Part shown: in pieces, positions 1-64,000 of the stretch | How the letters are laid out: each line of letters opens with the position of its first letter | How positions within the stretch are numbered: position 1 is the first letter of the stretch | Assembly (NCBI GenBank): GCA_903887325.1 | Contig: CAISPG010000078.1 | Span: 1-64,000 of the forward strand | Direction of reading: 5' to 3' | Length of the DNA: 64,000 nt | From: an uncultured Burkholderiales bacterium | GTDB taxonomy: Bacteria; Pseudomonadota; Gammaproteobacteria; Burkholderiales; Burkholderiaceae_C | The notes under the pieces: model-generated | Told to the model about the DNA's origin: nothing | What the model saw: the letters and a program-made list of their open reading frames with translations, nothing else | The model's database searches: none | Program-made: the position numbers and the translations under genes

Positions 1-920
1 ACATTGGCTTCGCCCACCACTTTCAAAATATCCGGTGCATGACCGCCGCCCGCACCTTCGGTGTGGAAAGTGTGAATGGTGCGGCCCTTGAATGCAGCGA
101 TGGTGTCTTCCACAAAACCGGATTCATTCAAGGTGTCGGTGTGGATCGCGACTTGCGTGTCTGTGTCTTCGGCCACGTTCAAACAGTTGTCAATCGCAGC
201 AGGTGTGGTGCCCCAGTCTTCGTGCAATTTCAGGCCGATAGCGCCTGCGTTGATTTGCTCGTGCAAAGCGTTCGGCAGCGATGCATTGCCTTTGCCCAGA
301 AAACCCAGGTTCATGGGGAATGCATCAGCAGCTTGCAGCATGCGCTCCAGATTCCAAGGCCCGGGCGTGCAAGTGGTGGCGAACGTGCCTGTGGCAGGCC
401 CTGTGCCACCGCCTAGCATGGTGGTCACACCACTGGCCAAGGCTTCTTCAATTTGCTGGGGCGCGATAAAGTGGATATGTGTATCAATCGCACCGGCAGT
501 GACGATCATGCCTTCGCAGGAAATGATTTCAGTGCCGGGACCGATGACGATGTCTACGCCGGGTTGGGTGTCGGGATTGCCTGCTTTACCGATGGCGGCA
601 ATGCGTGAATTTTTGATACCGATATCGGCTTTGACTATGCCCCAGTGGTCGATGATGAGCGCGTTGGTCAGCACCGCGTCCATGGCACCACCGGCTTGTG
701 CGCCGGTGCCAAGCGGGCCGTTGCGGGTGCGTTGCGACTGGGCCATACCGTCACGTATGGTTTTGCCGCCGCCGAATTTCACTTCCTCGCCATAGCCGCC
801 TGAGCGCAAGGTGTAATCATCTTCAACTTGAATGATCAAATCTGTGTCTGCCAGTCGCACACGGTCGCCGACTGTCGGGCCGTACATTTCCGCATAAGCG
901 CGTTTTTCTATTTGTGCCAT
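1..920 (-). CDS. ureC: Urease alpha subunit UreC, N-terminal 306 residues (cut by window edge)
   Basis: The large catalytic subunit of urease, which hydrolyses urea to ammonia and carbamate at a dinuclear nickel centre in the cytoplasm. It is missing from the ORF track because it runs off the window. Reading the minus strand from the ATG at 920 gives [20 protein letters not shown], the usual UreC start. Visible metal and active-site elements are the DTHIHF pair of histidines, GLKLHEDWG (the lysine carbamylated in the family), [10 protein letters not shown] and [13 protein letters not shown]. The remaining active-site His/Cys and the last metal Asp lie beyond base 1. The ATG overlaps the ureB stop by one base (TGATG), so translation is probably coupled. 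Accessory genes ureEFG are expected further left but cannot be seen. Confidence 0.97.
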
Positions 921-1246
921 CACTTGGCCCCTTTCAATGCGCCTTGTACATCGCCGCGAAATCCGTAAATCTGCCGGTCACCAGCGTAGTCCACCAATTC
1001 AACCGTGCGCTCCTGCCCGGGTTCGAACCTGACAGCCGTGCCGGAGGCGATATTCAAGCGCATACCGGTGGCCTGTTCGCGATCGAAATGCAAACCGTGG
1101 TTGGTTTCGGCAAAGTGGTAGTGCGATCCCACTTGTATAGGCCGGTCACCGGCGTTTTTCACCAGCAGCGTGCAAGTGCGTCTGTTTGTGTTCAAGGCAT
1201 GCTGACCCGCATCAATGAACATTTCGCCAGGAATCATGCGGCTCAT
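920..1246 (-). CDS. ureB: Urease beta subunit UreB
   Basis: Small structural subunit of urease, 108 residues with the start [15 protein letters not shown]. The ORF track begins 16 codons earlier, but that extension overlaps the preceding small gene and matches nothing in UreB. The motif [13 protein letters not shown], the highly conserved core of UreB, is present, and the end ALKGAK is at the expected place. It sits between the small His-rich gene (whose stop overlaps the ureB start codon) and ureC, in a tightly coupled operon. UreB alone has no catalytic residues; it helps build the UreABC trimer. Confidence 0.95.
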
Positions 1247-1404
1247 TTGCGGGTTTCCCACCAGATACCGGCAAGCACAAAGGCGAGCAGGCAAAGACCT
1301 ATCAATTCAGCACCGTGAGAGTGCGGTGAAGCCTCGCCGTGGCCCGGGTGCGCCATGGCTTGGGTGCAGATCAACAAGCTGATAAAAAAGAGTTGTTTCA
1401 ACAT
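1243..1404 (-). CDS. Small His-rich membrane or exported protein between ureA and ureB
   Basis: A 53-residue protein read from the ATG at 1404, which has an AAGGA ribosome-binding site eight to nine bases upstream; the earlier ORF-track start lacks one. The N-terminus ([18 protein letters not shown]) looks like a signal peptide or membrane anchor with an AMA cleavage site. It is followed by a short histidine cluster ([15 protein letters not shown]) and a second hydrophobic segment ending IWWETRK. Its stop overlaps the ureB start, so it belongs to the urease operon. I do not recognise the family with certainty. Metal binding, nickel in this context, is only an inference from the histidines and the location. 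Confidence 0.75.
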
Positions 1405-1429
1405 GATGGTGTCCTTAAAGTGCAAATCA

Positions 1430-1732
<303 letters not shown>

Positions 1733-1772
1733 AAGGTGATGCGCCAGTCAAATGAGATCAGTAATTATTGAC

Positions 1773-1787
1773 GCAATTTTTGAACCA
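1773..1787 (-). promoter_or_regulatory. Sigma-54-like promoter for ureA
   Basis: On the minus strand this reads TGGTTCAAAAATTGC. It has the invariant GG and GC separated by exactly ten bases and a perfect TTGC at -12; the -24 box matches four of six bases of TGGCAC. The start of transcription would be near 1761, about 29 bases before the ureA ATG. The two NtrC-like sites lie roughly 60 and 90 bases upstream of that start. Confidence 0.5.
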
Positions 1788-1815
1788 GGCTCAGCTTGAA
1801 TTTTTCGCTGTTTTA

Positions 1816-1832
1816 TGCACCTGTTGCGTGCA
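1816..1832. promoter_or_regulatory. NtrC-like binding site 1 (TGCAC-N7-GTGCA)
   Basis: TGCACCTGTTGCGTGCA is a 17-base palindrome with both half-sites of the enterobacterial NtrC consensus (TGCAC, seven bases, GTGCA) intact. It lies upstream of the sigma-54-like promoter of ureA and could serve either divergent unit. Confidence 0.6.
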
Positions 1833-1845
1833 AATTACACTTCTC

Positions 1846-1862
1846 TGCTTGAATATGGTGCA
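1846..1862. promoter_or_regulatory. NtrC-like binding site 2 (weaker)
   Basis: TGCTTGAATATGGTGCA keeps the right half-site GGTGCA and part of the left one. It starts exactly 30 bases after site 1, close to three helical turns, so both would lie on the same DNA face, as in known NtrC enhancers. Confidence 0.45.
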
Positions 1863-1980
1863 AAAAAATCAAAATACGTATTAAATATTTAATATTTTAT
1901 AATTAAAAATTGGAAAAATCCTAGGGTAAGTTCGGATTACGCATTGAATGCACGGTAATACGATGAAGCTTCACCTATTT

Positions 1981-2023
1981 CGAAAAATCGTCAAAAAGGC
2001 CGATTTTTTGGAGGAGCAAAAAA
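1981..2023 (+). promoter_or_regulatory. Alternative leader hairpins, candidate ANTAR antiterminator
   Basis: Two mutually exclusive pairings share the same T-tract. CGAAAAATCG (1981-1990) can pair with CGATTTTTTG (2001-2010). Alternatively TTTTTTG (2004-2010) can pair with CAAAAAA (2017-2023), leaving exactly six loop bases, GAGGAG. The second hairpin would sequester the 5' arm of the terminator at 2016-2060. Characterised ANTAR targets use hexanucleotide loops with A at position 1 and G at position 4; this loop has the G4 but not the A1. Its stem is almost all A-U, so the assignment is an inference. Confidence 0.45.
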
Positions 2024-2060
2024 GCCCCATACGCGCTTGCCGCGCTATGGGGCTTTTTGC
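2016..2060 (+). terminator. Intrinsic terminator (attenuator) in the urtA1 leader
   Basis: The arms GCAAAAAAGCCCCAT and ATGGGGCTTTTTGC pair with a single bulged A. The stem is extended inside by GCGC-TTGCC-GCGC, and it is followed by GTTTTG. It lies 48 bases before the urtA1 ATG in the same transcript, so by default it should stop transcription before the amide cluster. The cluster encodes an AmiR-type ANTAR protein, the classical regulator of this kind of leader terminator. Confidence 0.75.
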
Positions 2061-2107
2061 GTTTTGAGCGTCCATTTCCTTTGTGAATCACAGTTTAAGG
2101 AGTCAAC

Positions 2108-3298
2108 ATGAGTATGTCATCACGTCGTCGGTTTATACAAAAAGGCAGTACCTTGGTTGCTGCCGCAGCGCTTCCTGGCGCCGCACTCTGGCCCGGTTTG
2201 AGCCTGGCTGCTGAAGAGGTCAAGTTGGGCTTGCTGCACTCCATGTCGGGCACGATCGCTTTGGCAGAAGCGGCTATCGTTGACGCGGAAAAAATGGCCA
2301 TCGATGAAATCAATGCCGCTGGCGGCGTTCTGGGCAAAAAAATCGTGCCGGTTCTGGAAGATGGCGCAAGTGATTGGCCTACTTTTGCAGAAAAAGCCAA
2401 AAAATTGCTGCAGCAGGACAAGGTGCCAGCCGTTATCGGTTGCTACACATCAGCATCGCGCAAAGCCGTGTTGCCTGTGTTCAAGGCCAACAAGGGACTG
2501 CTGTACTACCCGACTTATTACGAAGGCCAGGAGGAAGATCCTCAGGTCATCTATACCTCACAGGAAGCCACGCAGTCAGTGGTCGCAGCCATGGAGTGGA
2601 TGGCAAAACAGCAGGGTAAAACTTTCTTCTTTGTCGGGTCGGATTACATTTACCCGCGCACCTGCAACAAGATTGCCAAAGCAACTGCTACCCGCCTGGG
2701 TTCAAGTGTTGTCGGCGAAGAATATGCGCCGCTGGGTCATACAGAGTTCTCGTCCATCATCAACAAAATCAAGGCAGCCAAACCTGACTGGATTTATTCA
2801 ACAGTGGTCGGTGGATCCAACGTTGCGTTCTACAAGCAATTGAAGGCGGCAGGCCTCGACGGAGCCAAGCAAAAGTTGTTGTCAACCGTGGTTTCAGAAA
2901 ACGAAATCGACGGCATCGGCAAAGACAATGCGATTGGTTATTACGCCTGTATGGGTTATTTCCAAAGCATCAAGTCACCGGAAAACGAAAAATTTGTGGC
3001 CGCCATCAAAGCCAAGTACGGTAAGGACCGGGTGGTCGGCGATCCTATGGAATGCGGCTACAACGCAGTGTATTTGTGGAAACTGGCTGTAGAAAAAGCC
3101 AAGTCATTCGATGTGGCCAAGGTGATTGCTGCTTCATCTGAAGTTGAATTCAAGGCACCTGAAGGGCTGGTGAGAATTCACAAAACCAACCATCACGTCT
3201 GGAAGAAAGTACGCATCGGACGGGCACGCGCAGACGGTCAGTTCGACATTGTTCATGAAAGTCAATTGACTGAACCGAACCCGTTCCCCAAGCTGTAA
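2108..3298 (+). CDS. Urea/short-chain amide ABC transporter substrate-binding protein (UrtA/FmdD-like)
   Basis: Periplasmic binding protein of the Urt/Fmd branch, 396 residues. An AAGGAG ribosome-binding site precedes the ATG. The N-terminus SSRRRFIQKG followed by a hydrophobic stretch and SLAAEE is a twin-arginine (Tat) signal, unlike the Sec-type signal of the second UrtA here. The mature part shows VIGCYTSASRKAVLPVF, LLYYPTYYEG and GSDYIYPRTCNK, which are also shared with the cytoplasmic sensor AmiC. Being first in a cluster that ends in an amidase and AmiCR, it more likely binds aliphatic amides than urea; this is inferred. It is separated from the permease gene by a GNRA hairpin, so it may be made in excess. 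Confidence 0.85.
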   Translation: MSMSSRRRFIQKGSTLVAAAALPGAALWPGLSLAAEEVKLGLLHSMSGTIALAEAAIVDAEKMAIDEINAAGGVLGKKIVPVLEDGASDWPTFAEKAKKLLQQDKVPAVIGCYTSASRKAVLPVFKANKGLLYYPTYYEGQEEDPQVIYTSQEATQSVVAAMEWMAKQQGKTFFFVGSDYIYPRTCNKIAKATATRLGSSVVGEEYAPLGHTEFSSIINKIKAAKPDWIYSTVVGGSNVAFYKQLKAAGLDGAKQKLLSTVVSENEIDGIGKDNAIGYYACMGYFQSIKSPENEKFVAAIKAKYGKDRVVGDPMECGYNAVYLWKLAVEKAKSFDVAKVIAASSEVEFKAPEGLVRIHKTNHHVWKKVRIGRARADGQFDIVHESQLTEPNPFPKL

Positions 3299-3322
3299 TT
3301 TCTTTAAAGTGAAGTATTCGGA

Positions 3323-3348
3323 CGGCCTGCCGGGTAACCGGCGGGCTG
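3323..3348 (+). other. GNRA-capped hairpin between urtA1 and urtB1
   Basis: CGGCCTGCCGG-GTAA-CCGGCGGGCTG forms an 11-base-pair stem, including U-G wobbles, closed by a GTAA tetraloop. No T-tract follows, so it is not a plain terminator. It probably protects the 3' end of the binding-protein message or lowers expression of the downstream genes, as intercistronic hairpins do in other ABC operons. Confidence 0.7.
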
Positions 3349-3363
3349 CCGAGGAGAGTTTCT

Positions 3364-4266
3364 GTGAGCCTTGAAATATTCTGGATGCAAATTTTCAGCG
3401 GCGTCAGTTACACAGCAATATTGCTGCTGATGTCTTTGGGACTTGCCATTGTTTTTGGTTTGATGGGTGTCATCAACATGGCACACGGGGAGTTAATGGC
3501 CCTGGGAGCCTACGTCACCTTCATGGTGGCGAATGTGTTTTTAAAAATATTTCCTGATTCCATAGACATCTATATTCTTTTTGCCATACCGGCGGCTTTT
3601 CTGGTGACATTTTTTTTCGGTATGTTCTTAGAGTGGGCTGTCGTGCGCTGGTTTTATAACCGTCCGCTGGATACCTTGCTGGCTACCTGGGGTTTAAGTT
3701 TGATCCTGCAGCAAACTTATCGCACTGTATTCGGCCCTCAGGAAGTCACTATCCCGCTGGCGTCGTGGCTCGATGGTGCTATTGAGCCATTTACCGGTGT
3801 GCAACTTCCTTTGAATCGCATATTCATCATTGTGCTGACGTTGCTGGTTGCTATCGGTGTGTATTTGCTTTTTTTCAAAACTCGCATGGGTTTGCAGGTT
3901 CGAGCCATCACACAAAACCGTGCAATTTCTGAAACAGTAGGCATCAATACCCGCAAGGTCGACATGTATACCTTTGCCCTTGGCAGTGGTCTGGCAGGAA
4001 TTGCGGGCAGTGTCTTCACCATGATCGGATCAACCAATCCGGGTACCGGTCAACTCTATATCGTCGACACCTTCATTGTGGTTGTCTTCGGCGGTGTGGC
4101 CAGCATCATGGGTACTGCGCTGTCAAGTTTCATCATTGCACAACTACAAACTACGTTTGAATTCATGACCACCAGTTCGTATGCCAAAGTCTTGTTGATG
4201 CTGATTGTGGTGATTATTCTGTACTTCCGTCCTAATGGTTTGTTTTCTCCTAAAGTGAGGAGCTGA
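3364..4266 (+). CDS. Urea/amide ABC transporter permease (UrtB/FmdE-like)
   Basis: Inner-membrane permease of the LivH type, 300 residues, starting at GTG 3364 with GAGGAG upstream. The conserved GLAIVFGLMGVINMAHGELM and PLDTLLATWGLSLILQQTYRT segments are characteristic of UrtB. It lacks the roughly 220-residue periplasmic N-terminal domain found in the second UrtB of this window, in keeping with the amide-type subgroup. It ends one base before the urtC1 start and would pair with that protein. Confidence 0.87.
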   Translation: MSLEIFWMQIFSGVSYTAILLLMSLGLAIVFGLMGVINMAHGELMALGAYVTFMVANVFLKIFPDSIDIYILFAIPAAFLVTFFFGMFLEWAVVRWFYNRPLDTLLATWGLSLILQQTYRTVFGPQEVTIPLASWLDGAIEPFTGVQLPLNRIFIIVLTLLVAIGVYLLFFKTRMGLQVRAITQNRAISETVGINTRKVDMYTFALGSGLAGIAGSVFTMIGSTNPGTGQLYIVDTFIVVVFGGVASIMGTALSSFIIAQLQTTFEFMTTSSYAKVLLMLIVVIILYFRPNGLFSPKVRS

Positions 4267-4267
4267 T

Positions 4268-5317
4268 ATGCCAAAAGATTTTTTGCGTAAAAGCTGGTGG
4301 GTAAATTTCGCCATCATCTTTTGCTTTTTATTGCTGCTGCCAGTGATTTCACCGTCTTTCAGAGTTCCGTTATACGGAAAGTACCTTTCCTTTGCATTCG
4401 TCGCTCTGGGCATTGTTCTCAGTTGGGGGTATTGCGGCATTCTGAGTCTGGGGCAAGGCATCTTTTTCGGAATCGGGGCGTATTCACTGGCAATGTTCCT
4501 CAAGCTTGAAGCCTCCAGCCCGGAGTTACCGGATTTCATGGTGTGGAGCAGCGTTGAGCAATTACCGTTGGCTTGGGAGCCTTTTCACAGTCTTGCGTTC
4601 ACCTTGATCTGCATACTGGTTCTGCCGGTGCTGCTTGCATTTCCGTTCACTTACATGATTTTCAAAAAACGGGTCAGTGGCGTTTATTTCTCAATTCTTA
4701 CCCTGGCGCTTTCATTGACTTTGACGGTATTGATCATCGGTAGTCAGGGCGGCACAGGTGGTGCCAATGGCATCACAGACTTCAGTACTTTGCAGGGATG
4801 GGATGTGGCATCGGACGAAGCGCGTATTCGCATGTATTTTCTGATGCTGGGCTTGCTGGCGGTGTGTGCTGTGATTGTCCAATACCTGGTGTCTTCCCGG
4901 TACGGCAAAGTGTTGATTGCCATCAGGGACAGGGAAGACCGGGTGAGATTTTCAGGTTATGACACCGCCTGGATCAAGGCGGCCACTTTGTCTGTGTCTT
5001 GTGTGCTTGCTTCTATCGGCGGCGCCATGTTTGTGTTGTTCACAGGCTTGATTACTCCTCAATTGGTTGGTGCGGTGGCATCAGTTGAAATGATTGTTTA
5101 TGCAGCATTTGGCGGCAGAACTTCAGTGCTTGGTGCGGTATTTGCAGCCTTTGCTGTCGGTTGGCTCAAATCCGCTTTGTCAGAAGAATTTCCACAAGGT
5201 TGGTTATTTTTTCTGGGAGGACTGTTCTTGCTTGTCACTGCGGTTTTGCCGCAGGGACTGGCAGGTTTGACCGGGCTATTTGAAAGAAAGCCGGCAAATG
5301 AAAGTGATGCCAAATGA
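4268..5317 (+). CDS. Urea/amide ABC transporter permease (UrtC/FmdF-like)
   Basis: Second permease, LivM type, 349 residues with many hydrophobic segments. The motifs LSWGYCGILSLGQGIFFGIGAYSLAM and AAFGGRTSVLGAVFAAF are diagnostic. It has a conserved cytoplasmic coupling region (YGKVLIAIRDREDRVRFSGYD). Its stop overlaps the start of the following ATPase gene by four bases (ATGA). It is expected to form the membrane channel together with the upstream permease. Confidence 0.87.
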   Translation: MPKDFLRKSWWVNFAIIFCFLLLLPVISPSFRVPLYGKYLSFAFVALGIVLSWGYCGILSLGQGIFFGIGAYSLAMFLKLEASSPELPDFMVWSSVEQLPLAWEPFHSLAFTLICILVLPVLLAFPFTYMIFKKRVSGVYFSILTLALSLTLTVLIIGSQGGTGGANGITDFSTLQGWDVASDEARIRMYFLMLGLLAVCAVIVQYLVSSRYGKVLIAIRDREDRVRFSGYDTAWIKAATLSVSCVLASIGGAMFVLFTGLITPQLVGAVASVEMIVYAAFGGRTSVLGAVFAAFAVGWLKSALSEEFPQGWLFFLGGLFLLVTAVLPQGLAGLTGLFERKPANESDAK

Positions 5318-6051
5318 GTAAGCAAGCTCTTTTGGAGATCAACGATTTGCTGGTTGCCTTCGGCGGTTTTATCGCCATCGATCATGTCAGTTTGAGTGTG
5401 CTTCATGGTGAAATCCGTTGCATCATCGGTCCTAACGGCGCAGGTAAAACCACATTACTCGATGCCATATGCGGCAAAACGCAGGCAAGTCAGGGAAGCA
5501 TATTTTTTGCTGGTATCAGGATTGACAACGAAAGTGAATTCAAAAGAACGCGACTGGGAATGGGTCGAAAGTTTCAAACGCCTTCGGTCTACGATGATTT
5601 GACGGTTTATCAAAATATTCAAATTTCAGTGCCCAAAGGCCAAAGCATGCTCTCGGCCATATTCAACCAAGACTATCAGTTTGATGACGAAATCCAGGCG
5701 GTCGCTGTTACAACCAATCTTGAGAATTTGCTCACTACACAGGCCGGGACGCTAAGCCACGGGCAGAAGCAGTGGTTGGAAATTGCCATGCTGCTGGTGC
5801 AGCATCCTAAATTGCTGTTACTTGATGAGCCTGTGGCCGGCATGAGTTTGAAGGAGCGAGATCAGACTGTCGATCTCATTCAAAGAATTTCAGCCACTCA
5901 AGCTATTGTGGTGATTGAGCACGACATGGACTTTGTCAAAAAACTATCCGGCAATGTCACTGTATTGCATCAGGGCGCCATTTTGTGTGAAGGTTCCATA
6001 GAACAGGTTCAGATTGATCCGCGCGTGCGGGAAGTCTATTTAGGCGATTAG
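5314..6051 (+). CDS. Urea/amide ABC transporter ATPase (UrtD-like)
   Basis: LivG-type ATPase subunit, 245 residues. Walker A is GPNGAGKTT, the signature is LSHGQKQWLE, Walker B is LLLLDEPVAGM and the switch histidine is in VIEHDMDF. The LSHGQKQWLE form of the signature is typical of UrtD. It is translationally coupled to the upstream permease and followed three bases later by the partner ATPase gene. Confidence 0.9.
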   Translation: MSKQALLEINDLLVAFGGFIAIDHVSLSVLHGEIRCIIGPNGAGKTTLLDAICGKTQASQGSIFFAGIRIDNESEFKRTRLGMGRKFQTPSVYDDLTVYQNIQISVPKGQSMLSAIFNQDYQFDDEIQAVAVTTNLENLLTTQAGTLSHGQKQWLEIAMLLVQHPKLLLLDEPVAGMSLKERDQTVDLIQRISATQAIVVIEHDMDFVKKLSGNVTVLHQGAILCEGSIEQVQIDPRVREVYLGD

Positions 6052-6054
6052 AAG

Positions 6055-6750
6055 ATGACTCTGCTCAAGACCACAGACTTAATGGCAGGCTATGGACAAA
6101 GTATTGTGCTGCACGGTGTTTCCTTTGAAATGAAGGCACACGAGGCAGTGGCTGTTGTTGGAAAAAACGGCATGTCCAAGTCAACTTTTTTTAAAACTTT
6201 GGTAGGTTTACTTCCGGCGCACTCCGGGCGTATCGAGTTCATGGGACAGGACATCACACAAATGCCCGTTTTTGAACGTGCCCGAATGGGTTTGGGCTAT
6301 GTGCCTCAAGGACGTTTGTTATTTGCGCAATTGACCGTTGAAGAAAACCTGATGACGGCGCTGCAAACCGGTCGTTTGAAAAAAATTCCTGACCTGGTGT
6401 ATGAATTATTTCCTGTGTTGTCGGAGATGAAAAATCGAAAAGCGGGGAATCTGTCCGGCGGTCAACAGCAGATGGTTGCAATCGGGCGGGCTTTGACAGC
6501 GGGGCCGGTTTTATTGATTCTTGATGAGCCTACCGAAGGCATACAACCTTCCATCATCAAGGAAATTGCTGCAGCACTTGTCAAGTTGCAACAAGCAACT
6601 GATTGCACCGTGCTTTTGTCTGAGCAGGTGCTGAGTTTTGCAACCAGCGTTGCTGACCGGTTAGTGGTTTTGGAGCGGGGCGCAGTGGTTCATAGCTGCG
6701 GCAAGGGGGCGGAAGACGTGGATGCCGTCAAGGCATTTTTGACAATTTAA
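6055..6750 (+). CDS. Urea/amide ABC transporter ATPase (UrtE-like) with altered P-loop
   Basis: LivF-type ATPase, 231 residues. The signature [15 protein letters not shown], Walker [17 protein letters not shown] and the family segment [18 protein letters not shown] are intact. The P-loop reads GKNGMSKST: the glycine directly before the catalytic lysine, nearly invariant in Walker A, is replaced by serine (codon TCC). The second UrtE in this window has the normal GRNGVGKTT. Whether this copy still hydrolyses ATP is uncertain. It ends 20 bases before amiE, with an AGGAG ribosome-binding site between them. Confidence 0.87.
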
Positions 6751-6770
6751 CAATTCACAGGAGAACTCAT

Positions 6771-7808
6771 ATGAGACACGGAGATATTTCTAGCAGCAAA
6801 GATTGCGTGGGCGTTGCAGTTGTTAACTACAAAATGCCGCGTTTGCATACCAAGGCTGAAGTTCTGGAAAATGCGCGAAAAATCGGCGACATGTTGGTTG
6901 GAATGAAACAAGGTTTACCAGGCATGGACTTGGTTATTTTTCCTGAATACTCAACCCACGGCATCATGTATGACTCCAAGGAAATGTACGAAACAGCCGC
7001 TACTATCCCTGGCGAAGAGACTGAAATTTTTGCAGCAGCTTGCCGTAAAGCCAAAGTCTGGGGTGTTTTTTCATTGACAGGTGAACGTCATGAAGAGCAT
7101 CCGAAAAAAGCACCTTACAACACCTTGATCTTGATGAACGACAAAGGTGAGATTGTGCAGAAATACCGCAAGATCATGCCTTGGGTACCTATTGAAGGTT
7201 GGTACCCCGGTAATTGCACTTATGTGTCAGACGGCCCCAAAGGAATGAAAATCAGTCTGATTATTTGTGACGACGGCAATTACCCCGAAATATGGCGTGA
7301 TTGTGCGATGCGGGGCGCTGAATTGATTGTGCGCTGCCAAGGCTATATGTACCCGGCTAAGGATCAGCAGGTGCTTGTTGCGAAGGCCATGGCCTGGATG
7401 AACAACTGCTATGTCGCCGTTGCCAATGCCTCCGGATTTGACGGCGTTTATTCGTATTTCGGTCACTCGGCTATTGTTGGATTTGACGGTCGCACGCTCG
7501 GAGAGTGCGGCGAAGAGGATATGGGCATTCAGTATGCTGAACTGTCTGTCGGGCTGATCCGTGACGCCAGACGCACCATGCAATCGCAAAACCATTTGTA
7601 CAAATTGCTGCACCGCGGCTACACCGGGAAAATCAATTCCGGCGAAGATGCCAACGGGGTAGCCGATTGTCCTTTTGAGTTTTATTCCAAATGGGTTAAC
7701 GATCCAGAGGGCGCACGCAAAATGGTTGAATCCTTCACTCGCTCTACGCCGGGAACAGACGAAGCGCCGATTGAAGGTATTCCAAATCAATCAACCAAGC
7801 ATCGCTGA
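6771..7808 (+). CDS. amiE: Aliphatic amidase AmiE
   Basis: Nitrilase-superfamily amidase that hydrolyses short aliphatic amides such as acetamide or propionamide to the acid and ammonia in the cytoplasm. The 345 residues align almost end to end with Pseudomonas AmiE as I recall it (MRHGDISSS start). The catalytic triad falls at the same numbers: Glu59 (FPEYS), Lys134 (YRKIMPW) and Cys166 (ICDDGNYPE). The substrate-pocket region IEGWYPG and the HRGYTG segment are kept. It follows the transporter genes directly, so uptake and hydrolysis are probably co-expressed. A formamidase (AmiF) is less likely because of the overall match to AmiE. Confidence 0.95.
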
Positions 7809-7822
7809 TAACTTGTCCAGCA

Positions 7823-7855
7823 AGCGCCCTGTGACTTCAGTGGTTTCAGGGTGCT
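7823..7855 (+). terminator. Weak intercistronic hairpin after amiE
   Basis: AGCGCCCTG and CAGGGTGCT form a nine-base-pair stem with a 15-base loop, followed by GCTTGGGGTTTTGTT. It could act as a partial terminator that lowers expression of the ATPase and regulatory genes relative to amiE. It overlaps the GTG at 7851, which argues against that codon as the next start. Confidence 0.45.
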
Positions 7856-7895
7856 GCTTGGGGTTTTGTTAACAATACAAACAGGTATTTCATTC

Positions 7896-8681
7896 TTGAC
7901 TATTTCATACCACCACTTGGGTGAAGAAGAACTGGTGTTTCGTCAGGCATTCAGTCACTGCTTACCTCTGCTGATTAAAGGCCCCACCGGTTGCGGCAAA
8001 ACACGTTTTGTGGAATACATGGCGCAGCAATTAAAGCTGCCAATGTGGACAGTGGCCTGCAATGAAGATACCAGCGCAAGCGATCTGGTCGGCAGGTACA
8101 TTCTTAAGGGAAATGAAACACCTTGGATCGACGGGCCTTTGACCCAAGCGGTCAGACAAGGTGGTATTTGTTATCTGGATGAAGTGATAGAAGCCAGGCA
8201 GGAAGCACTGGTTGTTTTGAATTCGCTGGCTGATCATCGCCGTCAGCTCTTTATTGACAAAACTGGCGAAGTGCTTCAAGCCCCGCCTGATTTCATGCTT
8301 GTTGTTTCGTACAACCCCGGATACCAGAGCGTGATGCGTGATTTGAAAGAGTCCATCAAGCAGCGCTTCATCGCCGTACGCTTTGACTATCCTGCAGTCG
8401 AACTGGAGCAGCGCATTATTGCTACCGAATCCGGTTGTCAGCCTGGACTGGCGAGAGCGTTGGCCAACTTCGGGGCAAGCTCACGAAAATTAGCCGGCAC
8501 CGGTTTGTTTGAAGGTGTGTCAACCCGCATGCTGATACACGGCGCTAAATTGATGACGACCGAAAAAGCTCAGCAAAATTTGCTGGAAGCTGCTTTGATA
8601 GATCCGGTCACGGACGAGCCAACCATCCGTGCCACTTTGCTGGCTTTGTTGCCACTGGTCCTGGCCGCTGTTCAGAACTGA
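7896..8681 (+). CDS. NorQ/CbbQ-like MoxR-family AAA+ ATPase
   Basis: Remodelling ATPase of the CbbQ/NorQ group, about 261 residues. The ORF track starts at GTG 7851, but the family begins just before the YxPxGxE-like segment (here ISYHHLGEEE), so TTG 7896 is preferred; it has ACAGG about 11 bases upstream. Walker A is GPTGCGKTRFVEYMA, Walker B ICYLDEV, sensor 1 VVSYNPGYQS and the arginine-finger region LKESIKQRF. Relatives act with a VWA partner to activate Rubisco or mature nitric oxide reductase. Here the partner follows four bases downstream, and the neighbouring enzyme is an amidase, so the client is unknown. P. aeruginosa ami operons also carry an ATPase gene (amiB), to which this may be equivalent. 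Confidence 0.85.
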   Translation: MTISYHHLGEEELVFRQAFSHCLPLLIKGPTGCGKTRFVEYMAQQLKLPMWTVACNEDTSASDLVGRYILKGNETPWIDGPLTQAVRQGGICYLDEVIEARQEALVVLNSLADHRRQLFIDKTGEVLQAPPDFMLVVSYNPGYQSVMRDLKESIKQRFIAVRFDYPAVELEQRIIATESGCQPGLARALANFGASSRKLAGTGLFEGVSTRMLIHGAKLMTTEKAQQNLLEAALIDPVTDEPTIRATLLALLPLVLAAVQN

Positions 8682-8685
8682 GTCA

Positions 8686-10320
8686 ATGCACATGGCAACA
8701 GTGCTTGCAGACAAATGGCTGGAAGCAGTGTTGCGGGGCTTGCAACAACCGGCACAGCAAAAACCGCTGGTTGCACTGGAACGGCACAATAAACAGCAAC
8801 GACTCGCAATTACCCCTTTTGGGTTGTCGTTACCGCGCAGTTTGTCTGAGCAACTGGCCAATGTTTTGCAAGGCGGGTATCAACCTGTAGATTTGTTATG
8901 TATGGCAGCGCATGCCAAGGCCCATTTATTGCACTCCGCTTTTTTTCAGCCGGTGGGTAAATTCAAGCAACTATCGCTGGCCCTGATTTCACTGCTTGAA
9001 GATGAGCGGGTTGAGCGTTTAATTGCTGACGACATAGAGGGCATTGACGCTGTTTTTGCTTCAAGACTGGATATCACGCAGGCGTTGGAAATCGGTGGTG
9101 TAGAAACTCAGCTGGCGAAAATGTCGGTCTGTCTCAACCGCAGAAGCAATGTTTATGACGATTATTGGTGCGGCAAGGCGTTGGCCATGTTTGAGCAGGC
9201 ATTGATCAGCGGCCAAGGCTTTGCTGCCCTGCGTGAAGCCGGCTCCATTCTGGCCAATGATCTCGGGCAAATGCGGTACCGGTTTGACCATACCCGGTAT
9301 GCCGTCTGGCCAGCCTACCGTGATGACAATTCAATTTTGTGGACTGATGCATCTGCTGAACAAAAAATCCGGGAATCTGTTACACACTCCAGCAGCAAAC
9401 CTCCTCCGCTTGAGGAGTTGCCCGTCGTCAAAGAACCTTTTATTTTTTACTATGACGAATGGGATGGTGAAAACTCAGCGATGAAAGAAGCTTTCGTCAC
9501 TGTGAATCACACGGGCTTGACGCCTGGTCATGGGACAAAAGGTATCCCATTGCGGGCAGCGCATGCTACTTCGTTTAAATCTCGCAGAAAACGCGCCATT
9601 CGCGGTGAGTTCAAAGCTGCTACTGACTTCAGTGAACAACTTTGGCTTGATAAGGCCATAGAGCGTAGTGTCGATCTGCGCTGTCTCATATCTCCGGATG
9701 AAAATATCTATCAGCTATGGCAACGCCAGCAACTGAGCACAGGAGTGATGCTCTTGATTGATGCATCTGAATCTGCCAATGACCGGATACCCGGAACCTA
9801 CACCAGTATTTTGGATATTGAGAAAAAATCGATTGCATACCTGGCCGATTTTTTTCAATCCGCACAAATTCCTTTTGCAATTTCAAGCTTTCATTCCAAT
9901 ACCCGTGCTGATGTCAATATATGCCTGCACAAGGATTTTGTATCTGCCTGGTCAACGGCTGAACGCAAGGCTATAAAGGGTTTACAGGCAGGTTTTTCTA
10001 CCAGACTTGGTGCCGCTTTGCGGCACATGGGTACTTTGTGCAGCAAGCGCCTGCAACAACCCATGGTTCTGGTATTGACTGATGGCATTCCCAGTGACGT
10101 TGACGTGGAAAACGATAATTATTTGTTGCTGGATGCTCAATATGCAGTGGCTCAACTCAAGGACGAAGGCGTTGCCATTAATTGTTTGAAAATAGGGTCT
10201 ATGCAAGGCCAGGTCTGTCAACAGATCTTCGGTATCCCGCATACTGTGGTTTGTGAAGCAGACAATATTGAATTGGCTATTCGCAGTGTTTTGAAAAAAA
10301 TTAGAAAGAGCTTTTCATGA
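8686..10320 (+). CDS. NorD/CbbO-like von Willebrand factor A protein
   Basis: Partner of the upstream ATPase, 544 residues from the ATG at 8686; the ORF-track start would overlap the ATPase gene by about 50 bases. The C-terminal third is a VWA domain with the metal-ion-dependent adhesion motif DASES near residue 358 and VLTDGIPSD further on. The N-terminal part is the helical NorD/CbbO region, with FYYDEWDGE in the linker. In studied systems the VWA protein is the adaptor that docks the AAA+ ring to its client. Its stop overlaps the amiC start by four bases, which ties the pair to the amide-sensing genes. Confidence 0.82.
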   Translation: MHMATVLADKWLEAVLRGLQQPAQQKPLVALERHNKQQRLAITPFGLSLPRSLSEQLANVLQGGYQPVDLLCMAAHAKAHLLHSAFFQPVGKFKQLSLALISLLEDERVERLIADDIEGIDAVFASRLDITQALEIGGVETQLAKMSVCLNRRSNVYDDYWCGKALAMFEQALISGQGFAALREAGSILANDLGQMRYRFDHTRYAVWPAYRDDNSILWTDASAEQKIRESVTHSSSKPPPLEELPVVKEPFIFYYDEWDGENSAMKEAFVTVNHTGLTPGHGTKGIPLRAAHATSFKSRRKRAIRGEFKAATDFSEQLWLDKAIERSVDLRCLISPDENIYQLWQRQQLSTGVMLLIDASESANDRIPGTYTSILDIEKKSIAYLADFFQSAQIPFAISSFHSNTRADVNICLHKDFVSAWSTAERKAIKGLQAGFSTRLGAALRHMGTLCSKRLQQPMVLVLTDGIPSDVDVENDNYLLLDAQYAVAQLKDEGVAINCLKIGSMQGQVCQQIFGIPHTVVCEADNIELAIRSVLKKIRKSFS

Positions 10321-11432
10321 AGACCCTTATTCCTGTTGGCGTACTTTTTTCGCAAACAGGCGCTACCGCTGTGATTGAGAAGACGCAATTGCATGCCACC
10401 ACGCTCGCTATCCATGCCGCGAATCTTCAACTGGCCGCACACGGACTGGAAATTCAGCCTTTTTACATGGATCCGCAGTCTGACCCGTTTCTTTTTTCCA
10501 GCATGAGTGAACAATTGATCACAGAGCATGCGGTGAATGTGATCTTCGGTTGTTACACCTCCATAAGTCGTAAGTCGGTGGTGCCGGTTATTGAAAAGTA
10601 CAACAAGCTTCTTTTCTACCCGACCTTGTACGAAGGATTCGAATTTTCTCCGAACGTGATTTATACAGGTGCTTGCCCGAATCAAAACATCATCATCCTT
10701 GCTGAATTCATGTTTTCCATGTTTGGTAAAAATGTGTATCTCATCGGGTCGGATTACGTTTATCCCTATGAATCCAACCGCATCATGAAAGACATGGTCA
10801 ACGGGTTCGGCGGGCAGATCATGGGTGAGCACTACCTCAGCCTTGATGCCGCCCATGCGGCCTTCAGGCCTTTATTTGCAGATATAGCCGCGTGTAAACC
10901 GGATTTTATATTTTCAACCGTGGTGGGCGCATCAACATCCGCTCTGTATGAAACCTACGCGCAAGCCGGTTTTCAACCGCATACATTGCCTATCGCCAGC
11001 CTCACTACATCCGAGGCTGAGTTGGCGATCATGAATCCTGCTGCACGTGCTGACCACTACACAGCCGCTCCTTTTTTTGCGTCTCTATTAAAGAATTCAA
11101 CCTTACCTGACTGGCAACACTTGGCAGATTTGACAAAAGAAGTACCGGTTAATCAGTGCTGGGAGTCTGCCTATTTTCAGGTTATGCTGTTTGCTAAGGC
11201 GCTTATAGAAGCTGACAATGTCAATACTGACTCTCTGCTCAAGGTACTGCGCGGCATGGAAATAGATGCACCTCAGGGACGCATTCGCATTGACCCGGAT
11301 AACAACCATTGCTGGGTGTATTCGCGCATTGGTCGTTCTTGTGCGAATGGTGATTTTGAAATTGTGAAGGAATCGAAGAGGACAGTGCGGCCTGATCCGT
11401 ACCTGATGTCCTATGCCATTTCAGCTTTGTAG
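10317..11432 (+). CDS. amiC: Amide sensor AmiC (negative regulator of AmiR)
   Basis: Cytoplasmic member of the periplasmic-binding-protein fold, 371 residues without a signal peptide. In P. aeruginosa AmiC binds amides and releases the antiterminator AmiR. The sequence follows AmiC through FGCYTSISRKSVVPVIE, YPTLYEGFEFSPNVIYTGACPNQN, IGSDYVYPYESN, FSTVVG and the C-terminal IDAPQGRIRI and RPDPY. The tyrosine/threonine-rich pocket segment is retained. It is clearly paralogous to both UrtA proteins here. It is coupled by overlap to the VWA gene and precedes amiR by 61 bases. Confidence 0.92.
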   Translation: MKTLIPVGVLFSQTGATAVIEKTQLHATTLAIHAANLQLAAHGLEIQPFYMDPQSDPFLFSSMSEQLITEHAVNVIFGCYTSISRKSVVPVIEKYNKLLFYPTLYEGFEFSPNVIYTGACPNQNIIILAEFMFSMFGKNVYLIGSDYVYPYESNRIMKDMVNGFGGQIMGEHYLSLDAAHAAFRPLFADIAACKPDFIFSTVVGASTSALYETYAQAGFQPHTLPIASLTTSEAELAIMNPAARADHYTAAPFFASLLKNSTLPDWQHLADLTKEVPVNQCWESAYFQVMLFAKALIEADNVNTDSLLKVLRGMEIDAPQGRIRIDPDNNHCWVYSRIGRSCANGDFEIVKESKRTVRPDPYLMSYAISAL

Positions 11433-11493
11433 TTTCGCCAGCTGTTGAAGTATTTACAGCTTGCACATCTTATATAGCCGCTAAGGAGGTTGT

Positions 11494-12171
11494 ATGGAAA
11501 AGCATGATGTTGTCGCCGGATTACGCCAGATGCAGGTGGGTTTATGCCATCCTCTGGATGCCGAGTGCCGTTTGATATCTCAGCAATTGGAACGACTAGG
11601 CATGCCGTTCCGGCAGGTCTGGCCACCTGTCATGAGCGATTTAATGGCTGTTGATCTGGTGGTTCTGTCTCTGGTGCCTGAAGCTTTCATCAAGATAGAC
11701 AAAGCACTGTTCAATGCACTTAAAAATAAAATCGTGGTGTCAGTTCTGAAATTTGAAAGCCCCACCGTGCTGGAACTGGCCTGCCAATTGAATTCTTCTT
11801 CTTTGTTGTTTTCCCCTGTGAAACCTTTTGGTGTGTTGTCAGCTATTGTGCTGGCAGTCAATCAGCATAAAGTTCGCGAAGATTTGCTCAAACGCATCAG
11901 TAAGCTGGAAGGACGAATTGAGTCTGTGCGCTGCATTGAACAGGCCAAACGCTTTTTGATGGATACCAGCGGCATCAGTGATGCTGAGGCTTTCAAGGTC
12001 ATACGCGACCGATCCATGGACAAACGGTGTTCAGTAGAGGAAGTTGCCCAAAGCATCATCACCGCCAAGGATGCACTTGAATCTGCCCTGGGAGACTCTA
12101 GCCCTTTGGCAGGCCAGCACATAGCCGAATCCGTTCAACGCGGCACAGGTACAGTTGTTCGAATTAAATAA
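11494..12171 (+). CDS. amiR: ANTAR-domain antiterminator AmiR
   Basis: RNA-binding transcription antiterminator, 225 residues, preceded by a strong AAGGAGG. The N-terminal half is a pseudo-receiver without the usual phosphoacceptor aspartate cluster (FESPTVLELACQL corresponds to YESPAVLSQIIEL of AmiR). It is followed by a coiled-coil segment (LLKRISKLEGRIESV) and the ANTAR helices (IEQAKRFLMDTSGISDAEAF). It is about 30 residues longer at the C-terminus than Pseudomonas AmiR. The likely target is the leader terminator upstream of urtA1 at 2016-2060, under the control of AmiC. No AmiS-type permease follows. Confidence 0.9.
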   Translation: MEKHDVVAGLRQMQVGLCHPLDAECRLISQQLERLGMPFRQVWPPVMSDLMAVDLVVLSLVPEAFIKIDKALFNALKNKIVVSVLKFESPTVLELACQLNSSSLLFSPVKPFGVLSAIVLAVNQHKVREDLLKRISKLEGRIESVRCIEQAKRFLMDTSGISDAEAFKVIRDRSMDKRCSVEEVAQSIITAKDALESALGDSSPLAGQHIAESVQRGTGTVVRIK

Positions 12172-12231
12172 ACATTCGCAGACCTTCAATGCCCTTGTTT
12201 GGCGCTGAATGCACTGTACTTGGCCTGTTTT

Positions 12232-12248
12232 TGCATTAATTTGGTGCG
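12232..12248. promoter_or_regulatory. NtrC-like site upstream of urtA2
   Basis: TGCATTAATTTGGTGCG matches eight of ten half-site bases of TGCAC-N7-GTGCA and has the AT-rich centre of good NtrC sites. It lies about 65-80 bases upstream of the sigma-54 element. A further half-site, TGCAC, is at 12210-12214. Confidence 0.55.
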
Positions 12249-12310
12249 GAGCCAACCCAATTAAAGGTATTTCTTGGTGATATTTTTGATTACTTGCTGA
12301 TTTAGCTGGT

Positions 12311-12326
12311 TGGCACAAGGCTTGCA
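12311..12326 (+). promoter_or_regulatory. Sigma-54 promoter of the urtABCDE2 operon
   Basis: TGGCACAAGGCTTGCA matches the sigma-54 consensus TGGCAC-N5-TTGCW perfectly, with GG and GC ten bases apart. Transcription would start near 12338, giving a leader of about 55 bases before the ATG at 12393. With the NtrC-like site upstream, this points to nitrogen-limitation control of the urea transporter. Confidence 0.8.
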
Positions 12327-12392
12327 AAGGTAGTTGGCGTAGCCCACAAGGCGCGTTTCTTCTAACCCTTGTATTGTTTTGGAGCACATCGA

Positions 12393-13664
12393 ATGTTTAA
12401 CCGTCGCTTTCATCTGAAAACCCTGGTCGCTGCAGCCGCAGTTGCCAGCGGCTCTTTGTACATGACCGCAGTTCAGGCCGCTGACACCATCAAAGTGGGT
12501 GTGTTGCACAGCCTCTCAGGCACCATGGCTATTTCCGAGACCGTGTTGAAAGACACCGTGCTCATGGCCATCGACGAAATCAACGCCAAAGGCGGCGTGC
12601 TGGGCAAAAAGCTCGAGCCAGTGGTTGTTGACCCGGCCTCCAACTGGCCTTTGTTTGCCGAAAAAACCAAGCAGTTGCTCGGTCAAGACAAAGTTGCGGT
12701 GATCTTCGGTTGCTGGACTTCTGTGTCACGCAAATCAGTGCTGCCCGTGGTGGAAGAAATGAACGGCTTGCTGTTCTATCCCGTGCAATACGAAGGCGAA
12801 GAACTGTCTAAAAACGTGTTTTACACAGGCGCTGCACCTAACCAACAAGCCATTCCTGCTGTCGACTATTTGATGAGCAAAGACGGCGGTTCCGCCAAGC
12901 GTTGGGTGTTGCTGGGTACCGACTATGTCTACCCGCGTACCACCAACAAAATTTTGCGTGCTTACCTGATCAGCAAAGGCGTGAAAGAGTCTGACATCGA
13001 CGAAAAATACACACCCTTCGGTCACTCCGACTATCAGACGATCGTGGCCGATATCAAGAAATTTTCAACCGGCGGCAAAACCGCTGTGGTCTCTACTATC
13101 AATGGTGACTCCAACGTTCCTTTCTACAAAGAACTTGGCAATGCCGGTTTGAAAGCCAAAGACGTTCCGGTCGTGGCCTTCTCTGTGGGTGAAGAAGAAT
13201 TGCGCGGCGTGGACACCAAGCCCCTGGTCGGTCACTTGGCTGCATGGAACTACTTCCAATCCATCAAGAACCCCACCAACGATGCGTTCATCAAAAAATG
13301 GTCTGACTACGCCAAAGCCAAAGGCATTGCCGGTCATAAAGACAAGCCTTTGACCAACGACCCGATGGAAGCCACTTACATCGGTATCAATATGTGGAAG
13401 CAAGCGGTTGAAAAAGCCAAGTCCACTGATGTCGATAAAGTCATTGCTGCCATGGCAGGTCAGACATTCACCGCTCCAAGCGGCATCACTTCCAAAATGG
13501 ACGAGAAAAACCACCACTTGCACAAATCTGTGTTCATCGGTGAAATCAAGGCTGACGGTCAGTTCAACGTGGTTTGGAAAACACCCGGCCCTGTGAAAGC
13601 CAAGCCTTGGAGCCCTTACATTCCTGGCAACGACATCAAGCCTGACGAACCTGTCAAGAAGTAA
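12393..13664 (+). CDS. urtA: Urea ABC transporter substrate-binding protein UrtA
   Basis: Periplasmic urea-binding protein, 423 residues from the ATG at 12393 (GGAG 12 bases upstream); the ORF-track start eight codons earlier has no such site. A Sec signal peptide (MFNRRFHLKTLVAAAAVASG, ending VQAAD) is present. The core has IKVGVLHSLSGTMAISE, IFGCWTSVSRKSVLPVVEE, LLFYPVQYEGEE and TNDPMEATYIGINMWKQAVEKA, all typical of cyanobacterial and proteobacterial UrtA. It heads the canonical urtABCDE operon under the sigma-54 promoter and is followed by a GNRA hairpin. Confidence 0.95.
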   Translation: MFNRRFHLKTLVAAAAVASGSLYMTAVQAADTIKVGVLHSLSGTMAISETVLKDTVLMAIDEINAKGGVLGKKLEPVVVDPASNWPLFAEKTKQLLGQDKVAVIFGCWTSVSRKSVLPVVEEMNGLLFYPVQYEGEELSKNVFYTGAAPNQQAIPAVDYLMSKDGGSAKRWVLLGTDYVYPRTTNKILRAYLISKGVKESDIDEKYTPFGHSDYQTIVADIKKFSTGGKTAVVSTINGDSNVPFYKELGNAGLKAKDVPVVAFSVGEEELRGVDTKPLVGHLAAWNYFQSIKNPTNDAFIKKWSDYAKAKGIAGHKDKPLTNDPMEATYIGINMWKQAVEKAKSTDVDKVIAAMAGQTFTAPSGITSKMDEKNHHLHKSVFIGEIKADGQFNVVWKTPGPVKAKPWSPYIPGNDIKPDEPVKK

Positions 13665-13677
13665 TTCAATAGGGAAT

Positions 13678-13703
13678 GCATTGGCTGCGTGAGCAGTCAA
13701 TGC
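13678..13703 (+). other. GNRA-capped hairpin between urtA2 and urtB2
   Basis: GCATTGGCTGC-GTGA-GCAGTCAATGC is an 11-pair stem with one G-U pair and a GTGA tetraloop, without a T-tract. Its place and form mirror the hairpin after urtA1 although the sequences differ, suggesting a shared role in keeping the binding-protein message abundant. Confidence 0.7.
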
Positions 13704-13771
13704 GGGATGCGAAACATGAGGGGGAGGGCGCAAGTCACTCCCCCTTTTGATGAACAGCGAAAAGAGCAGGT

Positions 13772-15352
13772 ATGAAAGCGATAGCTTTATTTTTAGCAGT
13801 GTGTGTGTCTGTGCTTGGAACGACATCTGCACTGGCACTCACGCCTCAGCAGGTACATGACATAGTGACGGGCGAAACTGACGCCCGAATTGAAAGTCTG
13901 CAAAAGGCATTGGCACAAGCCGATGCGCAGACAGCCGTATTTTTGCAAGCCTTGGCAGATGACGCTGTCGTCATTGCAGGTGAGCAAGTTGTCGTTGTTC
14001 GTGACGGCAAAGGCTTTGATCCGGCAACAGGCAAAGACATGTCCGTGCCTGCAAGCGCAGAAGGCGTGGTCAGCAACAACCGCATGCGCGGCGAAATCGA
14101 TTCAGCCCTGGCTGCATTGCAATTGCTCAGCCCGGGTGATGCGATGCGCACGAAAGCAGCGCAGGCTTTGGTGTCTGAGCCCGATCCGAGTAAAAAACCG
14201 CTGCTTGAAAAAGCCATTACAGCAGAGAAAAATCCTGCCATCAGCCAATTGCTGCTGCTGGCGCAAGCTGCCATTGACATCAGCAGCACAGACGCCGCCG
14301 TGCGCTTGGCCGCTGCCAAGGCTTTAGGCAACAGCAAAACGCCAAACACGCAGTTATTGTTGAATCAACAAATGAAGTTGGAAACCGATGCAGCGGTGAG
14401 AGCGCAAATGAAGGCTTCCTTGGCAGAGATCAAATCCGCATTGGCTTGGGGCGAGCGACTCGGTGCGTTATTCACCGGTTTAAGTCTGGGATCTATTTTG
14501 TTACTGGTCGCGCTCGGCTTGGCCATCACTTACGGTTTGATGGGTGTGATCAACATGGCGCATGGCGAATTGATGATGGTCGGTGCGTATGCCACCTATG
14601 TGGTGCAGGCTTTTTTTCGCAAGCACATGGGCGGTGCTTTCGATTACTACCTGGTCGCCGCTTTGCCTATGGCATTTATCTCGGCTGCTTTGGTCGGCGC
14701 ATTGCTGGAGCGCGCGGTGTTACGCCATTTGTACGGCCGCCCGCTGGAAACATTGCTGGCTACCTGGGGCATCAGTTTGATTTTGATGCAAACCGTGAGA
14801 ACCATTTTCGGGGCTCAAAACGTCGCAGTGGAAAACCCGTCATGGATGAGCGGCGGCATACAGGTGTTGGCAAATCTCAGTTTGCCGTGGAACAGATTAT
14901 TGATTGTGGTATTTGCTTTGCTGGTGCTTGGCGGTGTGGCTTTGTTGATCAGCCAGACACGGTTAGGTTTGTTTGTACGCGGCGTCACGCAAAACCGCGC
15001 CATGGCCTCTTGCATGGGCGTGAACACTGCACGAATAGATACCTATGCATTCGCACTCGGCTCGGGCATTGCCGGTTTGGCTGGTTGTGCGTTGAGTCAA
15101 ATAGGTAACGTAGGTCCCGACTTAGGTCAAGGCTATATCGTCGACGCATTCATGGTGGTGGTGCTTGGCGGGGTCGGTCAACTGGCCGGCACGGTCTATG
15201 CCGCTTTAGGGCTGGGCGTGCTCAACAAATTATTGGAAGGTTGGACCGGGGCAGTGCTGGCGAAGATCGCCGTGCTGGTGTTCATCATCATCTTCATCCA
15301 GAAACGACCGCAAGGCTTGTTCGCGATGAAGGGCCGCAGTGCGGAGGCATGA
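13772..15352 (+). CDS. urtB: Urea ABC transporter permease UrtB
   Basis: LivH-type permease, 526 residues. A signal-like start (MKAIALFLAVCVSVLGTTSA) leads into a periplasmic, alanine-rich helical domain of about 210 residues, which is normal for UrtB of urea systems. The membrane part begins near residue 230 (LFTGLSLGSILLLVALGLAI) and carries YGLMGVINMAHGELMMVGAY and PLETLLATWGISLI. The gene is preceded by a roughly 100-base spacer holding a hairpin. Its stop lies one base before the urtC2 start. Confidence 0.95.
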   Translation: MKAIALFLAVCVSVLGTTSALALTPQQVHDIVTGETDARIESLQKALAQADAQTAVFLQALADDAVVIAGEQVVVVRDGKGFDPATGKDMSVPASAEGVVSNNRMRGEIDSALAALQLLSPGDAMRTKAAQALVSEPDPSKKPLLEKAITAEKNPAISQLLLLAQAAIDISSTDAAVRLAAAKALGNSKTPNTQLLLNQQMKLETDAAVRAQMKASLAEIKSALAWGERLGALFTGLSLGSILLLVALGLAITYGLMGVINMAHGELMMVGAYATYVVQAFFRKHMGGAFDYYLVAALPMAFISAALVGALLERAVLRHLYGRPLETLLATWGISLILMQTVRTIFGAQNVAVENPSWMSGGIQVLANLSLPWNRLLIVVFALLVLGGVALLISQTRLGLFVRGVTQNRAMASCMGVNTARIDTYAFALGSGIAGLAGCALSQIGNVGPDLGQGYIVDAFMVVVLGGVGQLAGTVYAALGLGVLNKLLEGWTGAVLAKIAVLVFIIIFIQKRPQGLFAMKGRSAEA

Positions 15353-15353
15353 C

Positions 15354-16478
15354 ATGAACAAACTTCAACTTCCTCAACCCGTTCGTTTGTTGTCGCCTCT
15401 GGGTTGGACGGTATTCATCGGTCTGCTGCTGTGTGTCAGCCTGTTGGCTCCAGCGCTGAATTTGTGGTTGCCGGTGAGCCATCCTTTGCATATGAGTGAC
15501 TTCGCTGTCTCGCTGGTCGGCAAGATCATGTGTTACGCCATATGCGCGTTAGCCATGGATTTGATCTGGGGCTACACCGGCATCTTGTCTTTGGGCCATG
15601 GTTTGTTTTTTGCACTCGGCGGTTACGCCATGGGCATGTATTTGATGCGTCAGATCGGCACCGACGGCAATTACAAATCCGAACTGCCTGACTTCATGGT
15701 CTTCCTCGATTGGAAAACCTTGCCCTGGCACTGGTACTTCAGCGACAGCTTTGTGGCTACCTTGCTGTTGGTGGTGCTGGCACCTGGATTGCTGGCTTTG
15801 TTGTTCGGCTACTTCGCGTTCCGTTCACGCATCAAAGGGGTGTATTTCTCCATCATCACGCAGGCCATGACTTTTGCTTTCATGCTGCTTTTCTTTCGCA
15901 ATGAAACCGGTTTTGGCGGCAACAACGGCTTCACCGATTTCAAACGAATTCTGGGCACACCGATTGCCACGCCGAACATGCGCATGTTCTTGTTTGTGTT
16001 GACCGGTGTGTGTTTGCTCGGTTGTTATTTGGCAGCTCGTTGGTTGGTGCAAAGCAAATATGGCCGGGTGTTGCAAGCCATACGCGATGCTGAAAGCCGG
16101 GTGATGTTCAGCGGTTACTCACCACTGCCATTCAAACTCAGCATCTGGGTGATTTCCGCAGTGATGTGCGGTGTTGCAGGTGCCTTGTACGTGCCTCAGG
16201 TTGGCATCATCAACCCCAGCGAAATGAGTCCTGCGAATTCGATTGAAATCGCCATCTGGGCAGCGGTCGGCGGACGAGCCAGTTTGATCGGTCCGATTGC
16301 CGGTGCCTTCATGGTCAACGGTGTCAAGAGTTGGTTGACGGTGGTCGCACCCGAGTATTGGTTGTATGTATTGGGCGCCTTGTTTATTGCAGTGACTTTG
16401 TACATGCCTCAAGGTGTCATTGGTTTGTTGGGCAATATCAAACAACGCCTGGCTGCACGCAAAGGGGAGCCGTCATGA
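15354..16478 (+). CDS. urtC: Urea ABC transporter permease UrtC
   Basis: LivM-type permease, 374 residues from the ATG at 15354. The ORF track starts five codons earlier inside urtB2, but the ATG directly after the urtB2 stop fits the operon. The motifs WGYTGILSLGHGLFFALGGYAMGMYLM and AVGGRASLIGPIAGAF are diagnostic. Its stop overlaps the urtD2 start (ATGA). Confidence 0.95.
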   Translation: MNKLQLPQPVRLLSPLGWTVFIGLLLCVSLLAPALNLWLPVSHPLHMSDFAVSLVGKIMCYAICALAMDLIWGYTGILSLGHGLFFALGGYAMGMYLMRQIGTDGNYKSELPDFMVFLDWKTLPWHWYFSDSFVATLLLVVLAPGLLALLFGYFAFRSRIKGVYFSIITQAMTFAFMLLFFRNETGFGGNNGFTDFKRILGTPIATPNMRMFLFVLTGVCLLGCYLAARWLVQSKYGRVLQAIRDAESRVMFSGYSPLPFKLSIWVISAVMCGVAGALYVPQVGIINPSEMSPANSIEIAIWAAVGGRASLIGPIAGAFMVNGVKSWLTVVAPEYWLYVLGALFIAVTLYMPQGVIGLLGNIKQRLAARKGEPS

Positions 16479-17347
16479 CACCTGAACTCATGAGCGAAGG
16501 CGCAGAGCGACTGGAGAAACACAAATTCAGACTAGTGCAGCCTGTGTCGTCCGGTGACCGGGGCGCCAGCTTCTCGCGCATTCACCACCCGGGTGAATTG
16601 GATGTGGCGCATGGACGCATTTTGTATCTGGAAGATGTGAACGTCAGCTTTGACGGCTTCAAAGCGATCAACAACTTGTCGCTGGACATTGGTGTGGGCG
16701 AATTGCGTTGCATCATCGGCCCGAATGGGGCTGGCAAAACGACCATGATGGACATCATCACGGGCAAAACCAAGCCGGATTCGGGCCAGGTGTTTTTCGG
16801 CAGCACCATTGATTTGCTGCGTCACAACGAGCCCGAGATTGCGCAAATGGGCATAGGCCGTAAATTTCAAAAACCCACGGTGTTTGAGCAACTGACTGTA
16901 TTTGAAAATCTGGAACTGGCACTAAAGACTGGCAAAGGTGTGGCCGCTTCCATGCTGTTCAAACTCAACGGCGAACAACAAGACCGTTTGAGCGAAGTGC
17001 TGCACACCATCCATTTGGAAAATCATTTATTGCGCCAGGCGGGCAACTTGAGCCACGGACAAAAACAATGGCTGGAGATCGGCATTTTGTTGATGCAAGA
17101 CCCCAAGCTGTTGCTGCTGGATGAACCGGTCGCTGGCATGACAGATCAGGAAACTGAGCGCACGGCTGAATTGTTTTTGTCGCTCAAAGGCAAACATTCG
17201 CTGATGGTGGTTGAGCACGACATGGCATTCATCCGGCAGATTGCCGATGTGGTGACCGTGTTATGTGACGGCTCTGTGCTGGCGCAGGGATCGTTTGATG
17301 ATGTGCAAGATGACGAACGCGTCATCGATGTTTATTTGGGGCGCTAA
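16475..17347 (+). CDS. urtD: Urea ABC transporter ATPase UrtD
   Basis: LivG-type ATPase, 290 residues from the ATG at 16475. The ORF-track version is extended 48 residues into urtC2 and is rejected. Walker A GPNGAGKTTMMD, signature LSHGQKQWLEIG, Walker B LLLLDEPVAGM and VVEHDMAF are all present. There is an N-terminal extension of about 45 residues before the ABC core begins. Confidence 0.95.
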   Translation: MTPELMSEGAERLEKHKFRLVQPVSSGDRGASFSRIHHPGELDVAHGRILYLEDVNVSFDGFKAINNLSLDIGVGELRCIIGPNGAGKTTMMDIITGKTKPDSGQVFFGSTIDLLRHNEPEIAQMGIGRKFQKPTVFEQLTVFENLELALKTGKGVAASMLFKLNGEQQDRLSEVLHTIHLENHLLRQAGNLSHGQKQWLEIGILLMQDPKLLLLDEPVAGMTDQETERTAELFLSLKGKHSLMVVEHDMAFIRQIADVVTVLCDGSVLAQGSFDDVQDDERVIDVYLGR

Positions 17348-17350
17348 AGC

Positions 17351-18043
17351 ATGCTGGCGATAGAACATATTCACCAATACTACGGCGGCTCGCACATCTT
17401 GCGTGATGTCAGTTTGACTGCAAAAGCAGGACAAGTCACTGTGCTGCTGGGGCGCAACGGCGTGGGTAAAACCACCTTGCTCAAAGCCTTGATGGGTCTG
17501 GTGCCGGTGCGCGAAGGGCACATCAGTTTTGCAGGTCATACGGTCACCAAAGCCACGCCTTACGAGCGAGCCCGCGCAGGTATCGGTTATGTGCCGCAAG
17601 GCCGTGAGATATTCAACCGCCTCACCGTGGAAGACAATTTGCGCATGGGACTGGCGACCCAAGCTGCTTCTGCCGAAATACCTGCTGAGTTGTTTGAACT
17701 GTTTCCTATCTTGGATCAGATGCGCAGCCGTCGCGGCGGCGATTTATCCGGTGGACAGCAACAACAACTCGCCATCGCCCGTGCACTGGCCGGCAAGCCT
17801 AAATTGCTGGTGCTGGACGAACCCACTGAAGGCATACAACCGAGCATCATCAAAGACATAGGACGTGTCATACAACGACTGGCTGCACGCGGTGACATGG
17901 CCATATTGCTGTGTGAACAGTACTACGACTTTGCAGAAGAACTGGCGGATCAATACCTGGTCATGGAGCGTGGCGAGGTGATTGCGCAGGGCCCGGGGTC
18001 AGAGATGAAGAGCAAGGGCATACGCAAACTGGTTTCTATTTGA
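17351..18043 (+). CDS. urtE: Urea ABC transporter ATPase UrtE
   Basis: LivF-type ATPase, 230 residues, last gene of the operon. Walker A GRNGVGKTTLLKALMG, signature LSGGQQQQLAIARAL and Walker [19 protein letters not shown] are canonical, in contrast to the altered P-loop of the first UrtE. It starts three bases after the urtD2 stop. No clear terminator was found after it. Confidence 0.95.
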   Translation: MLAIEHIHQYYGGSHILRDVSLTAKAGQVTVLLGRNGVGKTTLLKALMGLVPVREGHISFAGHTVTKATPYERARAGIGYVPQGREIFNRLTVEDNLRMGLATQAASAEIPAELFELFPILDQMRSRRGGDLSGGQQQQLAIARALAGKPKLLVLDEPTEGIQPSIIKDIGRVIQRLAARGDMAILLCEQYYDFAEELADQYLVMERGEVIAQGPGSEMKSKGIRKLVSI

Positions 18044-18181
18044 CGCTTATAGCTCGTAGCAATGACTGACTTCTTAATTACTCTCTGATAGTAGTATCTG
18101 CTGTTCCGAATTTATCTGTGTTGAATAAGTGCATACTGTCTTAACTTGCAAGCGCAAGTCAGTACAGGTCAGGACAAAGAG

Positions 18182-19426
18182 ATGGAATTACAAACTGAGT
18201 TATTGAGTGGTTTTGCCACCGCCATAGGCATAGGTTTATTGATAGGCACAGTCAGAGAAAAACTCCATAACGCCCAGACCCTGACTTCGGGTATCAGAAC
18301 TCACGCATTGCTGGCTGTCATCTCAAGTGCCGCCATGACCATCAGTGCCACCGCTTTTCTGGTGACATTTGCCATCGTTGGCGCTTTGGTAGTGGTCGCA
18401 TACCGTCAAAACATGCAGTCCGACCCCGGCATGACAGGTGAGGTTTCGTTGTTGGCAACTGCCATGTTGTCAGCCTTGGCAAGTCAGGATCCTGCTCTGG
18501 CGTCTGCCTTGGGTGTGGTGGTTGCGGGTTTGCTATTTGCCAAGATTCCACTCAGGCGATTCAGCCGGGAAATGCTCAGCACCACCGAATTACAAGACGG
18601 TTTATTGTTGTGCGCCGCTATTTTGGTTGTGCTTCCATTGCTTCCAAAGCAACCCATCGATCCCTGGGGTGTGTTGCAGCCTTACGCCTTATGGCGCATT
18701 GTGGTGTTGATCATGGGGGTAGGCGTGCTCGGTCACGTGGCATTGCGCGTGGTGGGTACTTTTTGGGGTTTACCGCTGACCGGATTTTTCTCAGGCTTCG
18801 TGTCTTCTACCGCTGCTTCAGCCACATTTGGTTACCAAGTCAAGCAACAACCTGACTTATTAGGCGTATCTGTGGCCGCCACTGTGTTGTCCAATGCGGC
18901 TTCTGTCGGTTTGCTGGCCTTGGTTTTGCAAGTCAGTGCACCTGAATTTTTACAAACAGTGTGGGCACCTTTGGCTGCGGCAATAGCTTGCTTGTTGTTG
19001 ACTTCATTTTTCTGGTTACGCCACAGTAATGTGCATGGCGTGACATCCATGCAATTGATTGGCCATGCGTTTAATCTGCGCTATGCCTTATTGATTGCCT
19101 TCATCATCAGTTTGGTGCTTTTGCTCTCAGCCATCATGGGCGAATGGATGGGTGAAGCCGGTGCAATCGCGTCTGCGGTTTTTGTGGGTTTAGGTGAAAT
19201 ACATGCAGCCGGTATCAGCTTGGCGCACTTGAGTCGCTTGCCTGAGCATTCCGACATGCACTTGCATTGGGGCTTATGGGGTGTGTTGGCAGCAAGCACT
19301 TTGTCTAAATCAGTGCTTGCCACCATCAGCGGTGGATGGGCATTTGGCTGGCGTATCGCGTCTGCACTGGTATTGATGCTGCTGACATTCGCCGCTGTAT
19401 TGTTCTGGCATCATGCGCTGGTATGA
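18182..19426 (+). CDS. MgtC/DUF4010-family membrane protein
   Basis: Polytopic membrane protein of about 414 residues. The ATG at 18182 has GGACAAAGAG just upstream, and the MgtC-like N-terminus (GFATAIGIGLLIGTVREKL, then GIRTHALLAVI) follows at once; the ORF-track start adds 12 unconserved residues. The rest, with at least eight hydrophobic stretches, is the DUF4010 part. The function of this family is not established; magnesium or small-solute transport has been suggested for MgtC relatives. It lies between urtE2 and the convergent ureD. Confidence 0.8.
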   Translation: MELQTELLSGFATAIGIGLLIGTVREKLHNAQTLTSGIRTHALLAVISSAAMTISATAFLVTFAIVGALVVVAYRQNMQSDPGMTGEVSLLATAMLSALASQDPALASALGVVVAGLLFAKIPLRRFSREMLSTTELQDGLLLCAAILVVLPLLPKQPIDPWGVLQPYALWRIVVLIMGVGVLGHVALRVVGTFWGLPLTGFFSGFVSSTAASATFGYQVKQQPDLLGVSVAATVLSNAASVGLLALVLQVSAPEFLQTVWAPLAAAIACLLLTSFFWLRHSNVHGVTSMQLIGHAFNLRYALLIAFIISLVLLLSAIMGEWMGEAGAIASAVFVGLGEIHAAGISLAHLSRLPEHSDMHLHWGLWGVLAASTLSKSVLATISGGWAFGWRIASALVLMLLTFAAVLFWHHALV

Positions 19427-19479
19427 ATCAATGTAAGCGGCAGACTTGCTTGAAAAGCCGCACCTCTGCACAGCAAGAA

Positions 19480-20316
19480 CTACATGGCCCAGATGCGCGG
19501 CGCCACCGCAGGCAGTTGCCAACAGCGGCTGCGCCATTGCAGCCACACCGAGCGCATCAGCTCCATGGCACTTTCCACTTGGTCTGACAGCACCCGCAGC
19601 ACCACCACACGGGCATCCGGTGAAGACACCCCGGCTTGCAATCTCAGGCGATGCGACTCGCACAATTCCCGCGCCAAGGCAACGACCTGTGCGCGGTAGT
19701 CCTCGCTCATTGCCGTGCCTTGTGCAAACACCAAGGTGGACTGGCAACTGTGCCCGTTCAAACCCAGCGGACTGTGTAACAAGCGGTGATCGGTGGCGGC
19801 GATCAAGCCGCGTTCCAGCCATGTGCCGGTAATTTCCAAGTGCTGCTGAAACTGACCGCTGAGAAACGGTTGATCCGCGTGCGGCAAACCCAGTGCCGTG
19901 ACATCCCATGCCATCAGGCGGCTGCCCGCTTCCAGATGAAACACGGCCTGGTTATGCGCCTGACAGCCGTTGTAGGCCAGTGCTTCCAGCGGCAACCATT
20001 CCAGGCAAGCGCCGTCAGCCACATGTGCATGCACTTGCTGGCGCGCAGTTTTTGCGTCCGAGCCGTAAAAACGGGTGGCGCCGGGCGTGGTGAGCAGCGC
20101 ATGCGCCCCGGCTTGCAAATTGATATCGATCAGCAATTCATCGCCGCCAACCAAGCCGGAAGGCGGGTGCACAAGTATGTTGTGGCAGACCCGGTCACCT
20201 TCGGGGTAAAGGCTTTTCAATATGCGCAGCGGCCCATGGTGTTCATGGCGGGCCACACAACGCTGGTCTTCGACACTGTAGTCAACCTTCAGTCTGGCCT
20301 GCCATCCCATAAGCAC
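19480..20316 (-). CDS. ureD: Urease accessory protein UreD
   Basis: Chaperone that helps UreF and UreG load nickel into apo-urease, 278 residues. The conserved stretches SGLVGGDELLIDINLQAGAHALLTTPGATRFY and LEWLPLEALAYNG mark the UreD/UreH family. In many Burkholderiales ureD is directly upstream of ureA. Here it is on the same strand but about 17.7 kb away, separated by two transporter operons and the amide genes on the opposite strand. It follows the channel gene after 70 bases and may be transcribed with it or from its own promoter; no clear promoter was seen. Confidence 0.93.
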   Translation of the reverse strand: MLMGWQARLKVDYSVEDQRCVARHEHHGPLRILKSLYPEGDRVCHNILVHPPSGLVGGDELLIDINLQAGAHALLTTPGATRFYGSDAKTARQQVHAHVADGACLEWLPLEALAYNGCQAHNQAVFHLEAGSRLMAWDVTALGLPHADQPFLSGQFQQHLEITGTWLERGLIAATDHRLLHSPLGLNGHSCQSTLVFAQGTAMSEDYRAQVVALARELCESHRLRLQAGVSSPDARVVVLRVLSDQVESAMELMRSVWLQWRSRCWQLPAVAPRIWAM

Positions 20317-20386
20317 CTTTATTCAAAGAGCTTGAATCCTACTGCAGTCACCATCAAATCGTAGAAGGAACAAGGTGCAGGATTAT

Positions 20387-22042
20387 TCACACGCTCTTTA
20401 TTCGGTTTGGAATATCTTGCCAAAGTGCCCATTCAGAAGCTGATAAGCGGTCGGTTCTTTGCGCGCTTTTCTCAAATTGCTGGGCATCTGCCATCAGCGC
20501 CAATTGGTAAATTTGATTAACCAAGGATTTGTAATGCTCAACAGCATGGTCCGGTCTTTCCGCAATCAAATTCAACGGCAAAGTCGCATTTTTTAACTCA
20601 TCCTCTTCTTTTTGCTTAACCAGTGCTTCAAGAATTGTGTTGATTTCCTCAATGGTCAAGTGCAATCTCTTGGCTTCTTCCCGGATTTTCAGAATCTCTT
20701 CTTCATCCAGGTTGCCGTCCTTGAGCATGTTCATCAATTCGTTTTTCAAGGCATCACGTTCCTTGATCAATTGATCGCTGAAAGCCGAAGACAGCAAGGC
20801 CGCAGGGATAGCAAAAATACCAATACCCACCAAAGCCAGAACAATGGTCATTGTTCGTCCGACCGGGGTCACAGGGGAGATGTCGCCATACCCCACGGAT
20901 GCCAAGGTGATCACAGCCCAATAAATGGCGGTCGGGATGTTTTCGAATTTATCAGGTTGCGCCTCATGCTCAAACAAATAACCCAGACTGGCAGCCAAGA
21001 CAATCAATAACAACATGATGAACGCGGAGGCACTCATCACAGGCCACTCACGTACCAATACCTTGACCAGAATGCCGGTCGCATCGTTATGTCGTGTCAG
21101 CTTCAATAAACGCGCTAATCGGAATACCCGTAAAAAACGCAAGTCAAAAACGTGTGCCAGAAAGACCTCCAGAAAGAACGGAAGAATTGCCAGCAAGTCA
21201 ATCATGGTCGAAGCCGTGGTCGCTTGTTTGAAGCGACCTGCAACTGCATTTTTAAAACCCGGCTCTTCAACGCAAGAATAAATGCGCATACAGTATTCGA
21301 ATGCAAATATGCCTACAGCAACCGCATCCAGAATCACGAACTCAATGTTCAAAACATAGCTGACGCTTTGCACGGATTCGAGAATAACAGCAAGCACCGA
21401 GATCATCACCCACAAGCCGATGAATGAGTCAAAAATTAACTGCATTGTTCCGCCGTAAGGGCTGTCAAATACCAGGGCGTGGATTCTTTGTCGGAATGTC
21501 CGGCCCTTGTTAAGTTCGACAAATTCCTTGATAGCAGGAATCACAATGCGAAACAATTTCAAAATCCGCAATAACCGCAGGAATCGCAAGGCTCTTAAAT
21601 CGACTGGAATGAACGCCTGAAAAAAGAAAGGCGCAACGGCTAAGAAGTCAATGATTGCGAATGGACTGAAGACATAAGCAAGGCGGGGCAATTTGCGCTT
21701 GTTAAATTCATGGTCTTCAGGCGCAAGATACAGTCGCAATAAGTACTCAATCACAAATACAGCGATTGAAATCAAATCAAAAATATGAAACCAGTGTTTG
21801 TACGGCTCGAAAACAGCAGGTACGTGCTCAAAGACCAGCGTGAATAAATTCGCAACAATCAGCAAACCAATCCATTTGTCCAGTGTTTTCTGGTAGTTGC
21901 CAGGGCACTCAGGATCAAGCAGCCATGCATACAACCATTTGCGTAATGGCAAATCAGATGAGATGTTGGCCTCAGCCTCACTGCCCATCAAGGTTTGGGC
22001 ATCAAGATCCGTGATGCGGTGAACTTTTTTAACTTCTTCCAT
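20387..22042 (-). CDS. Voltage-gated potassium channel-like protein with two voltage-sensor domains and one pore
   Basis: A 551-residue inner-membrane protein from the ATG at 22042 (MEEVKKVHRI); the ORF-track start adds 19 residues overlapping the upstream gene. Residues about 55-170 form a full S1-S4 voltage sensor: S2 Glu99 (FVIEYLLRLY), S3 Asp132 (IIDFLAVAPF) and an S4 with six positive charges every third residue (R150 to R165). Residues about 205-320 repeat it: Glu249, Asp282, and R302 to R317. Then come S5, the selectivity filter SVGYGD (382-387) and S6, and an acidic, probably coiled cytoplasmic tail of about 125 residues. Equivalent sensor residues are 150-152 apart, so this is an internal duplication. 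Known bacterial Kv channels have one sensor per pore. The substrate is inferred from the filter. Confidence 0.88.
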   Translation of the reverse strand: MEEVKKVHRITDLDAQTLMGSEAEANISSDLPLRKWLYAWLLDPECPGNYQKTLDKWIGLLIVANLFTLVFEHVPAVFEPYKHWFHIFDLISIAVFVIEYLLRLYLAPEDHEFNKRKLPRLAYVFSPFAIIDFLAVAPFFFQAFIPVDLRALRFLRLLRILKLFRIVIPAIKEFVELNKGRTFRQRIHALVFDSPYGGTMQLIFDSFIGLWVMISVLAVILESVQSVSYVLNIEFVILDAVAVGIFAFEYCMRIYSCVEEPGFKNAVAGRFKQATTASTMIDLLAILPFFLEVFLAHVFDLRFLRVFRLARLLKLTRHNDATGILVKVLVREWPVMSASAFIMLLLIVLAASLGYLFEHEAQPDKFENIPTAIYWAVITLASVGYGDISPVTPVGRTMTIVLALVGIGIFAIPAALLSSAFSDQLIKERDALKNELMNMLKDGNLDEEEILKIREEAKRLHLTIEEINTILEALVKQKEEDELKNATLPLNLIAERPDHAVEHYKSLVNQIYQLALMADAQQFEKSAQRTDRLSASEWALWQDIPNRIKSV

Positions 22043-22050
22043 GGGTAACC

Positions 22051-22512
22051 TCAGAATTCGAGTTCTGCAATTTTGATCGCGTAAGAGCCTTTGTCGCAAA
22101 CCGAGATGCGCAATTGCAGTTTTTGATCAATCGGGTCTGAATTGATAAGCTGTGAATTAATCACGGGTACCGCAGAACCCGGCGTAGGGATCAATTTTTC
22201 AATCACTATGTTGCCTGGCAAATTGCCGTCTGATGGAATGCATGCAGCAACAAACGCCGGAGCTTCATTGGTGAACGGATTGATCATGTCTTTGAGTTCA
22301 GATTTGGTCATCAAGTACTCAAAACAAGCACCCCAAGTGCCAGGCTTGGCTTCATTAACGTTTGCTAATTTATCGTCTGCATCAACCACAATTTTGTCGG
22401 CTTCAGCAGTTCTAGTTTCATCAGACACAACCACTGTTGAGTCTGTACTTTGCATGGCAGTGATATCTGAATCCGGCGGGATCAGTTCAGCAACCGGGGC
22501 TTTACCACCCAT
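22051..22512 (-). CDS. Unrecognised 153-residue protein, possibly the C-terminal part of an interrupted gene
   Basis: I do not recognise this protein. It begins MGGKAPVAELIPPDSD, has an acidic low-complexity stretch to about residue 50, then a more compact part with two cysteines (WGACFEYL, VAACIPSDG) and the end KIAELEF. It has no membrane segment of its own. It directly abuts the preceding 79-residue ORF in the same reading frame, with only a TGA between them (GAA TGA ATG GGT), so the two may be one 233-residue membrane-anchored protein split by a nonsense codon, or a translationally coupled pair. It ends eight bases before the channel start and is likely in its operon. Confidence 0.6.
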   Translation of the reverse strand: MGGKAPVAELIPPDSDITAMQSTDSTVVVSDETRTAEADKIVVDADDKLANVNEAKPGTWGACFEYLMTKSELKDMINPFTNEAPAFVAACIPSDGNLPGNIVIEKLIPTPGSAVPVINSQLINSDPIDQKLQLRISVCDKGSYAIKIAELEF

Positions 22513-22752
22513 TCATTCGGCCAACGCGTTTTGATGCTTAAAGCGTTGGGCGCTGGTTTTGGTCAACCAAGCCGCCAAGTCCTCACCATGTTTCTTAGTG
22601 ACTTCAGTTTTCATCGCTTCTAGGTAGGCGTCGTGGCCAAGAATCCCGACGGATGAGAGCACAGAAAGAACGATGAGTATGAAAATCCAATCCATTAAAG
22701 TTGGACTGGTTTTGACTTTGCTGTGAGTTGATGTGGGGTGAGTAGATGCCAT
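22513..22752 (-). CDS. Unrecognised 79-residue single-pass membrane protein
   Basis: After 17 polar residues it has one hydrophobic segment (MDWIFILIVLSVLSSVGIL) followed by a charged helix (HDAYLEAMKTEVTKKHGEDL). The start KTSPTLMDW resembles the first residues of type IV pilins (an acidic residue at position 5 of the hydrophobic start), but the glycine needed for prepilin cleavage is missing. It is the first gene of the small operon leading to the channel and is separated from the next ORF only by its own stop codon. Confidence 0.6.
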   Translation of the reverse strand: MASTHPTSTHSKVKTSPTLMDWIFILIVLSVLSSVGILGHDAYLEAMKTEVTKKHGEDLAAWLTKTSAQRFKHQNALAE

Positions 22753-22903
22753 AAGAGTCGATCAGAGCAAAAAGAGAGTGGGCAGCCTGCCGGCTTTTTA
22801 ATTCGCGGTGGAATGATATTCGGAAAAAATAAGAAAATTATTAAATTCAAAAGAAAATGATATTTTCAAATTTTGATTTTGCGTAGCTCAAAAATTAAGG
22901 TGA

Positions 22904-24676
22904 TTAAATTGAAAATTCATCCATAAGTAACGAAAAAGCCTGAATTGCAAGTTGTATATCGTCCGCCGTGGTGCATTCCAACGGATTGTGGCTGATGCCT
23001 TTGTTTTCGCCGCGCACAAATAACATGGCCTGCGGCATCAGGTCGTGTAATTTCATGGCATCGTGCTCGGCACCGCTTGGCATGCGGTGTACCGGTAGCC
23101 CCAGCGCCTGGACCACTGCTTCCCCGCGTTGTTGTAAACCAGTGTCGCTGGGGGCGGCGGCGGCTCTGACGGTTTCTTCTAGCCGGAACTGCAAGCCACG
23201 TTTTTCACAAACCGCAGTCAGTTGTTTCAATATGTCATGCGCCATGGCGTCGCGTTGCGCGTCAGTGGGCGCGCGCATGTCCAGGCTGAAATGACAATTA
23301 CCCGGCACCACATTGATGGAGCCTTGCGGCACATTGAGCATGCCCACGGTGGCGACCGAGTCGCCATCGGCCCGGGCGCGCTCTTCCACATACACCGCCC
23401 ATTCAGCAAAGCCGGCCACTGCGTCCTGGCGCCGGTTCATGGGACTGGTGCCTGCGTGACTGGCCGTACCACTGATCTCAATGAGGTAGCGCAAGCTGCC
23501 GTTGATAGAAGTCACAACACTTAGTGGGAGGTTAAGGCTTTGCAGCACCGGGCCTTGTTCGATATGCACTTCAACAAAGCCCAGGTAGTTCGAGGGGTCG
23601 CGCTGTAAAGCGGGTATGTCTGCCGGATTCAGACCCGCCTGTTGCATGGCCTGGCGCATGCTGACGCCATCTGCATCGATTTGATCCAGCCATTCTTGAC
23701 GAAAGCTACCGGTCAGCGCGCTGGAGGCCAGGAAAGTGGCTTTGTAGCGCTGGCCTTCCTCTTCGGCAAAAGCAACCACTTCCAGGCCAACATTCAGCCG
23801 TTTGCCCTCGCGCACGAGTTCGCGCACACAGGCCATAGGCACAAAAATACCCAAGCGTCCATCGTATTTGCCGCCATTGCGTACCGTGTCGTAGTGGCTG
23901 CCGGTCAACACATAACGCGCACCCGGGCGCGCCGGGTGGTAACGCCCGACCACATTGCCTACCGCGTCAATGAATACTTCATCAAAGCCGCAGGCGCGCA
24001 TACCAAGCACCAGCGTTTGCGCACTGGCCTGATGGGCGTGCGTGAGATAGCTGACACTCAACTCGTCTTTTTCGGCAAATCCCGGGTCACTGAACTGAGC
24101 CAGCCATTTGTGCCAGTCCCAGACTTCTGCGCCGGTGACGGGGTGGGTATGGGATTTATCGTTCAGGCGGTTTTCCGCTATCCGGTGAATCTGGCGCAAA
24201 CACTCTGCAAATTCGACTGAGGTGGACGCATGCAAACGGCGGCTGACTTCATTTAGCATCGTCTGCGGCGTCAGGCCCTGTCCGCGCGGGCCGCGCACGT
24301 CGATGACGAAAGGCCAGTCGAAGCGTGCCAAGTAAGCGTTGTTCAATGCTTTTAATTGCGAGGCTTGTGTTGGCGTGGCTTGCCACAGCCCGGTTTGAGC
24401 TTCTGGCGTCAGGCCGGTTGCAGGCTCGACCATCAGCAGCGGGTGGGCTTTGATCAAGGCCAGTTGCTGTTCGTGACCAGCCTGTGCCACGCTGTCGGCC
24501 AGTGCCCATTTCAGATGCGCCAGGCTGCGAAACGGACGATGCGCTAACGCTGCCTGTGCCACCCAAGTGCTTTGCCCGTACAAACTGGCCAGCCATTGCA
24601 AGGCGCTTTTGTCATCGGCGCGGTTCAGCCATTCCAGCGTGAAACCGGATCGGGCGTTTGTGTGTGGCAATGTCAT
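22904..24676 (-). CDS. Bifunctional OHCU decarboxylase / allantoate amidohydrolase
   Basis: A 590-residue fusion for purine breakdown. Residues 1 to about 170 are a UraD-type 2-oxo-4-hydroxy-4-carboxy-5-ureidoimidazoline decarboxylase (KAHPLL with the catalytic histidine). The rest is an M20 amidohydrolase of the AllC group that converts allantoate to ureidoglycine, CO2 and ammonia. Its metal ligands are visible in GSHYDTV, GGKYDGRLG, FAEEEGQR, EVHIEQGP and ISHNPLE. The fusion brings together two non-consecutive steps; allantoinase acts between them. It is the second gene after a TonB-like lipoprotein (13-base gap). An AT-rich 150-base spacer follows it. Confidence 0.9.
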   Translation of the reverse strand: MTLPHTNARSGFTLEWLNRADDKSALQWLASLYGQSTWVAQAALAHRPFRSLAHLKWALADSVAQAGHEQQLALIKAHPLLMVEPATGLTPEAQTGLWQATPTQASQLKALNNAYLARFDWPFVIDVRGPRGQGLTPQTMLNEVSRRLHASTSVEFAECLRQIHRIAENRLNDKSHTHPVTGAEVWDWHKWLAQFSDPGFAEKDELSVSYLTHAHQASAQTLVLGMRACGFDEVFIDAVGNVVGRYHPARPGARYVLTGSHYDTVRNGGKYDGRLGIFVPMACVRELVREGKRLNVGLEVVAFAEEEGQRYKATFLASSALTGSFRQEWLDQIDADGVSMRQAMQQAGLNPADIPALQRDPSNYLGFVEVHIEQGPVLQSLNLPLSVVTSINGSLRYLIEISGTASHAGTSPMNRRQDAVAGFAEWAVYVEERARADGDSVATVGMLNVPQGSINVVPGNCHFSLDMRAPTDAQRDAMAHDILKQLTAVCEKRGLQFRLEETVRAAAAPSDTGLQQRGEAVVQALGLPVHRMPSGAEHDAMKLHDLMPQAMLFVRGENKGISHNPLECTTADDIQLAIQAFSLLMDEFSI

Positions 24677-24689
24677 GGAGGCAAATATT

Positions 24690-25385
24690 TTATTTTTGAC
24701 CTTCAGTCAGCGTATCCAATTGGAAACGCCCGCTGTCATGCCATAGCCAAGTTTCGGTATAGGTCACTTTGCGCAATTTGACAGGCGCCGGATAAGGCCC
24801 GGCATTCAGAATCAGGTTTTCAATTTCCCGGGTGACTTCGGCATGCCTGGGTGCACGCCACCAGTTGATGTTTAACACCTGTCCTTTGGGGCCGATCACC
24901 ACTTCCACCACACCGACCGACTTGAGCAGAGGCGGCAATTTGCCTTTGTAAATGCGGTGTGAATAGTGATGGTACAAATGCCGCGCTGCGTCCTGCCGGT
25001 AGTCATCAGGGTGTGTAGCTAGGGATTGCAAGCCGGGCGTAATCTCCGTGCTTGCAGGAGGAACGGGCGCTGGCGCAGGCGGCGGTAAGGGCGCAGGATC
25101 GGGTTTGTGTGCTGGTGCAGGCGCAGGCTTAGGTGCCGGGGTCGGCGCAGGGGCAGGTTTTGCCGGTGAGTCTGCTGTTGGAGGGGCTGGGGCGGCAGGT
25201 GGTGCAACCACAGGCTGAGGCGGGACGGTTAGGGTTGGCGTTGACATCGGCGGCTTACCCATGGGTTTATCCGCCTGAGGTTTTTTGTCCGGCGCAGGTC
25301 TTTCTATCAATGACACCACGGCACAGCCAGACAGCTGAAATACCAGGAGGAAACCAGCATAGGCATAAAAACGGGCAAGACTCAT
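24690..25385 (-). CDS. Proline-rich lipoprotein with TonB-like C-terminal domain
   Basis: A 231-residue protein. The N-terminus MSLARFYAYAGFLLVFQLSGC is a lipoprotein signal with lipobox LSGC. It is followed by a roughly 80-residue region of PAP and KP repeats, then a C-terminal alpha/beta domain of the TonB type (GPKGQVLNINWWRAP, KVTYTETWLWH). True TonB proteins are anchored by an uncleaved inner-membrane helix, so a lipid anchor is unusual. It may be a periplasm-spanning protein other than a TonB energiser. It lies directly upstream of the uraD-allC fusion gene. Confidence 0.75.
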   Translation of the reverse strand: MSLARFYAYAGFLLVFQLSGCAVVSLIERPAPDKKPQADKPMGKPPMSTPTLTVPPQPVVAPPAAPAPPTADSPAKPAPAPTPAPKPAPAPAHKPDPAPLPPPAPAPVPPASTEITPGLQSLATHPDDYRQDAARHLYHHYSHRIYKGKLPPLLKSVGVVEVVIGPKGQVLNINWWRAPRHAEVTREIENLILNAGPYPAPVKLRKVTYTETWLWHDSGRFQLDTLTEGQK

Positions 25386-25552
25386 GACGCTCCTGTGGTT
25401 TTATTCTTTGACGCGCATGGTCATCGCGTTGTCTGTATATCGCCTGTATCGCATTGCATACTTGCGTTGAGTGCGAATTTAGCATTTTCAAAGAGCCCAG
25501 GTATTTCTGGGACTGGCGGTTTGTCTAGTGCCTATAAACAATACCGCCGGTA

Positions 25553-25912
25553 TCAGGGTGCAGGAGCTGCCAGCGCCGGGGCAGCGGTATCTGTCGGGGG
25601 CGTCTGGTTTCTGAGTTTTTTCTCGTAAGCCTGTAAACGTTTTTCCCGCTGCACCAAGTAAGCCTGGTATTCCTGCATCATTTGCTGCTTGTGCGCTTGC
25701 TTTTGTGTTTCTATGCGGGCATCCTGATAAAACTTCAATTTATCGTTGTAAATGGCTTGGGCCAGAAAAGCAGCAGCGCCTTTGTTGAGCAATTTCCAGA
25801 CGGACCAAGCTATGACCAATTGAAAAAACACCACTGACGCCAACATCAGCCACAGGCTTTCGGGACTGTTGGCGGTGTCTTTCAGGTATTTGCTGATGTC
25901 AGAAGCTTGCAT
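25553..25912 (-). CDS. Unrecognised single-pass membrane protein with long basic helix
   Basis: A 119-residue protein with one membrane segment near residues 20-42 (WLMLASVVFFQLVIAWSVWKLL), then a charged, probably coiled-coil helix (QKQAHKQQMMQEYQAYLVQREKRLQAYEKKL) and an alanine-proline tail. No family recognised. It is divergent from the glycerate kinase gene. Confidence 0.55.
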   Translation of the reverse strand: MQASDISKYLKDTANSPESLWLMLASVVFFQLVIAWSVWKLLNKGAAAFLAQAIYNDKLKFYQDARIETQKQAHKQQMMQEYQAYLVQREKRLQAYEKKLRNQTPPTDTAAPALAAPAP

Positions 25913-25991
25913 GATTGGCTTTCAAAAAGTATCGAAATAAGCATCGGCAGCAAACGCTTGAACTTGAGCCCATCCGTTATCCTTAACTTCT

Positions 25992-27311
25992 ATGGCTCCT
26001 CATCCTGACCCCCACCAACACCCGAAAGCGTTTTTACGCCATTTGTTTGATACTGCGGTCGCGCGCGCCCAGCCTTTGCTGAATATGCAGGGATTGCTGC
26101 CGCCACCGCCGCGCGGAAGAACCATTGTGCTTGGGGCGGGCAAGGCAGCGGGCGCCATGGCGCATGCCTTGGAACGCCTGTGGCCTGCTGATGTGCCCTT
26201 GGAAGGACTGGTGGTCACGCGTTACCACCACACCCCGCCGCGTCCACAGGGTTTGAGACAGCGCATAGAAGTGGTGGAAGCGTCCCACCCGGTGCCGGAT
26301 CAGGCCGGCATGGATGCTTCCGAGCGTTTATTGGCGCTGACCCGGGGCTTGAGCGACGAAGATCTGGTGATTTGCCTGATTTCCGGCGGCGGTTCTTCCC
26401 TTTTGACCATGCCGGCTGTGGGCCTGACGCTGGCCGACAAGCAGCGAATCAACCGCGAATTGCTGGCTTGCGGCGCGCCGATTGGAGAGATGAACACCGT
26501 GCGTAAACACCTCTCGCGCATCAAAGGCGGAAGATTGGCCGCCGCTTGTCACCCGGCGCAGGTGTTGACCTTGACCATCAGCGATGTTCCCGGCGATGAC
26601 CCTGCTGTGATTGCCAGCGGTCCGACCGTGCCGGATGAAACCACTTGCGCTCAGGCGCTGGCTTTGCTGGACAGGTACGGCATAGAGATTCCAGCGGCGG
26701 TTCGCGCAGCGCTGCAAGACGGTTCATTGGAAACGCCTAAACCGGGTGACGCGGTTTTCACAGGGCATCAGGTGAGGATGATGGCCACGCCCATGCAATC
26801 CCTGCAAGCAGCAGCAGCAGCTGCACGCGCCGCAGGCTTGAATGCATACATCTTGTCAGATGAAATCGAAGGCGAATCGCGTGAAGTTGCCAAAGTGCAC
26901 GCCGCGCTGGCCAGAGCCGCTGCGCGCGGACAAGGGCCGTTTCAAAAACCTTGCGTGATATTGAGCGGCGGTGAAACCACGGTCAATATACGGCCGCAGG
27001 TGCCAGGTTTTCTTAAGGGCAAGGGCGGTCGCGCAGGTGAGTTTTGTTTAGGCCTGGTTGTGGCTTTGCAGGGGCAAACCGCTGTGTGGGCGCTTGCCGC
27101 AGACACCGACGGCATAGACGGGGTTGAGGACAATGCCGGCGCTCAGGTGACCCCGGACAGTTTGCAGCGCTGTGAACAACTCGGTTTGAAACCCGCCGCA
27201 TTTGCTGACCGCAATGACAGCTACCGTTTGTTTGAAGCTTTGGGCGATCTGGTAGTTAGTGGCCCAACGCACACCAATGTGAATGACTTCCGGGCTTTGC
27301 TGGTGCTGTAG
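25992..27311 (+). CDS. Glycerate 2-kinase of the MOFRL/DUF4147 (TtuD) family
   Basis: Phosphorylates D-glycerate using ATP, normally to 2-phosphoglycerate. The 439 residues are the usual length. Motifs GAGKAAGAMAHALE, ISGGGSSLLTMP, GGRLAAACHPAQVLTLTISDVPGDDP, ILSGGETTV and AADTDGIDG are family hallmarks; the last two belong to the C-terminal MOFRL domain. In purine users this enzyme salvages glyoxylate, formed from allantoate via ureidoglycolate, after its conversion to glycerate. That fits the allantoate gene 1.3 kb away on the other strand. The other enzymes of that branch are not in the window. Confidence 0.92.
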   Translation: MAPHPDPHQHPKAFLRHLFDTAVARAQPLLNMQGLLPPPPRGRTIVLGAGKAAGAMAHALERLWPADVPLEGLVVTRYHHTPPRPQGLRQRIEVVEASHPVPDQAGMDASERLLALTRGLSDEDLVICLISGGGSSLLTMPAVGLTLADKQRINRELLACGAPIGEMNTVRKHLSRIKGGRLAAACHPAQVLTLTISDVPGDDPAVIASGPTVPDETTCAQALALLDRYGIEIPAAVRAALQDGSLETPKPGDAVFTGHQVRMMATPMQSLQAAAAAARAAGLNAYILSDEIEGESREVAKVHAALARAAARGQGPFQKPCVILSGGETTVNIRPQVPGFLKGKGGRAGEFCLGLVVALQGQTAVWALAADTDGIDGVEDNAGAQVTPDSLQRCEQLGLKPAAFADRNDSYRLFEALGDLVVSGPTHTNVNDFRALLVL

Positions 27312-27316
27312 TTTCA

Positions 27317-27733
27317 TTAGTTACGGGTATTCAATACTTTCACTTGCAAGCCCGGCATACCGGCAAAATCTTTGCCATTGAGTGTCAAAAGTACGTAGCT
27401 GTTTTCAATGGCTTGAGCGGCTATCCACAAATCGTTGTACCTGGGACGCGGTGATTTGCCGGCTTGTTTTAAAGAAGCGCACAGCAACCCGAAAGCGTCG
27501 GCGGTATGTTTTGAAATATCAAGCATCGGGCTGCTTTGAATCTGGCGTAAAAATGCGGCGCGGCGAGCGCGTTCTGCCGGATCTGCACAGGCATGAACGC
27601 CAAAGCTAAGTTCGCCCAAAGAGACGACCGAGGTCATGATAGTTGCATCCCCGGTGGCATCAATCAGTGTTTGTTTTGTTAGCTGTCCGGCTGCCATTGC
27701 GACCCAGATGCAACTGTCCCAAATCATTCCCAT
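27317..27733 (-). CDS. vapC: PIN-domain toxin, VapC family
   Basis: A 138-residue probable ribonuclease. The acidic PIN residues are visible: Asp6 (MIWDSCIW), Glu41 (SLGELSFG), Asp101 (YNDLWIAA) and the C-terminal LTLNGKDF. It overlaps the upstream antitoxin gene by ten bases, as expected for a coupled toxin-antitoxin pair. It is convergent with the glycerate kinase gene and leaves only five bases between the stops. Confidence 0.85.
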   Translation of the reverse strand: MGMIWDSCIWVAMAAGQLTKQTLIDATGDATIMTSVVSLGELSFGVHACADPAERARRAAFLRQIQSSPMLDISKHTADAFGLLCASLKQAGKSPRPRYNDLWIAAQAIENSYVLLTLNGKDFAGMPGLQVKVLNTRN

Positions 27734-27981
27734 GGGTTGGCCAAACTGTCGTCAAATCCCTGCTTGCTGTCATTCAGCCATTCATCGGCTTGTCCAGGAC
27801 TTAACAAGGGTAGCTTGATACCGGCCAGCACCTGCGAAGCAGTCATGCTGAGAAGCGGCGGGCTGAGCCGGGCGATCAAGGCGTTGTTGCGGGAAATACC
27901 CAGGGTCTGCCCGCGATTGGTCACTTTGTCGAGTATCACGCTCGTGTTGCGGGCCAGTTCTGTAGCGCTGATGGTTTCCAT
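27724..27981 (-). CDS. vapB: Phd/YefM-type antitoxin (VapB role)
   Basis: An 85-residue antitoxin from the ATG at 27981; the ORF track starts three codons earlier at a TTG. The N-terminus ISATELARNTSVILDKVTNRGQ is a Phd/YefM DNA-binding domain. The C-terminal half (about residues 50-85) is acidic and tryptophan-containing, the usual toxin-neutralising part. A perfect 16-base inverted repeat lies just upstream and is the likely autoregulatory operator. Confidence 0.82.
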   Translation of the reverse strand: METISATELARNTSVILDKVTNRGQTLGISRNNALIARLSPPLLSMTASQVLAGIKLPLLSPGQADEWLNDSKQGFDDSLANPWE

Positions 27982-27992
27982 ATTGTTCAAAG

Positions 27993-28008
27993 TATGTATT
28001 GATACATA
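27993..28008 (-). promoter_or_regulatory. Operator-like inverted repeat upstream of vapB
   Basis: TATGTAT-TG-ATACATA is a perfect 7+2+7 palindrome 12 bases upstream of the antitoxin ATG, in an AT-rich region that probably contains the promoter. This position is typical for binding by the antitoxin or the toxin-antitoxin complex. Confidence 0.6.
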
Positions 28009-28141
28009 TATTATGCATTTTTAACGCCGATAGTCAAGCCATAAGCTTGTGCTGCGGGGGAATGCGCCGATTGAACTTCTGCGCTTTATTCGGCAAGATG
28101 AGCCTCAATGCCGATGGGCAACAAACAAACAGGGCAAAAGC

Positions 28142-28984
28142 ATGACTAGTTTTTCCAGACCCGTGGTCATGACCGAGCGGCAGCGCCGTTTCAGGGAGAC
28201 TTACCGCGCCAACATCAGCCCGTTTTACAACGGCTTGCTGCACGTCGGCGTGATGTACGCTGTCGGCATCAGCCTGCTGGCATATTGCTTTGATCAGCTT
28301 GATGAAGCCACTTGGGCCTGGTTGATGGTGTTGCCGGTCGCAGTCGCAGGTAATTTCGGCGAATGGGCCATGCACAAATACGTGATGCACCGGCATATTG
28401 ATGTGTTTGCGCTGCGCGCCATTTACGACCGTCACACCCGCCAGCACCACCAGTATTTCACTGACACCGATTACACGATTGACAGTGTCAAAGAGTTTCG
28501 CATTGTGTTTTTTCCGTGGCGTGTGCTGACGGTGCTAGGCGTTGGCGGCGGGGCTGTGGCACTTATCTGCGCTTATATGTTCGGCGCGAATGCGGGCTAT
28601 ATCGCCTACATGACGGTGATCGGCCACTATGTGTTGTACGAGACTTTTCACTATTGCTGCCACATACAGGAAAACGCTTTTGTGCGGCACATGCCTTTCA
28701 TCAACACCATACGCCGGCACCACGCCGCCCATCACAATCTGGGCATCATGATGCATAAAAACATGAACCTGACGTTTCCGCTGGCGGATTGGCTCATGGG
28801 CACCAGCGATATCAAGCGTTCATTGATCGGTACGTTGTTCAACGGCTTTGACGAATCGCACATAGACCCGGCGCTCAAACCTTTGATAGAAAAATTTCGT
28901 GACGGTCAGGTGCAGCAAAACAGCGCAACCTTAGATGGGCCTTTGCTTAACGAGCAGGAAAGGGCGGCGCTGGGCGGTGCTTAA
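28142..28984 (+). CDS. Fatty acid hydroxylase / sterol desaturase superfamily protein
   Basis: Membrane di-iron enzyme, 280 residues from the ATG at 28142; the ORF-track start 31 codons earlier is probably spurious. The histidine boxes are complete: HKYVMHRH, HTRQHHQYF, HYCCHIQ and HHAAHHN. Hydrophobic helices flank them (GLLHVGVMYAVGISLLAYC, VLTVLGVGGGAVALICAYM). The substrate, a lipid or carotenoid-like molecule, cannot be told from sequence. Neighbours offer no clear hint. Confidence 0.82.
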   Translation: MTSFSRPVVMTERQRRFRETYRANISPFYNGLLHVGVMYAVGISLLAYCFDQLDEATWAWLMVLPVAVAGNFGEWAMHKYVMHRHIDVFALRAIYDRHTRQHHQYFTDTDYTIDSVKEFRIVFFPWRVLTVLGVGGGAVALICAYMFGANAGYIAYMTVIGHYVLYETFHYCCHIQENAFVRHMPFINTIRRHHAAHHNLGIMMHKNMNLTFPLADWLMGTSDIKRSLIGTLFNGFDESHIDPALKPLIEKFRDGQVQQNSATLDGPLLNEQERAALGGA

Positions 28985-29216
28985 TTAAGCTGAGTCAAGG
29001 TGGTCAGCACGCTCAAAGACAAAACCATCATGCCGCCGAGTTTGATGACCATGGCTTGTTACTCAGCCAGCGCCTGCTCTTGCAAGCCGGTGGTACATTG
29101 ATTGGCGAATGCCGCCGTTGACGGTGATTCGACTCAAGTTCAGGGAAAGTCATGCCAACCGCGCCAAGTTGTTTAAGAGCTATTGTTGAATGGGAACCAA
29201 GAGGCGTCACTTTTCC

Positions 29217-30734
29217 ATGAACACCGCTTTGCTTGAATTGCGCAACATCAGCAAGCGCTATCCCGCTGTGCTGGCCAATGACCGTGTTTCATTGCAGGTG
29301 TTGCCGGGTCAGATTCACGCCATCCTCGGCGAAAACGGCGCCGGCAAATCCACCTTGATGAAAATCATTTACGGCGCGGTGCAACCGGACCAGGGCGATA
29401 TCCGCTTTGACGGCAAGCAGGTTCACATCCGCAATCCGCAGCAAGCCAGGGCTTTGGGCATCAGCATGGTTTTCCAGCATTTCAGTTTGTTTGATACCTT
29501 GAGCGTGGCGCAGAACGTCTGGCTGGGTCTGGATAAATCGCTGTCGCTGGCTGAGGTCAGTCGCCGCATTCGAGACAAAGCTGCGGCCTATGGTCTTGAC
29601 TTGGAGCCGGACAGGCCGGTGCACACGCTCAGTGTCGGTGAAATGCAAAGAGTGGAAATCATTCGCGCCTTGCTCTGCGAACCCCGTTTGCTGATTCTGG
29701 ATGAGCCGACCTCGGTGCTGACGCCGCAAGCGGTCGACAAGCTGTTCGCCGTATTGCGCCAATTGGTCGCCGAGGGTTGCAGCATTTTGTACATCAGCCA
29801 TAAGCTGCATGAAATCCGCGCGCTGTGCACCCATTGCACTGTGCTGCGCGCAGGCAAAGTCACGGGTGAGTGCGATCCGCGCGCGCAAAGCAATGCGTCG
29901 CTGAGTCAAATGATGATTGGCAGCGAACCGCCTGCGCTGGTTCACAGTCAACGCTCGCCCGGACAACTGGTGCTGGATGTATGTCAACTCAGTCTGACTA
30001 GCCTTGACCCGTTTGGTACGCGTTTGTCAGTCGTCGAGTTGCAAGTTCACGCAGGTGAAATCGTCGGTATTGCCGGTGTCTCCGGCAACGGTCAACGTGA
30101 ATTGCTGTATGCCTTGAGTGGTGAAGACACACGCGCATCTTCGGACAGTATCCGTGTGAGCGGGCAGGCGGTGGGCAACCAGGGGCCTTTGCAGCGCAGG
30201 GCGCTGGGCTTGCATTTTGTGCCGGACGAGCGACTCGGGCGCGGTGCGGTGCCGACTTTAAGTCTGGCGCACAACCTGTTACTTACGCGCAGCGAAGCCG
30301 TTAGCGGTTCAGGTTGGATCAATATGTCTGCACTGTCAGCGCAGGCGCAAAACATCATTGCCAAATACCAGGTCAAAGCCGGCGGACCGCAGGCACTTGC
30401 TCAATCGCTGTCAGGCGGGAATTTGCAAAAATTCATCGTCGGACGGGAGATAGACGCCAACCCTAAACTGTTGATCGTTTCGCAACCCACTTGGGGAGTG
30501 GATGTGGGTGCGGCGGCGCAAATACGTGCTGCCTTGCTGAGCTTGCGTGACGCCGGTTGCGCGGTGCTGGTGGTCAGCGAAGAGTTGGACGAATTGTTCG
30601 AACTTTGTGACCGCATACACGTCATCGCGCAAGGCCGCTTATCGCCTTCTTTGTCACGCACGCAAGCGACGATTGAGAAAATCGGCAGCTGGATGAGCGG
30701 TTTGTGGTCAGACACTGAAACCCTGGTGAACTGA
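29217..30734 (+). CDS. BMP-type nucleoside ABC transporter, ATP-binding protein (two ABC domains)
   Basis: Fused double ATPase, 505 residues from the ATG at 29217. The first domain has Walker A GENGAGKSTLMK, signature LSVGEMQRVEI and Walker [14 protein letters not shown]. The second has the degenerate loop GVSGNGQRELLYAL and LSGGNLQKFIVGREI, as usual for this sugar/nucleoside group. Followed by two permeases and, after a 520-base gap, the lipoprotein receptor. Homologous systems import guanosine and other nucleosides. Start of a four-gene transport locus. Confidence 0.9.
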   Translation: MNTALLELRNISKRYPAVLANDRVSLQVLPGQIHAILGENGAGKSTLMKIIYGAVQPDQGDIRFDGKQVHIRNPQQARALGISMVFQHFSLFDTLSVAQNVWLGLDKSLSLAEVSRRIRDKAAAYGLDLEPDRPVHTLSVGEMQRVEIIRALLCEPRLLILDEPTSVLTPQAVDKLFAVLRQLVAEGCSILYISHKLHEIRALCTHCTVLRAGKVTGECDPRAQSNASLSQMMIGSEPPALVHSQRSPGQLVLDVCQLSLTSLDPFGTRLSVVELQVHAGEIVGIAGVSGNGQRELLYALSGEDTRASSDSIRVSGQAVGNQGPLQRRALGLHFVPDERLGRGAVPTLSLAHNLLLTRSEAVSGSGWINMSALSAQAQNIIAKYQVKAGGPQALAQSLSGGNLQKFIVGREIDANPKLLIVSQPTWGVDVGAAAQIRAALLSLRDAGCAVLVVSEELDELFELCDRIHVIAQGRLSPSLSRTQATIEKIGSWMSGLWSDTETLVN

Positions 30735-30735
30735 T

Positions 30736-31812
30736 ATGTGGAAACTGGAAGCCCGGCCTGAACCCTCTGCTTTCTGGCGCATTGCTTCGCCTCTGCTGGC
30801 GTTGGTGCTCACGGTTATTTTGGGTGTGCTGTTATTCCTGGCTTTGGGCAAAGATCCGGTCAAAGGCTTGCAGGTATTTTTTTGGGAACCGATTCGCAGT
30901 GCTTATGCCTTGGGCGAATTGGTGGTCAAGGCAACGCCCTTGTTGTTGATCGCATTGGGACTGGCGTTGTGCTTTCGCTCGAATGTTTGGAACATTGGCG
31001 CTGAAGGTCAGTACGTCATGGGCGCAGTCTTTGCCGCAGGTGTTGCGCTGTTGGCAGACAAAACAAGTAGCGGCTGGTTTTTCATACCTGTGCTGTTGGC
31101 CGGCGTGGTCGGCGGCATGTGCTGGGCGGCCATCACGGCTTGGTTGCGGGATCGTTTTCACGCCAATGAAATTTTGGTCAGTCTGATGCTGGTGTATGTC
31201 GCCATCATGGTGCTTGGTTTTCTGGTTTACGGCCCGTGGAAAGACCCTTTGGGCTATAACTTTCCGCAAAGTAAAACCTTTGAAGTAGCGACTCAGGTGC
31301 CGCGTTTGTTCAAGGGTTCGCGTGTCAATATCGGTGTGTTGCTTGCGCTGGCCGGAGTGGCTGGCATGTGGGTATTTTTGTTCCGCACGCGTGCCGGGTG
31401 GGCGCAGCAAATCGGCGGGCTTGCGCCGGCTGCTGCGCGCTATGCGGGCTTTTCTTCACGGCGAGCCATTTGGCTGGCGCTCTTGGTATCGGGCGCTTGC
31501 GCCGGTCTGGCAGGCGCTTTGGAAGTCGCCGGTCCCATCGGGCAACTCACGCCGTATGTGCCGGTGGGCTATGGGTTTGCCGCCATCATCGTGGCTTTTG
31601 TCGGCAGATTGCACCCGGTTGGCATGGTGTTTTCGGCTATTTTGATGAGCATGTTTTACATAGGCGGTGAATTGGCGCAATCCCGCCTCGGTTTGCCCAA
31701 GTCTCTTACCGGTGTGTTCCAAGGGCTGCTGTTGTTTTGCCTGTTGGCCTGTGATGTGTTGATGAATTACCGCTTGCGTGCGAAACCTTTACAAGCGTTG
31801 GAGGGCGCATGA
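30736..31812 (+). CDS. BMP-type nucleoside ABC transporter permease 1
   Basis: Inner-membrane permease of the BPD_transp_2 family, 358 residues with eight or more hydrophobic segments. NVWNIGAEGQYVMGAVFAAGVAL and YGFAAIIVAFVGRLHPVGMVFSAILMS are the family signatures. It begins one base after the ATPase stop and overlaps the second permease by four bases. Confidence 0.9.
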   Translation: MWKLEARPEPSAFWRIASPLLALVLTVILGVLLFLALGKDPVKGLQVFFWEPIRSAYALGELVVKATPLLLIALGLALCFRSNVWNIGAEGQYVMGAVFAAGVALLADKTSSGWFFIPVLLAGVVGGMCWAAITAWLRDRFHANEILVSLMLVYVAIMVLGFLVYGPWKDPLGYNFPQSKTFEVATQVPRLFKGSRVNIGVLLALAGVAGMWVFLFRTRAGWAQQIGGLAPAAARYAGFSSRRAIWLALLVSGACAGLAGALEVAGPIGQLTPYVPVGYGFAAIIVAFVGRLHPVGMVFSAILMSMFYIGGELAQSRLGLPKSLTGVFQGLLLFCLLACDVLMNYRLRAKPLQALEGA

Positions 31813-32732
31813 TGGAAACCTATGCTTTGCTGTTTGCCGCCACCTTGAGCGCCGGCACTGTATTGGCGATTGCATCACTGGGTTTGTTGATCAACGAAAA
31901 AGCAGGCATTGTCAATTTGGGTGCTGAGGGCATGATGTTGTGTGCCGCTATTGCGGCTTATGCAACCGTGGTGCACACTGGCAGCGATTTTTTGGGATTT
32001 GTCGCCGGCGCGGGCGTGGGCGCCTTGCTTGCATTGATTTTTGGTGCCTTAGTGATTGGACTGAACACCAATCAATACGCTACCGGCCTGGCGCTGAGTT
32101 TGTTCGGCGCAGGTTTTTCTGCTTTTGTAGGAACCGGCTATGTGCAAGCCAGTTTGCCTGAGCGCATCAGCTATGAAGTGCCTTATCTGACTGATCTGCC
32201 GGTGGTCGGTTTGGCCTTGTTCCGTCAGCACCCCATGGTGTACTTGGTCATTGGCTTTACCTTGGCATTGATTTGGTTTTTAGATAGCAGCCGGGCTGGT
32301 CTGGTGCTGCGTGCGGTCGGCGAGTCGCCGCAATCTGCGCATGCCTTGGGCTATCCGGTTCGCCGCATCAGGCTTGCTGCTGTGGTGTGTGGTGGTGCTT
32401 TGTGCGGCTTGGCCGGTGCATATATTTCTGTCATTTACACGCCGCTGTGGGTGGAGGGCATGATTGCGGGTAAGGGCTGGATTGCATTAGCGTTGACCAC
32501 ATTTGCCACCTGGCGGCCTGCACGCATTTTGCTCGGTGCGTATTTGTTTGGCGGCGTGACTATGTTGCAATTCCATTTGCAGGCTACTGGTTTAGAAGTA
32601 CCGAGTCAGTTTTTGAGCATGCTGCCGTATGTGGCCACCATCGTGGTGCTCGCGCTGATTTCGCGCAACCCGCAGTGGATACGGGTGAATATGCCGGCGT
32701 CTTTGGGTAAGCCGTTTTATCCGGGGGCTTGA
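31809..32732 (+). CDS. BMP-type nucleoside ABC transporter permease 2
   Basis: Second permease, 307 residues. GLLINEKAGIVNLGAEGMMLCAAIAAY and GYPVRRIRLAAVVCGGALCGLAGAY place it with YufQ/NupC-type subunits. The start ATG-ATG overlaps the previous stop, so translation is coupled. It ends in a terminator-like hairpin, after which the repeat-bearing gap begins. Confidence 0.9.
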   Translation: MMETYALLFAATLSAGTVLAIASLGLLINEKAGIVNLGAEGMMLCAAIAAYATVVHTGSDFLGFVAGAGVGALLALIFGALVIGLNTNQYATGLALSLFGAGFSAFVGTGYVQASLPERISYEVPYLTDLPVVGLALFRQHPMVYLVIGFTLALIWFLDSSRAGLVLRAVGESPQSAHALGYPVRRIRLAAVVCGGALCGLAGAYISVIYTPLWVEGMIAGKGWIALALTTFATWRPARILLGAYLFGGVTMLQFHLQATGLEVPSQFLSMLPYVATIVVLALISRNPQWIRVNMPASLGKPFYPGA

Positions 32733-32738
32733 GTTTAA

Positions 32739-32768
32739 GAAGCCATTCAGGGTGATTGGCTTTCTTAC
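32739..32768 (+). terminator. Probable terminator after the nucleoside permease genes
   Basis: AAGAAGCCA and TGGCTTTCTT pair around a TTCAGGGTGAT loop with one bulge and are followed by ACTTTTC. The stem is moderate and the T-tract imperfect. Confidence 0.45.
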
Positions 32769-32774
32769 TTTTCT

Positions 32775-32853
32775 ATGAAGACACGCTTTGGCCCACCATC
32801 CGAAAGTGTTGGCATTCCTGCTGTCATGGAGACACGCTTTGGCCGACCATCCG
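32775..32853. repeat. Two 28-base direct repeats 51 bases apart
   Basis: ATGAAGACACGCTTTGGCCC... at 32775 and ATGGAGACACGCTTTGGCCG... at 32826 differ at only two positions over 28 bases (both end ACCATCCG). The 51-base period is a multiple of three and the forward frame stays open (MKTRFGPPSE, METRFGRPSG) until a TGA near 32911, but no ribosome-binding site or family supports a gene. These may belong to a dispersed genomic repeat. Confidence 0.6.
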
Positions 32854-33053
32854 GTGCGATTTTTTTCTGCGCTTTCGCTCGAAAAAAACGCCCCCTCTGT
32901 CGGCCTCTGTGATGTTTTTGGTGTGAGCGCTGTTTCGGTTTTCATGAGGTTTTGGTATATCGAACCGCAGAAATGCGGTAGGAGAAGGTCACGAGCAGAT
33001 GACGACATGGTGGGCGGGCCGACGCGAACATTGGCGCGTAGCGGCAGTGAGCG

Positions 33054-33157
33054 GCGACCGAACCGGCATGGCGTGAGCACTTGACTTAGATGAAACATAT
33101 CAGCGACCGAACCAGCGTGGCGTGAGCACTTGACTTAGATGAAACATACAAGCGACC
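33054..33157. repeat. 49-base tandem repeat, two copies plus a partial third
   Basis: Units start GCGACCGAACC and run through GGCGTGAGCACTTGACTTAG to ATGAAACATA; copies begin at 33054 and 33103, and a third GCGACC begins at 33152. Together with the repeats at 32775-32853 they fill much of the 520-base gap between permease 2 and the BMP receptor. The rest of the gap (about 32854-33053) shows no convincing gene. Confidence 0.75.
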
Positions 33158-33252
33158 AACAAAAAACGAATTCACGGGAAAACCCTGAAATCAAGGCCAT
33201 AATCCGGTTTTTGCTTATTGACCAAATCTTGCGATATTTAAAAAGGATGGAT

Positions 33253-34398
33253 ATGACTGATTTTCAAAAGCGCACTTGGCTCCGTGCAGCCGCTCTTGGC
33301 GTAGTGGCTGCGGCTCTCATCGTTGGTTGCGGTAAAAAAGAAGAACCGAAACCTGCGCCTGTGGCTGAAGCTCCCAAGCCCGAGCCTTTGAAAATTGCAT
33401 TTGCCTACATTGGTCCCGTTGGCGATGGCGGTTGGACATTTGCCCATGACAACGCCCGCAAGGCCATCGAAGCTGAGTTTGGCGACAAAGTCAAAACCTC
33501 ATTTGTTGAAAGCGTGTCTGAATCTGCTGACGCAGAACGCAATTTCCGCGACATGGTGTCGCAAGGCAATAAGTTGATTTTCGGCACCACCTTCGGGTAC
33601 ATGGAACCCATGTTGAAAGTCGCTGCTGACAGCAAAGACGTTAAGTTCGAACATGCCACCGGTTACAAGCAGGCCGAGAACATGCGCACCTACGACAGCC
33701 GCACTTATGAAGGCGCATACATGGCCGGCGTGATCGCGGGCAAGATGACCAAGACTAACACGCTGGGCGTGGTGGCTTCCATCCCGATCCCGGAAGTGGT
33801 TCGCAACATCAACAGCTTCACGCTGGGTGCTCAATCGGTCAACCCCAAAATCAAAACCAAAGTGGTGTGGGTGAATGAATGGTTCAATCCACCGAAAGAA
33901 ACAGAAGCCGCCACATCGTTGATCAACAGCGGCGCAGACATCCTGTTTCAAAACACGGATTCAGCCGCTGTCCTGAAAACCGCAGAAGCCAAGGGCAAAC
34001 GCGCTTTCGGCTGGGACTCTGACATGACTGCCTACGGTCCCAAAGCCCACCTTGCATCTGCCGTCATCAACTGGGCGCCTTACTACATCAAGGCCACGCG
34101 TGAAGCCCTCGAAGGCAAATGGACCGGCGGCGCTGCAGTCTGGTGGGGCGTGAAAGAAGGCGCTATCGATATCGTTTCTATTGCCGAAGATGTGCCTGCT
34201 GAAACCAAAAGCAAAGTTGACGAAGTCAAAGCCGGCTTGAAAGACGGCAGCTTTGTGATTTGGAAAGGCCCGTTGCTGGACAACACCGGCAAAACACTGC
34301 TGAAGAAAGACGAAGTCGCTGACGACAAGTTCCTGGGCGGACTCAATATCTATGTCAAAGGCGTGGAAGGCAAAGTCCCCGGTAGCGACAAGAAATAA
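33253..34398 (+). CDS. BMP-family nucleoside-binding lipoprotein
   Basis: Substrate-binding component of the nucleoside transporter, 381 residues. The ATG at 33253 lies seven bases after AAAAGG, whereas the alternatives at 33139 and 33247 are badly placed. The signal WLRAAALGVVAAALIVGCGKK carries lipobox IVGC, followed by a proline-rich linker and the BMP domain (IAFAYIGPVGDGGWTFAHDNARKA, ILFQNTDSAAVLKTAEAKGKRAFGWDSDM). Probably anchored on the outer face of the inner membrane. A strong terminator follows. The gap to the permeases suggests its own promoter, within or after the repeats. Confidence 0.9.
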   Translation: MTDFQKRTWLRAAALGVVAAALIVGCGKKEEPKPAPVAEAPKPEPLKIAFAYIGPVGDGGWTFAHDNARKAIEAEFGDKVKTSFVESVSESADAERNFRDMVSQGNKLIFGTTFGYMEPMLKVAADSKDVKFEHATGYKQAENMRTYDSRTYEGAYMAGVIAGKMTKTNTLGVVASIPIPEVVRNINSFTLGAQSVNPKIKTKVVWVNEWFNPPKETEAATSLINSGADILFQNTDSAAVLKTAEAKGKRAFGWDSDMTAYGPKAHLASAVINWAPYYIKATREALEGKWTGGAAVWWGVKEGAIDIVSIAEDVPAETKSKVDEVKAGLKDGSFVIWKGPLLDNTGKTLLKKDEVADDKFLGGLNIYVKGVEGKVPGSDKK

Positions 34399-34417
34399 TT
34401 TGTTGACTGCTTCCGCC

Positions 34418-34445
34418 AAAAGGCTGCCTGCGGGCAGCCTTTTTT
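34418..34445 (+). terminator. Intrinsic terminator after the BMP receptor gene
   Basis: AAAAGGCTGCC-TGCG-GGCAGCCTTTTTT is a perfect stem with a T-tract. It separates the nucleoside transport genes from the sensor kinase that starts 14 bases later. Confidence 0.88.
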
Positions 34446-34458
34446 GAGACAGATAAGC

Positions 34459-35385
34459 ATGAAAATCAAACAAGCATGGACTGATTCGCTTTATGTGCTG
34501 GCTGTAGCCTTGGTTTTTTGGGCCGTGGCTACGCATTGGGAATTGTCAGAGCATATTGCTGCGTTCAGTCGCATCCATGAAACCGATCAAATCGATGAAT
34601 TGCCTTTTTTATTGATTGTTTTGTTTCTTGGTATGACCTGGTATTCATGGCGACGCAGTATGGAGGCCAGACAGGAAATTGCCGAACGCATTCGCTCTGA
34701 GCAACAAGTGCAGGAATTGCTGCGCCACAACAGTGATCTGGCGCAACGATTGTTCACCGCGCAGGAAGACGAAAGACGTGCGTTGGCGCGTGAATTGCAC
34801 GATGAAATGGCGCAGACTGTGACAGCCATTCGCACTGAAGCCGCTGTGTTGACTGCGCATCAAGCCAGTCCGCATGAAGTCCATCTGTCTGCCCAGCGGA
34901 TTGCCGATGCGGCACAGCAGGTGTCGCAAATGACCAGGAATATGCTGTTGCAGTTGAGGCCTATGGCGCTGGACAGCATGGGTTTGCGCGAGGCGGTATT
35001 GGCATTGTGTCAACAGTGGCAAAACAGCTCAGGCATTGAGTGCGAATGCGAGATTCCGGATCTCATGGACAGTGATGCGCAAGATTACCTTTGTGTCACG
35101 GTTTACCGATTGGTGCAAGAGGCATTGACCAATGTGGCCAAGCATTCCCGGGCGACAAAGGTATTGTTGAATTTACACACGACATCGCAAGGCAATTTGC
35201 TTTTGACTATCCGGGATAACGGCCAGGGTTTGCCTTCTGTCCAGAATAACAGTCAAGGCTTTGGCTTGCTGGGCATGCGTGAGCGCGTGGCCAGTTTGAA
35301 AGGGAGCTTTCACCTGCACACTGAGCCCGGCCAAGGTGTTGAAATCAGTATTGAATTACCGGTGAAGTTAGATACAAGCGCTTAA
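34459..35385 (+). CDS. Sensor histidine kinase, NarX/UhpB-like (HisKA_3)
   Basis: A 308-residue membrane kinase from the ATG at 34459. Two hydrophobic segments (about residues 11-25 and 49-62) bracket a short periplasmic loop of some 25 residues. A helical linker follows, then the HisKA_3 box RRALARELHDEMAQT with phosphoacceptor His114, and an ATPase domain (LVQEALTNVAKHSRA, IRDNGQGLP, FGLLGMRERV). The small sensor loop gives no hint of ligand. The response regulator gene is convergent, with one base between the stops, which is unusual for a cognate pair. Confidence 0.87.
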   Translation: MKIKQAWTDSLYVLAVALVFWAVATHWELSEHIAAFSRIHETDQIDELPFLLIVLFLGMTWYSWRRSMEARQEIAERIRSEQQVQELLRHNSDLAQRLFTAQEDERRALARELHDEMAQTVTAIRTEAAVLTAHQASPHEVHLSAQRIADAAQQVSQMTRNMLLQLRPMALDSMGLREAVLALCQQWQNSSGIECECEIPDLMDSDAQDYLCVTVYRLVQEALTNVAKHSRATKVLLNLHTTSQGNLLLTIRDNGQGLPSVQNNSQGFGLLGMRERVASLKGSFHLHTEPGQGVEISIELPVKLDTSA

Positions 35386-35386
35386 C

Positions 35387-36025
35387 TTATTGAAACGATT
35401 TGATAACGCCGTGGCGCTGCGCAAAATGCACCAATGCCGCAGGTGTTTCTGCTTTTAACTTGGCGCGAATCGCGGTCTGGTAGTTGTTGACTGTTTTCTG
35501 TGACAAACTCAGCAATTTTGCGCATTCAGGGATGGATTTGCCTTCTGCCAGCATTTTGAAAACTTCAAATTCTTTGGATGACAGGTGCTTGATGGTTTCA
35601 GCTTCTTTGGCCAGCGCATTGTCGTGTTGCCTGGACAGCAAATCTTCGCTCAGGTAAATACTGCCTGCGTGCACAGCGTGTATTGCGTTGACAATATGCA
35701 CCGGGTCTGAGGATTTGCTGATAAAGCCCCTGGCCCCGTTATTCAAAGCAGTGGAAATCAATGATGAGTCGTCATACATGCTGCAAATAATGACTTTGGC
35801 GTGTTTGTCGCGGCTCAGGATTTTTTGCAGCAGCGTCATGCCGGACAAGCCTTTCATAGCCAAGTCTGTGATCACCACATCCGGCGTTTTGCCGGAATAA
35901 AGCGAATAACCTTCTTCGGCCGATTCCGCTTCGCCGCATACGCTGAGAAGCGGGTCTGAAGCGATCAATCGCACATAGCCTTGGCGCACGATGGCGTGAT
36001 CATCAACGATCAAAACACTGACCAT
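35387..36025 (-). CDS. NarL/FixJ-family response regulator
   Basis: A 212-residue two-domain regulator: an N-terminal receiver with acidic pocket VDDH and phosphoacceptor Asp54 (VVITDLAMKG), and a C-terminal LuxR-type helix-turn-helix (SSKEFEVFKMLAEGKSIPECAKLLSLSQKTVNNYQ). Likely partner of the convergent kinase. It is divergent from the TonB-dependent receptor gene (197-base gap), which is a plausible target. Confidence 0.9.
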   Translation of the reverse strand: MVSVLIVDDHAIVRQGYVRLIASDPLLSVCGEAESAEEGYSLYSGKTPDVVITDLAMKGLSGMTLLQKILSRDKHAKVIICSMYDDSSLISTALNNGARGFISKSSDPVHIVNAIHAVHAGSIYLSEDLLSRQHDNALAKEAETIKHLSSKEFEVFKMLAEGKSIPECAKLLSLSQKTVNNYQTAIRAKLKAETPAALVHFAQRHGVIKSFQ

Positions 36026-36222
36026 GGTCTGATACCTTTAACAAATAACGCGGTGAATCTTTGAATCTCAAGTCAAGCAGATGAGAGTAAGAGCTTAGAG
36101 GCAAATGCTTCCAGAAAGTGTGGCGGTGGCCTGAACCTAAAGGCAGATCAGGAATTTTTCCCGAACGAACTGGCAAATAATCCTGTTCTAGGAAATTTTC
36201 TTGCTGAAGGTACATATTAATC

Positions 36223-38553
36223 ATGCGTTTCCATATGCCTAACAAGCCCTTCGTAACGGGTTCTGCCCCTCTTTTTAAGCAGGCCTTGCTGCTGGCCATT
36301 GCTTCATGTTTCGCTGCACCCCCGTTGTTGTTGGCACAAGAGGCCGCAACAGGTGAAGAAGTGTTGCCCGATGTGCGCATCATTGCCACCACGCCTGTGG
36401 GTTCTACCGGTATTCCCATCACGAAATTTGCAGGCAATGTTCAAACCATCAATCAAAAAGACATGCCGCGTGATTTGCAAGGCTTCACCGATGTATTGAA
36501 CCAGAACATTGGCTCAGTCCATTTGAACGATACCCAAGGCAACCCTTTCAACATTGACTTGATGTACCGGGGCTTTACCGCTTCGCCTATTCTCGGGTCA
36601 TCGCAAGGTATTTCGGTCTTTCTGGATGGTATGCGTGTCAACGAACCTTTTGGCGACATCGTGCCCTGGGACTTGATACCGCAAATTGCGATTGCCAACA
36701 CCCTCGTGGTTCCCGGTTCCAACCCTGTGTACGGTTTGAACACCTTGGGCGGCGCCGTGGCCATGACCACCAAGCGCGGGTTCACCAATGAAGGCAGCGA
36801 AGCCAAACTGACCCTGGGTTCTTACAACCGCCGCAGCATCGAAGCGGAAAAAGGTGGCCATAGCGAAAACACAGACTATTATTTTGCAACCAGCCTTTAC
36901 GAGGACAGTGGCTGGGCCACTTACAACCCCAGCACTGTGCGCCAGTTTTTCGGCAAACTCGGGTTCATGGATGAAAAAAGGGATATTCAGTTTTCGTTTG
37001 CCTACACCGATAACTCGCTATACGGCAACCAGAGTACACCTACCACATTGCATGCCGCCGAGTATAAAAGTTACACCCACCCTGATTACACCAATACCCA
37101 GAACCTCACCTTGAATCTCAAGGGTGAGATGGACATGGGCGACGATAAAACAGTAGCCGGAAATATCTATTACCGCTGGATCAAGCGGGATGCCATGAAC
37201 AGTAATTTGAATGGTGTCACGACAGCGGGTACGACTTGCTCAGATTACACTAATTGCGTTGCAGCAAATTTACTGGCCAATTACACCCAAAATATTGTGG
37301 GTGCCAATGCGCAATGGTCTGCACTTGATAAATTGTGGGATCGCTCTAACACCATGACCTTGGGTACCAATATTGAATACGGTCGTACCACGTTCACCAA
37401 TAAAGGACAGAACGCATATGTTGATAGTTCGTTCGGCTTGGTGGCAGTAGACGCTTACCAGGATCAGGCCAACATCACATCAACTAACGGCCGTTTCGGC
37501 TTGTTTGCCACGGACACTCTGGACGCAACCGATAAGCTGGCTGTGACAGCTTCTGCGCGACTAGATTATGCGGATGTCAAATTAAACGGCAGTTCTTGTA
37601 CTGGAAACTCTAATACGGTCAATGATTTGTGTGGGTTTGATTCAACCTCATCCAATGATGGTTGGACATCTGTTAACGGAACCAGCAGTTACATCCGTTT
37701 GAACCCATCGTTGGGCACCACTTATCAGTTGTCTCCTCAAACCACTGGTTTTGCCACGTATTCAGAGGGTTTTCGCACGCCGTCTGCCATTGAGCTGGCA
37801 TGTGCTGATGCAGCCAATCCATGTACTGGCATACCCAACGCATTTGGAGCAGACCCGTATTTGAAAGCGGTAGTGTCAAAAACGTTGGAATTTGGCTTGC
37901 GGGGAAAAATAAGCGATGCTGCTATGTGGAGCTTTGCTGTTTTTCGAACTGATTTGTACAACGACATTCTGTTTAATGCCACAACGACTACTACGGGTTA
38001 TTTCTCTAACGTTGGTCAAACCCGCCGACAAGGCCTAGAGTTGGGGGTGCATGGCAATCTCAGCAGGTTTGACTATGCGGCAAATTTGAGTTGGATAGAG
38101 GCGACTTTCCAGTCTACTTTCCAAATTGCAAATGCTGCGAATAGTAGTTGTCCCGACCATGCAACCAGTATCTCTTGTCCAAGCAACAAAGTCGGCGACA
38201 AAATCCCCGGCATACCTGCAGGCGTAATGAAACTGAAACTCGGCTACGCACTTTCTGATGCGACACGCATAGGCACGAATATCCATGCACAAGGACCGCA
38301 ATACGCACGAGGCGACGAAAACAACCTGGATTCCAACGGCCAAATTCCAGGCTATGTGCTCCTAAATATCGATGCTAGCCACCGTATCAGCAAAACTTTC
38401 GAATTGTTTGGAGGTGTGTCCAATTTGATGGATAAGAGTTATGCCACTTACGGTGTACTCGGGCAGAATAATTTAAGCGGGGGCGGGTATGAGCAATTCC
38501 GCAGTTACGGTGCGCCCCGTACTTATTTCGCTGGTGTTCGCGGCAGTTTTTAA
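36223..38553 (+). CDS. TonB-dependent outer-membrane receptor
   Basis: A 776-residue beta-barrel transporter; a start four codons later (MPNKPF) is also possible. A signal peptide (FKQALLLAIASCFAAPPLLLAQ) precedes a TonB-box-like EVLPDVRII, a plug domain (GFTASPILGSSQGISVFLDGMRVNEPFGD, GLNTLGGAVAMTTKRG) and a barrel ending in phenylalanine (YFAGVRGSF). There is no N-terminal signalling domain. The ligand is unknown. Two-component genes lie upstream and molybdenum hydroxylase genes downstream. Confidence 0.9.
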   Translation: MRFHMPNKPFVTGSAPLFKQALLLAIASCFAAPPLLLAQEAATGEEVLPDVRIIATTPVGSTGIPITKFAGNVQTINQKDMPRDLQGFTDVLNQNIGSVHLNDTQGNPFNIDLMYRGFTASPILGSSQGISVFLDGMRVNEPFGDIVPWDLIPQIAIANTLVVPGSNPVYGLNTLGGAVAMTTKRGFTNEGSEAKLTLGSYNRRSIEAEKGGHSENTDYYFATSLYEDSGWATYNPSTVRQFFGKLGFMDEKRDIQFSFAYTDNSLYGNQSTPTTLHAAEYKSYTHPDYTNTQNLTLNLKGEMDMGDDKTVAGNIYYRWIKRDAMNSNLNGVTTAGTTCSDYTNCVAANLLANYTQNIVGANAQWSALDKLWDRSNTMTLGTNIEYGRTTFTNKGQNAYVDSSFGLVAVDAYQDQANITSTNGRFGLFATDTLDATDKLAVTASARLDYADVKLNGSSCTGNSNTVNDLCGFDSTSSNDGWTSVNGTSSYIRLNPSLGTTYQLSPQTTGFATYSEGFRTPSAIELACADAANPCTGIPNAFGADPYLKAVVSKTLEFGLRGKISDAAMWSFAVFRTDLYNDILFNATTTTTGYFSNVGQTRRQGLELGVHGNLSRFDYAANLSWIEATFQSTFQIANAANSSCPDHATSISCPSNKVGDKIPGIPAGVMKLKLGYALSDATRIGTNIHAQGPQYARGDENNLDSNGQIPGYVLLNIDASHRISKTFELFGGVSNLMDKSYATYGVLGQNNLSGGGYEQFRSYGAPRTYFAGVRGSF

Positions 38554-38601
38554 TTTTTAAAACCTCTCAGATAGCTTGATTCACTGTTTTTTGTAAGCCC
38601 G

Positions 38602-38635
38602 CAGCCCGGCTGACACCAAGGTGTTGGCCGGGCTG
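38602..38635 (+). terminator. Strong hairpin after the receptor gene
   Basis: CAGCCCGGC ... GCCGGGCTG pairs perfectly, and the interior ACACC-AA-GGTGT forms a second stem, making one long rod. Only a weak T-containing tail (TCGCACATTT) follows, so it may be an inefficient terminator or an mRNA 3'-end stabiliser. Confidence 0.6.
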
Positions 38636-38847
38636 TCGCACATTTAAAAACGTGCAACGCTTAGGGCAAACGTAGTCATTGATACGTGCAATAGCCCCGT
38701 GCCTCAGGAGGGTATTGCCGCTAACTCATTTAAATTGTTGCAAAACGAGAATTTGAGGGCTAAAGCAAGGGCTTTCCCTAGGGTGAGCGGGGATAAAAAA
38801 TCATTAATATGACCATCGTTCCGCATCCCTCAATCAAGGAAGTATTT
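38636..38847 (+). promoter_or_regulatory. Leader region of the molybdenum hydroxylase genes
   Basis: About 210 bases without a gene. The octamer ACGTGCAA occurs twice (38650 and 38684), and AGGGCT occurs twice near 38757-38777. No convincing promoter pair and no recognised riboswitch was found. The small upstream ATG at 38809, in frame with the gene, lacks a good ribosome-binding site. Confidence 0.35.
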
Positions 38848-39306
38848 ATGAGCCTTCAATTCAAAGTTAACGGTAAATCCGTTTCGTCCAACTCCGAGGC
38901 AGACACGCCTTTGCTTTGGGTCATCCGTGATGAACTCGGCCTGACCGGCACAAAATTCGGTTGCGGCGCTGCCCTGTGCGGCGCTTGTACCGTGCATGTG
39001 AACGGCGAAGCTGTTCGTTCATGTCAAACCCAGGTCGGCAATATTGCCGGCTCTAACGTTGCCACCATCGAAGGCCTCGGCGGCACACACGCTCTGCAAA
39101 AAGCCTGGATCAAGCATCAGGTTCCCCAGTGCGGTTACTGCCAGTCCGGCCAGCTGATGAGCGCTGCTGCACTGCTGAGCAAAAACAAAAACCCTTCAGA
39201 TGCAGACATCGACGCAGCCATGGCTGGTAACGTCTGCCGTTGCGGTACTTACACACGTATCCGTGCTGCCGTCAAAGATGCAGCATCCCAGTTGCGCGCT
39301 GCTTAA
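38848..39306 (+). CDS. [2Fe-2S] subunit of a molybdenum hydroxylase (IorA-like)
   Basis: A 152-residue iron-sulfur subunit from the ATG at 38848 with AAGGA upstream. It carries two [2Fe-2S] motifs: the plant-ferredoxin type ([16 protein letters not shown] with a later RSCQT) and the helical type ([16 protein letters not shown] and [15 protein letters not shown]). It matches the alpha subunit of isoquinoline 1-oxidoreductase and aldehyde dehydrogenases of this group. It transfers electrons from the molybdenum centre of the next gene product. No FAD subunit is present. Confidence 0.9.
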
Positions 39307-39324
39307 TTTCAAAGGAAATACATC

Positions 39325-41466
39325 ATGATAAGCACAGAAACAAATCGCCGCGACTTCATCAAAACCACCAGCATCGCCACTTCCGGCCTGATGATGGGTG
39401 TGGTTCTGCCAAGTACCGTCTCCAAATCTATCGCTGCCGGCACATTGCACACACCTAACGCTTGGGTGCACATTGCTGACGACAACACCATCACGCTGCT
39501 GTCAGCACGTTCAGAAATGGGCCAGGGTGTTTACACCTCTATGCCTATGCTGATCGCTGAAGAGCTGAATGTTGACGTGAACAAGGTTGTCATTTCCGCG
39601 GCCCCTCCCGGAGCCGTGTATGTCAACGCTTTGCTCGGCGCCATGATTACCGGTGGTTCTACCTCCGTTCGTGACGGCTGGGAAAAACTCCGTATAGCCG
39701 GCGCACAAGTTCGTGAAATGCTGGTTGCCGGTGCTGCTGCTGAATGGGGTGTCCCCGCCAGTGCAGTGAAAGCTGAAAACGGCATGTTGACCGGCCCTGG
39801 CGGCAAAAAAGCCACCTACGGTCAAATGGCAGAAGCCGCTTCCAAGCAGCCCGTGCCTGAAAAGCCCGCCATCAAAGCAGCCAAAGACTTCCGCGTTGTC
39901 GGCAAGCGCATTGTCCGCACTGATGCTCCTGCCAAAGTCAACGGCACCGCAGAATTCGGTATTGACGTTCGTCTGCCCGGCATGGTTTACGCCAGCCTGG
40001 AACAGTCACCTGTCATCGGCGGCAAAGTCATTCGCGTTGACAGCACAGCAGCCAAAGCCATGCCTGGCGTGGTTGACGTGATTGAAATCCCTGATGGCGT
40101 GGCTGTTGTTGCCAATTCCTACTGGGGTGCAGTCAAAGCACGTCGCGCTCTGAAAATCGAATGGGACTTCGGTGCAGGCGCAAACCTGTCATCCGACGGC
40201 ATGATCGAGACTCACAGACAAGCTTCTTCTACCGGCAAAGTGCTGCCAATTCAGCCTGCTAAAGGCGATGTGATGGCAGCCATCGGTGGTTCAGCCAAGA
40301 AAATGTCTGCTACTTACATTACACCCCTGCAGTCTCATTCACCCATGGAACCCATGAACTTCACGGCCCACGTCACCGGCGGTAAAGCGCTGTTGATCGG
40401 ACCTACCCAGTTCCAACAAGGCGTTCAAGGTAGCGTTGCTGGCGCTCTAGGCATCAAGCCTGAAGACGTGCAAGTGCAAACCACCTTCTTGGGTGGCGGT
40501 TTTGGTCGTCGTATTGAGCTGGACTTCCCGGTTCAGGCTGCACTGATTTCTAAAGCAGTCAAGCTGCCAGTGAAATTGGTCTGGTCACGCGAAGATGACA
40601 TGACCCATGACTTCTACCGTCCCATCGGCTTCAACCAGATCAATGCCGGTCTGGATTCCAATGGCATGCCTGTCGGTTTGCACTTCAAGCTGACTTCACA
40701 GTCCATCACACAGCGCGCTTTCGGTCTGCCGAAAGACACTATGGATCCTTTCATGGTTGAAGCAGCTGTTGCGCCTTACAACATTGCCAATACCCAGCAC
40801 GACCTGGTCATCCATGATGCCGGTTTGCGTGTGGGTTACTGGCGCGGTGTGAGCCACAACATGAACGTTTTTGCCAATGAAAGCTTCGTTGACGAAATGG
40901 CTCTGGCTGCCGGCAAAGACCCTGTGGAATACCGCATGGCCATGTTGGAAGGCAAAACACGCTTCCAGAACGTCCTGAAACTTGCTACGGATAAAGCCGG
41001 CTACAAAAAAGGCGCAGGCAAAGGCAATGCATTCGGCGTATCCATCATGGAAGGTTATGACACCTACGTCGCCGTTGTTGCTGAAATCAGCATCGGTGCC
41101 GATGGCGAAGTCAAAGTGGTGAAAGCCACTGTGGCAGCCGACATGGGCATGATCGTCAACCCTGAAATCGTTGAGCAGCAAATCCAGTCCAGCATCATCA
41201 TGGGCATGGGCACTACGCTCAAGCATTCCATCACGCTGGTAAACGGACGCGTTCAGCAAACCAACTTCAATACATACCCGATGGTTCGTACCAACGAAGC
41301 ACCGCTGGTTGACATTGTGTTGGTCAAGAGCGCTGAGAAGCCTGGTGGTATCGGCGAACCCGTCACAGCGGCCATCGTGCCTGCTCTGGCTAACGCTGTT
41401 GCCAAACTGACTGGCAAGCGTGTTCGCACACTGCCTATCACCGGCAAAGCTATTCAGCAAGCCTGA
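39325..41466 (+). CDS. Molybdopterin-binding subunit of a xanthine dehydrogenase-family hydroxylase (IorB-like)
   Basis: Catalytic subunit of 713 residues. The N-terminus TNRRDFIKTTSIATSG is a twin-arginine signal, so the folded heterodimer is probably exported to the periplasm with the small subunit. SRSEMGQGVYTSMPMLIAEEL, FLGGGFGRRIELDF and the C-terminal GGIGEPVTAAIVPA, with the base-acting glutamate, mark the family. Substrate could be an aldehyde, an N-heterocycle or a purine; the purine-rich neighbourhood does not prove the last. No cytochrome c electron acceptor gene follows. A strong terminator ends the unit. Confidence 0.9.
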   Translation: MISTETNRRDFIKTTSIATSGLMMGVVLPSTVSKSIAAGTLHTPNAWVHIADDNTITLLSARSEMGQGVYTSMPMLIAEELNVDVNKVVISAAPPGAVYVNALLGAMITGGSTSVRDGWEKLRIAGAQVREMLVAGAAAEWGVPASAVKAENGMLTGPGGKKATYGQMAEAASKQPVPEKPAIKAAKDFRVVGKRIVRTDAPAKVNGTAEFGIDVRLPGMVYASLEQSPVIGGKVIRVDSTAAKAMPGVVDVIEIPDGVAVVANSYWGAVKARRALKIEWDFGAGANLSSDGMIETHRQASSTGKVLPIQPAKGDVMAAIGGSAKKMSATYITPLQSHSPMEPMNFTAHVTGGKALLIGPTQFQQGVQGSVAGALGIKPEDVQVQTTFLGGGFGRRIELDFPVQAALISKAVKLPVKLVWSREDDMTHDFYRPIGFNQINAGLDSNGMPVGLHFKLTSQSITQRAFGLPKDTMDPFMVEAAVAPYNIANTQHDLVIHDAGLRVGYWRGVSHNMNVFANESFVDEMALAAGKDPVEYRMAMLEGKTRFQNVLKLATDKAGYKKGAGKGNAFGVSIMEGYDTYVAVVAEISIGADGEVKVVKATVAADMGMIVNPEIVEQQIQSSIIMGMGTTLKHSITLVNGRVQQTNFNTYPMVRTNEAPLVDIVLVKSAEKPGGIGEPVTAAIVPALANAVAKLTGKRVRTLPITGKAIQQA

Positions 41467-41506
41467 TCAACACCAGTGGCTGTTCGCAGCCATTGGGTTT
41501 GGTTCG

Positions 41507-41537
41507 AAAAAGAGCGGGAATTTCCCGCTCTTTTTTT
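41507..41537 (+). terminator. Intrinsic terminator after the molybdenum hydroxylase genes
   Basis: AAAAAGAGCGGGAA-TTTCCCGCTCTTTTTTT is a near-perfect inverted repeat ending in seven T. Confidence 0.9.
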
Positions 41538-41602
41538 GTCTAAAAATTTTCAGCTTATTGATTGCAAGAATCTCACATCGTATTTTGAGAGGTAGAAACC
41601 AG

Positions 41603-43281
<1,679 letters not shown>

Positions 43282-43323
43282 ACTGTATATATATCTTTCA
43301 ATCCATGCCACTGTGATGAAGCA

Positions 43324-44517
43324 ATGTCAATGCTGAACACATTGGCCGTAGCGGGCGGTGGCATTGGCGGACTTGCAACTGCGCTGGCGCTTGGCCAAAC
43401 TGGTGTGCGTCTAAACGTCTACGAACAAGCGGATGCATTTACCGAGACAGGTGCCGGCATAGGACTCGGGCCGAATGCCATGCGGGTGTTGGATCAATGG
43501 GGATTAAGCAGCGAATTGCGCTCGACCGGCTGCATCCCTGAGTATTTGCAGTCACGCCGCGCAGATGACGGGCGTATTGCGGGACGTTTGCCTATGGGCC
43601 AGTCTTATATCGAAAAATACGGCGCACCCTATCTGACGGTACACCGGGCTGATTTGCATCAGATATTGCTTGAAGCAGTAAAAAAACAAGCTGTCACTGA
43701 ACTCTTTTTGAATCACACACTGATGGCGATTGATGTTCGATCGCAAGATATTGATCTTAAGTTCCAAGAAATTAACGAGTCACATCAAACAATGGCGCTG
43801 GTAGGTGCAGATGGTTTACACAGCCGTGTTCGTACTTCGATACTTGGCGCTGATGAACCTGTGTCAAGCGGTCATTGGGCTTATAGAGCATTATTGCCTA
43901 TGCACAGTTTGCCTCAGACAATTCAAGAATCGCACATTGGTATTTGGATGGGTAAGCGCTTGCATGTGGTGCATTACCCGGTGCGAGGCGGTGAATTTTT
44001 AAATATCGTTGTGCTGGTTGAGACCACCGGCCATCAATCGCAAGCCGGTTGGGATGTGCTGCGCAGCACAGAGCAAATCAATGCTGATTTAAAGCAAGTA
44101 TTGCAAGGCTGTTGCAATGAATTACAAGCACTGATTAACAGGGTAGAAAACTGGCGCGCCTGGTGTTTGTTTGATCGCCCGCCTTTGCAAAGAGCGACGC
44201 AAATGGCGCGGGGCAGGGTGGCGCTATTGGGAGACGCAGCGCATCCCATGTTGCCTTACCTGGCTCAAGGGGCGGGTATGGCGATTGAAGATGCTGCTTG
44301 TCTGGCCGTGCAATGGCAGCGTATCGATTTGCCGGTAGAGCAGCGTTTTCTTAACTACGCGCAGGCTCGATGGCAACGGGTCTCACGAGTACAACAGCGC
44401 GCGCGTCGCAACGGCACCATTTTTCATGCCGATGGATGGCTGCGCTTGGCGCGGGACACGGCACTGGCGCTAGGAGGTTCTTATATGATAGACTTGCCGT
44501 GGTTGTACGCAGGCTGA
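43324..44517 (+). CDS. FAD-dependent monooxygenase (salicylate hydroxylase-like)
   Basis: Flavoprotein of 397 residues. The FAD-binding fold starts at the N-terminus (LAVAGGGIGGLATALALGQTG, then YEQ). The second dinucleotide motif is VGADGLHSRVR, and the flavin motif is VALLGDAAHPMLPYLAQGAGMAIEDA. The family includes salicylate and 3-hydroxybenzoate hydroxylases and also the FAD-type urate hydroxylase HpxO. The nearby purine genes make the last worth considering, but sequence alone does not settle it. Transcribed with or just after the deaminase gene. Confidence 0.82.
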   Translation: MSMLNTLAVAGGGIGGLATALALGQTGVRLNVYEQADAFTETGAGIGLGPNAMRVLDQWGLSSELRSTGCIPEYLQSRRADDGRIAGRLPMGQSYIEKYGAPYLTVHRADLHQILLEAVKKQAVTELFLNHTLMAIDVRSQDIDLKFQEINESHQTMALVGADGLHSRVRTSILGADEPVSSGHWAYRALLPMHSLPQTIQESHIGIWMGKRLHVVHYPVRGGEFLNIVVLVETTGHQSQAGWDVLRSTEQINADLKQVLQGCCNELQALINRVENWRAWCLFDRPPLQRATQMARGRVALLGDAAHPMLPYLAQGAGMAIEDAACLAVQWQRIDLPVEQRFLNYAQARWQRVSRVQQRARRNGTIFHADGWLRLARDTALALGGSYMIDLPWLYAG

Positions 44518-44562
44518 TTTTTTTGGCAATGCTGGTACAAAAAAAGCCTTAAAAGCCAACTT

Positions 44563-45504
44563 TCAAAGTCGCCCCAGCAGCAATAATTCCATCAAAGCTT
44601 TTTGCACGTGCAATCGGTTTTCAGCTTCGTCCCAGACCACGGACTGCGGGCCGTCTATCACAGCAGCTTGAACCTCTTCACCGCGATGGGCGGGCAGGCA
44701 ATGCATGAACAAAGCGTCCGGTTTGGCCGCAGCCATCATGGCTTCGTCTACGCACCAAGCGGCAAAGGCTGTGCGGCGGGCTTCATTCTCTGCTTCGTAG
44801 CCCATGCTGGTCCACACGTCGGTGGTCACCAAGTCTGCGTCTTTGCAAGCAGCCAGCGGGTCGGCAAATACTTTGAAACAGCCATTGTTGGCGACACCGG
44901 CCACCGATTGGTTGACCTCGTAGCCACCGGGTGTGCTGACATGCACAGTAAAGCCCAACAGATCAGCGGCCTGCAGCCACGTGTTGGCCATGTTGTTGCC
45001 GTCGCCCACCCAGGCCACCACTTTTCCCTTGAGACATGCCAGCGGCTGCGATACATCGCCACGGTGTTCAATGAAAGTGAATAAGTCTGCAAGGATTTGG
45101 CAGGGGTGAAATTCATTGGTCAAACCATTGATGACGGGAACCCGTGAATTGGCGGCGAAGCGCTCAATCTTTGTTTGCTCATAGGTGCGGATCATGACCA
45201 GATCGACCATACGGCTGATGACCTTGGCGGAGTCCTCTATGGGTTCAGCGCGCCCGAGTTGGCTGTCTCCAGTGGTCAGATGCACCACGGCTCCGCCCAT
45301 TTGGTACATGCCTGCTTCAAAGCTGATGCGCGTGCGCGTGGATGCTTTTTCGAAAATCATGGCCAGTGTGCGGTCTGTCAGCGGCTGGTGTTTGTCGTAG
45401 GCTTTGAATTTTTGTTTGATGAGTGCCGCTCGCGTGAACAGATAAGCGTAATCATCCGCCGTGAAATCGCTGAACTGTAAATAATGTTTCAGAGGCTGGC
45501 TCAT
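44563..45504 (-). CDS. argF: Ornithine carbamoyltransferase ArgF
   Basis: Forms citrulline from ornithine and carbamoyl phosphate in arginine synthesis. The 313 residues contain the carbamoyl-phosphate loop STRTRISFE, the ornithine-binding DVWTSMGYE and the catalytic FMHCLPAHRGEE. It starts one base after the argD stop, so the two are one operon. It is convergent with the monooxygenase gene. Confidence 0.97.
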   Translation of the reverse strand: MSQPLKHYLQFSDFTADDYAYLFTRAALIKQKFKAYDKHQPLTDRTLAMIFEKASTRTRISFEAGMYQMGGAVVHLTTGDSQLGRAEPIEDSAKVISRMVDLVMIRTYEQTKIERFAANSRVPVINGLTNEFHPCQILADLFTFIEHRGDVSQPLACLKGKVVAWVGDGNNMANTWLQAADLLGFTVHVSTPGGYEVNQSVAGVANNGCFKVFADPLAACKDADLVTTDVWTSMGYEAENEARRTAFAAWCVDEAMMAAAKPDALFMHCLPAHRGEEVQAAVIDGPQSVVWDEAENRLHVQKALMELLLLGRL

Positions 45505-45505
45505 G

Positions 45506-46708
45506 TCAGGCCTTAGGTGAAGTAGCTAGAAATTCTTTGACCAGAGGCACCAGCAATGCCACCACTTCATCTGCCTCAGCCTCGGTCATGATGAGCGCGG
45601 GCAACAAGCGTATGACGCTGTCGGCAGTCACACTCAACAATAAACCGGCTTGTAGCGCCTGTCCCATCAACGGGCCGCAGGGACGGTCCAGATCTATGCC
45701 AATCATCAAGCCGTTGCCGCGGATTTCCTTGAACCCTGCCACATGTTCAAGCTCGCGTTGCAATGCGTTTTTCAAATGCGTGCCGACGCGGGACGCGTTT
45801 TCCAGCAATCTGTCTTCTTCCATGATACGCAGTGTTTCCACCCCTGCGCGCATGGCCAAGGGGTTGCCGCCAAACGTCGTGCCGTGGTTACCCGGTTGAA
45901 AAATTTTGGCGGCCTTGGGGCCCGCCACCACCGCGCCAATCGGCACCCCCGAGCCCAACCCTTTGGCCAAAGGCATGACATCTGCGTGAATGCCTGCCCA
46001 TTGGTGGGCAAACCATTTGCCGGTGCGGCCGATGCCGCATTGCACCTCGTCAATCATCAGCAGCCAGTCGCGCTCATCGCACAGTTGGCGAATGGCACGC
46101 AAATAGTCTGCGCTCATAGGGTTGATGCCACCTTCGCCTTGTATGGTTTCGAAAAACACCGCCACTACATTGGGGTTGTTGACCGTGGCTATTTCAATCG
46201 CGGCGATATCGTTCATAGGCACGCGGATAAAACCTTCGACCAGCGGCCCGAACCCTTGCTGAATTTTGGCGTTGCCGGTGGCGCTCAGCGTTGCGATGCT
46301 GCGGCCGTGGAATGCTTTGTCATAGACCACGATTTCGGGTTTATCAATGCCTTTGTCATGGCCGAATTTGCGCGCCATCTTGAGTGCGGCTTCGTTGGCT
46401 TCCAAACCAGAGTTGCAGAAGAACACATTGCTCATGCCTGACAGCGCCACCAGTTTGTCGGCGAGTTGTTGTTGCAAAGGGATGTGGTAATAGTTGCAAC
46501 TGTGCATGATCTTGCTGATCTGGTCTTGCAAGGCGGGCACCAGCTTGGGGTGGTTGTGCCCCAAAGTGTTGACCGCGATACCGGCCAGCGCATCCAGATA
46601 ACGTTTACCGCTGGTGTCCCACACATAAACGCCTTGGCCATGCGACACCGTCATCGGCAGACGGCCATAGGTGTTCATCAAGTGAGCAGCAGGATCGGCA
46701 GTGGACAT
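45506..46708 (-). CDS. argD: Acetylornithine/succinyldiaminopimelate aminotransferase ArgD
   Basis: PLP-dependent class III aminotransferase in arginine synthesis, 400 residues. Start MSTADPAAHLM at 46708 has GAGG nine bases upstream and is preferred to the ORF-track start 21 codons earlier. FFCNSGLEANEAALKMAR, LMIDEVQCGIGRTG and LAKGLGSGVPIGA (with the Schiff-base lysine) are present. First gene of the argD-argF pair, divergent from the DUF3579 gene. Confidence 0.95.
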   Translation of the reverse strand: MSTADPAAHLMNTYGRLPMTVSHGQGVYVWDTSGKRYLDALAGIAVNTLGHNHPKLVPALQDQISKIMHSCNYYHIPLQQQLADKLVALSGMSNVFFCNSGLEANEAALKMARKFGHDKGIDKPEIVVYDKAFHGRSIATLSATGNAKIQQGFGPLVEGFIRVPMNDIAAIEIATVNNPNVVAVFFETIQGEGGINPMSADYLRAIRQLCDERDWLLMIDEVQCGIGRTGKWFAHQWAGIHADVMPLAKGLGSGVPIGAVVAGPKAAKIFQPGNHGTTFGGNPLAMRAGVETLRIMEEDRLLENASRVGTHLKNALQRELEHVAGFKEIRGNGLMIGIDLDRPCGPLMGQALQAGLLLSVTADSVIRLLPALIMTEAEADEVVALLVPLVKEFLATSPKA

Positions 46709-46834
46709 GTGAACCTCGGGGTGTGGCGGAAAAGAAATCGGCTCTGAAGCCATGGAGACTTGGAGCCGCAAACATAGATTCTAGGGCGCATTGCTTGTCA
46801 GACGTTTGAAATAACTGGCATCTAAGATAGATCG

Positions 46835-47131
46835 GTGCAAAGCAATATTTCAAAAGAAGTCGTGATTCTGGGTGTCACTCAATCTGGTCAAACTTTCCGG
46901 CCAAGTGATTGGGCGGAGCGCTTGGCCGGAGTGATCAGCAGCATACGGCCCGCACCCGCCAACCCGGGCGACCACTTCAGTTATTCACCTTGGTGCGTGC
47001 CCAATACCTTGCAAGGTCAAAAATGCGTGATTGTTCATATTGACATTCGCGCAGCCAATGTCATGGCTTGGGATTTTTTAATGGGATTTGCCAAAGACAA
47101 CGACTTGCAAATTCTCGAGGTTAAGGAATAA
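46835..47131 (+). CDS. DUF3579 family protein
   Basis: A 98-residue protein of unknown function, starting at GTG 46835. The segments ILGVTQSGQTFRPSDWAERLAG and YSPWCVPNTLQGQKCVIVHIDIR match the betaproteobacterial DUF3579 family as I know it. It commonly sits between arginine genes and rpsT in Burkholderiales, as here. No catalytic motif is evident. Confidence 0.85.
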   Translation: MQSNISKEVVILGVTQSGQTFRPSDWAERLAGVISSIRPAPANPGDHFSYSPWCVPNTLQGQKCVIVHIDIRAANVMAWDFLMGFAKDNDLQILEVKE

Positions 47132-47140
47132 GCGCCCATG

Positions 47141-47165
47141 AAAAAACCGCCCGAAGGCGGTTTCT
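47141..47165. terminator. Bidirectional terminator between DUF3579 and rpsT
   Basis: AAAAAACCGCC-CGAA-GGCGGTTTCTC has A and T tracts on either side of a short GC stem with a CGAA loop, suited to the two convergent genes. Confidence 0.7.
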
Positions 47166-47239
47166 CACTTTTTTGCCAACAGCGCACCGGTTTCAAACGG
47201 CGGCCTGCTTGCGGCAGACCGGGCTGGGTACCTGAAACG

Positions 47240-47539
47240 TCAGGCGGCGAGGGCCAGGTGTTTCACCTTGGCGGCCAGGCGGCTCTTATCGCGAGCTGCC
47301 TTGTTTTTGTGGAAGATGTGTTTGTCAGCGATGATGTCCACCACCGATTGCATCTTGCCGAACAGTTCAGCGGCTTTGACTTTGTCACCGGCTTGAACTG
47401 CTTTTTCGACGTTCTTCACTGCTGTGCGGTATTTGGAGCGCAACGAGCTGTTGGCTTCGTTGAGTTTCACGTCCTGGCGGGCGCGTTTGCGGCCTGATGC
47501 CAGGCGCGGGTTCTTTTTCTTGGGTTTGGCTGAAGCCAT
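47240..47539 (-). CDS. rpsT: 30S ribosomal protein S20
   Basis: A 99-residue, lysine/arginine-rich protein beginning [22 protein letters not shown], the usual S20 start, with [12 protein letters not shown] and [15 protein letters not shown]. It binds 16S rRNA early in assembly. Divergent from murJ, with about 100 bases between the starts. Confidence 0.98.
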
Positions 47540-47638
47540 GGTTTTTCCTTTGAGTGTCTGAGGATGATGCTGGCAAAGCCGGACATTGTAGCAAATGCCC
47601 CCGGCTGACTGTCACCGGCGGCGGCTACACTGCGGCGG

Positions 47639-49204
47639 ATGAGCATGTTCAAGTCCGCTTCTACCGTTTCCTTGTTGACCCTGGTGTCGCGCATCACCGG
47701 GTTCGCGCGAGAGACCCTGATCGCCACGGTTTTCGGTGCCAGCGCGCTGACCGACGCGTTCAACGTGGCTTTTCGCATCCCGAATCTGTTTCGCCGCTTG
47801 TTTGCCGAAGGTGCGTTCAGCCAGGCCTTTGTGCCGGTGCTGGCCGCCACCCGGGCCGAAAAAGGGGATGCTGCCACCCGCGTATTGATTGACAAAGTGG
47901 CTACTTTGCTTGCGTGGGCGGTGTTGTTGACCAGTCTGCTCGGCGTGCTGGGCGCGCCTTGGCTGGTCTGGGTCATGGCCAGCGGCTTGCGCCAATCGCC
48001 CCAAGGTTTGCAAACCGCCATCAACCTGACAGGCTTCATGTTTCCCTACATCGCCTTCATGTCCATGGTGGCCTTGTCTGCCGGTATTTTGAATACCTGG
48101 CGGCGTTTTGCCGTGCCTGCGGCCACTCCAGTGTTGTTGAATGTGTGCATGATTGGCAGCGCCTGGTTGGGCGCGCCTTGGTTTGAAGCCCAGGGCATAG
48201 CGCCGATTTACAGCTTGGCAGCCGGCGTCATGCTGGGCGGCTTGTTGCAGTTGGCGGCGCAAATTCCGGCGCTTTTAAAGCTGGGTTTATTACCGCGCAT
48301 CAGCGTGTCGCCGACACAGATCAAAGCCGCATGGCAGGACGAGGGTACCCGCAAGATTTTGGCCATGATGGGCCCGGCTTTGCTGGGCGTGGGCGTGGCC
48401 CAGTTGTCGTTGGTCATCAACACTCAAATCGCCTCACACCTGACCCCGGGCAGCGTCAGCTGGATCAGTTACGCCGACCGCTTGATGGAATTTCCCATCG
48501 CTTTGCTCGGTGTGGCGCTGGGCGTGGTATTGATGCCGCAATTGGCCGCCGCCAAGGCTGCTTCAGACAGTGAGCGTTACAGCGCCATGCTCGATTGGGG
48601 GCTGCGCCTGGTAGTGGTGCTGGCGCTGCCGTGTGCGGTGGCGCTGTTGGTGTTTGCCGCGCCGCTGGTGTCGGTGCTTTATCACTATGGCGCGTTTTCA
48701 AGCCATGATGTGCAGCAGACCAGCCTGGCCTTGACGGGTTACGGCGTGGGTTTGCTCGGTCTGGTTGCCATCAAGGTGCTGGCACCGGGCTTTTATGCCA
48801 ACCAGGACACCCGCACGCCGGTGCGCATTGCGGTCGCGGTGCTGGTGTTCACGCAAGTCATGAACTGGCTGCTGGTGCCGTATCTGGCGCATGCCGCATT
48901 GACTTTGTCGATTGCGCTGGGCGCCTTGGTCAACGCCTTGAGTTTGTTGATCGGTTTGCGCAGGCAGGGGCAATACATGCCGCTGCCGGGTTGGCCACGT
49001 CTTTTGCTGCAAGTGTTGCTGGCGTGCGGCTTGATGGCTGCCGGTTTGTTGTGGGCTTCCCAACAATGGGATTGGACCGGCTTGCAGTCACACGCCTGGC
49101 AGCGCATAGGTTTGATGACACTGGTGCTGGGTACATCGGGTGTTGTGTATTTGGTGACGCTTAGGGTTATTGGCGTCGATCTGCGTGCACTTTTGCGCCG
49201 CTGA
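47639..49204 (+). CDS. murJ: Lipid II flippase MurJ
   Basis: Moves the peptidoglycan precursor lipid II across the inner membrane. The 521 residues, with about 14 hydrophobic segments, start MSMFKSASTVSLLTLVSRITGFARE and contain FNVAFRIPNLFRRLFAEGAFSQAFVPVL, which are MurJ hallmarks. It is next to rpsT as in many betaproteobacteria. The gene downstream begins 15 bases later and may be co-transcribed. Confidence 0.96.
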   Translation: MSMFKSASTVSLLTLVSRITGFARETLIATVFGASALTDAFNVAFRIPNLFRRLFAEGAFSQAFVPVLAATRAEKGDAATRVLIDKVATLLAWAVLLTSLLGVLGAPWLVWVMASGLRQSPQGLQTAINLTGFMFPYIAFMSMVALSAGILNTWRRFAVPAATPVLLNVCMIGSAWLGAPWFEAQGIAPIYSLAAGVMLGGLLQLAAQIPALLKLGLLPRISVSPTQIKAAWQDEGTRKILAMMGPALLGVGVAQLSLVINTQIASHLTPGSVSWISYADRLMEFPIALLGVALGVVLMPQLAAAKAASDSERYSAMLDWGLRLVVVLALPCAVALLVFAAPLVSVLYHYGAFSSHDVQQTSLALTGYGVGLLGLVAIKVLAPGFYANQDTRTPVRIAVAVLVFTQVMNWLLVPYLAHAALTLSIALGALVNALSLLIGLRRQGQYMPLPGWPRLLLQVLLACGLMAAGLLWASQQWDWTGLQSHAWQRIGLMTLVLGTSGVVYLVTLRVIGVDLRALLRR

Positions 49205-49219
49205 AGGCATGATTGAGCC

Positions 49220-49933
49220 ATGGATTACAAGTTGACACTCCCCTCGGCACTGGACTATTTCTCTACCCTGGTGCAAAGCGACGAAGAATTTCCCTTGCTG
49301 GAAACAGCAGTCAGTCTGGCGCAGGATGAATTTCCCGCGCTCGACATACTACAGGTGCTGGACGAAGTCGATGTGATGTCCGCCAAGCTCAAAAGGCGCT
49401 TGATGCCGAATGCCGACGCGCTGGACAAACTGCGCGAGCTGAACCGGTTTTTTTATGGAGACATGCGGTTCGCGGGCAATGTCAACCATTACGACGACCC
49501 GCACAACAGCTATTTGAACGTGGTGCTCGGCAAGCGCCTGGGCATTCCCATCAGCCTGGCTGTGTTGTGGCTGGAGCTGGGGCAAAGTCTCGGTTTGAAC
49601 GTCAGCGGTGTCAGCTTTCCCGGTCATTTTCTGGTCAAGCTGGATTTGAATTTTCCGCAGGAAGGCCACGTGGTGATTGACCCTTTCACCGGCGAATCGC
49701 TGAGCCGTGAAGACCTGGCCGAGCGGCTGATTCCCTGGCTGCCCGGCGCCAAGCTGGGCAAACCTCAAGCTATTTCCGATGACGCGCTGGCCTTTCATTT
49801 GGAGCCGGCCGAACCGCGCCAGATCATTGCGCGCATGTTGCGCAATCTGCACGAGATTTACCGCCGCCAGGACGATCAGGAACGGTTATTGAAAGTCAGG
49901 GCCAGGTTGGCTTTGTTGTTGCCTGAAAATTAA
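49220..49933 (+). CDS. SirB1-family transglutaminase-like protein
   Basis: A 237-residue protein with the SirB1 core [29 protein letters not shown] and [11 protein letters not shown], and a C-terminal TPR-like helical part ([28 protein letters not shown]). Its biochemical role is not known. It overlaps the convergent purM by four bases. Confidence 0.87.
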
Positions 49934-50958
49934 TTGATCACCACCGCAGCGCCATCGCCTTTGTCGGCAATCACACCAATGCGGTAAACCTGCTCGCCTA
50001 AAGCGGCAAGAGTTTGAGCACATGCATCTGCGTGTTCAGCGGAAATCACCACGACCATGCCAATGCCGTTGTTAAATGTGCGGCACATTTCTGCTTCGTC
50101 AATGCCTGCGGTTTGTTGCAACCAAGTGAACAATTCTGTGCGCGGCCAACTGGCACGTTGCAGGTGAGCGGCGCAATGGTCGGGCAGCACGCGCGGGATG
50201 TTTTCGGTCAAACCGCCGCCGGTGATGTGCGCCAAGGCTTTGATTGGATGAGCTTTCAGCGCGGCCAAGACAGATTTCACATACAAACGCGTGGGTGCCA
50301 TCAGCGCTTCTTTGAATGGCTGGCCGTCAAGCTGAGCCGGCAAATGCGATGAAGCACGTTCTATGCATTTGCGCACCAGGCTGAATCCGTTGGAATGCAC
50401 GCCGCTGGACGAAAGGCCCAGCACAATATCTCCGGGCGACACATTCTTGCCGGTCAGGATCAGCGATTTTTCCACCACGCCAACCGCAAATCCCGCCAAA
50501 TCGTATTCGCCCGCCGGGTACATGCCCGGCATCTCGGCGGTTTCGCCGCCTATCAAGGCGCAACCGGACAACTCGCAGCCTTTGGCGATGCCGCCGACCA
50601 CGGCCGCGGCCGTGTCCACGTCTAGCTTGCCGCAAGCGAAATAGTCGAGAAAAAACAGTGGCTCTGCACCTTGCACCAACACGTCATTGACGCTCATGGC
50701 CACCAAATCAATGCCGACGGTGTCGTGCATCTGCCATTCAAACGCCAGTTTCAGTTTGGTACCGACGCCGTCGGTGCCGCTGACCAGCACCGGTTCTTTG
50801 TAGTTTTTCGGTACCTCAAACAGCGCGCCGAAGCCGCCTATGCCGGCCAGCACGCCGTCGCGCATGGTTTTTTTGGCCAGCGGTTTAATGCGTTCAACCA
50901 AGGCGTCGCCTGCGTCGATATCGACGCCTGCATCTTTGTAGGAAAGTGGTGTGTTCAT
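49930..50958 (-). CDS. purM: Phosphoribosylformylglycinamidine cyclo-ligase PurM
   Basis: Closes the imidazole ring of AIR in purine synthesis, using ATP. The 342 residues run from [17 protein letters not shown]; the ORF track adds six doubtful residues. [27 protein letters not shown] and [16 protein letters not shown] are typical. It is divergent from the AI-2E permease gene, as in other Burkholderiales. Confidence 0.97.
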
Positions 50959-51037
50959 ATGCGTAGGGCGCTGCAATCATGCCCGGGGGTCGGGTCGATA
51001 GAATCAGAGCATTCTAAATGCGGGTACTTCTCCCCTG

Positions 51038-52108
51038 ATGTCCATATCCCCCGACTACCGTTTTTACGCTGCCTGGCTGTTGATACTCAGCCTGCTTGCG
51101 GCGCTGTTGTGGTGGTTAACGCCTGTGCTGACCCCGTTTCTTATCGCCGGGGTGATCGCCTATGTGTTGTCGCCGCCGGTCCGGCGCTTGCAAGCCTTGC
51201 TTGGCCCCGGTGTGCCCAAGTTTCTCGTCGTGCTGGTCTGCGAAATTGTTTTTTTGCTGTTGCTGGTGGCTTTCGTCGGCTTGATTGTGCCGGTGCTGTT
51301 CAAGGAAGCCGGCCGGTTGCAAACTCAATTACCCGGTTTGCTGGCCGAATTGCAGACTTGGGTCACACCCCTGCTGCAAAGCATGGGCATTGAATTACAA
51401 CTCGACCCGCAAGGCATCAAAGACTTTGTGTCCAACCAGTTTCAGTCCATTTTGCACAACAGCATGGACTCAGTGCTGTCCTCGTTGCGCATAGGCGGCA
51501 GTGTGGCGCTGGCGCTGATAGGCAACTTGATTCTGGTGCCGGTGGCGCTGTTTTACCTGCTAATGGACGGTCACCACATGCTGGCTCAACTGCGCGAGTG
51601 GCTGCCGCGCAAGGCTGAACCAGGGGTGATCGATTTTGTCTCCGAAGCCGATGCGGTGCTGGGCGAGTATGTGCGCGGTCAGTTGCTGGTGATGCTGAGT
51701 TTGTCTGTTTACTACGTGGCTGGTTTGTCGCTGTTTGGACTGTCAGTTGCCTGGCCCATAGGTATTCTGACCGGCATGGCGGTGTTCGTGCCATATGTCG
51801 GTTTCGGCGTGGGCTTGCTTTTGGCGGCTTTGTCGGGTTTTCTGGAAATGGCGCCGCTGCAAGCCTCGGGCATGCTGGCGGTGGTGTTCGGCATCGGACA
51901 GTTGCTGGAAGGCTTTGTGCTGACCCCGCGCCTGATCGGCGAGCGCATCGGTTTGCACCCGCTGGCCGTGATTTTTGCTTTGCTGGCTTTCGGTCAGTTG
52001 CTGGGTTTTGTCGGCGTGTTGATCGCCTTGCCGGCCAGCGCGGTGTTGCTGGTGGCTTTGCGGCGCTTGCGTCAACGTTATGTGGCCAGCCGTTTGTATG
52101 CGGGCTGA
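51038..52108 (+). CDS. AI-2E family (UPF0118) permease
   Basis: A 356-residue membrane protein with the two-part layout of the family: N-terminal helices (WLLILSLLAALLWWLTPVLTPFLIAGVIAYVLSPPVRRL), a central soluble stretch, and C-terminal helices with LEGFVLTPRLIGERIGLHPLAVIFALLAFGQL. Family members export small molecules or ions; the substrate is unknown. The Hda gene follows within seven bases. Confidence 0.87.
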   Translation: MSISPDYRFYAAWLLILSLLAALLWWLTPVLTPFLIAGVIAYVLSPPVRRLQALLGPGVPKFLVVLVCEIVFLLLLVAFVGLIVPVLFKEAGRLQTQLPGLLAELQTWVTPLLQSMGIELQLDPQGIKDFVSNQFQSILHNSMDSVLSSLRIGGSVALALIGNLILVPVALFYLLMDGHHMLAQLREWLPRKAEPGVIDFVSEADAVLGEYVRGQLLVMLSLSVYYVAGLSLFGLSVAWPIGILTGMAVFVPYVGFGVGLLLAALSGFLEMAPLQASGMLAVVFGIGQLLEGFVLTPRLIGERIGLHPLAVIFALLAFGQLLGFVGVLIALPASAVLLVALRRLRQRYVASRLYAG

Positions 52109-52114
52109 GGTTTG

Positions 52115-52801
52115 ATGAAACAAATCGCATTGGACATAGGTGTTTCAGTCGGCCCCAGTCTGGGGAATTTTCATCCCGGGCATAACGCGGCTGCGCTTGC
52201 GCATCTTGAATTGTGGATGGCCGGTCGCACACGTTCGCCGGTTCCCACGTTTTTGTGGGGCGACAACGGCAGCGGCAAAACCCATTTGCTGCGTGCGGTG
52301 GCAGACCATATTCGAAACCAAGGCGCCCGGGTCGGCTGGATGGACAAGACCACGGTGCAACCGCCTGAATTCAACCCTGAATGGGAAGTGTTGCTGCTAG
52401 ACGATGTGCAGTTTTTTTCTGCGGTTCAGCAACACATGGCGTTCAACTGGTTTGTCAACGCAGCCACGCCGGGCGCGGCGCGTCAGCCTTGGGTGCTGGC
52501 CGCTGGCACCTTGCCGCCTCAAGACTTGCCGTTGCGGGAAGATTTACGCACCCGGCTGGGCTGGGGCCATGTGTTTCATTTGCAATTGCTGGACGATGAC
52601 CAGCGCCGCGAGGTGCTGCTCAAGCACGCGCAAGCGCTGGGTATGCACCTTGGCAAGGATTTACTGGATTATTTGCTCAGCCGTTTCAGCCGGGACCTGG
52701 GGCATTTGATCCATCTGCTTGAACAACTCGACAACTATGCGCTGCAAACACAGCGGCCTTTGACCATTCCTTTATTGAGAGCCATGTTGGATGAAACCTG
52801 A
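52115..52801 (+). CDS. hda: DnaA regulatory inactivator Hda
   Basis: AAA+ protein related to DnaA that, bound to the sliding clamp, stimulates hydrolysis of DnaA-ATP. The ATG at 52115 gives MKQIALDIGVSVGPSLGNF (228 residues); the ORF-track M one codon before is a TTG. The KQIALDI start holds the clamp-binding motif. Walker A is GDNGSGKTHLLRA and Walker B LLLDDVQFF. Located between the AI-2E permease and HAD genes, the usual betaproteobacterial context. Confidence 0.93.
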   Translation: MKQIALDIGVSVGPSLGNFHPGHNAAALAHLELWMAGRTRSPVPTFLWGDNGSGKTHLLRAVADHIRNQGARVGWMDKTTVQPPEFNPEWEVLLLDDVQFFSAVQQHMAFNWFVNAATPGAARQPWVLAAGTLPPQDLPLREDLRTRLGWGHVFHLQLLDDDQRREVLLKHAQALGMHLGKDLLDYLLSRFSRDLGHLIHLLEQLDNYALQTQRPLTIPLLRAMLDET

Positions 52802-52808
52802 ACCGCAC

Positions 52809-53480
52809 ATGAAACTCGCGCTGTTTGACCTGGACCATACCTTGTTGCCGCTGGACTCAGACCAGTCCTGGGGTGAGTTCACCTTGCAACTCGGCTGGGT
52901 AGATGAAGCCACTTTCCGTGAGCGCAACAACGCTTTTTACGCCGACTACAACGCCGGCTGTCTGGACATACATGAGTACGTGCGCTTTGCCACACGCAGC
53001 ATGCGCGAGCGCGGCATGGATGAGGCGCTTGCTGCGCACCGCCAGTTCATGCAACAAGTGATTCAACCTGCGATCAAACCTGCTGCTTTGGAATTGGTGG
53101 CGCAGCACCGCTCTTTGGGTGAAACGCTGGTGATGGTGACTGCAACCAATGAATTTGTCACCGGCCCTATCGCCGAAGCCTTTGGTATGGATGTGTTGCT
53201 CGCTGTTGAATTAGAGCGGGACGACAACGGTCATTTCACCGGTGAAATTGCCGGTGTGCCCAGTTTGCGCGAAGGCAAAGTGACACGCGTGAGCCAATGG
53301 CTGGCTCAGCAAGGCTTGGATTGGGCGCAAGTTGAAGCCACGTTTTACAGCGACTCGACCAACGATTTACCGCTGCTGGAAAAAGTGCAAACGCCGGTGG
53401 TGACCAACCCCGGCCCCGCCTTGAGGCAGATAGCCCAAGAGCGGGCATGGCGTATCCTCGACCTTTTCGAGACCTCATGA
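52809..53480 (+). CDS. HAD-superfamily hydrolase, SerB-like subfamily IB
   Basis: A 223-residue phosphatase. The nucleophile motif is ALFDLDHTLLPLDSD; later motifs are MVTATNEFVTGPIAE and FYSDSTNDLPLLE. The start at 52809 puts motif I close to the N-terminus; an ATG at 52791 overlapping hda is also possible. The substrate may be a phosphorylated amino acid or histidinol phosphate. Its stop overlaps the pcnB start (ATGA). Confidence 0.85.
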   Translation: MKLALFDLDHTLLPLDSDQSWGEFTLQLGWVDEATFRERNNAFYADYNAGCLDIHEYVRFATRSMRERGMDEALAAHRQFMQQVIQPAIKPAALELVAQHRSLGETLVMVTATNEFVTGPIAEAFGMDVLLAVELERDDNGHFTGEIAGVPSLREGKVTRVSQWLAQQGLDWAQVEATFYSDSTNDLPLLEKVQTPVVTNPGPALRQIAQERAWRILDLFETS

Positions 53481-54934
53481 TCAAAAAAATCATTCAAAAC
53501 CTGTTCGGTAAATCAGACAAACCAAGCGCCACGCGTTTCGGCAAGCGGCGTGTGATTCCTGCTTCCACCCACGGCATAGACCCGGAACTGGTGGACGAGC
53601 GTGCGTGGAACGTGGTGCGCACTTTGCAGGAACGCGGTTTTGAGGCTTACATCGTCGGCGGCGCTGTACGCGATTTGCTGGTCGGTTTAAAGCCCAAAGA
53701 TTTTGATGTGGCCACCGACGCCACGCCGGAAGAAGTCAAAGCGTGTTTTCGCCGTGCGTTCATCATCGGCAGACGCTTTCGTATCGTGCATGTGGTGTAC
53801 GGGCGCGGGCGCGACCACGAAGTGATTGAAGTTTCCACGTTCCGGGCCCATTTGGACAGCAACGACGCCGAGCAGGTCAGCGGCAACGAGCGCACCAGCA
53901 AGAAAGCCTTGTCGAATATGACGCACGCGGTGGACGCCAGCGGGCGCGTGCTGCGCGACAACGTGTGGGGCCCGCAGGACGAGGACGCCACCCGGCGCGA
54001 TTTCACCGTCAACGCCATGTACTACGACCCCAGCGTGGGTGAAGTCATCGACTACCACCACGGTTTTGAAGACGCGGCCAAACGCGTCATCCGCATGATT
54101 GGTGAGCCGTCGGCGCGTTACCGCGAAGACCCGGTGCGCATCATCCGCGCGGTGCGGTTTTCCGCCAAGCTCAGTGCGCTGGGCTTCAAGCTTGAGCCGC
54201 GCACCGCCAAGCCTTTGAAAGCCATGATGGAGTTGCTGGCCGATGTGCCGCAAAGCCGTTTGTTCGATGAAATGCTCAAGCTGCTGCAAACCGGTCATTC
54301 CATCGCCAGCATTGAGCAATTGAAAAAACTCGGACTCGCTCGCGGCATTTACCCGCTCTTGGATGTGGTGGTTGAACGCGCCGACACCCCGTTTGTGCAA
54401 GCTGCGCTGTTGGACACCGACCGGCGCGTCGGCGAAGGCAAACCGGTGGCGCCGAGTTTTTTGCTGGCCTGCGTGTTGTGGGCCGATGTACGCGAAGGCT
54501 GGCAGGCACGCACCGGCGAAATGGCGGTGTTCCCGGCTTTGCAGGAAGCCATTGAAGAAGTGTTTAACGCGCGCATCGGCGACGTATCAGGCCGCGGCAA
54601 ATTGGCCGGTGACATGCGTGAAATCTGGACCATGCAACCACGCTTCGAGAAGCGCAACGGCAGTGCGCCCTTTGGGCTGGTCGAGCAGGCGCGTTTTCGT
54701 GCAAGTTTTGATTTCATGTGCTTGCGTGCCGAGGTCGGCGAAGTTGATGTGGAGTTAGCCGACTGGTGGGAAGACTTCAGCTTGGCAGATGACGACAGCC
54801 GGGTCGCCTTGTTGCAAGCCGTCAAACCTGCAGCGCGTGCAGTTCGTGCTGAAGGCGAAGCCAAAAAACGCCCGCGCCGCCGCCGCAAACCCGCTGGTGC
54901 CAAACCCGATGCAGGCGGCAACCCTGGCGCGTGA
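53477..54934 (+). CDS. pcnB: Poly(A) polymerase I PcnB
   Basis: Adds poly(A) tails to RNA 3' ends, promoting decay. It has 485 residues from the ATG at 53477; the longer ORF-track start lies inside the HAD gene. The nucleotidyltransferase core is AYIVGGAVRDLLVGLKPKDFDVATDATPEE, followed by RRFRIVHVVYGR and the tRNA-binding-like middle (RYREDPVRIIRAVRFSAKL). The C-terminus is a basic tail (KKRPRRRRKPAGAK), as usual for bacterial poly(A) polymerases. Confidence 0.95.
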   Translation: MIKKIIQNLFGKSDKPSATRFGKRRVIPASTHGIDPELVDERAWNVVRTLQERGFEAYIVGGAVRDLLVGLKPKDFDVATDATPEEVKACFRRAFIIGRRFRIVHVVYGRGRDHEVIEVSTFRAHLDSNDAEQVSGNERTSKKALSNMTHAVDASGRVLRDNVWGPQDEDATRRDFTVNAMYYDPSVGEVIDYHHGFEDAAKRVIRMIGEPSARYREDPVRIIRAVRFSAKLSALGFKLEPRTAKPLKAMMELLADVPQSRLFDEMLKLLQTGHSIASIEQLKKLGLARGIYPLLDVVVERADTPFVQAALLDTDRRVGEGKPVAPSFLLACVLWADVREGWQARTGEMAVFPALQEAIEEVFNARIGDVSGRGKLAGDMREIWTMQPRFEKRNGSAPFGLVEQARFRASFDFMCLRAEVGEVDVELADWWEDFSLADDDSRVALLQAVKPAARAVRAEGEAKKRPRRRRKPAGAKPDAGGNPGA

Positions 54935-55394
54935 ACCGGTCAGCGCCTATGTCGCTGTCGGCGCCAATCTGGGTGACGCCATCGCTTCAGTCACTCAGGC
55001 TTTGCAAGACCTGAGCGAATTGCCGCAGACGCAGGTCGAATCAATTTCCTCTTTGTACCGCAGTGCGCCTTATCAGGCCGAAGGCCCGGCCTTTATCAAC
55101 GCAGTGGCGCATATACGCACCCGTTTGAATGCGCCGGATTTACTTGTGGCTTTGCAAGCCATGGAACAACAGGCGGGTCGGGTACGCCGCCACGTGAACG
55201 CACCGCGAACGTTGGACTTAGATATTTTGTTTTATGGCGACGCCAAGCTGCAAAGCAGTCGTTTAACGCTGCCACATCCGCGCTGGATGGAACGGGCTTT
55301 TGTGCTGCTGCCTTTGCAGGAAGTGGCGCCGCACAAAGTCATACCCGTCATGCTGCACGCAGTGGCCGATCAGCAGATCGAGAAATTGGTTTAA
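54909..55394 (+). CDS. folK: 2-amino-4-hydroxy-6-hydroxymethyldihydropteridine diphosphokinase FolK
   Basis: Transfers pyrophosphate to the pterin in folate synthesis, 161 residues from the ATG at 54909, which overlaps the pcnB end by 26 bases. AYVAVGANLGD, SSLYRSAPYQ and RTLDLDILFYGD are the family signature regions. The ORF-track start lies far inside pcnB and is rejected. Confidence 0.94.
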   Translation: MQAATLAREPVSAYVAVGANLGDAIASVTQALQDLSELPQTQVESISSLYRSAPYQAEGPAFINAVAHIRTRLNAPDLLVALQAMEQQAGRVRRHVNAPRTLDLDILFYGDAKLQSSRLTLPHPRWMERAFVLLPLQEVAPHKVIPVMLHAVADQQIEKLV

Positions 55395-55451
55395 CAGCTT
55401 TTGGCCGAGGCTTAGCTTGACCACATAAGCGTGATTGTTCAAGGCTTGCAG

Positions 55452-55898
55452 TTACTGGGACAGTTTTTGAGCTTCCTCGATTTGCGATTCAAAGTAGCGC
55501 TGAAAACCATAAGCCAGGCTGGAGAGCAGGGCGGTGGTGCCCAGCATCAGCGACAGCACCAGTGCACCCACAGTCAACCAGTTGGTGTTGCCGCCTTGGG
55601 TCTCTGCGTCTGCGGCGGGGTTGTAGTTGGTGTTCCAGTTGGCGGCGGACATCAAACCCCAGTAAATGGTGTGCATGGCACTGACGGCGATGGAGATGCC
55701 AAGCAAGGGCGCAAGCCACCAACTTAAGGGGTCGTCCAACCCGAACGATTGGGCGCGCTCAAAGCCGTAAATACCCAACAGGCTCATCAATATCTGCGAC
55801 CAGGCTATCGAGTCGCGCAGTCCGAACATATAAAAGCGTGCCAGGCCCAGGGGCCCGCCGATCAGACTGAGCCAACACACCAGAGTTTTGTTTTTCAT
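55452..55898 (-). CDS. TM2-like membrane protein of unknown function
   Basis: A 148-residue protein from the ATG at 55898 (MKNKTLVCWLSLIGGPLGLARFYM), with four or five hydrophobic segments. The first resembles TM2 domains. Function unknown. Convergent with folK. Confidence 0.65.
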   Translation of the reverse strand: MKNKTLVCWLSLIGGPLGLARFYMFGLRDSIAWSQILMSLLGIYGFERAQSFGLDDPLSWWLAPLLGISIAVSAMHTIYWGLMSAANWNTNYNPAADAETQGGNTNWLTVGALVLSLMLGTTALLSSLAYGFQRYFESQIEEAQKLSQ

Positions 55899-55973
55899 GC
55901 GCGGATTATCCGCTGGCGACATTGGCATGTTCGCGGTCTGACACATAACAGCAGTTCAGCTGATGGCCTTGGC

Positions 55974-56507
55974 TCATGAAGGATCGCAGCTTTGGCCCGG
56001 CCCCAGCGCTCTTTGCATCAGCACCGTGTCCAGCCAGCGTCCGTGTTTCCAGCCGCTGGCTTTGAGTAAACCGGCGTGGCTGAATCCCAGTCGCGCATGC
56101 AAAGCGATGGACCCCGAGTTGGCCGAGTCGCCGATCACTGCCAGCATTTGGCGGATACCGGCTTGTTCGCACAGGCCTATCAGTTCGGCCAGTAAGGCCG
56201 CGCCCAGACCTTGGGCAGTGTGTTGCGGGTGTATGTAAACCGAGTCTTCAACCAGGTAGCGAAAGCCCGGGCGCGGTCTGAACTGACCGGCATAAGCAAA
56301 ACCCAGTACCTCTTCGCCCCGACACGCAACCAGCCAGGGCAGGCCGAGTTGCACCACATTCGCATGGCGTTGCGACATATCTTGAACCGAAGGCGGATCG
56401 AGCTCAAAAGTCCCGCTGCCATGATTCACATGGTGGGCGTAAATGGCGGTGACCGCATGTATATCGGCGGGCTGGCAAAGGCGGATTCCGGCTGTTTGAG
56501 GGTTCAT
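55974..56507 (-). CDS. GNAT N-acetyltransferase, phosphinothricin acetyltransferase-like
   Basis: A 177-residue acetyltransferase. Residues include RLCQPADIHAVTAIYAHHVNHGSGTFELDPPS, the acetyl-CoA loop HPQHTAQGLGAALLAELIGLCE and a C-terminal GFSHAGLLKASGWKHGRWLDTVLMQR, all typical of the PAT/MnaT group. The natural substrate may be methionine derivatives or similar amino acids. Divergent from rpsP. Confidence 0.87.
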   Translation of the reverse strand: MNPQTAGIRLCQPADIHAVTAIYAHHVNHGSGTFELDPPSVQDMSQRHANVVQLGLPWLVACRGEEVLGFAYAGQFRPRPGFRYLVEDSVYIHPQHTAQGLGAALLAELIGLCEQAGIRQMLAVIGDSANSGSIALHARLGFSHAGLLKASGWKHGRWLDTVLMQRALGPGQSCDPS

Positions 56508-56526
56508 GGCGGCGGCAGTCTATAAT
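56496..56526 (+). promoter_or_regulatory. Promoter for the rpsP-rimM-trmD genes
   Basis: A consensus TATAAT at 56521-56526 is preceded by TTGAGG at 56496-56501. The 19-base spacer is longer than ideal. The start of transcription would be near 56533, giving a leader of roughly 75 bases before rpsP. Confidence 0.5.
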
Positions 56527-56609
56527 GACAGGCTTTTCAGCGAGCGCTGGCCGGGTGGTCAAGTCGCGTGTCTCATCGCTGAATCAAAGACTGCACCCAA
56601 GGATAAACC

Positions 56610-56861
56610 ATGGTCGTCATCCGACTTTCCCGAGGCGGCGCAAAAGCCCGTCCGTTTTTCAATATCGTCGTCGCTGACAAGCGCGTTCGCCGTGATGGCC
56701 GTTTCATCGAGCGTATCGGGTTTTACAACCCCATCGCCGCCGGTGGCGAAGAAGGCCTGCGCATCGCGCAAGATCGTCTGAGCTACTGGGTCGGTGTCGG
56801 CGCACAAACATCGCCTACCGTCGACCGCCTGATCAAACAAGCCGGCAAAAAAGCCGCTTAA
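56610..56861 (+). CDS. rpsP: 30S ribosomal protein S16
   Basis: An 83-residue protein beginning [21 protein letters not shown], with [15 protein letters not shown]. First gene of the conserved rpsP-rimM-trmD-rplS group. Confidence 0.98.
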
Positions 56862-56869
56862 TTCATCCT

Positions 56870-57442
56870 ATGTTGCCCGCCTGGGAGCCTGCTGAATTAC
56901 CAGCGGACGCTGTCGAAGTCGGGCGCATTCTGGATGCCTGGGGACTCAAAGGCTGGTTCAAAGTCTTGCCCCACAGCGCCTCACCAGAGGCGCTTTTTTC
57001 TTCCAAACGCTGGTTTTTACAACCGAACGAGCGTGGTGCCTCGCCTTTCAAAGGCACGGTGCTCATGCCGATTCGCGAGGCCAAAGAGCACGGTGACTCG
57101 GTGGTGGCTTGCCCCATGGAAACCATAGACCGTGACGTCGCCGAGAGCCTCAAGGGCGCGCGCATATTCGTGCCGCGTTCCTCATTTCCGTCTACCCAAG
57201 AAGACGAGTTTTACTGGGTGGATTTGATAGGCTTGTCGGTGCGCAACCGCGAAGGCTTGGATCTGGGAACAGTCAGCGAATTGATGTCCACTGGCCCGCA
57301 AACCGTGCTGGTTCTCACCCAGCCCAACCCGGACGATCCGGCCAAACCGCTGGAGCGCATGATCCCGTTTGTCAGCGCGTATGTGGACAAAGTGGATATG
57401 ACCGCTCGACTGATCCTGGTCGATTGGCAGGCGGATTATTAA
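56870..57442 (+). CDS. rimM: Ribosome maturation factor RimM
   Basis: Assists maturation of the 30S head and binds S19. The 190 residues include VGRILDAWGLKGWFKVLPHS, the PRC-barrel part EDEFYWVDLIGLSVRN and IPFVSAYVDKVDMTARLILVDW. It starts eight bases after rpsP and is followed by trmD. Confidence 0.96.
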   Translation: MLPAWEPAELPADAVEVGRILDAWGLKGWFKVLPHSASPEALFSSKRWFLQPNERGASPFKGTVLMPIREAKEHGDSVVACPMETIDRDVAESLKGARIFVPRSSFPSTQEDEFYWVDLIGLSVRNREGLDLGTVSELMSTGPQTVLVLTQPNPDDPAKPLERMIPFVSAYVDKVDMTARLILVDWQADY

Positions 57443-57452
57443 AGCCGTCGCC

Positions 57453-58211
57453 ATGCGCATAGACGTCATCACGCTGTTTCCCGAGATGATTGAGTCGTTC
57501 GTCGCGCAAGGTGTGACGCGCCGCGCCTACGACAGCGGGCACGTGGTTTTGAAATGCTGGAACCCGCGCGATTTCGCCGACGGCAATTACCGCCGCGTCG
57601 ACGACCGACCGTTTGGCGGCGGCCCCGGCATGGTGATGCTGGCCGAGCCGCTGGCGGCTTGTTTGGCGGCGATTCGCAGCGAGCGCCAAGACGACAGGCA
57701 CAGCGCGCCGCTGATTTATTTTTCTCCCATAGGAGAACCTCTGAACCAACATATGGTGCGTGAATCTGCCGCGTCTGTTACAGGTGCCGTGCTGTTGTGC
57801 GGACGTTATGAAGGCGTGGATCAACGCTTCATTGATACCTATGTTGACCGGCAAATCAGCCTCGGAGACTTCGTGTTGTCAGGTGGCGAATTGCCCGCCA
57901 TGGCTTGGCTGGACGCGATTGCGAGGTTGCAACCCGGCGTGCTGAACGACAGCGACAGCCACGCCCAGGACAGTTTTTCGCCGGATTTAAGCGGCCTGCT
58001 CGACAGCCCGCACTTCACTCGTCCCGAGGTGTGGCAGGGTTTGCCGGTGCCGCCCGAACTGCTGTCCGGCCACCACGCGCATATTGCGCAATGGCGGCGT
58101 GTGCAAAGTTTGCGGCTCACCGCCGCAAACCGCCCCGACTTGATCACCGAAGCCAGAAAAGCTGGGCTGCTCAGCGCCAAAGACGAGCGGATATTGGTCG
58201 ACAAGAACTGA
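57453..58211 (+). CDS. trmD: tRNA (guanine-N1-)-methyltransferase TrmD
   Basis: Methylates G37 of tRNAs, preventing frameshifts. It has 252 residues with MRIDVITLFPEMIESF, DDRPFGGGPGMVMLAEPL, LLCGRYEGVDQRFIDTYVD (knot region) and DFVLSGGELPAMAWLDAIARL. Eleven bases after rimM. Confidence 0.97.
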   Translation: MRIDVITLFPEMIESFVAQGVTRRAYDSGHVVLKCWNPRDFADGNYRRVDDRPFGGGPGMVMLAEPLAACLAAIRSERQDDRHSAPLIYFSPIGEPLNQHMVRESAASVTGAVLLCGRYEGVDQRFIDTYVDRQISLGDFVLSGGELPAMAWLDAIARLQPGVLNDSDSHAQDSFSPDLSGLLDSPHFTRPEVWQGLPVPPELLSGHHAHIAQWRRVQSLRLTAANRPDLITEARKAGLLSAKDERILVDKN

Positions 58212-58224
58212 TTTTGCAGTTGGT

Positions 58225-58230
58225 TATAAT
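58225..58230 (+). promoter_or_regulatory. -10-like TATAAT in the trmD-rplS gap
   Basis: TATAAT lies 98 bases before rplS. No good -35 hexamer at standard spacing was seen. It may give rplS an additional internal promoter. Confidence 0.35.
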
Positions 58231-58327
58231 GTTGGGCTCCGATCCTCTGAATGGCCGCCTGGTGTTTCAGCCTTTGTGCAATCACCGGCCTTTTGTGTAG
58301 CGCATCCAAGATCGAACAGAGGACCTC

Positions 58328-58720
58328 ATGAATCTCATCCAAATCCTGGAACAGGAAGAAATCGCCCGCATGGGCAAAAAAATCCCCCCGTTCGCCCCCG
58401 GCGACACCGTGGTGGTCAGCGTCAACGTGGTTGAAGGCAGCCGCAAACGTGTGCAGGCCTTTGAAGGCGTGGTGATTGCCAAGCGCAACCGTGGCATCAA
58501 CAGCAACTTCATCGTTCGCAAAATCTCCAGCGGCGAAGGCGTGGAGCGTACGTTCCAAACCTACAGCCCCTTGATCGCAGCCATTGAAATCAAACGCCGT
58601 GGCGATGTGCGCCGCGCCAAGTTGTACTATTTGCGTGAGCGCAGCGGCAAATCCGCACGTATCAAAGAAAAACTCACCGCCAAGGCCACACCGGCTTCCA
58701 AGGCAGCAGCAGCTCAGTAA
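58328..58720 (+). CDS. rplS: 50S ribosomal protein L19
   Basis: A 130-residue protein beginning [28 protein letters not shown], with [20 protein letters not shown] and [18 protein letters not shown]. It lies at the 30S-50S interface. Preceded by a 116-base leader and followed by a terminator. Confidence 0.98.
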
Positions 58721-58743
58721 TTTCCAGCTGATGACTTCCGACC

Positions 58744-58776
58744 AAACCGCCCCAGTGCAAGCTGCGGCGGTTTTTT
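58744..58776 (+). terminator. Intrinsic terminator after rplS
   Basis: AAACCGCC and GGCGGTTT pair around a 14-base loop and are followed by a T-tract (TTTTTT). The NUDIX gene starts eight bases later. Confidence 0.75.
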
Positions 58777-58783
58777 ATCGACC

Positions 58784-59488
58784 ATGAGCAGCACCCCTTT
58801 TTTCTCATTCATGCAAATCCCGAAGTTTTCGCCGCACGATGCCGAGGTGTTGGGCACTGACGCTCACTTGCCGCCACTGAGCGAAAGCCGGTTAAGTCCG
58901 CTTGCTTTGCGAGATCACTTCAGCCGCCCGGGCTTGCCGCAGCCGCAGGCGGTGCACGAGCCTTCATGGTCCGGCAAACCACCCAAACCGGCATCGGTGT
59001 TGCTGGGCATAGTGACCCGATCCGAGCCCACGGTGCTGCTGACAGTGCGTACCGCGCATTTGACGTCGCACTCGGGGCAGGTGGCTTTGCCGGGCGGTCG
59101 TCAGGACGCGCAAGACGCGGATGAGGTCGCCACCGCTTTGCGCGAAGCGCAGGAAGAGGTGGGCTTGCATCCGCAGTTTGTCTCGGTGCTGGGGTGCTTG
59201 CCTTTGTACATCACCGGCACCGGTTACAAGGTGACGCCGGTGGTGGCTTTGATCGACCCGGCAATGCAATTGACGGCGAATCCGCACGAGGTGGCCGATG
59301 TGTTTGAGGTGCCATTGGCCTATTTGATGAACCCGGCCAACCACCTTCGCCACGCGCTGGAATGGCAGGGCGTCAAGCGCCAATGGATTTCCATGCCTTA
59401 TGAGGCCGGTCAGCGTGAACGCCTGATCTGGGGCGCGACGGCAGGCATGTTGCGCCATCTTTATGACTTTTTGCAGACCCCGGACTGA
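58784..59488 (+). CDS. NUDIX hydrolase, CoA pyrophosphatase-like
   Basis: A 234-residue hydrolase. The NUDIX box LPGGRQDAQDADEVATALREAQEEVGL is preceded by LLTVRTAHLTSHSGQVALPGG, the CoA-pyrophosphatase (NudL) hallmark. Hydrolysis of CoA or related nucleotides is expected. The N-terminal 60 residues are extra relative to the shortest family members. Confidence 0.88.
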   Translation: MSSTPFFSFMQIPKFSPHDAEVLGTDAHLPPLSESRLSPLALRDHFSRPGLPQPQAVHEPSWSGKPPKPASVLLGIVTRSEPTVLLTVRTAHLTSHSGQVALPGGRQDAQDADEVATALREAQEEVGLHPQFVSVLGCLPLYITGTGYKVTPVVALIDPAMQLTANPHEVADVFEVPLAYLMNPANHLRHALEWQGVKRQWISMPYEAGQRERLIWGATAGMLRHLYDFLQTPD

Positions 59489-59518
59489 AGACAGCCGCAG
59501 AGCTTCTATCATCGGGGC

Positions 59519-60490
59519 ATGAGCTTTATTGCATTACTGTTTGCCCTGTTGCTTGAGCAGGTCAGGCCGCTGGCCTCCGGTCACGGCCTGGAGCGGATGT
59601 TCACCCAATGGGCGGACTGGCTCAAAAACAACCTGGACACCGGCGATATTCGCCACGGCTGGACCACCTGGGGGCTGGCGGTCGGCCTGCCGTGTCTGTT
59701 GGTCGTGGCGGTTCACTGGTGGCTGGTTTGGTCTATGGGCTGGATCTTCGCCATGGTGTGGAGTCTGGCGGTGGTCTATGTCACGCTGGGGTTCAGGCGT
59801 TTCAGCCACCATTTCACCGGCATCCGGGATGCGCTGGCGGCAGGTGACGACATTCTGGCCAGAGAGTTATTGCGCGAATGGCAGGGCGAAGCCGATGTGA
59901 CGCTGACGCGCTCCGAGATCGTGCGTCATGTCATCGAATTTTCTGCCATAGCCGCGCACCGCCATGTTTTCGGCGTGATGGCCTGGTTCTCGCTGCTTGC
60001 TGCCCTGGGCCTCGGGCCGGCGGGGGCATTGTTGTTTCGCCTGTCCTCCTTGTTGTTCAAGGCCTGGGGCGAGCCGCCAACCCCGGCAGAAGGCGATATC
60101 AGTCACACCAGCGATGCGCTGCAACACGTGGTTGCCCGTGCCTGGTACCTGGTGGACTGGCTGCCGGCTCGTATGACGGCTTTGTCGTTTGCGGTGGTCG
60201 GCAATTTCGAGGATGCTGTGGACGCCTGGCGTCAGGAAGCCGGCAATTTCCCCGGTGCCAATGACGGCGTGGTGCTGGCCGCCACCTCGGGCGCCATCAA
60301 CGTGCGTTTAGGCGGCGCGTATTTGTCGCCGCAAGTCACCGACGAAGAAGACGACAGCATGGTTCAGCCCACCGCCGGGCGCGAGCCGCAATACACGCAT
60401 TTGCGCAGCATGGTCGGTTTGGTTTGGCGTGCAGTGGTGATGTGGATGGTGCTGCTGGCGCTGATGACTTTGGCCCGTTTGCTGGGTTGA
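59519..60490 (+). CDS. CobD/CbiB-like integral membrane protein
   Basis: A 323-residue membrane protein beginning MSFIALLFALLLEQVRPL, a start shared with the CobD/CbiB/AmpE-type family. Hydrophobic segments near residues 50-90, 145-180 and 300-320 are visible, and the middle includes RAWYLVDWLPARMTALSFAVVGNFEDAVDAWR, similar to CobD. No other cobalamin genes are here, so a role in B12 synthesis is not shown. Convergent with rsgA. Confidence 0.8.
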   Translation: MSFIALLFALLLEQVRPLASGHGLERMFTQWADWLKNNLDTGDIRHGWTTWGLAVGLPCLLVVAVHWWLVWSMGWIFAMVWSLAVVYVTLGFRRFSHHFTGIRDALAAGDDILARELLREWQGEADVTLTRSEIVRHVIEFSAIAAHRHVFGVMAWFSLLAALGLGPAGALLFRLSSLLFKAWGEPPTPAEGDISHTSDALQHVVARAWYLVDWLPARMTALSFAVVGNFEDAVDAWRQEAGNFPGANDGVVLAATSGAINVRLGGAYLSPQVTDEEDDSMVQPTAGREPQYTHLRSMVGLVWRAVVMWMVLLALMTLARLLG

Positions 60491-60501
60491 CGAACTGTCA
60501 C

Positions 60502-61395
60502 TCAATAGGTTTTAGGCGCTGACAATTCAGCAAACAGTTCGGTGAATATGGCGTAGCGACCGGCATCTATCAAACCTTCTTTCACTGCCTGACGCACGCC
60601 GCAATCCGGCTCGTGTACATGGGTGCAGTTATAAAACTTGCAGTGATCCGTAAAGCCTTTGATGTCCGGCATGCTGGCGGCCAGATCGCCGGGCGCTATG
60701 TGGTTAATCCCGAAGGCTTGAAAGCCGGGTGAATCCATCAAAGCCGTGGTCTTGAGTTCATCCACCCAGTACCAGGTTGTGCTGGTGGTCGTGTGTTTGC
60801 CGCTGTGCAAGGCTTTGGAGATGATGTTGGTGGCGGCATTGGCTTGCGGCACCAAGCGGTTGATCAAAGTGCTTTTACCGGCGCCGGATGGGCCGAGTAC
60901 CAGCGTGATGCGACCTTGCAGCGCTTCCTTCAGCTTGAGTAAATCGTCGGTCTGGTTGCGCAAACCCAATGGCAGCACCTGGCAGCCGAAATCGCGGTAG
61001 GGTTTGAGTTTGGTCCAGGCTTTTTCGAAAGGGGTGCTCAAGTCCTGCTTGTTCAAGGCAATCAGGCTGCGTATGCCTGCTTGCTCCGCCGCGATCAGGG
61101 CGCGTGCCACCTGGCTTTCGGAAAACTCAGGGTCGGCAGCGACCAGCACCAGTACCTGGTCCAGATTGGCGGCAAAGGATTTGGTACGAACATCGTCCTG
61201 GCGGTAAAACAAATTGCGCCGTGGTTCTATGGCTTCTATGCTGCCTTCGTCTTCGCTGGCCAGCCATTGCACCAGATCGCCAACCACAGCCTGGTTTTTT
61301 TTGCCGCGCGGGTGGCAGATACGCCGGTTGCCCGCACTGTCCTCGATCCACACATGCCGGCCGTGGCTGGCCACCACACGACCGGTTTGTGTCAT
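60502..61395 (-). CDS. rsgA: Ribosome small subunit GTPase RsgA
   Basis: Circularly permuted GTPase that checks 30S maturation. The 297 residues have an N-terminal OB fold (GRVVASHGRHVWIEDSAG), G4 LNKQDL before G1 GPSGAGKSTLINRL, G3 DSPGFQAFG, and a C-terminal zinc site (CKFYNCTHVHEPDCGV). It overlaps the upstream protease gene by four bases. Confidence 0.96.
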   Translation of the reverse strand: MTQTGRVVASHGRHVWIEDSAGNRRICHPRGKKNQAVVGDLVQWLASEDEGSIEAIEPRRNLFYRQDDVRTKSFAANLDQVLVLVAADPEFSESQVARALIAAEQAGIRSLIALNKQDLSTPFEKAWTKLKPYRDFGCQVLPLGLRNQTDDLLKLKEALQGRITLVLGPSGAGKSTLINRLVPQANAATNIISKALHSGKHTTTSTTWYWVDELKTTALMDSPGFQAFGINHIAPGDLAASMPDIKGFTDHCKFYNCTHVHEPDCGVRQAVKEGLIDAGRYAIFTELFAELSAPKTY

Positions 61396-62648
61396 GCAGT
61401 CAAACGTGCCAGGCGCTGCGAAGCCGGCGGGTGCGAATGGTAGAAAGCCACGTACAGCGGATCCGGTGTCAGCGTAGATGCGTTGTCCTGGTAAAGCTTG
61501 ATCAGGGCCTGTTTCAAATCTGAGGCGTTGGCATGCTGACTGGCAAACGCGTCAGCTTCAAACTCGTGCTTGCGCGAGCGTGCCGCACGCAGCGGCGTGG
61601 TGATGAACGTCAGCAAAGGCACGAACTGCATGAACAAGAGCAAGGCCAGTGCGTCGTTGGCTGACAGTGCATGGGCTTGCACGCCCAGCCCTTCGAAAAA
61701 CCACAATTGGGTAGACAGCCAGCCCAGCGCCGCCATGCCGACGAGGGTGACCAGAAAACTGCGCACCAGTGACTTGGGAATGTGGTTGAGTTTGGCGTGT
61801 CCCAATTCATGCGCCAACACGGCTTCCATTTCACCGGCATTCAAGGTTTTGAGCAGGGTATCGAAAAACACCACGCGTTTTTGTTTGCCCAGACCGGTGA
61901 AATACGCATTGGAGTGGGCCGAGCGGCGACTGCCGTCCATGACAAAAAAACCGTCCGATTTGAAACCGGTGCGTTGCATCAAATTGTTGACACGGTCTTT
62001 GAGCTCGGCGTCTTCCAGCGGTTGGAATTTGTTGAACAAGGGCATGATGAAATTCGGCGCTATCCACATGACAAACAACTGGTAAGCCACCAACAGCGCC
62101 CAGGCCAGCAGCCACCACAGGCTGCCGCCGGATTGCATCAGCTGCAGCACCGCCCAAATGAGCGGCAAACCCAGTACAGCGCCCACCAGTGTGCTTTTGA
62201 GCAAATCGCTCAGCCACAAGCCTATGGTCATGTTGTTGAAGCCGAAACGCTGTTCTAGATGGAAGGTCTGGTAGTAGGACACCGGCAGATTCAAAGCGCC
62301 GCTGACCAACATAAAGCCCGCGACCAGCAACAGTTGTTGCAGCATGCCGGCACCGACGAATTCCAGTAACCAGCCATCCAGCAAGCTCAAGCCACCCAGC
62401 AAAGTCCAGCCCAGCAACACCAACGCATCCAGCGCCAGATCCCAATGATCTAAGCGCAGTTTGGCCAGCGTGTAATCAGCGGCTTTTTGGTGGGTGGATA
62501 AGCTGATGGCATCAGCGAAGTCGGCAGGTACTTGTTCGCGGTGTTGTGCCACATGGCGAATTTGGCGGTTGGCCAGCCACAGCTTGAGCAATAAATTGAT
62601 CAACAACAAGGCTGCAAATAGCAGCGTGAAATTCATAGGTGACATCAT
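61392..62648 (-). CDS. M48-family (Ste24-like) membrane metalloprotease
   Basis: A 418-residue zinc protease from the ATG at 62648; starts at 62645 and 62636 are also possible, and the ORF-track start is 23 codons earlier. The N-terminal half has several membrane helices, and the zinc site is VLAHELGHAKLNHIPK. The following EFEADAFAS supplies the third ligand. Related to CAAX prenyl protease 1; in bacteria such enzymes act in membrane protein quality control. Coupled to rsgA. Confidence 0.9.
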   Translation of the reverse strand: MMSPMNFTLLFAALLLINLLLKLWLANRQIRHVAQHREQVPADFADAISLSTHQKAADYTLAKLRLDHWDLALDALVLLGWTLLGGLSLLDGWLLEFVGAGMLQQLLLVAGFMLVSGALNLPVSYYQTFHLEQRFGFNNMTIGLWLSDLLKSTLVGAVLGLPLIWAVLQLMQSGGSLWWLLAWALLVAYQLFVMWIAPNFIMPLFNKFQPLEDAELKDRVNNLMQRTGFKSDGFFVMDGSRRSAHSNAYFTGLGKQKRVVFFDTLLKTLNAGEMEAVLAHELGHAKLNHIPKSLVRSFLVTLVGMAALGWLSTQLWFFEGLGVQAHALSANDALALLLFMQFVPLLTFITTPLRAARSRKHEFEADAFASQHANASDLKQALIKLYQDNASTLTPDPLYVAFYHSHPPASQRLARLTA

Positions 62649-62764
62649 TTTGTGAGTGTAGGGCTTTTCAGGAACAGGCTTGAATAGAGGAACAAGCTGT
62701 CGTCGGCAAACAGGCATTTTCCTTCAAGCGCTTAGGCACTGTGCGCTTGAGGGACAATGTGAGC

Positions 62765-63355
62765 ATGAATTCAGACAACCTCACTCCCGCGTCACCAAGT
62801 GCCGCCATCCTCGGCAAAAATGACAATAACCTGGTGTGGCTGGACTGCGAAATGTCTGGACTGGACCCGGAAAAAGAACGTCTGCTGGAAATCGCCGTCG
62901 TCATCACCGGTCCGGACCTGACTCCTCGCGTCGAAGGCCCGGTGCTGGTCATCCACCAAAGCAATGAACTGCTGGCCGGTATGGATGCATGGAACAAGGG
63001 CACACACGGCAAAAGCGGATTGATTGACAAGGTGAAAGCTTCTACCCTGAACGAGGCGCAGGCAGAAGAACAGTTGATCGCCTTCATCAAACAGTACGTC
63101 AGCAAGGGCGTTGCGCCCATGTGCGGCAACACCATCGGACAGGACAGGCGTTTTCTGCTCAAGTACCTGCCAAAGCTGGAGGGCTGGTTCCATTACCGCA
63201 ATCTGGATGTCAGCACTTTGAAAGAGCTTTCCAAGCGCTGGAAACCGGAGGTTTACGCTTCATTCAAAAAACAGCAAAGCCATACCGCTCTGGCAGACGT
63301 GCACGAGTCCATCGACGAACTTGCGCATTACCGCGAGCATTTTCTGAAACTGTAA
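62765..63355 (+). CDS. orn: Oligoribonuclease Orn
   Basis: DEDDh exonuclease that degrades dinucleotides, including those from cyclic di-GMP breakdown. It has 196 residues from the ATG at 62765. [25 protein letters not shown] supplies the DxE motif, [19 protein letters not shown] and [14 protein letters not shown] the other acidic residues. The N-terminal 15 residues are not conserved. Divergent from the M48 protease gene. Confidence 0.96.
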
Positions 63356-63566
63356 GTAGTCTTATATAACTGCAACAGCATCCGCATTTCGTGCGAGAAT
63401 ACCCTGAGTTGCACTTGATGGTGCAACATTGCTACATCCTCCTCACACCTTGGGTTCATCTGAACCGCGTTGCAAAAAGTTTTGCAGCATGCTTTGTTTG
63501 AAGGTTGATGTTTTTTCCAACCTTTGAACGGAGTTGCCTCACCTTTTCAGGTGCGGGCTTTACACA
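63356..63566 (+). promoter_or_regulatory. Structured leader of the DEAD-box helicase gene
   Basis: About 210 bases without a gene. Three hairpins occur in a row: GGTTC-ATCT-GAACC (63453-63466), TGCAAA-AAGT-TTTGCA (63471-63486) and AAGGTTG...CAACCTT (63501-63524, with a T-rich loop). A TATATAA at about 63363 could be part of a promoter. Long structured leaders are common on RNA-helicase messages. Confidence 0.5.
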
Positions 63567-64000
63567 ATGGACGATTTGAATTTGCATTCCCCGGCTGACG
63601 CTATGAACGATCACGCCTCTGACACACCTGCACCGGTCATCGCCGAGACCAAGGCCGTCACCCCTAACGCTTTTGCTCAGATGGGTCTGGCCCCTGAGTT
63701 GCTCGCTGCGGTTCGTGACCTGAATTTCACAGAACCAACAAACGTACAACTGAAAGCCATTCCCCTGGCTTTGCAAGACAACGCCGACAAACCCGCCAAC
63801 GATTTGCTGGTCTCCAGCCAGACCGGCAGCGGCAAGACCGCGGCATTTTTATTGCCTGTGCTTCACACCATTCTGATTGAGCGCCAGGCGCAAGAGCAAG
63901 AAGAAGCCAAAGAATGGGCGATGAAAGTTGAACAGGCCAAGGCCAGCGGCGAAGAATTACCAAAGACGCCGCGTCGCAAAAACCCAACCGATACGCGCCA
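63567..64000 (+). CDS. DEAD-box RNA helicase, N-terminal part (cut by window edge)
   Basis: Absent from the ORF track because it runs off the end. Reading from the ATG at 63567 gives MDDLNLHSPADAMNDHASD, then a helicase core start: FAQMGLAPELLAAVRDLNF, the Q motif TEPTNVQLKAIP and the Walker A motif SSQTGSGKTAAFLLP. A charged insert (QAQEQEEAKEWAMKVEQAKASGEELPKTP) follows motif I, as seen in RhlE-like proteins of Burkholderiales. The DEAD motif lies outside the window. A second in-frame ATG is at residue 13. Confidence 0.9.
   Translation, partial: MDDLNLHSPADAMNDHASDTPAPVIAETKAVTPNAFAQMGLAPELLAAVRDLNFTEPTNVQLKAIPLALQDNADKPANDLLVSSQTGSGKTAAFLLPVLHTILIERQAQEQEEAKEWAMKVEQAKASGEELPKTPRRKNPTDTR

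Follow-up and report, generated by a model that had tools for sequence, protein, structure and literature searches.

A bacterial Kv-type potassium channel with two tandem voltage sensors and a single pore

Introduction

The window, the whole stretch of 64,000 nucleotides analysed here, belongs to a 2.47 Mb Burkholderiales assembly and contains a gene for a 551-residue potassium channel subunit in which two complete voltage sensors stand in front of one pore. To our knowledge, almost all voltage-gated channels have one sensor per pore module. The tandem channel is a new architecture within the known voltage-gated potassium (Kv) channel superfamily and not a new superfamily. It probably forms a tetrameric, K+-selective, voltage-gated channel in which the second sensor drives the pore and the first tunes its gating. 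A natural sensor-sensor-pore subunit raises the question of whether a single pore can be under the control of two sensors arranged in series, and the tandem channel is a bacterial, expressible protein with which two-sensor gating can be tested.

Results

Domain layout and predicted structure

The channel gene (20387-22042, minus strand) begins with an ATG at 22042 and its stop codon ends at 20387. The initial annotation had read a sensor-sensor-pore layout from the sequence, and this is borne out by Pfam, which returns two Ion_trans matches (window 21545-21883, E 3.8e-15, and 20771-21436, E 1.6e-31) and a single match to the pore profile Ion_trans_2 (residues 343-421, E 3e-17). The same layout is seen in an AlphaFold2 model (mean pLDDT 78), for which 43 homologues taken from independent contigs served as input, and which has ten transmembrane helices and a pore helix, followed by a C-terminal domain built of helices. 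Voltage sensor 1 (residues 51-177; 21512-21892, minus strand, as are all features below) is folded in the model as four helices (51-72, 82-109, 127-144 and 149-177), including the stretch from 55 to 170 for which a four-helix sensor had been predicted; it carries E99, D132 and an S4 with R150, R153, R156, R159, K162 and R165. The conserved PA..EF..N end of this S4 is followed by an inter-sensor linker (residues 178-197; 21452-21511) that, according to alignments and a modelled helix at 183-191, holds a GRTFRQ pre-S1 helix. Voltage sensor 2 (residues 198-319; 21086-21451; helices 198-222, 225-259, 277-295 and 301-316) has E249, D282 and R302, R305, R308, R311, K314 and R317, so that the charged residues first listed for both sensors were all recovered.

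The pore part (residues 320-432; 20747-21085) comprises an S4-S5 linker (320-331), S5 (333-358), a pore helix (369-381) and S6, the last helix extending from 393 to 442; it is delimited by Ion_trans_2, the model and matches to solved Kv4 and KCNQ channels. As initially annotated, it contains a single K+ filter, SVGYGD. The cytoplasmic C-terminal domain (residues 433-551; 20390-20746), with modelled helices to residue 550, is the least conserved part of the protein beside the N-terminus. The marks of the Kv superfamily, that is, basic residues at every third position of S4, a Glu in S2 and an Asp in S3, are present twice, and the GYG filter lies within S5-P-S6 as expected. Since each subunit has two sensors for one pore, and not one sensor per pore-forming subunit, the channel is a variant and not an ordinary Kv member.

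Distribution and origin

The named genomes closest to the window's are metagenome assemblies of Comamonadaceae, Limnohabitans and Rhodoferax, several apparently from lakes. Of 60 genomes sampled from the window's own genus (Limnohabitans-like Comamonadaceae), at least 47 have a full-length tandem channel with 60-81% identity, and many also have a second paralogue with 44-54% identity. The genes of the channel family are accordingly divided into two paralogue classes, class A, which includes the window gene, and class B, the second paralogue. An origin of the layout by chance or assembly fusion is ruled out by scores of other genomes, single-contig ones included.

Outside this genus the tandem channel is rare. 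Sampling covered one phylum. Among 301 genomes of the same taxonomic family, G727 has a complete copy, the copy in G642 is split between frames, and G739 has a single-sensor relative. A sample of 399 genomes of the phylum yielded one further tandem channel (G1110); the genus of G1110, a second one in the order, has it in 17-18 of 121 genomes. The tandem channel is present in none of 249 genomes of family f255, which is perhaps Rhodobacter-like. No place among plasmids and phages covers 80% of the channel query, and the only true tandem among the plasmid and phage places examined is on a plasmid of Gemmobacter aquarius (L154 4842-6317; 491 aa, annotated as 'ion transporter'; 29% identity). This protein keeps E99, D132, R153, R156 and R159 together with the linker residues P169, F174 and N178, and because its alignment to the window protein spans both sensors and the linker, the sensor-sensor-pore layout is probably one old invention. 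Both of its S4 segments are thinned to fewer charges, only three being left in sensor 1; the equivalents of R153, R156 and R159 remain in sensor 1 and the inner charges in sensor 2, which looks like a charge ladder shared out between the sensors.

In phylogenetic trees the first sensors of both classes fall into a single clade (support 97-99), and the second sensors group with single-sensor channels of 400 aa (support 98-99). These groupings rule out a recent internal duplication of the sensor and indicate that one tandem ancestor predates the A/B split. For the source of sensor 1, duplication versus fusion with the sensor of another channel, the AU test gave p 0.55 on 124 columns. At two loci (L036 611-3828 and L160 2571-5803), two class B channel genes lie in direct tandem without partner genes.

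Constraint on the two sensors

In sensor 1, the Phe of S2 and E99, D132, R156, R159, K162 and R165 show no change where aligned across 43 class A and B homologues, while R150 is replaced by His in two proteins and R153 by Lys in two; none of the six S4 charges varies in sensor 2. Synonymous difference per site (pS) is similar across the channel parts, about 0.7, and pN per site is 0.074 in sensor 1, 0.088 in sensor 2, 0.038 in the pore and 0.209 in the C-terminal domain. Hence sensor 1, with a pN near that of sensor 2 and far below that of the C-terminal domain, is not decaying. The two S4 segments themselves have 0.034 (S4-1) and 0.030 (S4-2) non-synonymous differences per site. Judged by sequence, sensor 1 is constrained like sensor 2 and is not a useless passenger; conservation of its charges is a mark of selection, not of movement.

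A partner gene upstream of class A channels

A gene predicted, from homologues upstream of class A genes and the model of one homologue, to encode one transmembrane helix and an extracytoplasmic domain (22051-22752) lies 8 nt upstream of the channel gene in the window. Of 87 class A genes, 86 have such a partner directly upstream, most often overlapping or at a spacing of 12 nt. In other genera, too, the partner comes before the tandem gene (L155, L156, L173-L182), but it is upstream of none of eight class B genes. The partner proteins measure about 180-260 aa and have a single transmembrane helix; they share four invariant cysteines and a small domain of four strands (pLDDT 86 in the homologue model), and have no Pfam or PDB relative by sequence or fold. 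The long first helix and four strands prompted a comparison with type IV pilins, which was abandoned as there was no PDB fold match. The partner is probably a disulfide-bonded accessory subunit. At a single-sensor relative (L158) the start of the channel gene is overlapped by a gene with weak likeness to the partner, so the partner is tied to this channel lineage and not to sensor 1 as such.

In the window the partner gene runs from an ATG at 22752 to an in-frame TGA at 22515-22513, which sits at the first invariant Cys of the relatives, and an ATG immediately after it opens a second ORF (22512-22051); relatives have intact copies. The gene may be split or the TGA may be a sequence (assembly) error, and the complex may be incomplete in the window's genome. 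Selenocysteine at the TGA was rejected, the genome having no SelB match above the cut-off. The sole class A gene without a partner (L122 5567-7806) is preceded by genes for a truncated KdpD-like kinase and a KdpE-like regulator, both below curated cut-offs; regulators of K+ uptake in this position fit with K+ biology.

Channel clusters

Downstream of most class A genes in the window's genus come two single-sensor channels, their filters SGYGN and SGWGN, and some loci extend further, to a DUF4337 protein, a NaChBac-type sodium channel (BacNav; filter TLESW) and class B. The full cluster of relatives occupies one strand and runs from the partner through class A, the SGYGN and SGWGN channels, the DUF4337 protein and BacNav to class B. 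Against NavMs the BacNav scores 243 bits, and the start of class B overlaps the BacNav stop (L034 10861-11673 with 11673-13262; also L059, L073, L075 and L098), so the two are apparently a Na+/K+ channel pair in one transcription unit. BacNav is missing from many loci. In the window's genome Pfam gives only three Ion_trans matches and no BacNav; besides the tandem channel it has a single ordinary Kv fragment, on a different contig, and nothing else. The single-sensor, Kv-like pair behind the tandem channel (L034 (G050:C1) 8102-9010 and 9021-9974; most of L044-L123) has TSGYGN and SGWGN in place of TVGYGD.

Discussion

Comparison with known channels

Residues 182-434 match solved Kv4, KCNQ and Kv2 channels in sequence and fold, with E-values of 1e-24 to 1e-31 against Kv4.2 and KCNQ4. 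What the tandem channel shares with Kv4, KCNQ, Kv2 and Shaker, and with bacterial 6TM Kv channels, is sensor 2, the S4-S5 linker and the SVGYGD pore (residues about 182-434); it differs from them in adding a whole second sensor in front. Its C-terminal helical domain matches no Pfam family, and no T1 domain was found. Like the multi-module chains of the superfamily, the tandem channel has more than one module in one polypeptide, but those chains either have the entire 6TM unit in repeat, in the order sensor-pore-sensor-pore, or gain a second pore, as in TOK, whereas the extra sensor here is poreless. Eukaryotic tandem Kv channels, for instance, are 6TM-6TM (PMC7576140). With one pore domain in each chain, the protein falls outside both the two-pore channels (TPC) and the two-repeat tandem Kv channels. 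It scores 59.9 bits against the NCBIfam model for hyperpolarization-activated K+ channels (NF040645), for which the curated cut-off is 300.

The initial annotation had called the layout unusual and had asked whether a characterised class already shares it. No such class was found: solved structures, Pfam, NCBIfam and the open-access literature yielded no sensor-sensor-pore channel, none of the PDB matches listed spans both sensors, and among 369 genomes sampled across families of the bacterial class the tandem channel was present in the window's own genome only.

Subunits of the KCNE or Nav beta type resemble the partner protein in topology. The likeness extends to one helix, a small extracytoplasmic beta domain, conserved cysteines and a gene beside the channel, but to topology only, as the partner has no sequence or fold match.

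Proposed mechanism and alternatives

We propose that a second functional voltage sensor is fused ahead of an ordinary six-helix Kv subunit, which would assemble as a K+-selective tetramer; with one pore per tetramer, eight sensors would follow. Sensor 2 leads into the pore by way of a canonical linker and should therefore be the one that opens and closes it. Sensor 1 would lie outside sensor 2, connected through about 20-30 residues, and would move with voltage. It ends in a long S4 helix and a short linker, which has both the conserved PA..EF..N motif and the helix that precedes S1 of sensor 2, an arrangement that would let its movement act on sensor 2 or the cytoplasmic layer and so tune the voltage range, steepness or inactivation of the same pore. 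Class A channels may work in contact with the one-helix, probably disulfide-bonded accessory protein encoded upstream, and their K+ flux would probably serve to set the membrane potential or to repolarise it. We are doubtful of the wider proposal of a new channel class from common freshwater bacteria, with eight sensors per pore, two voltage thresholds from sensors in series, a dedicated accessory subunit and a multi-channel cluster for electrical signalling (BacNav and channels with odd filters).

Sensor 1 could instead be locked, or act in assembly. That it folds like a sensor but stays still, aiding assembly or membrane placement or binding the partner or neighbouring channels, is the next most likely reading, to which we give limited credence. 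A peripheral position would suit such docking, the partner protein travels with class A genes, and in Gemmobacter the S4 of sensor 1 is down to three charges; yet a docking bundle needs neither five or six S4 charges nor the F-x-x-E and S3 Asp that are kept in all, or nearly all, of the 43 homologues, and the partner is absent beside class B channels, though those have a sensor 1, and is weakly matched beside the single-sensor channel L158. The initial annotation had also suggested that the extra sensor could form a proton path of its own. A voltage sensor of suitable construction can itself conduct, Hv1 being an example, and like Hv1 and other sensor-only proteins sensor 1 is an S1-S4 module without a pore directly after it. 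An Hv1-like domain carrying its own proton or cation current in tandem with the K+ channel is nevertheless very improbable. Hv1 channels need an acidic residue (Asp) inside S1 and typically have three S4 charges; the S1 interior of sensor 1 (56-71) is without acidic residues in all 43 homologues, its S4 has six charges, and it is fused to a K+ channel with a pore. Moreover, the listed PDB matches of sensor 1 alone are sensors of bacterial Nav, KCNQ and Kv4 channels, not Hv1.

A further reading overlaps with the tuning of gating by sensor 1 that we prefer, and concerns the role of the channel and not its parts. BacNav, tandem Kv and single-sensor channels would together make membrane potential spikes as a bacterial excitability module, the second sensor giving the Kv channel a delayed or second threshold. 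This is suggested by the one-strand cluster of relatives, in which class B starts inside the stop of a BacNav that matches NavMs, but we consider it unlikely, BacNav being missing from many loci and from the window's genome. Where genomes carry the whole set, the BacNav and unusual-filter neighbours make the role of bacterial voltage-gated channels testable.

Genomic surroundings

Genes for urt and a ureD-like protein flank many loci of the window's genus. A functional tie to urea metabolism was considered and set aside, there being none among the neighbours of two loci from other genera inspected by eye; the urea neighbours therefore probably reflect conserved gene order. In the window (13772-18043 and 19480-24676) the channel sits between urtB-E, with a ureD-like gene recognised by inspection, and a purine breakdown fusion gene composed of OHCU decarboxylase and allantoate amidohydrolase.
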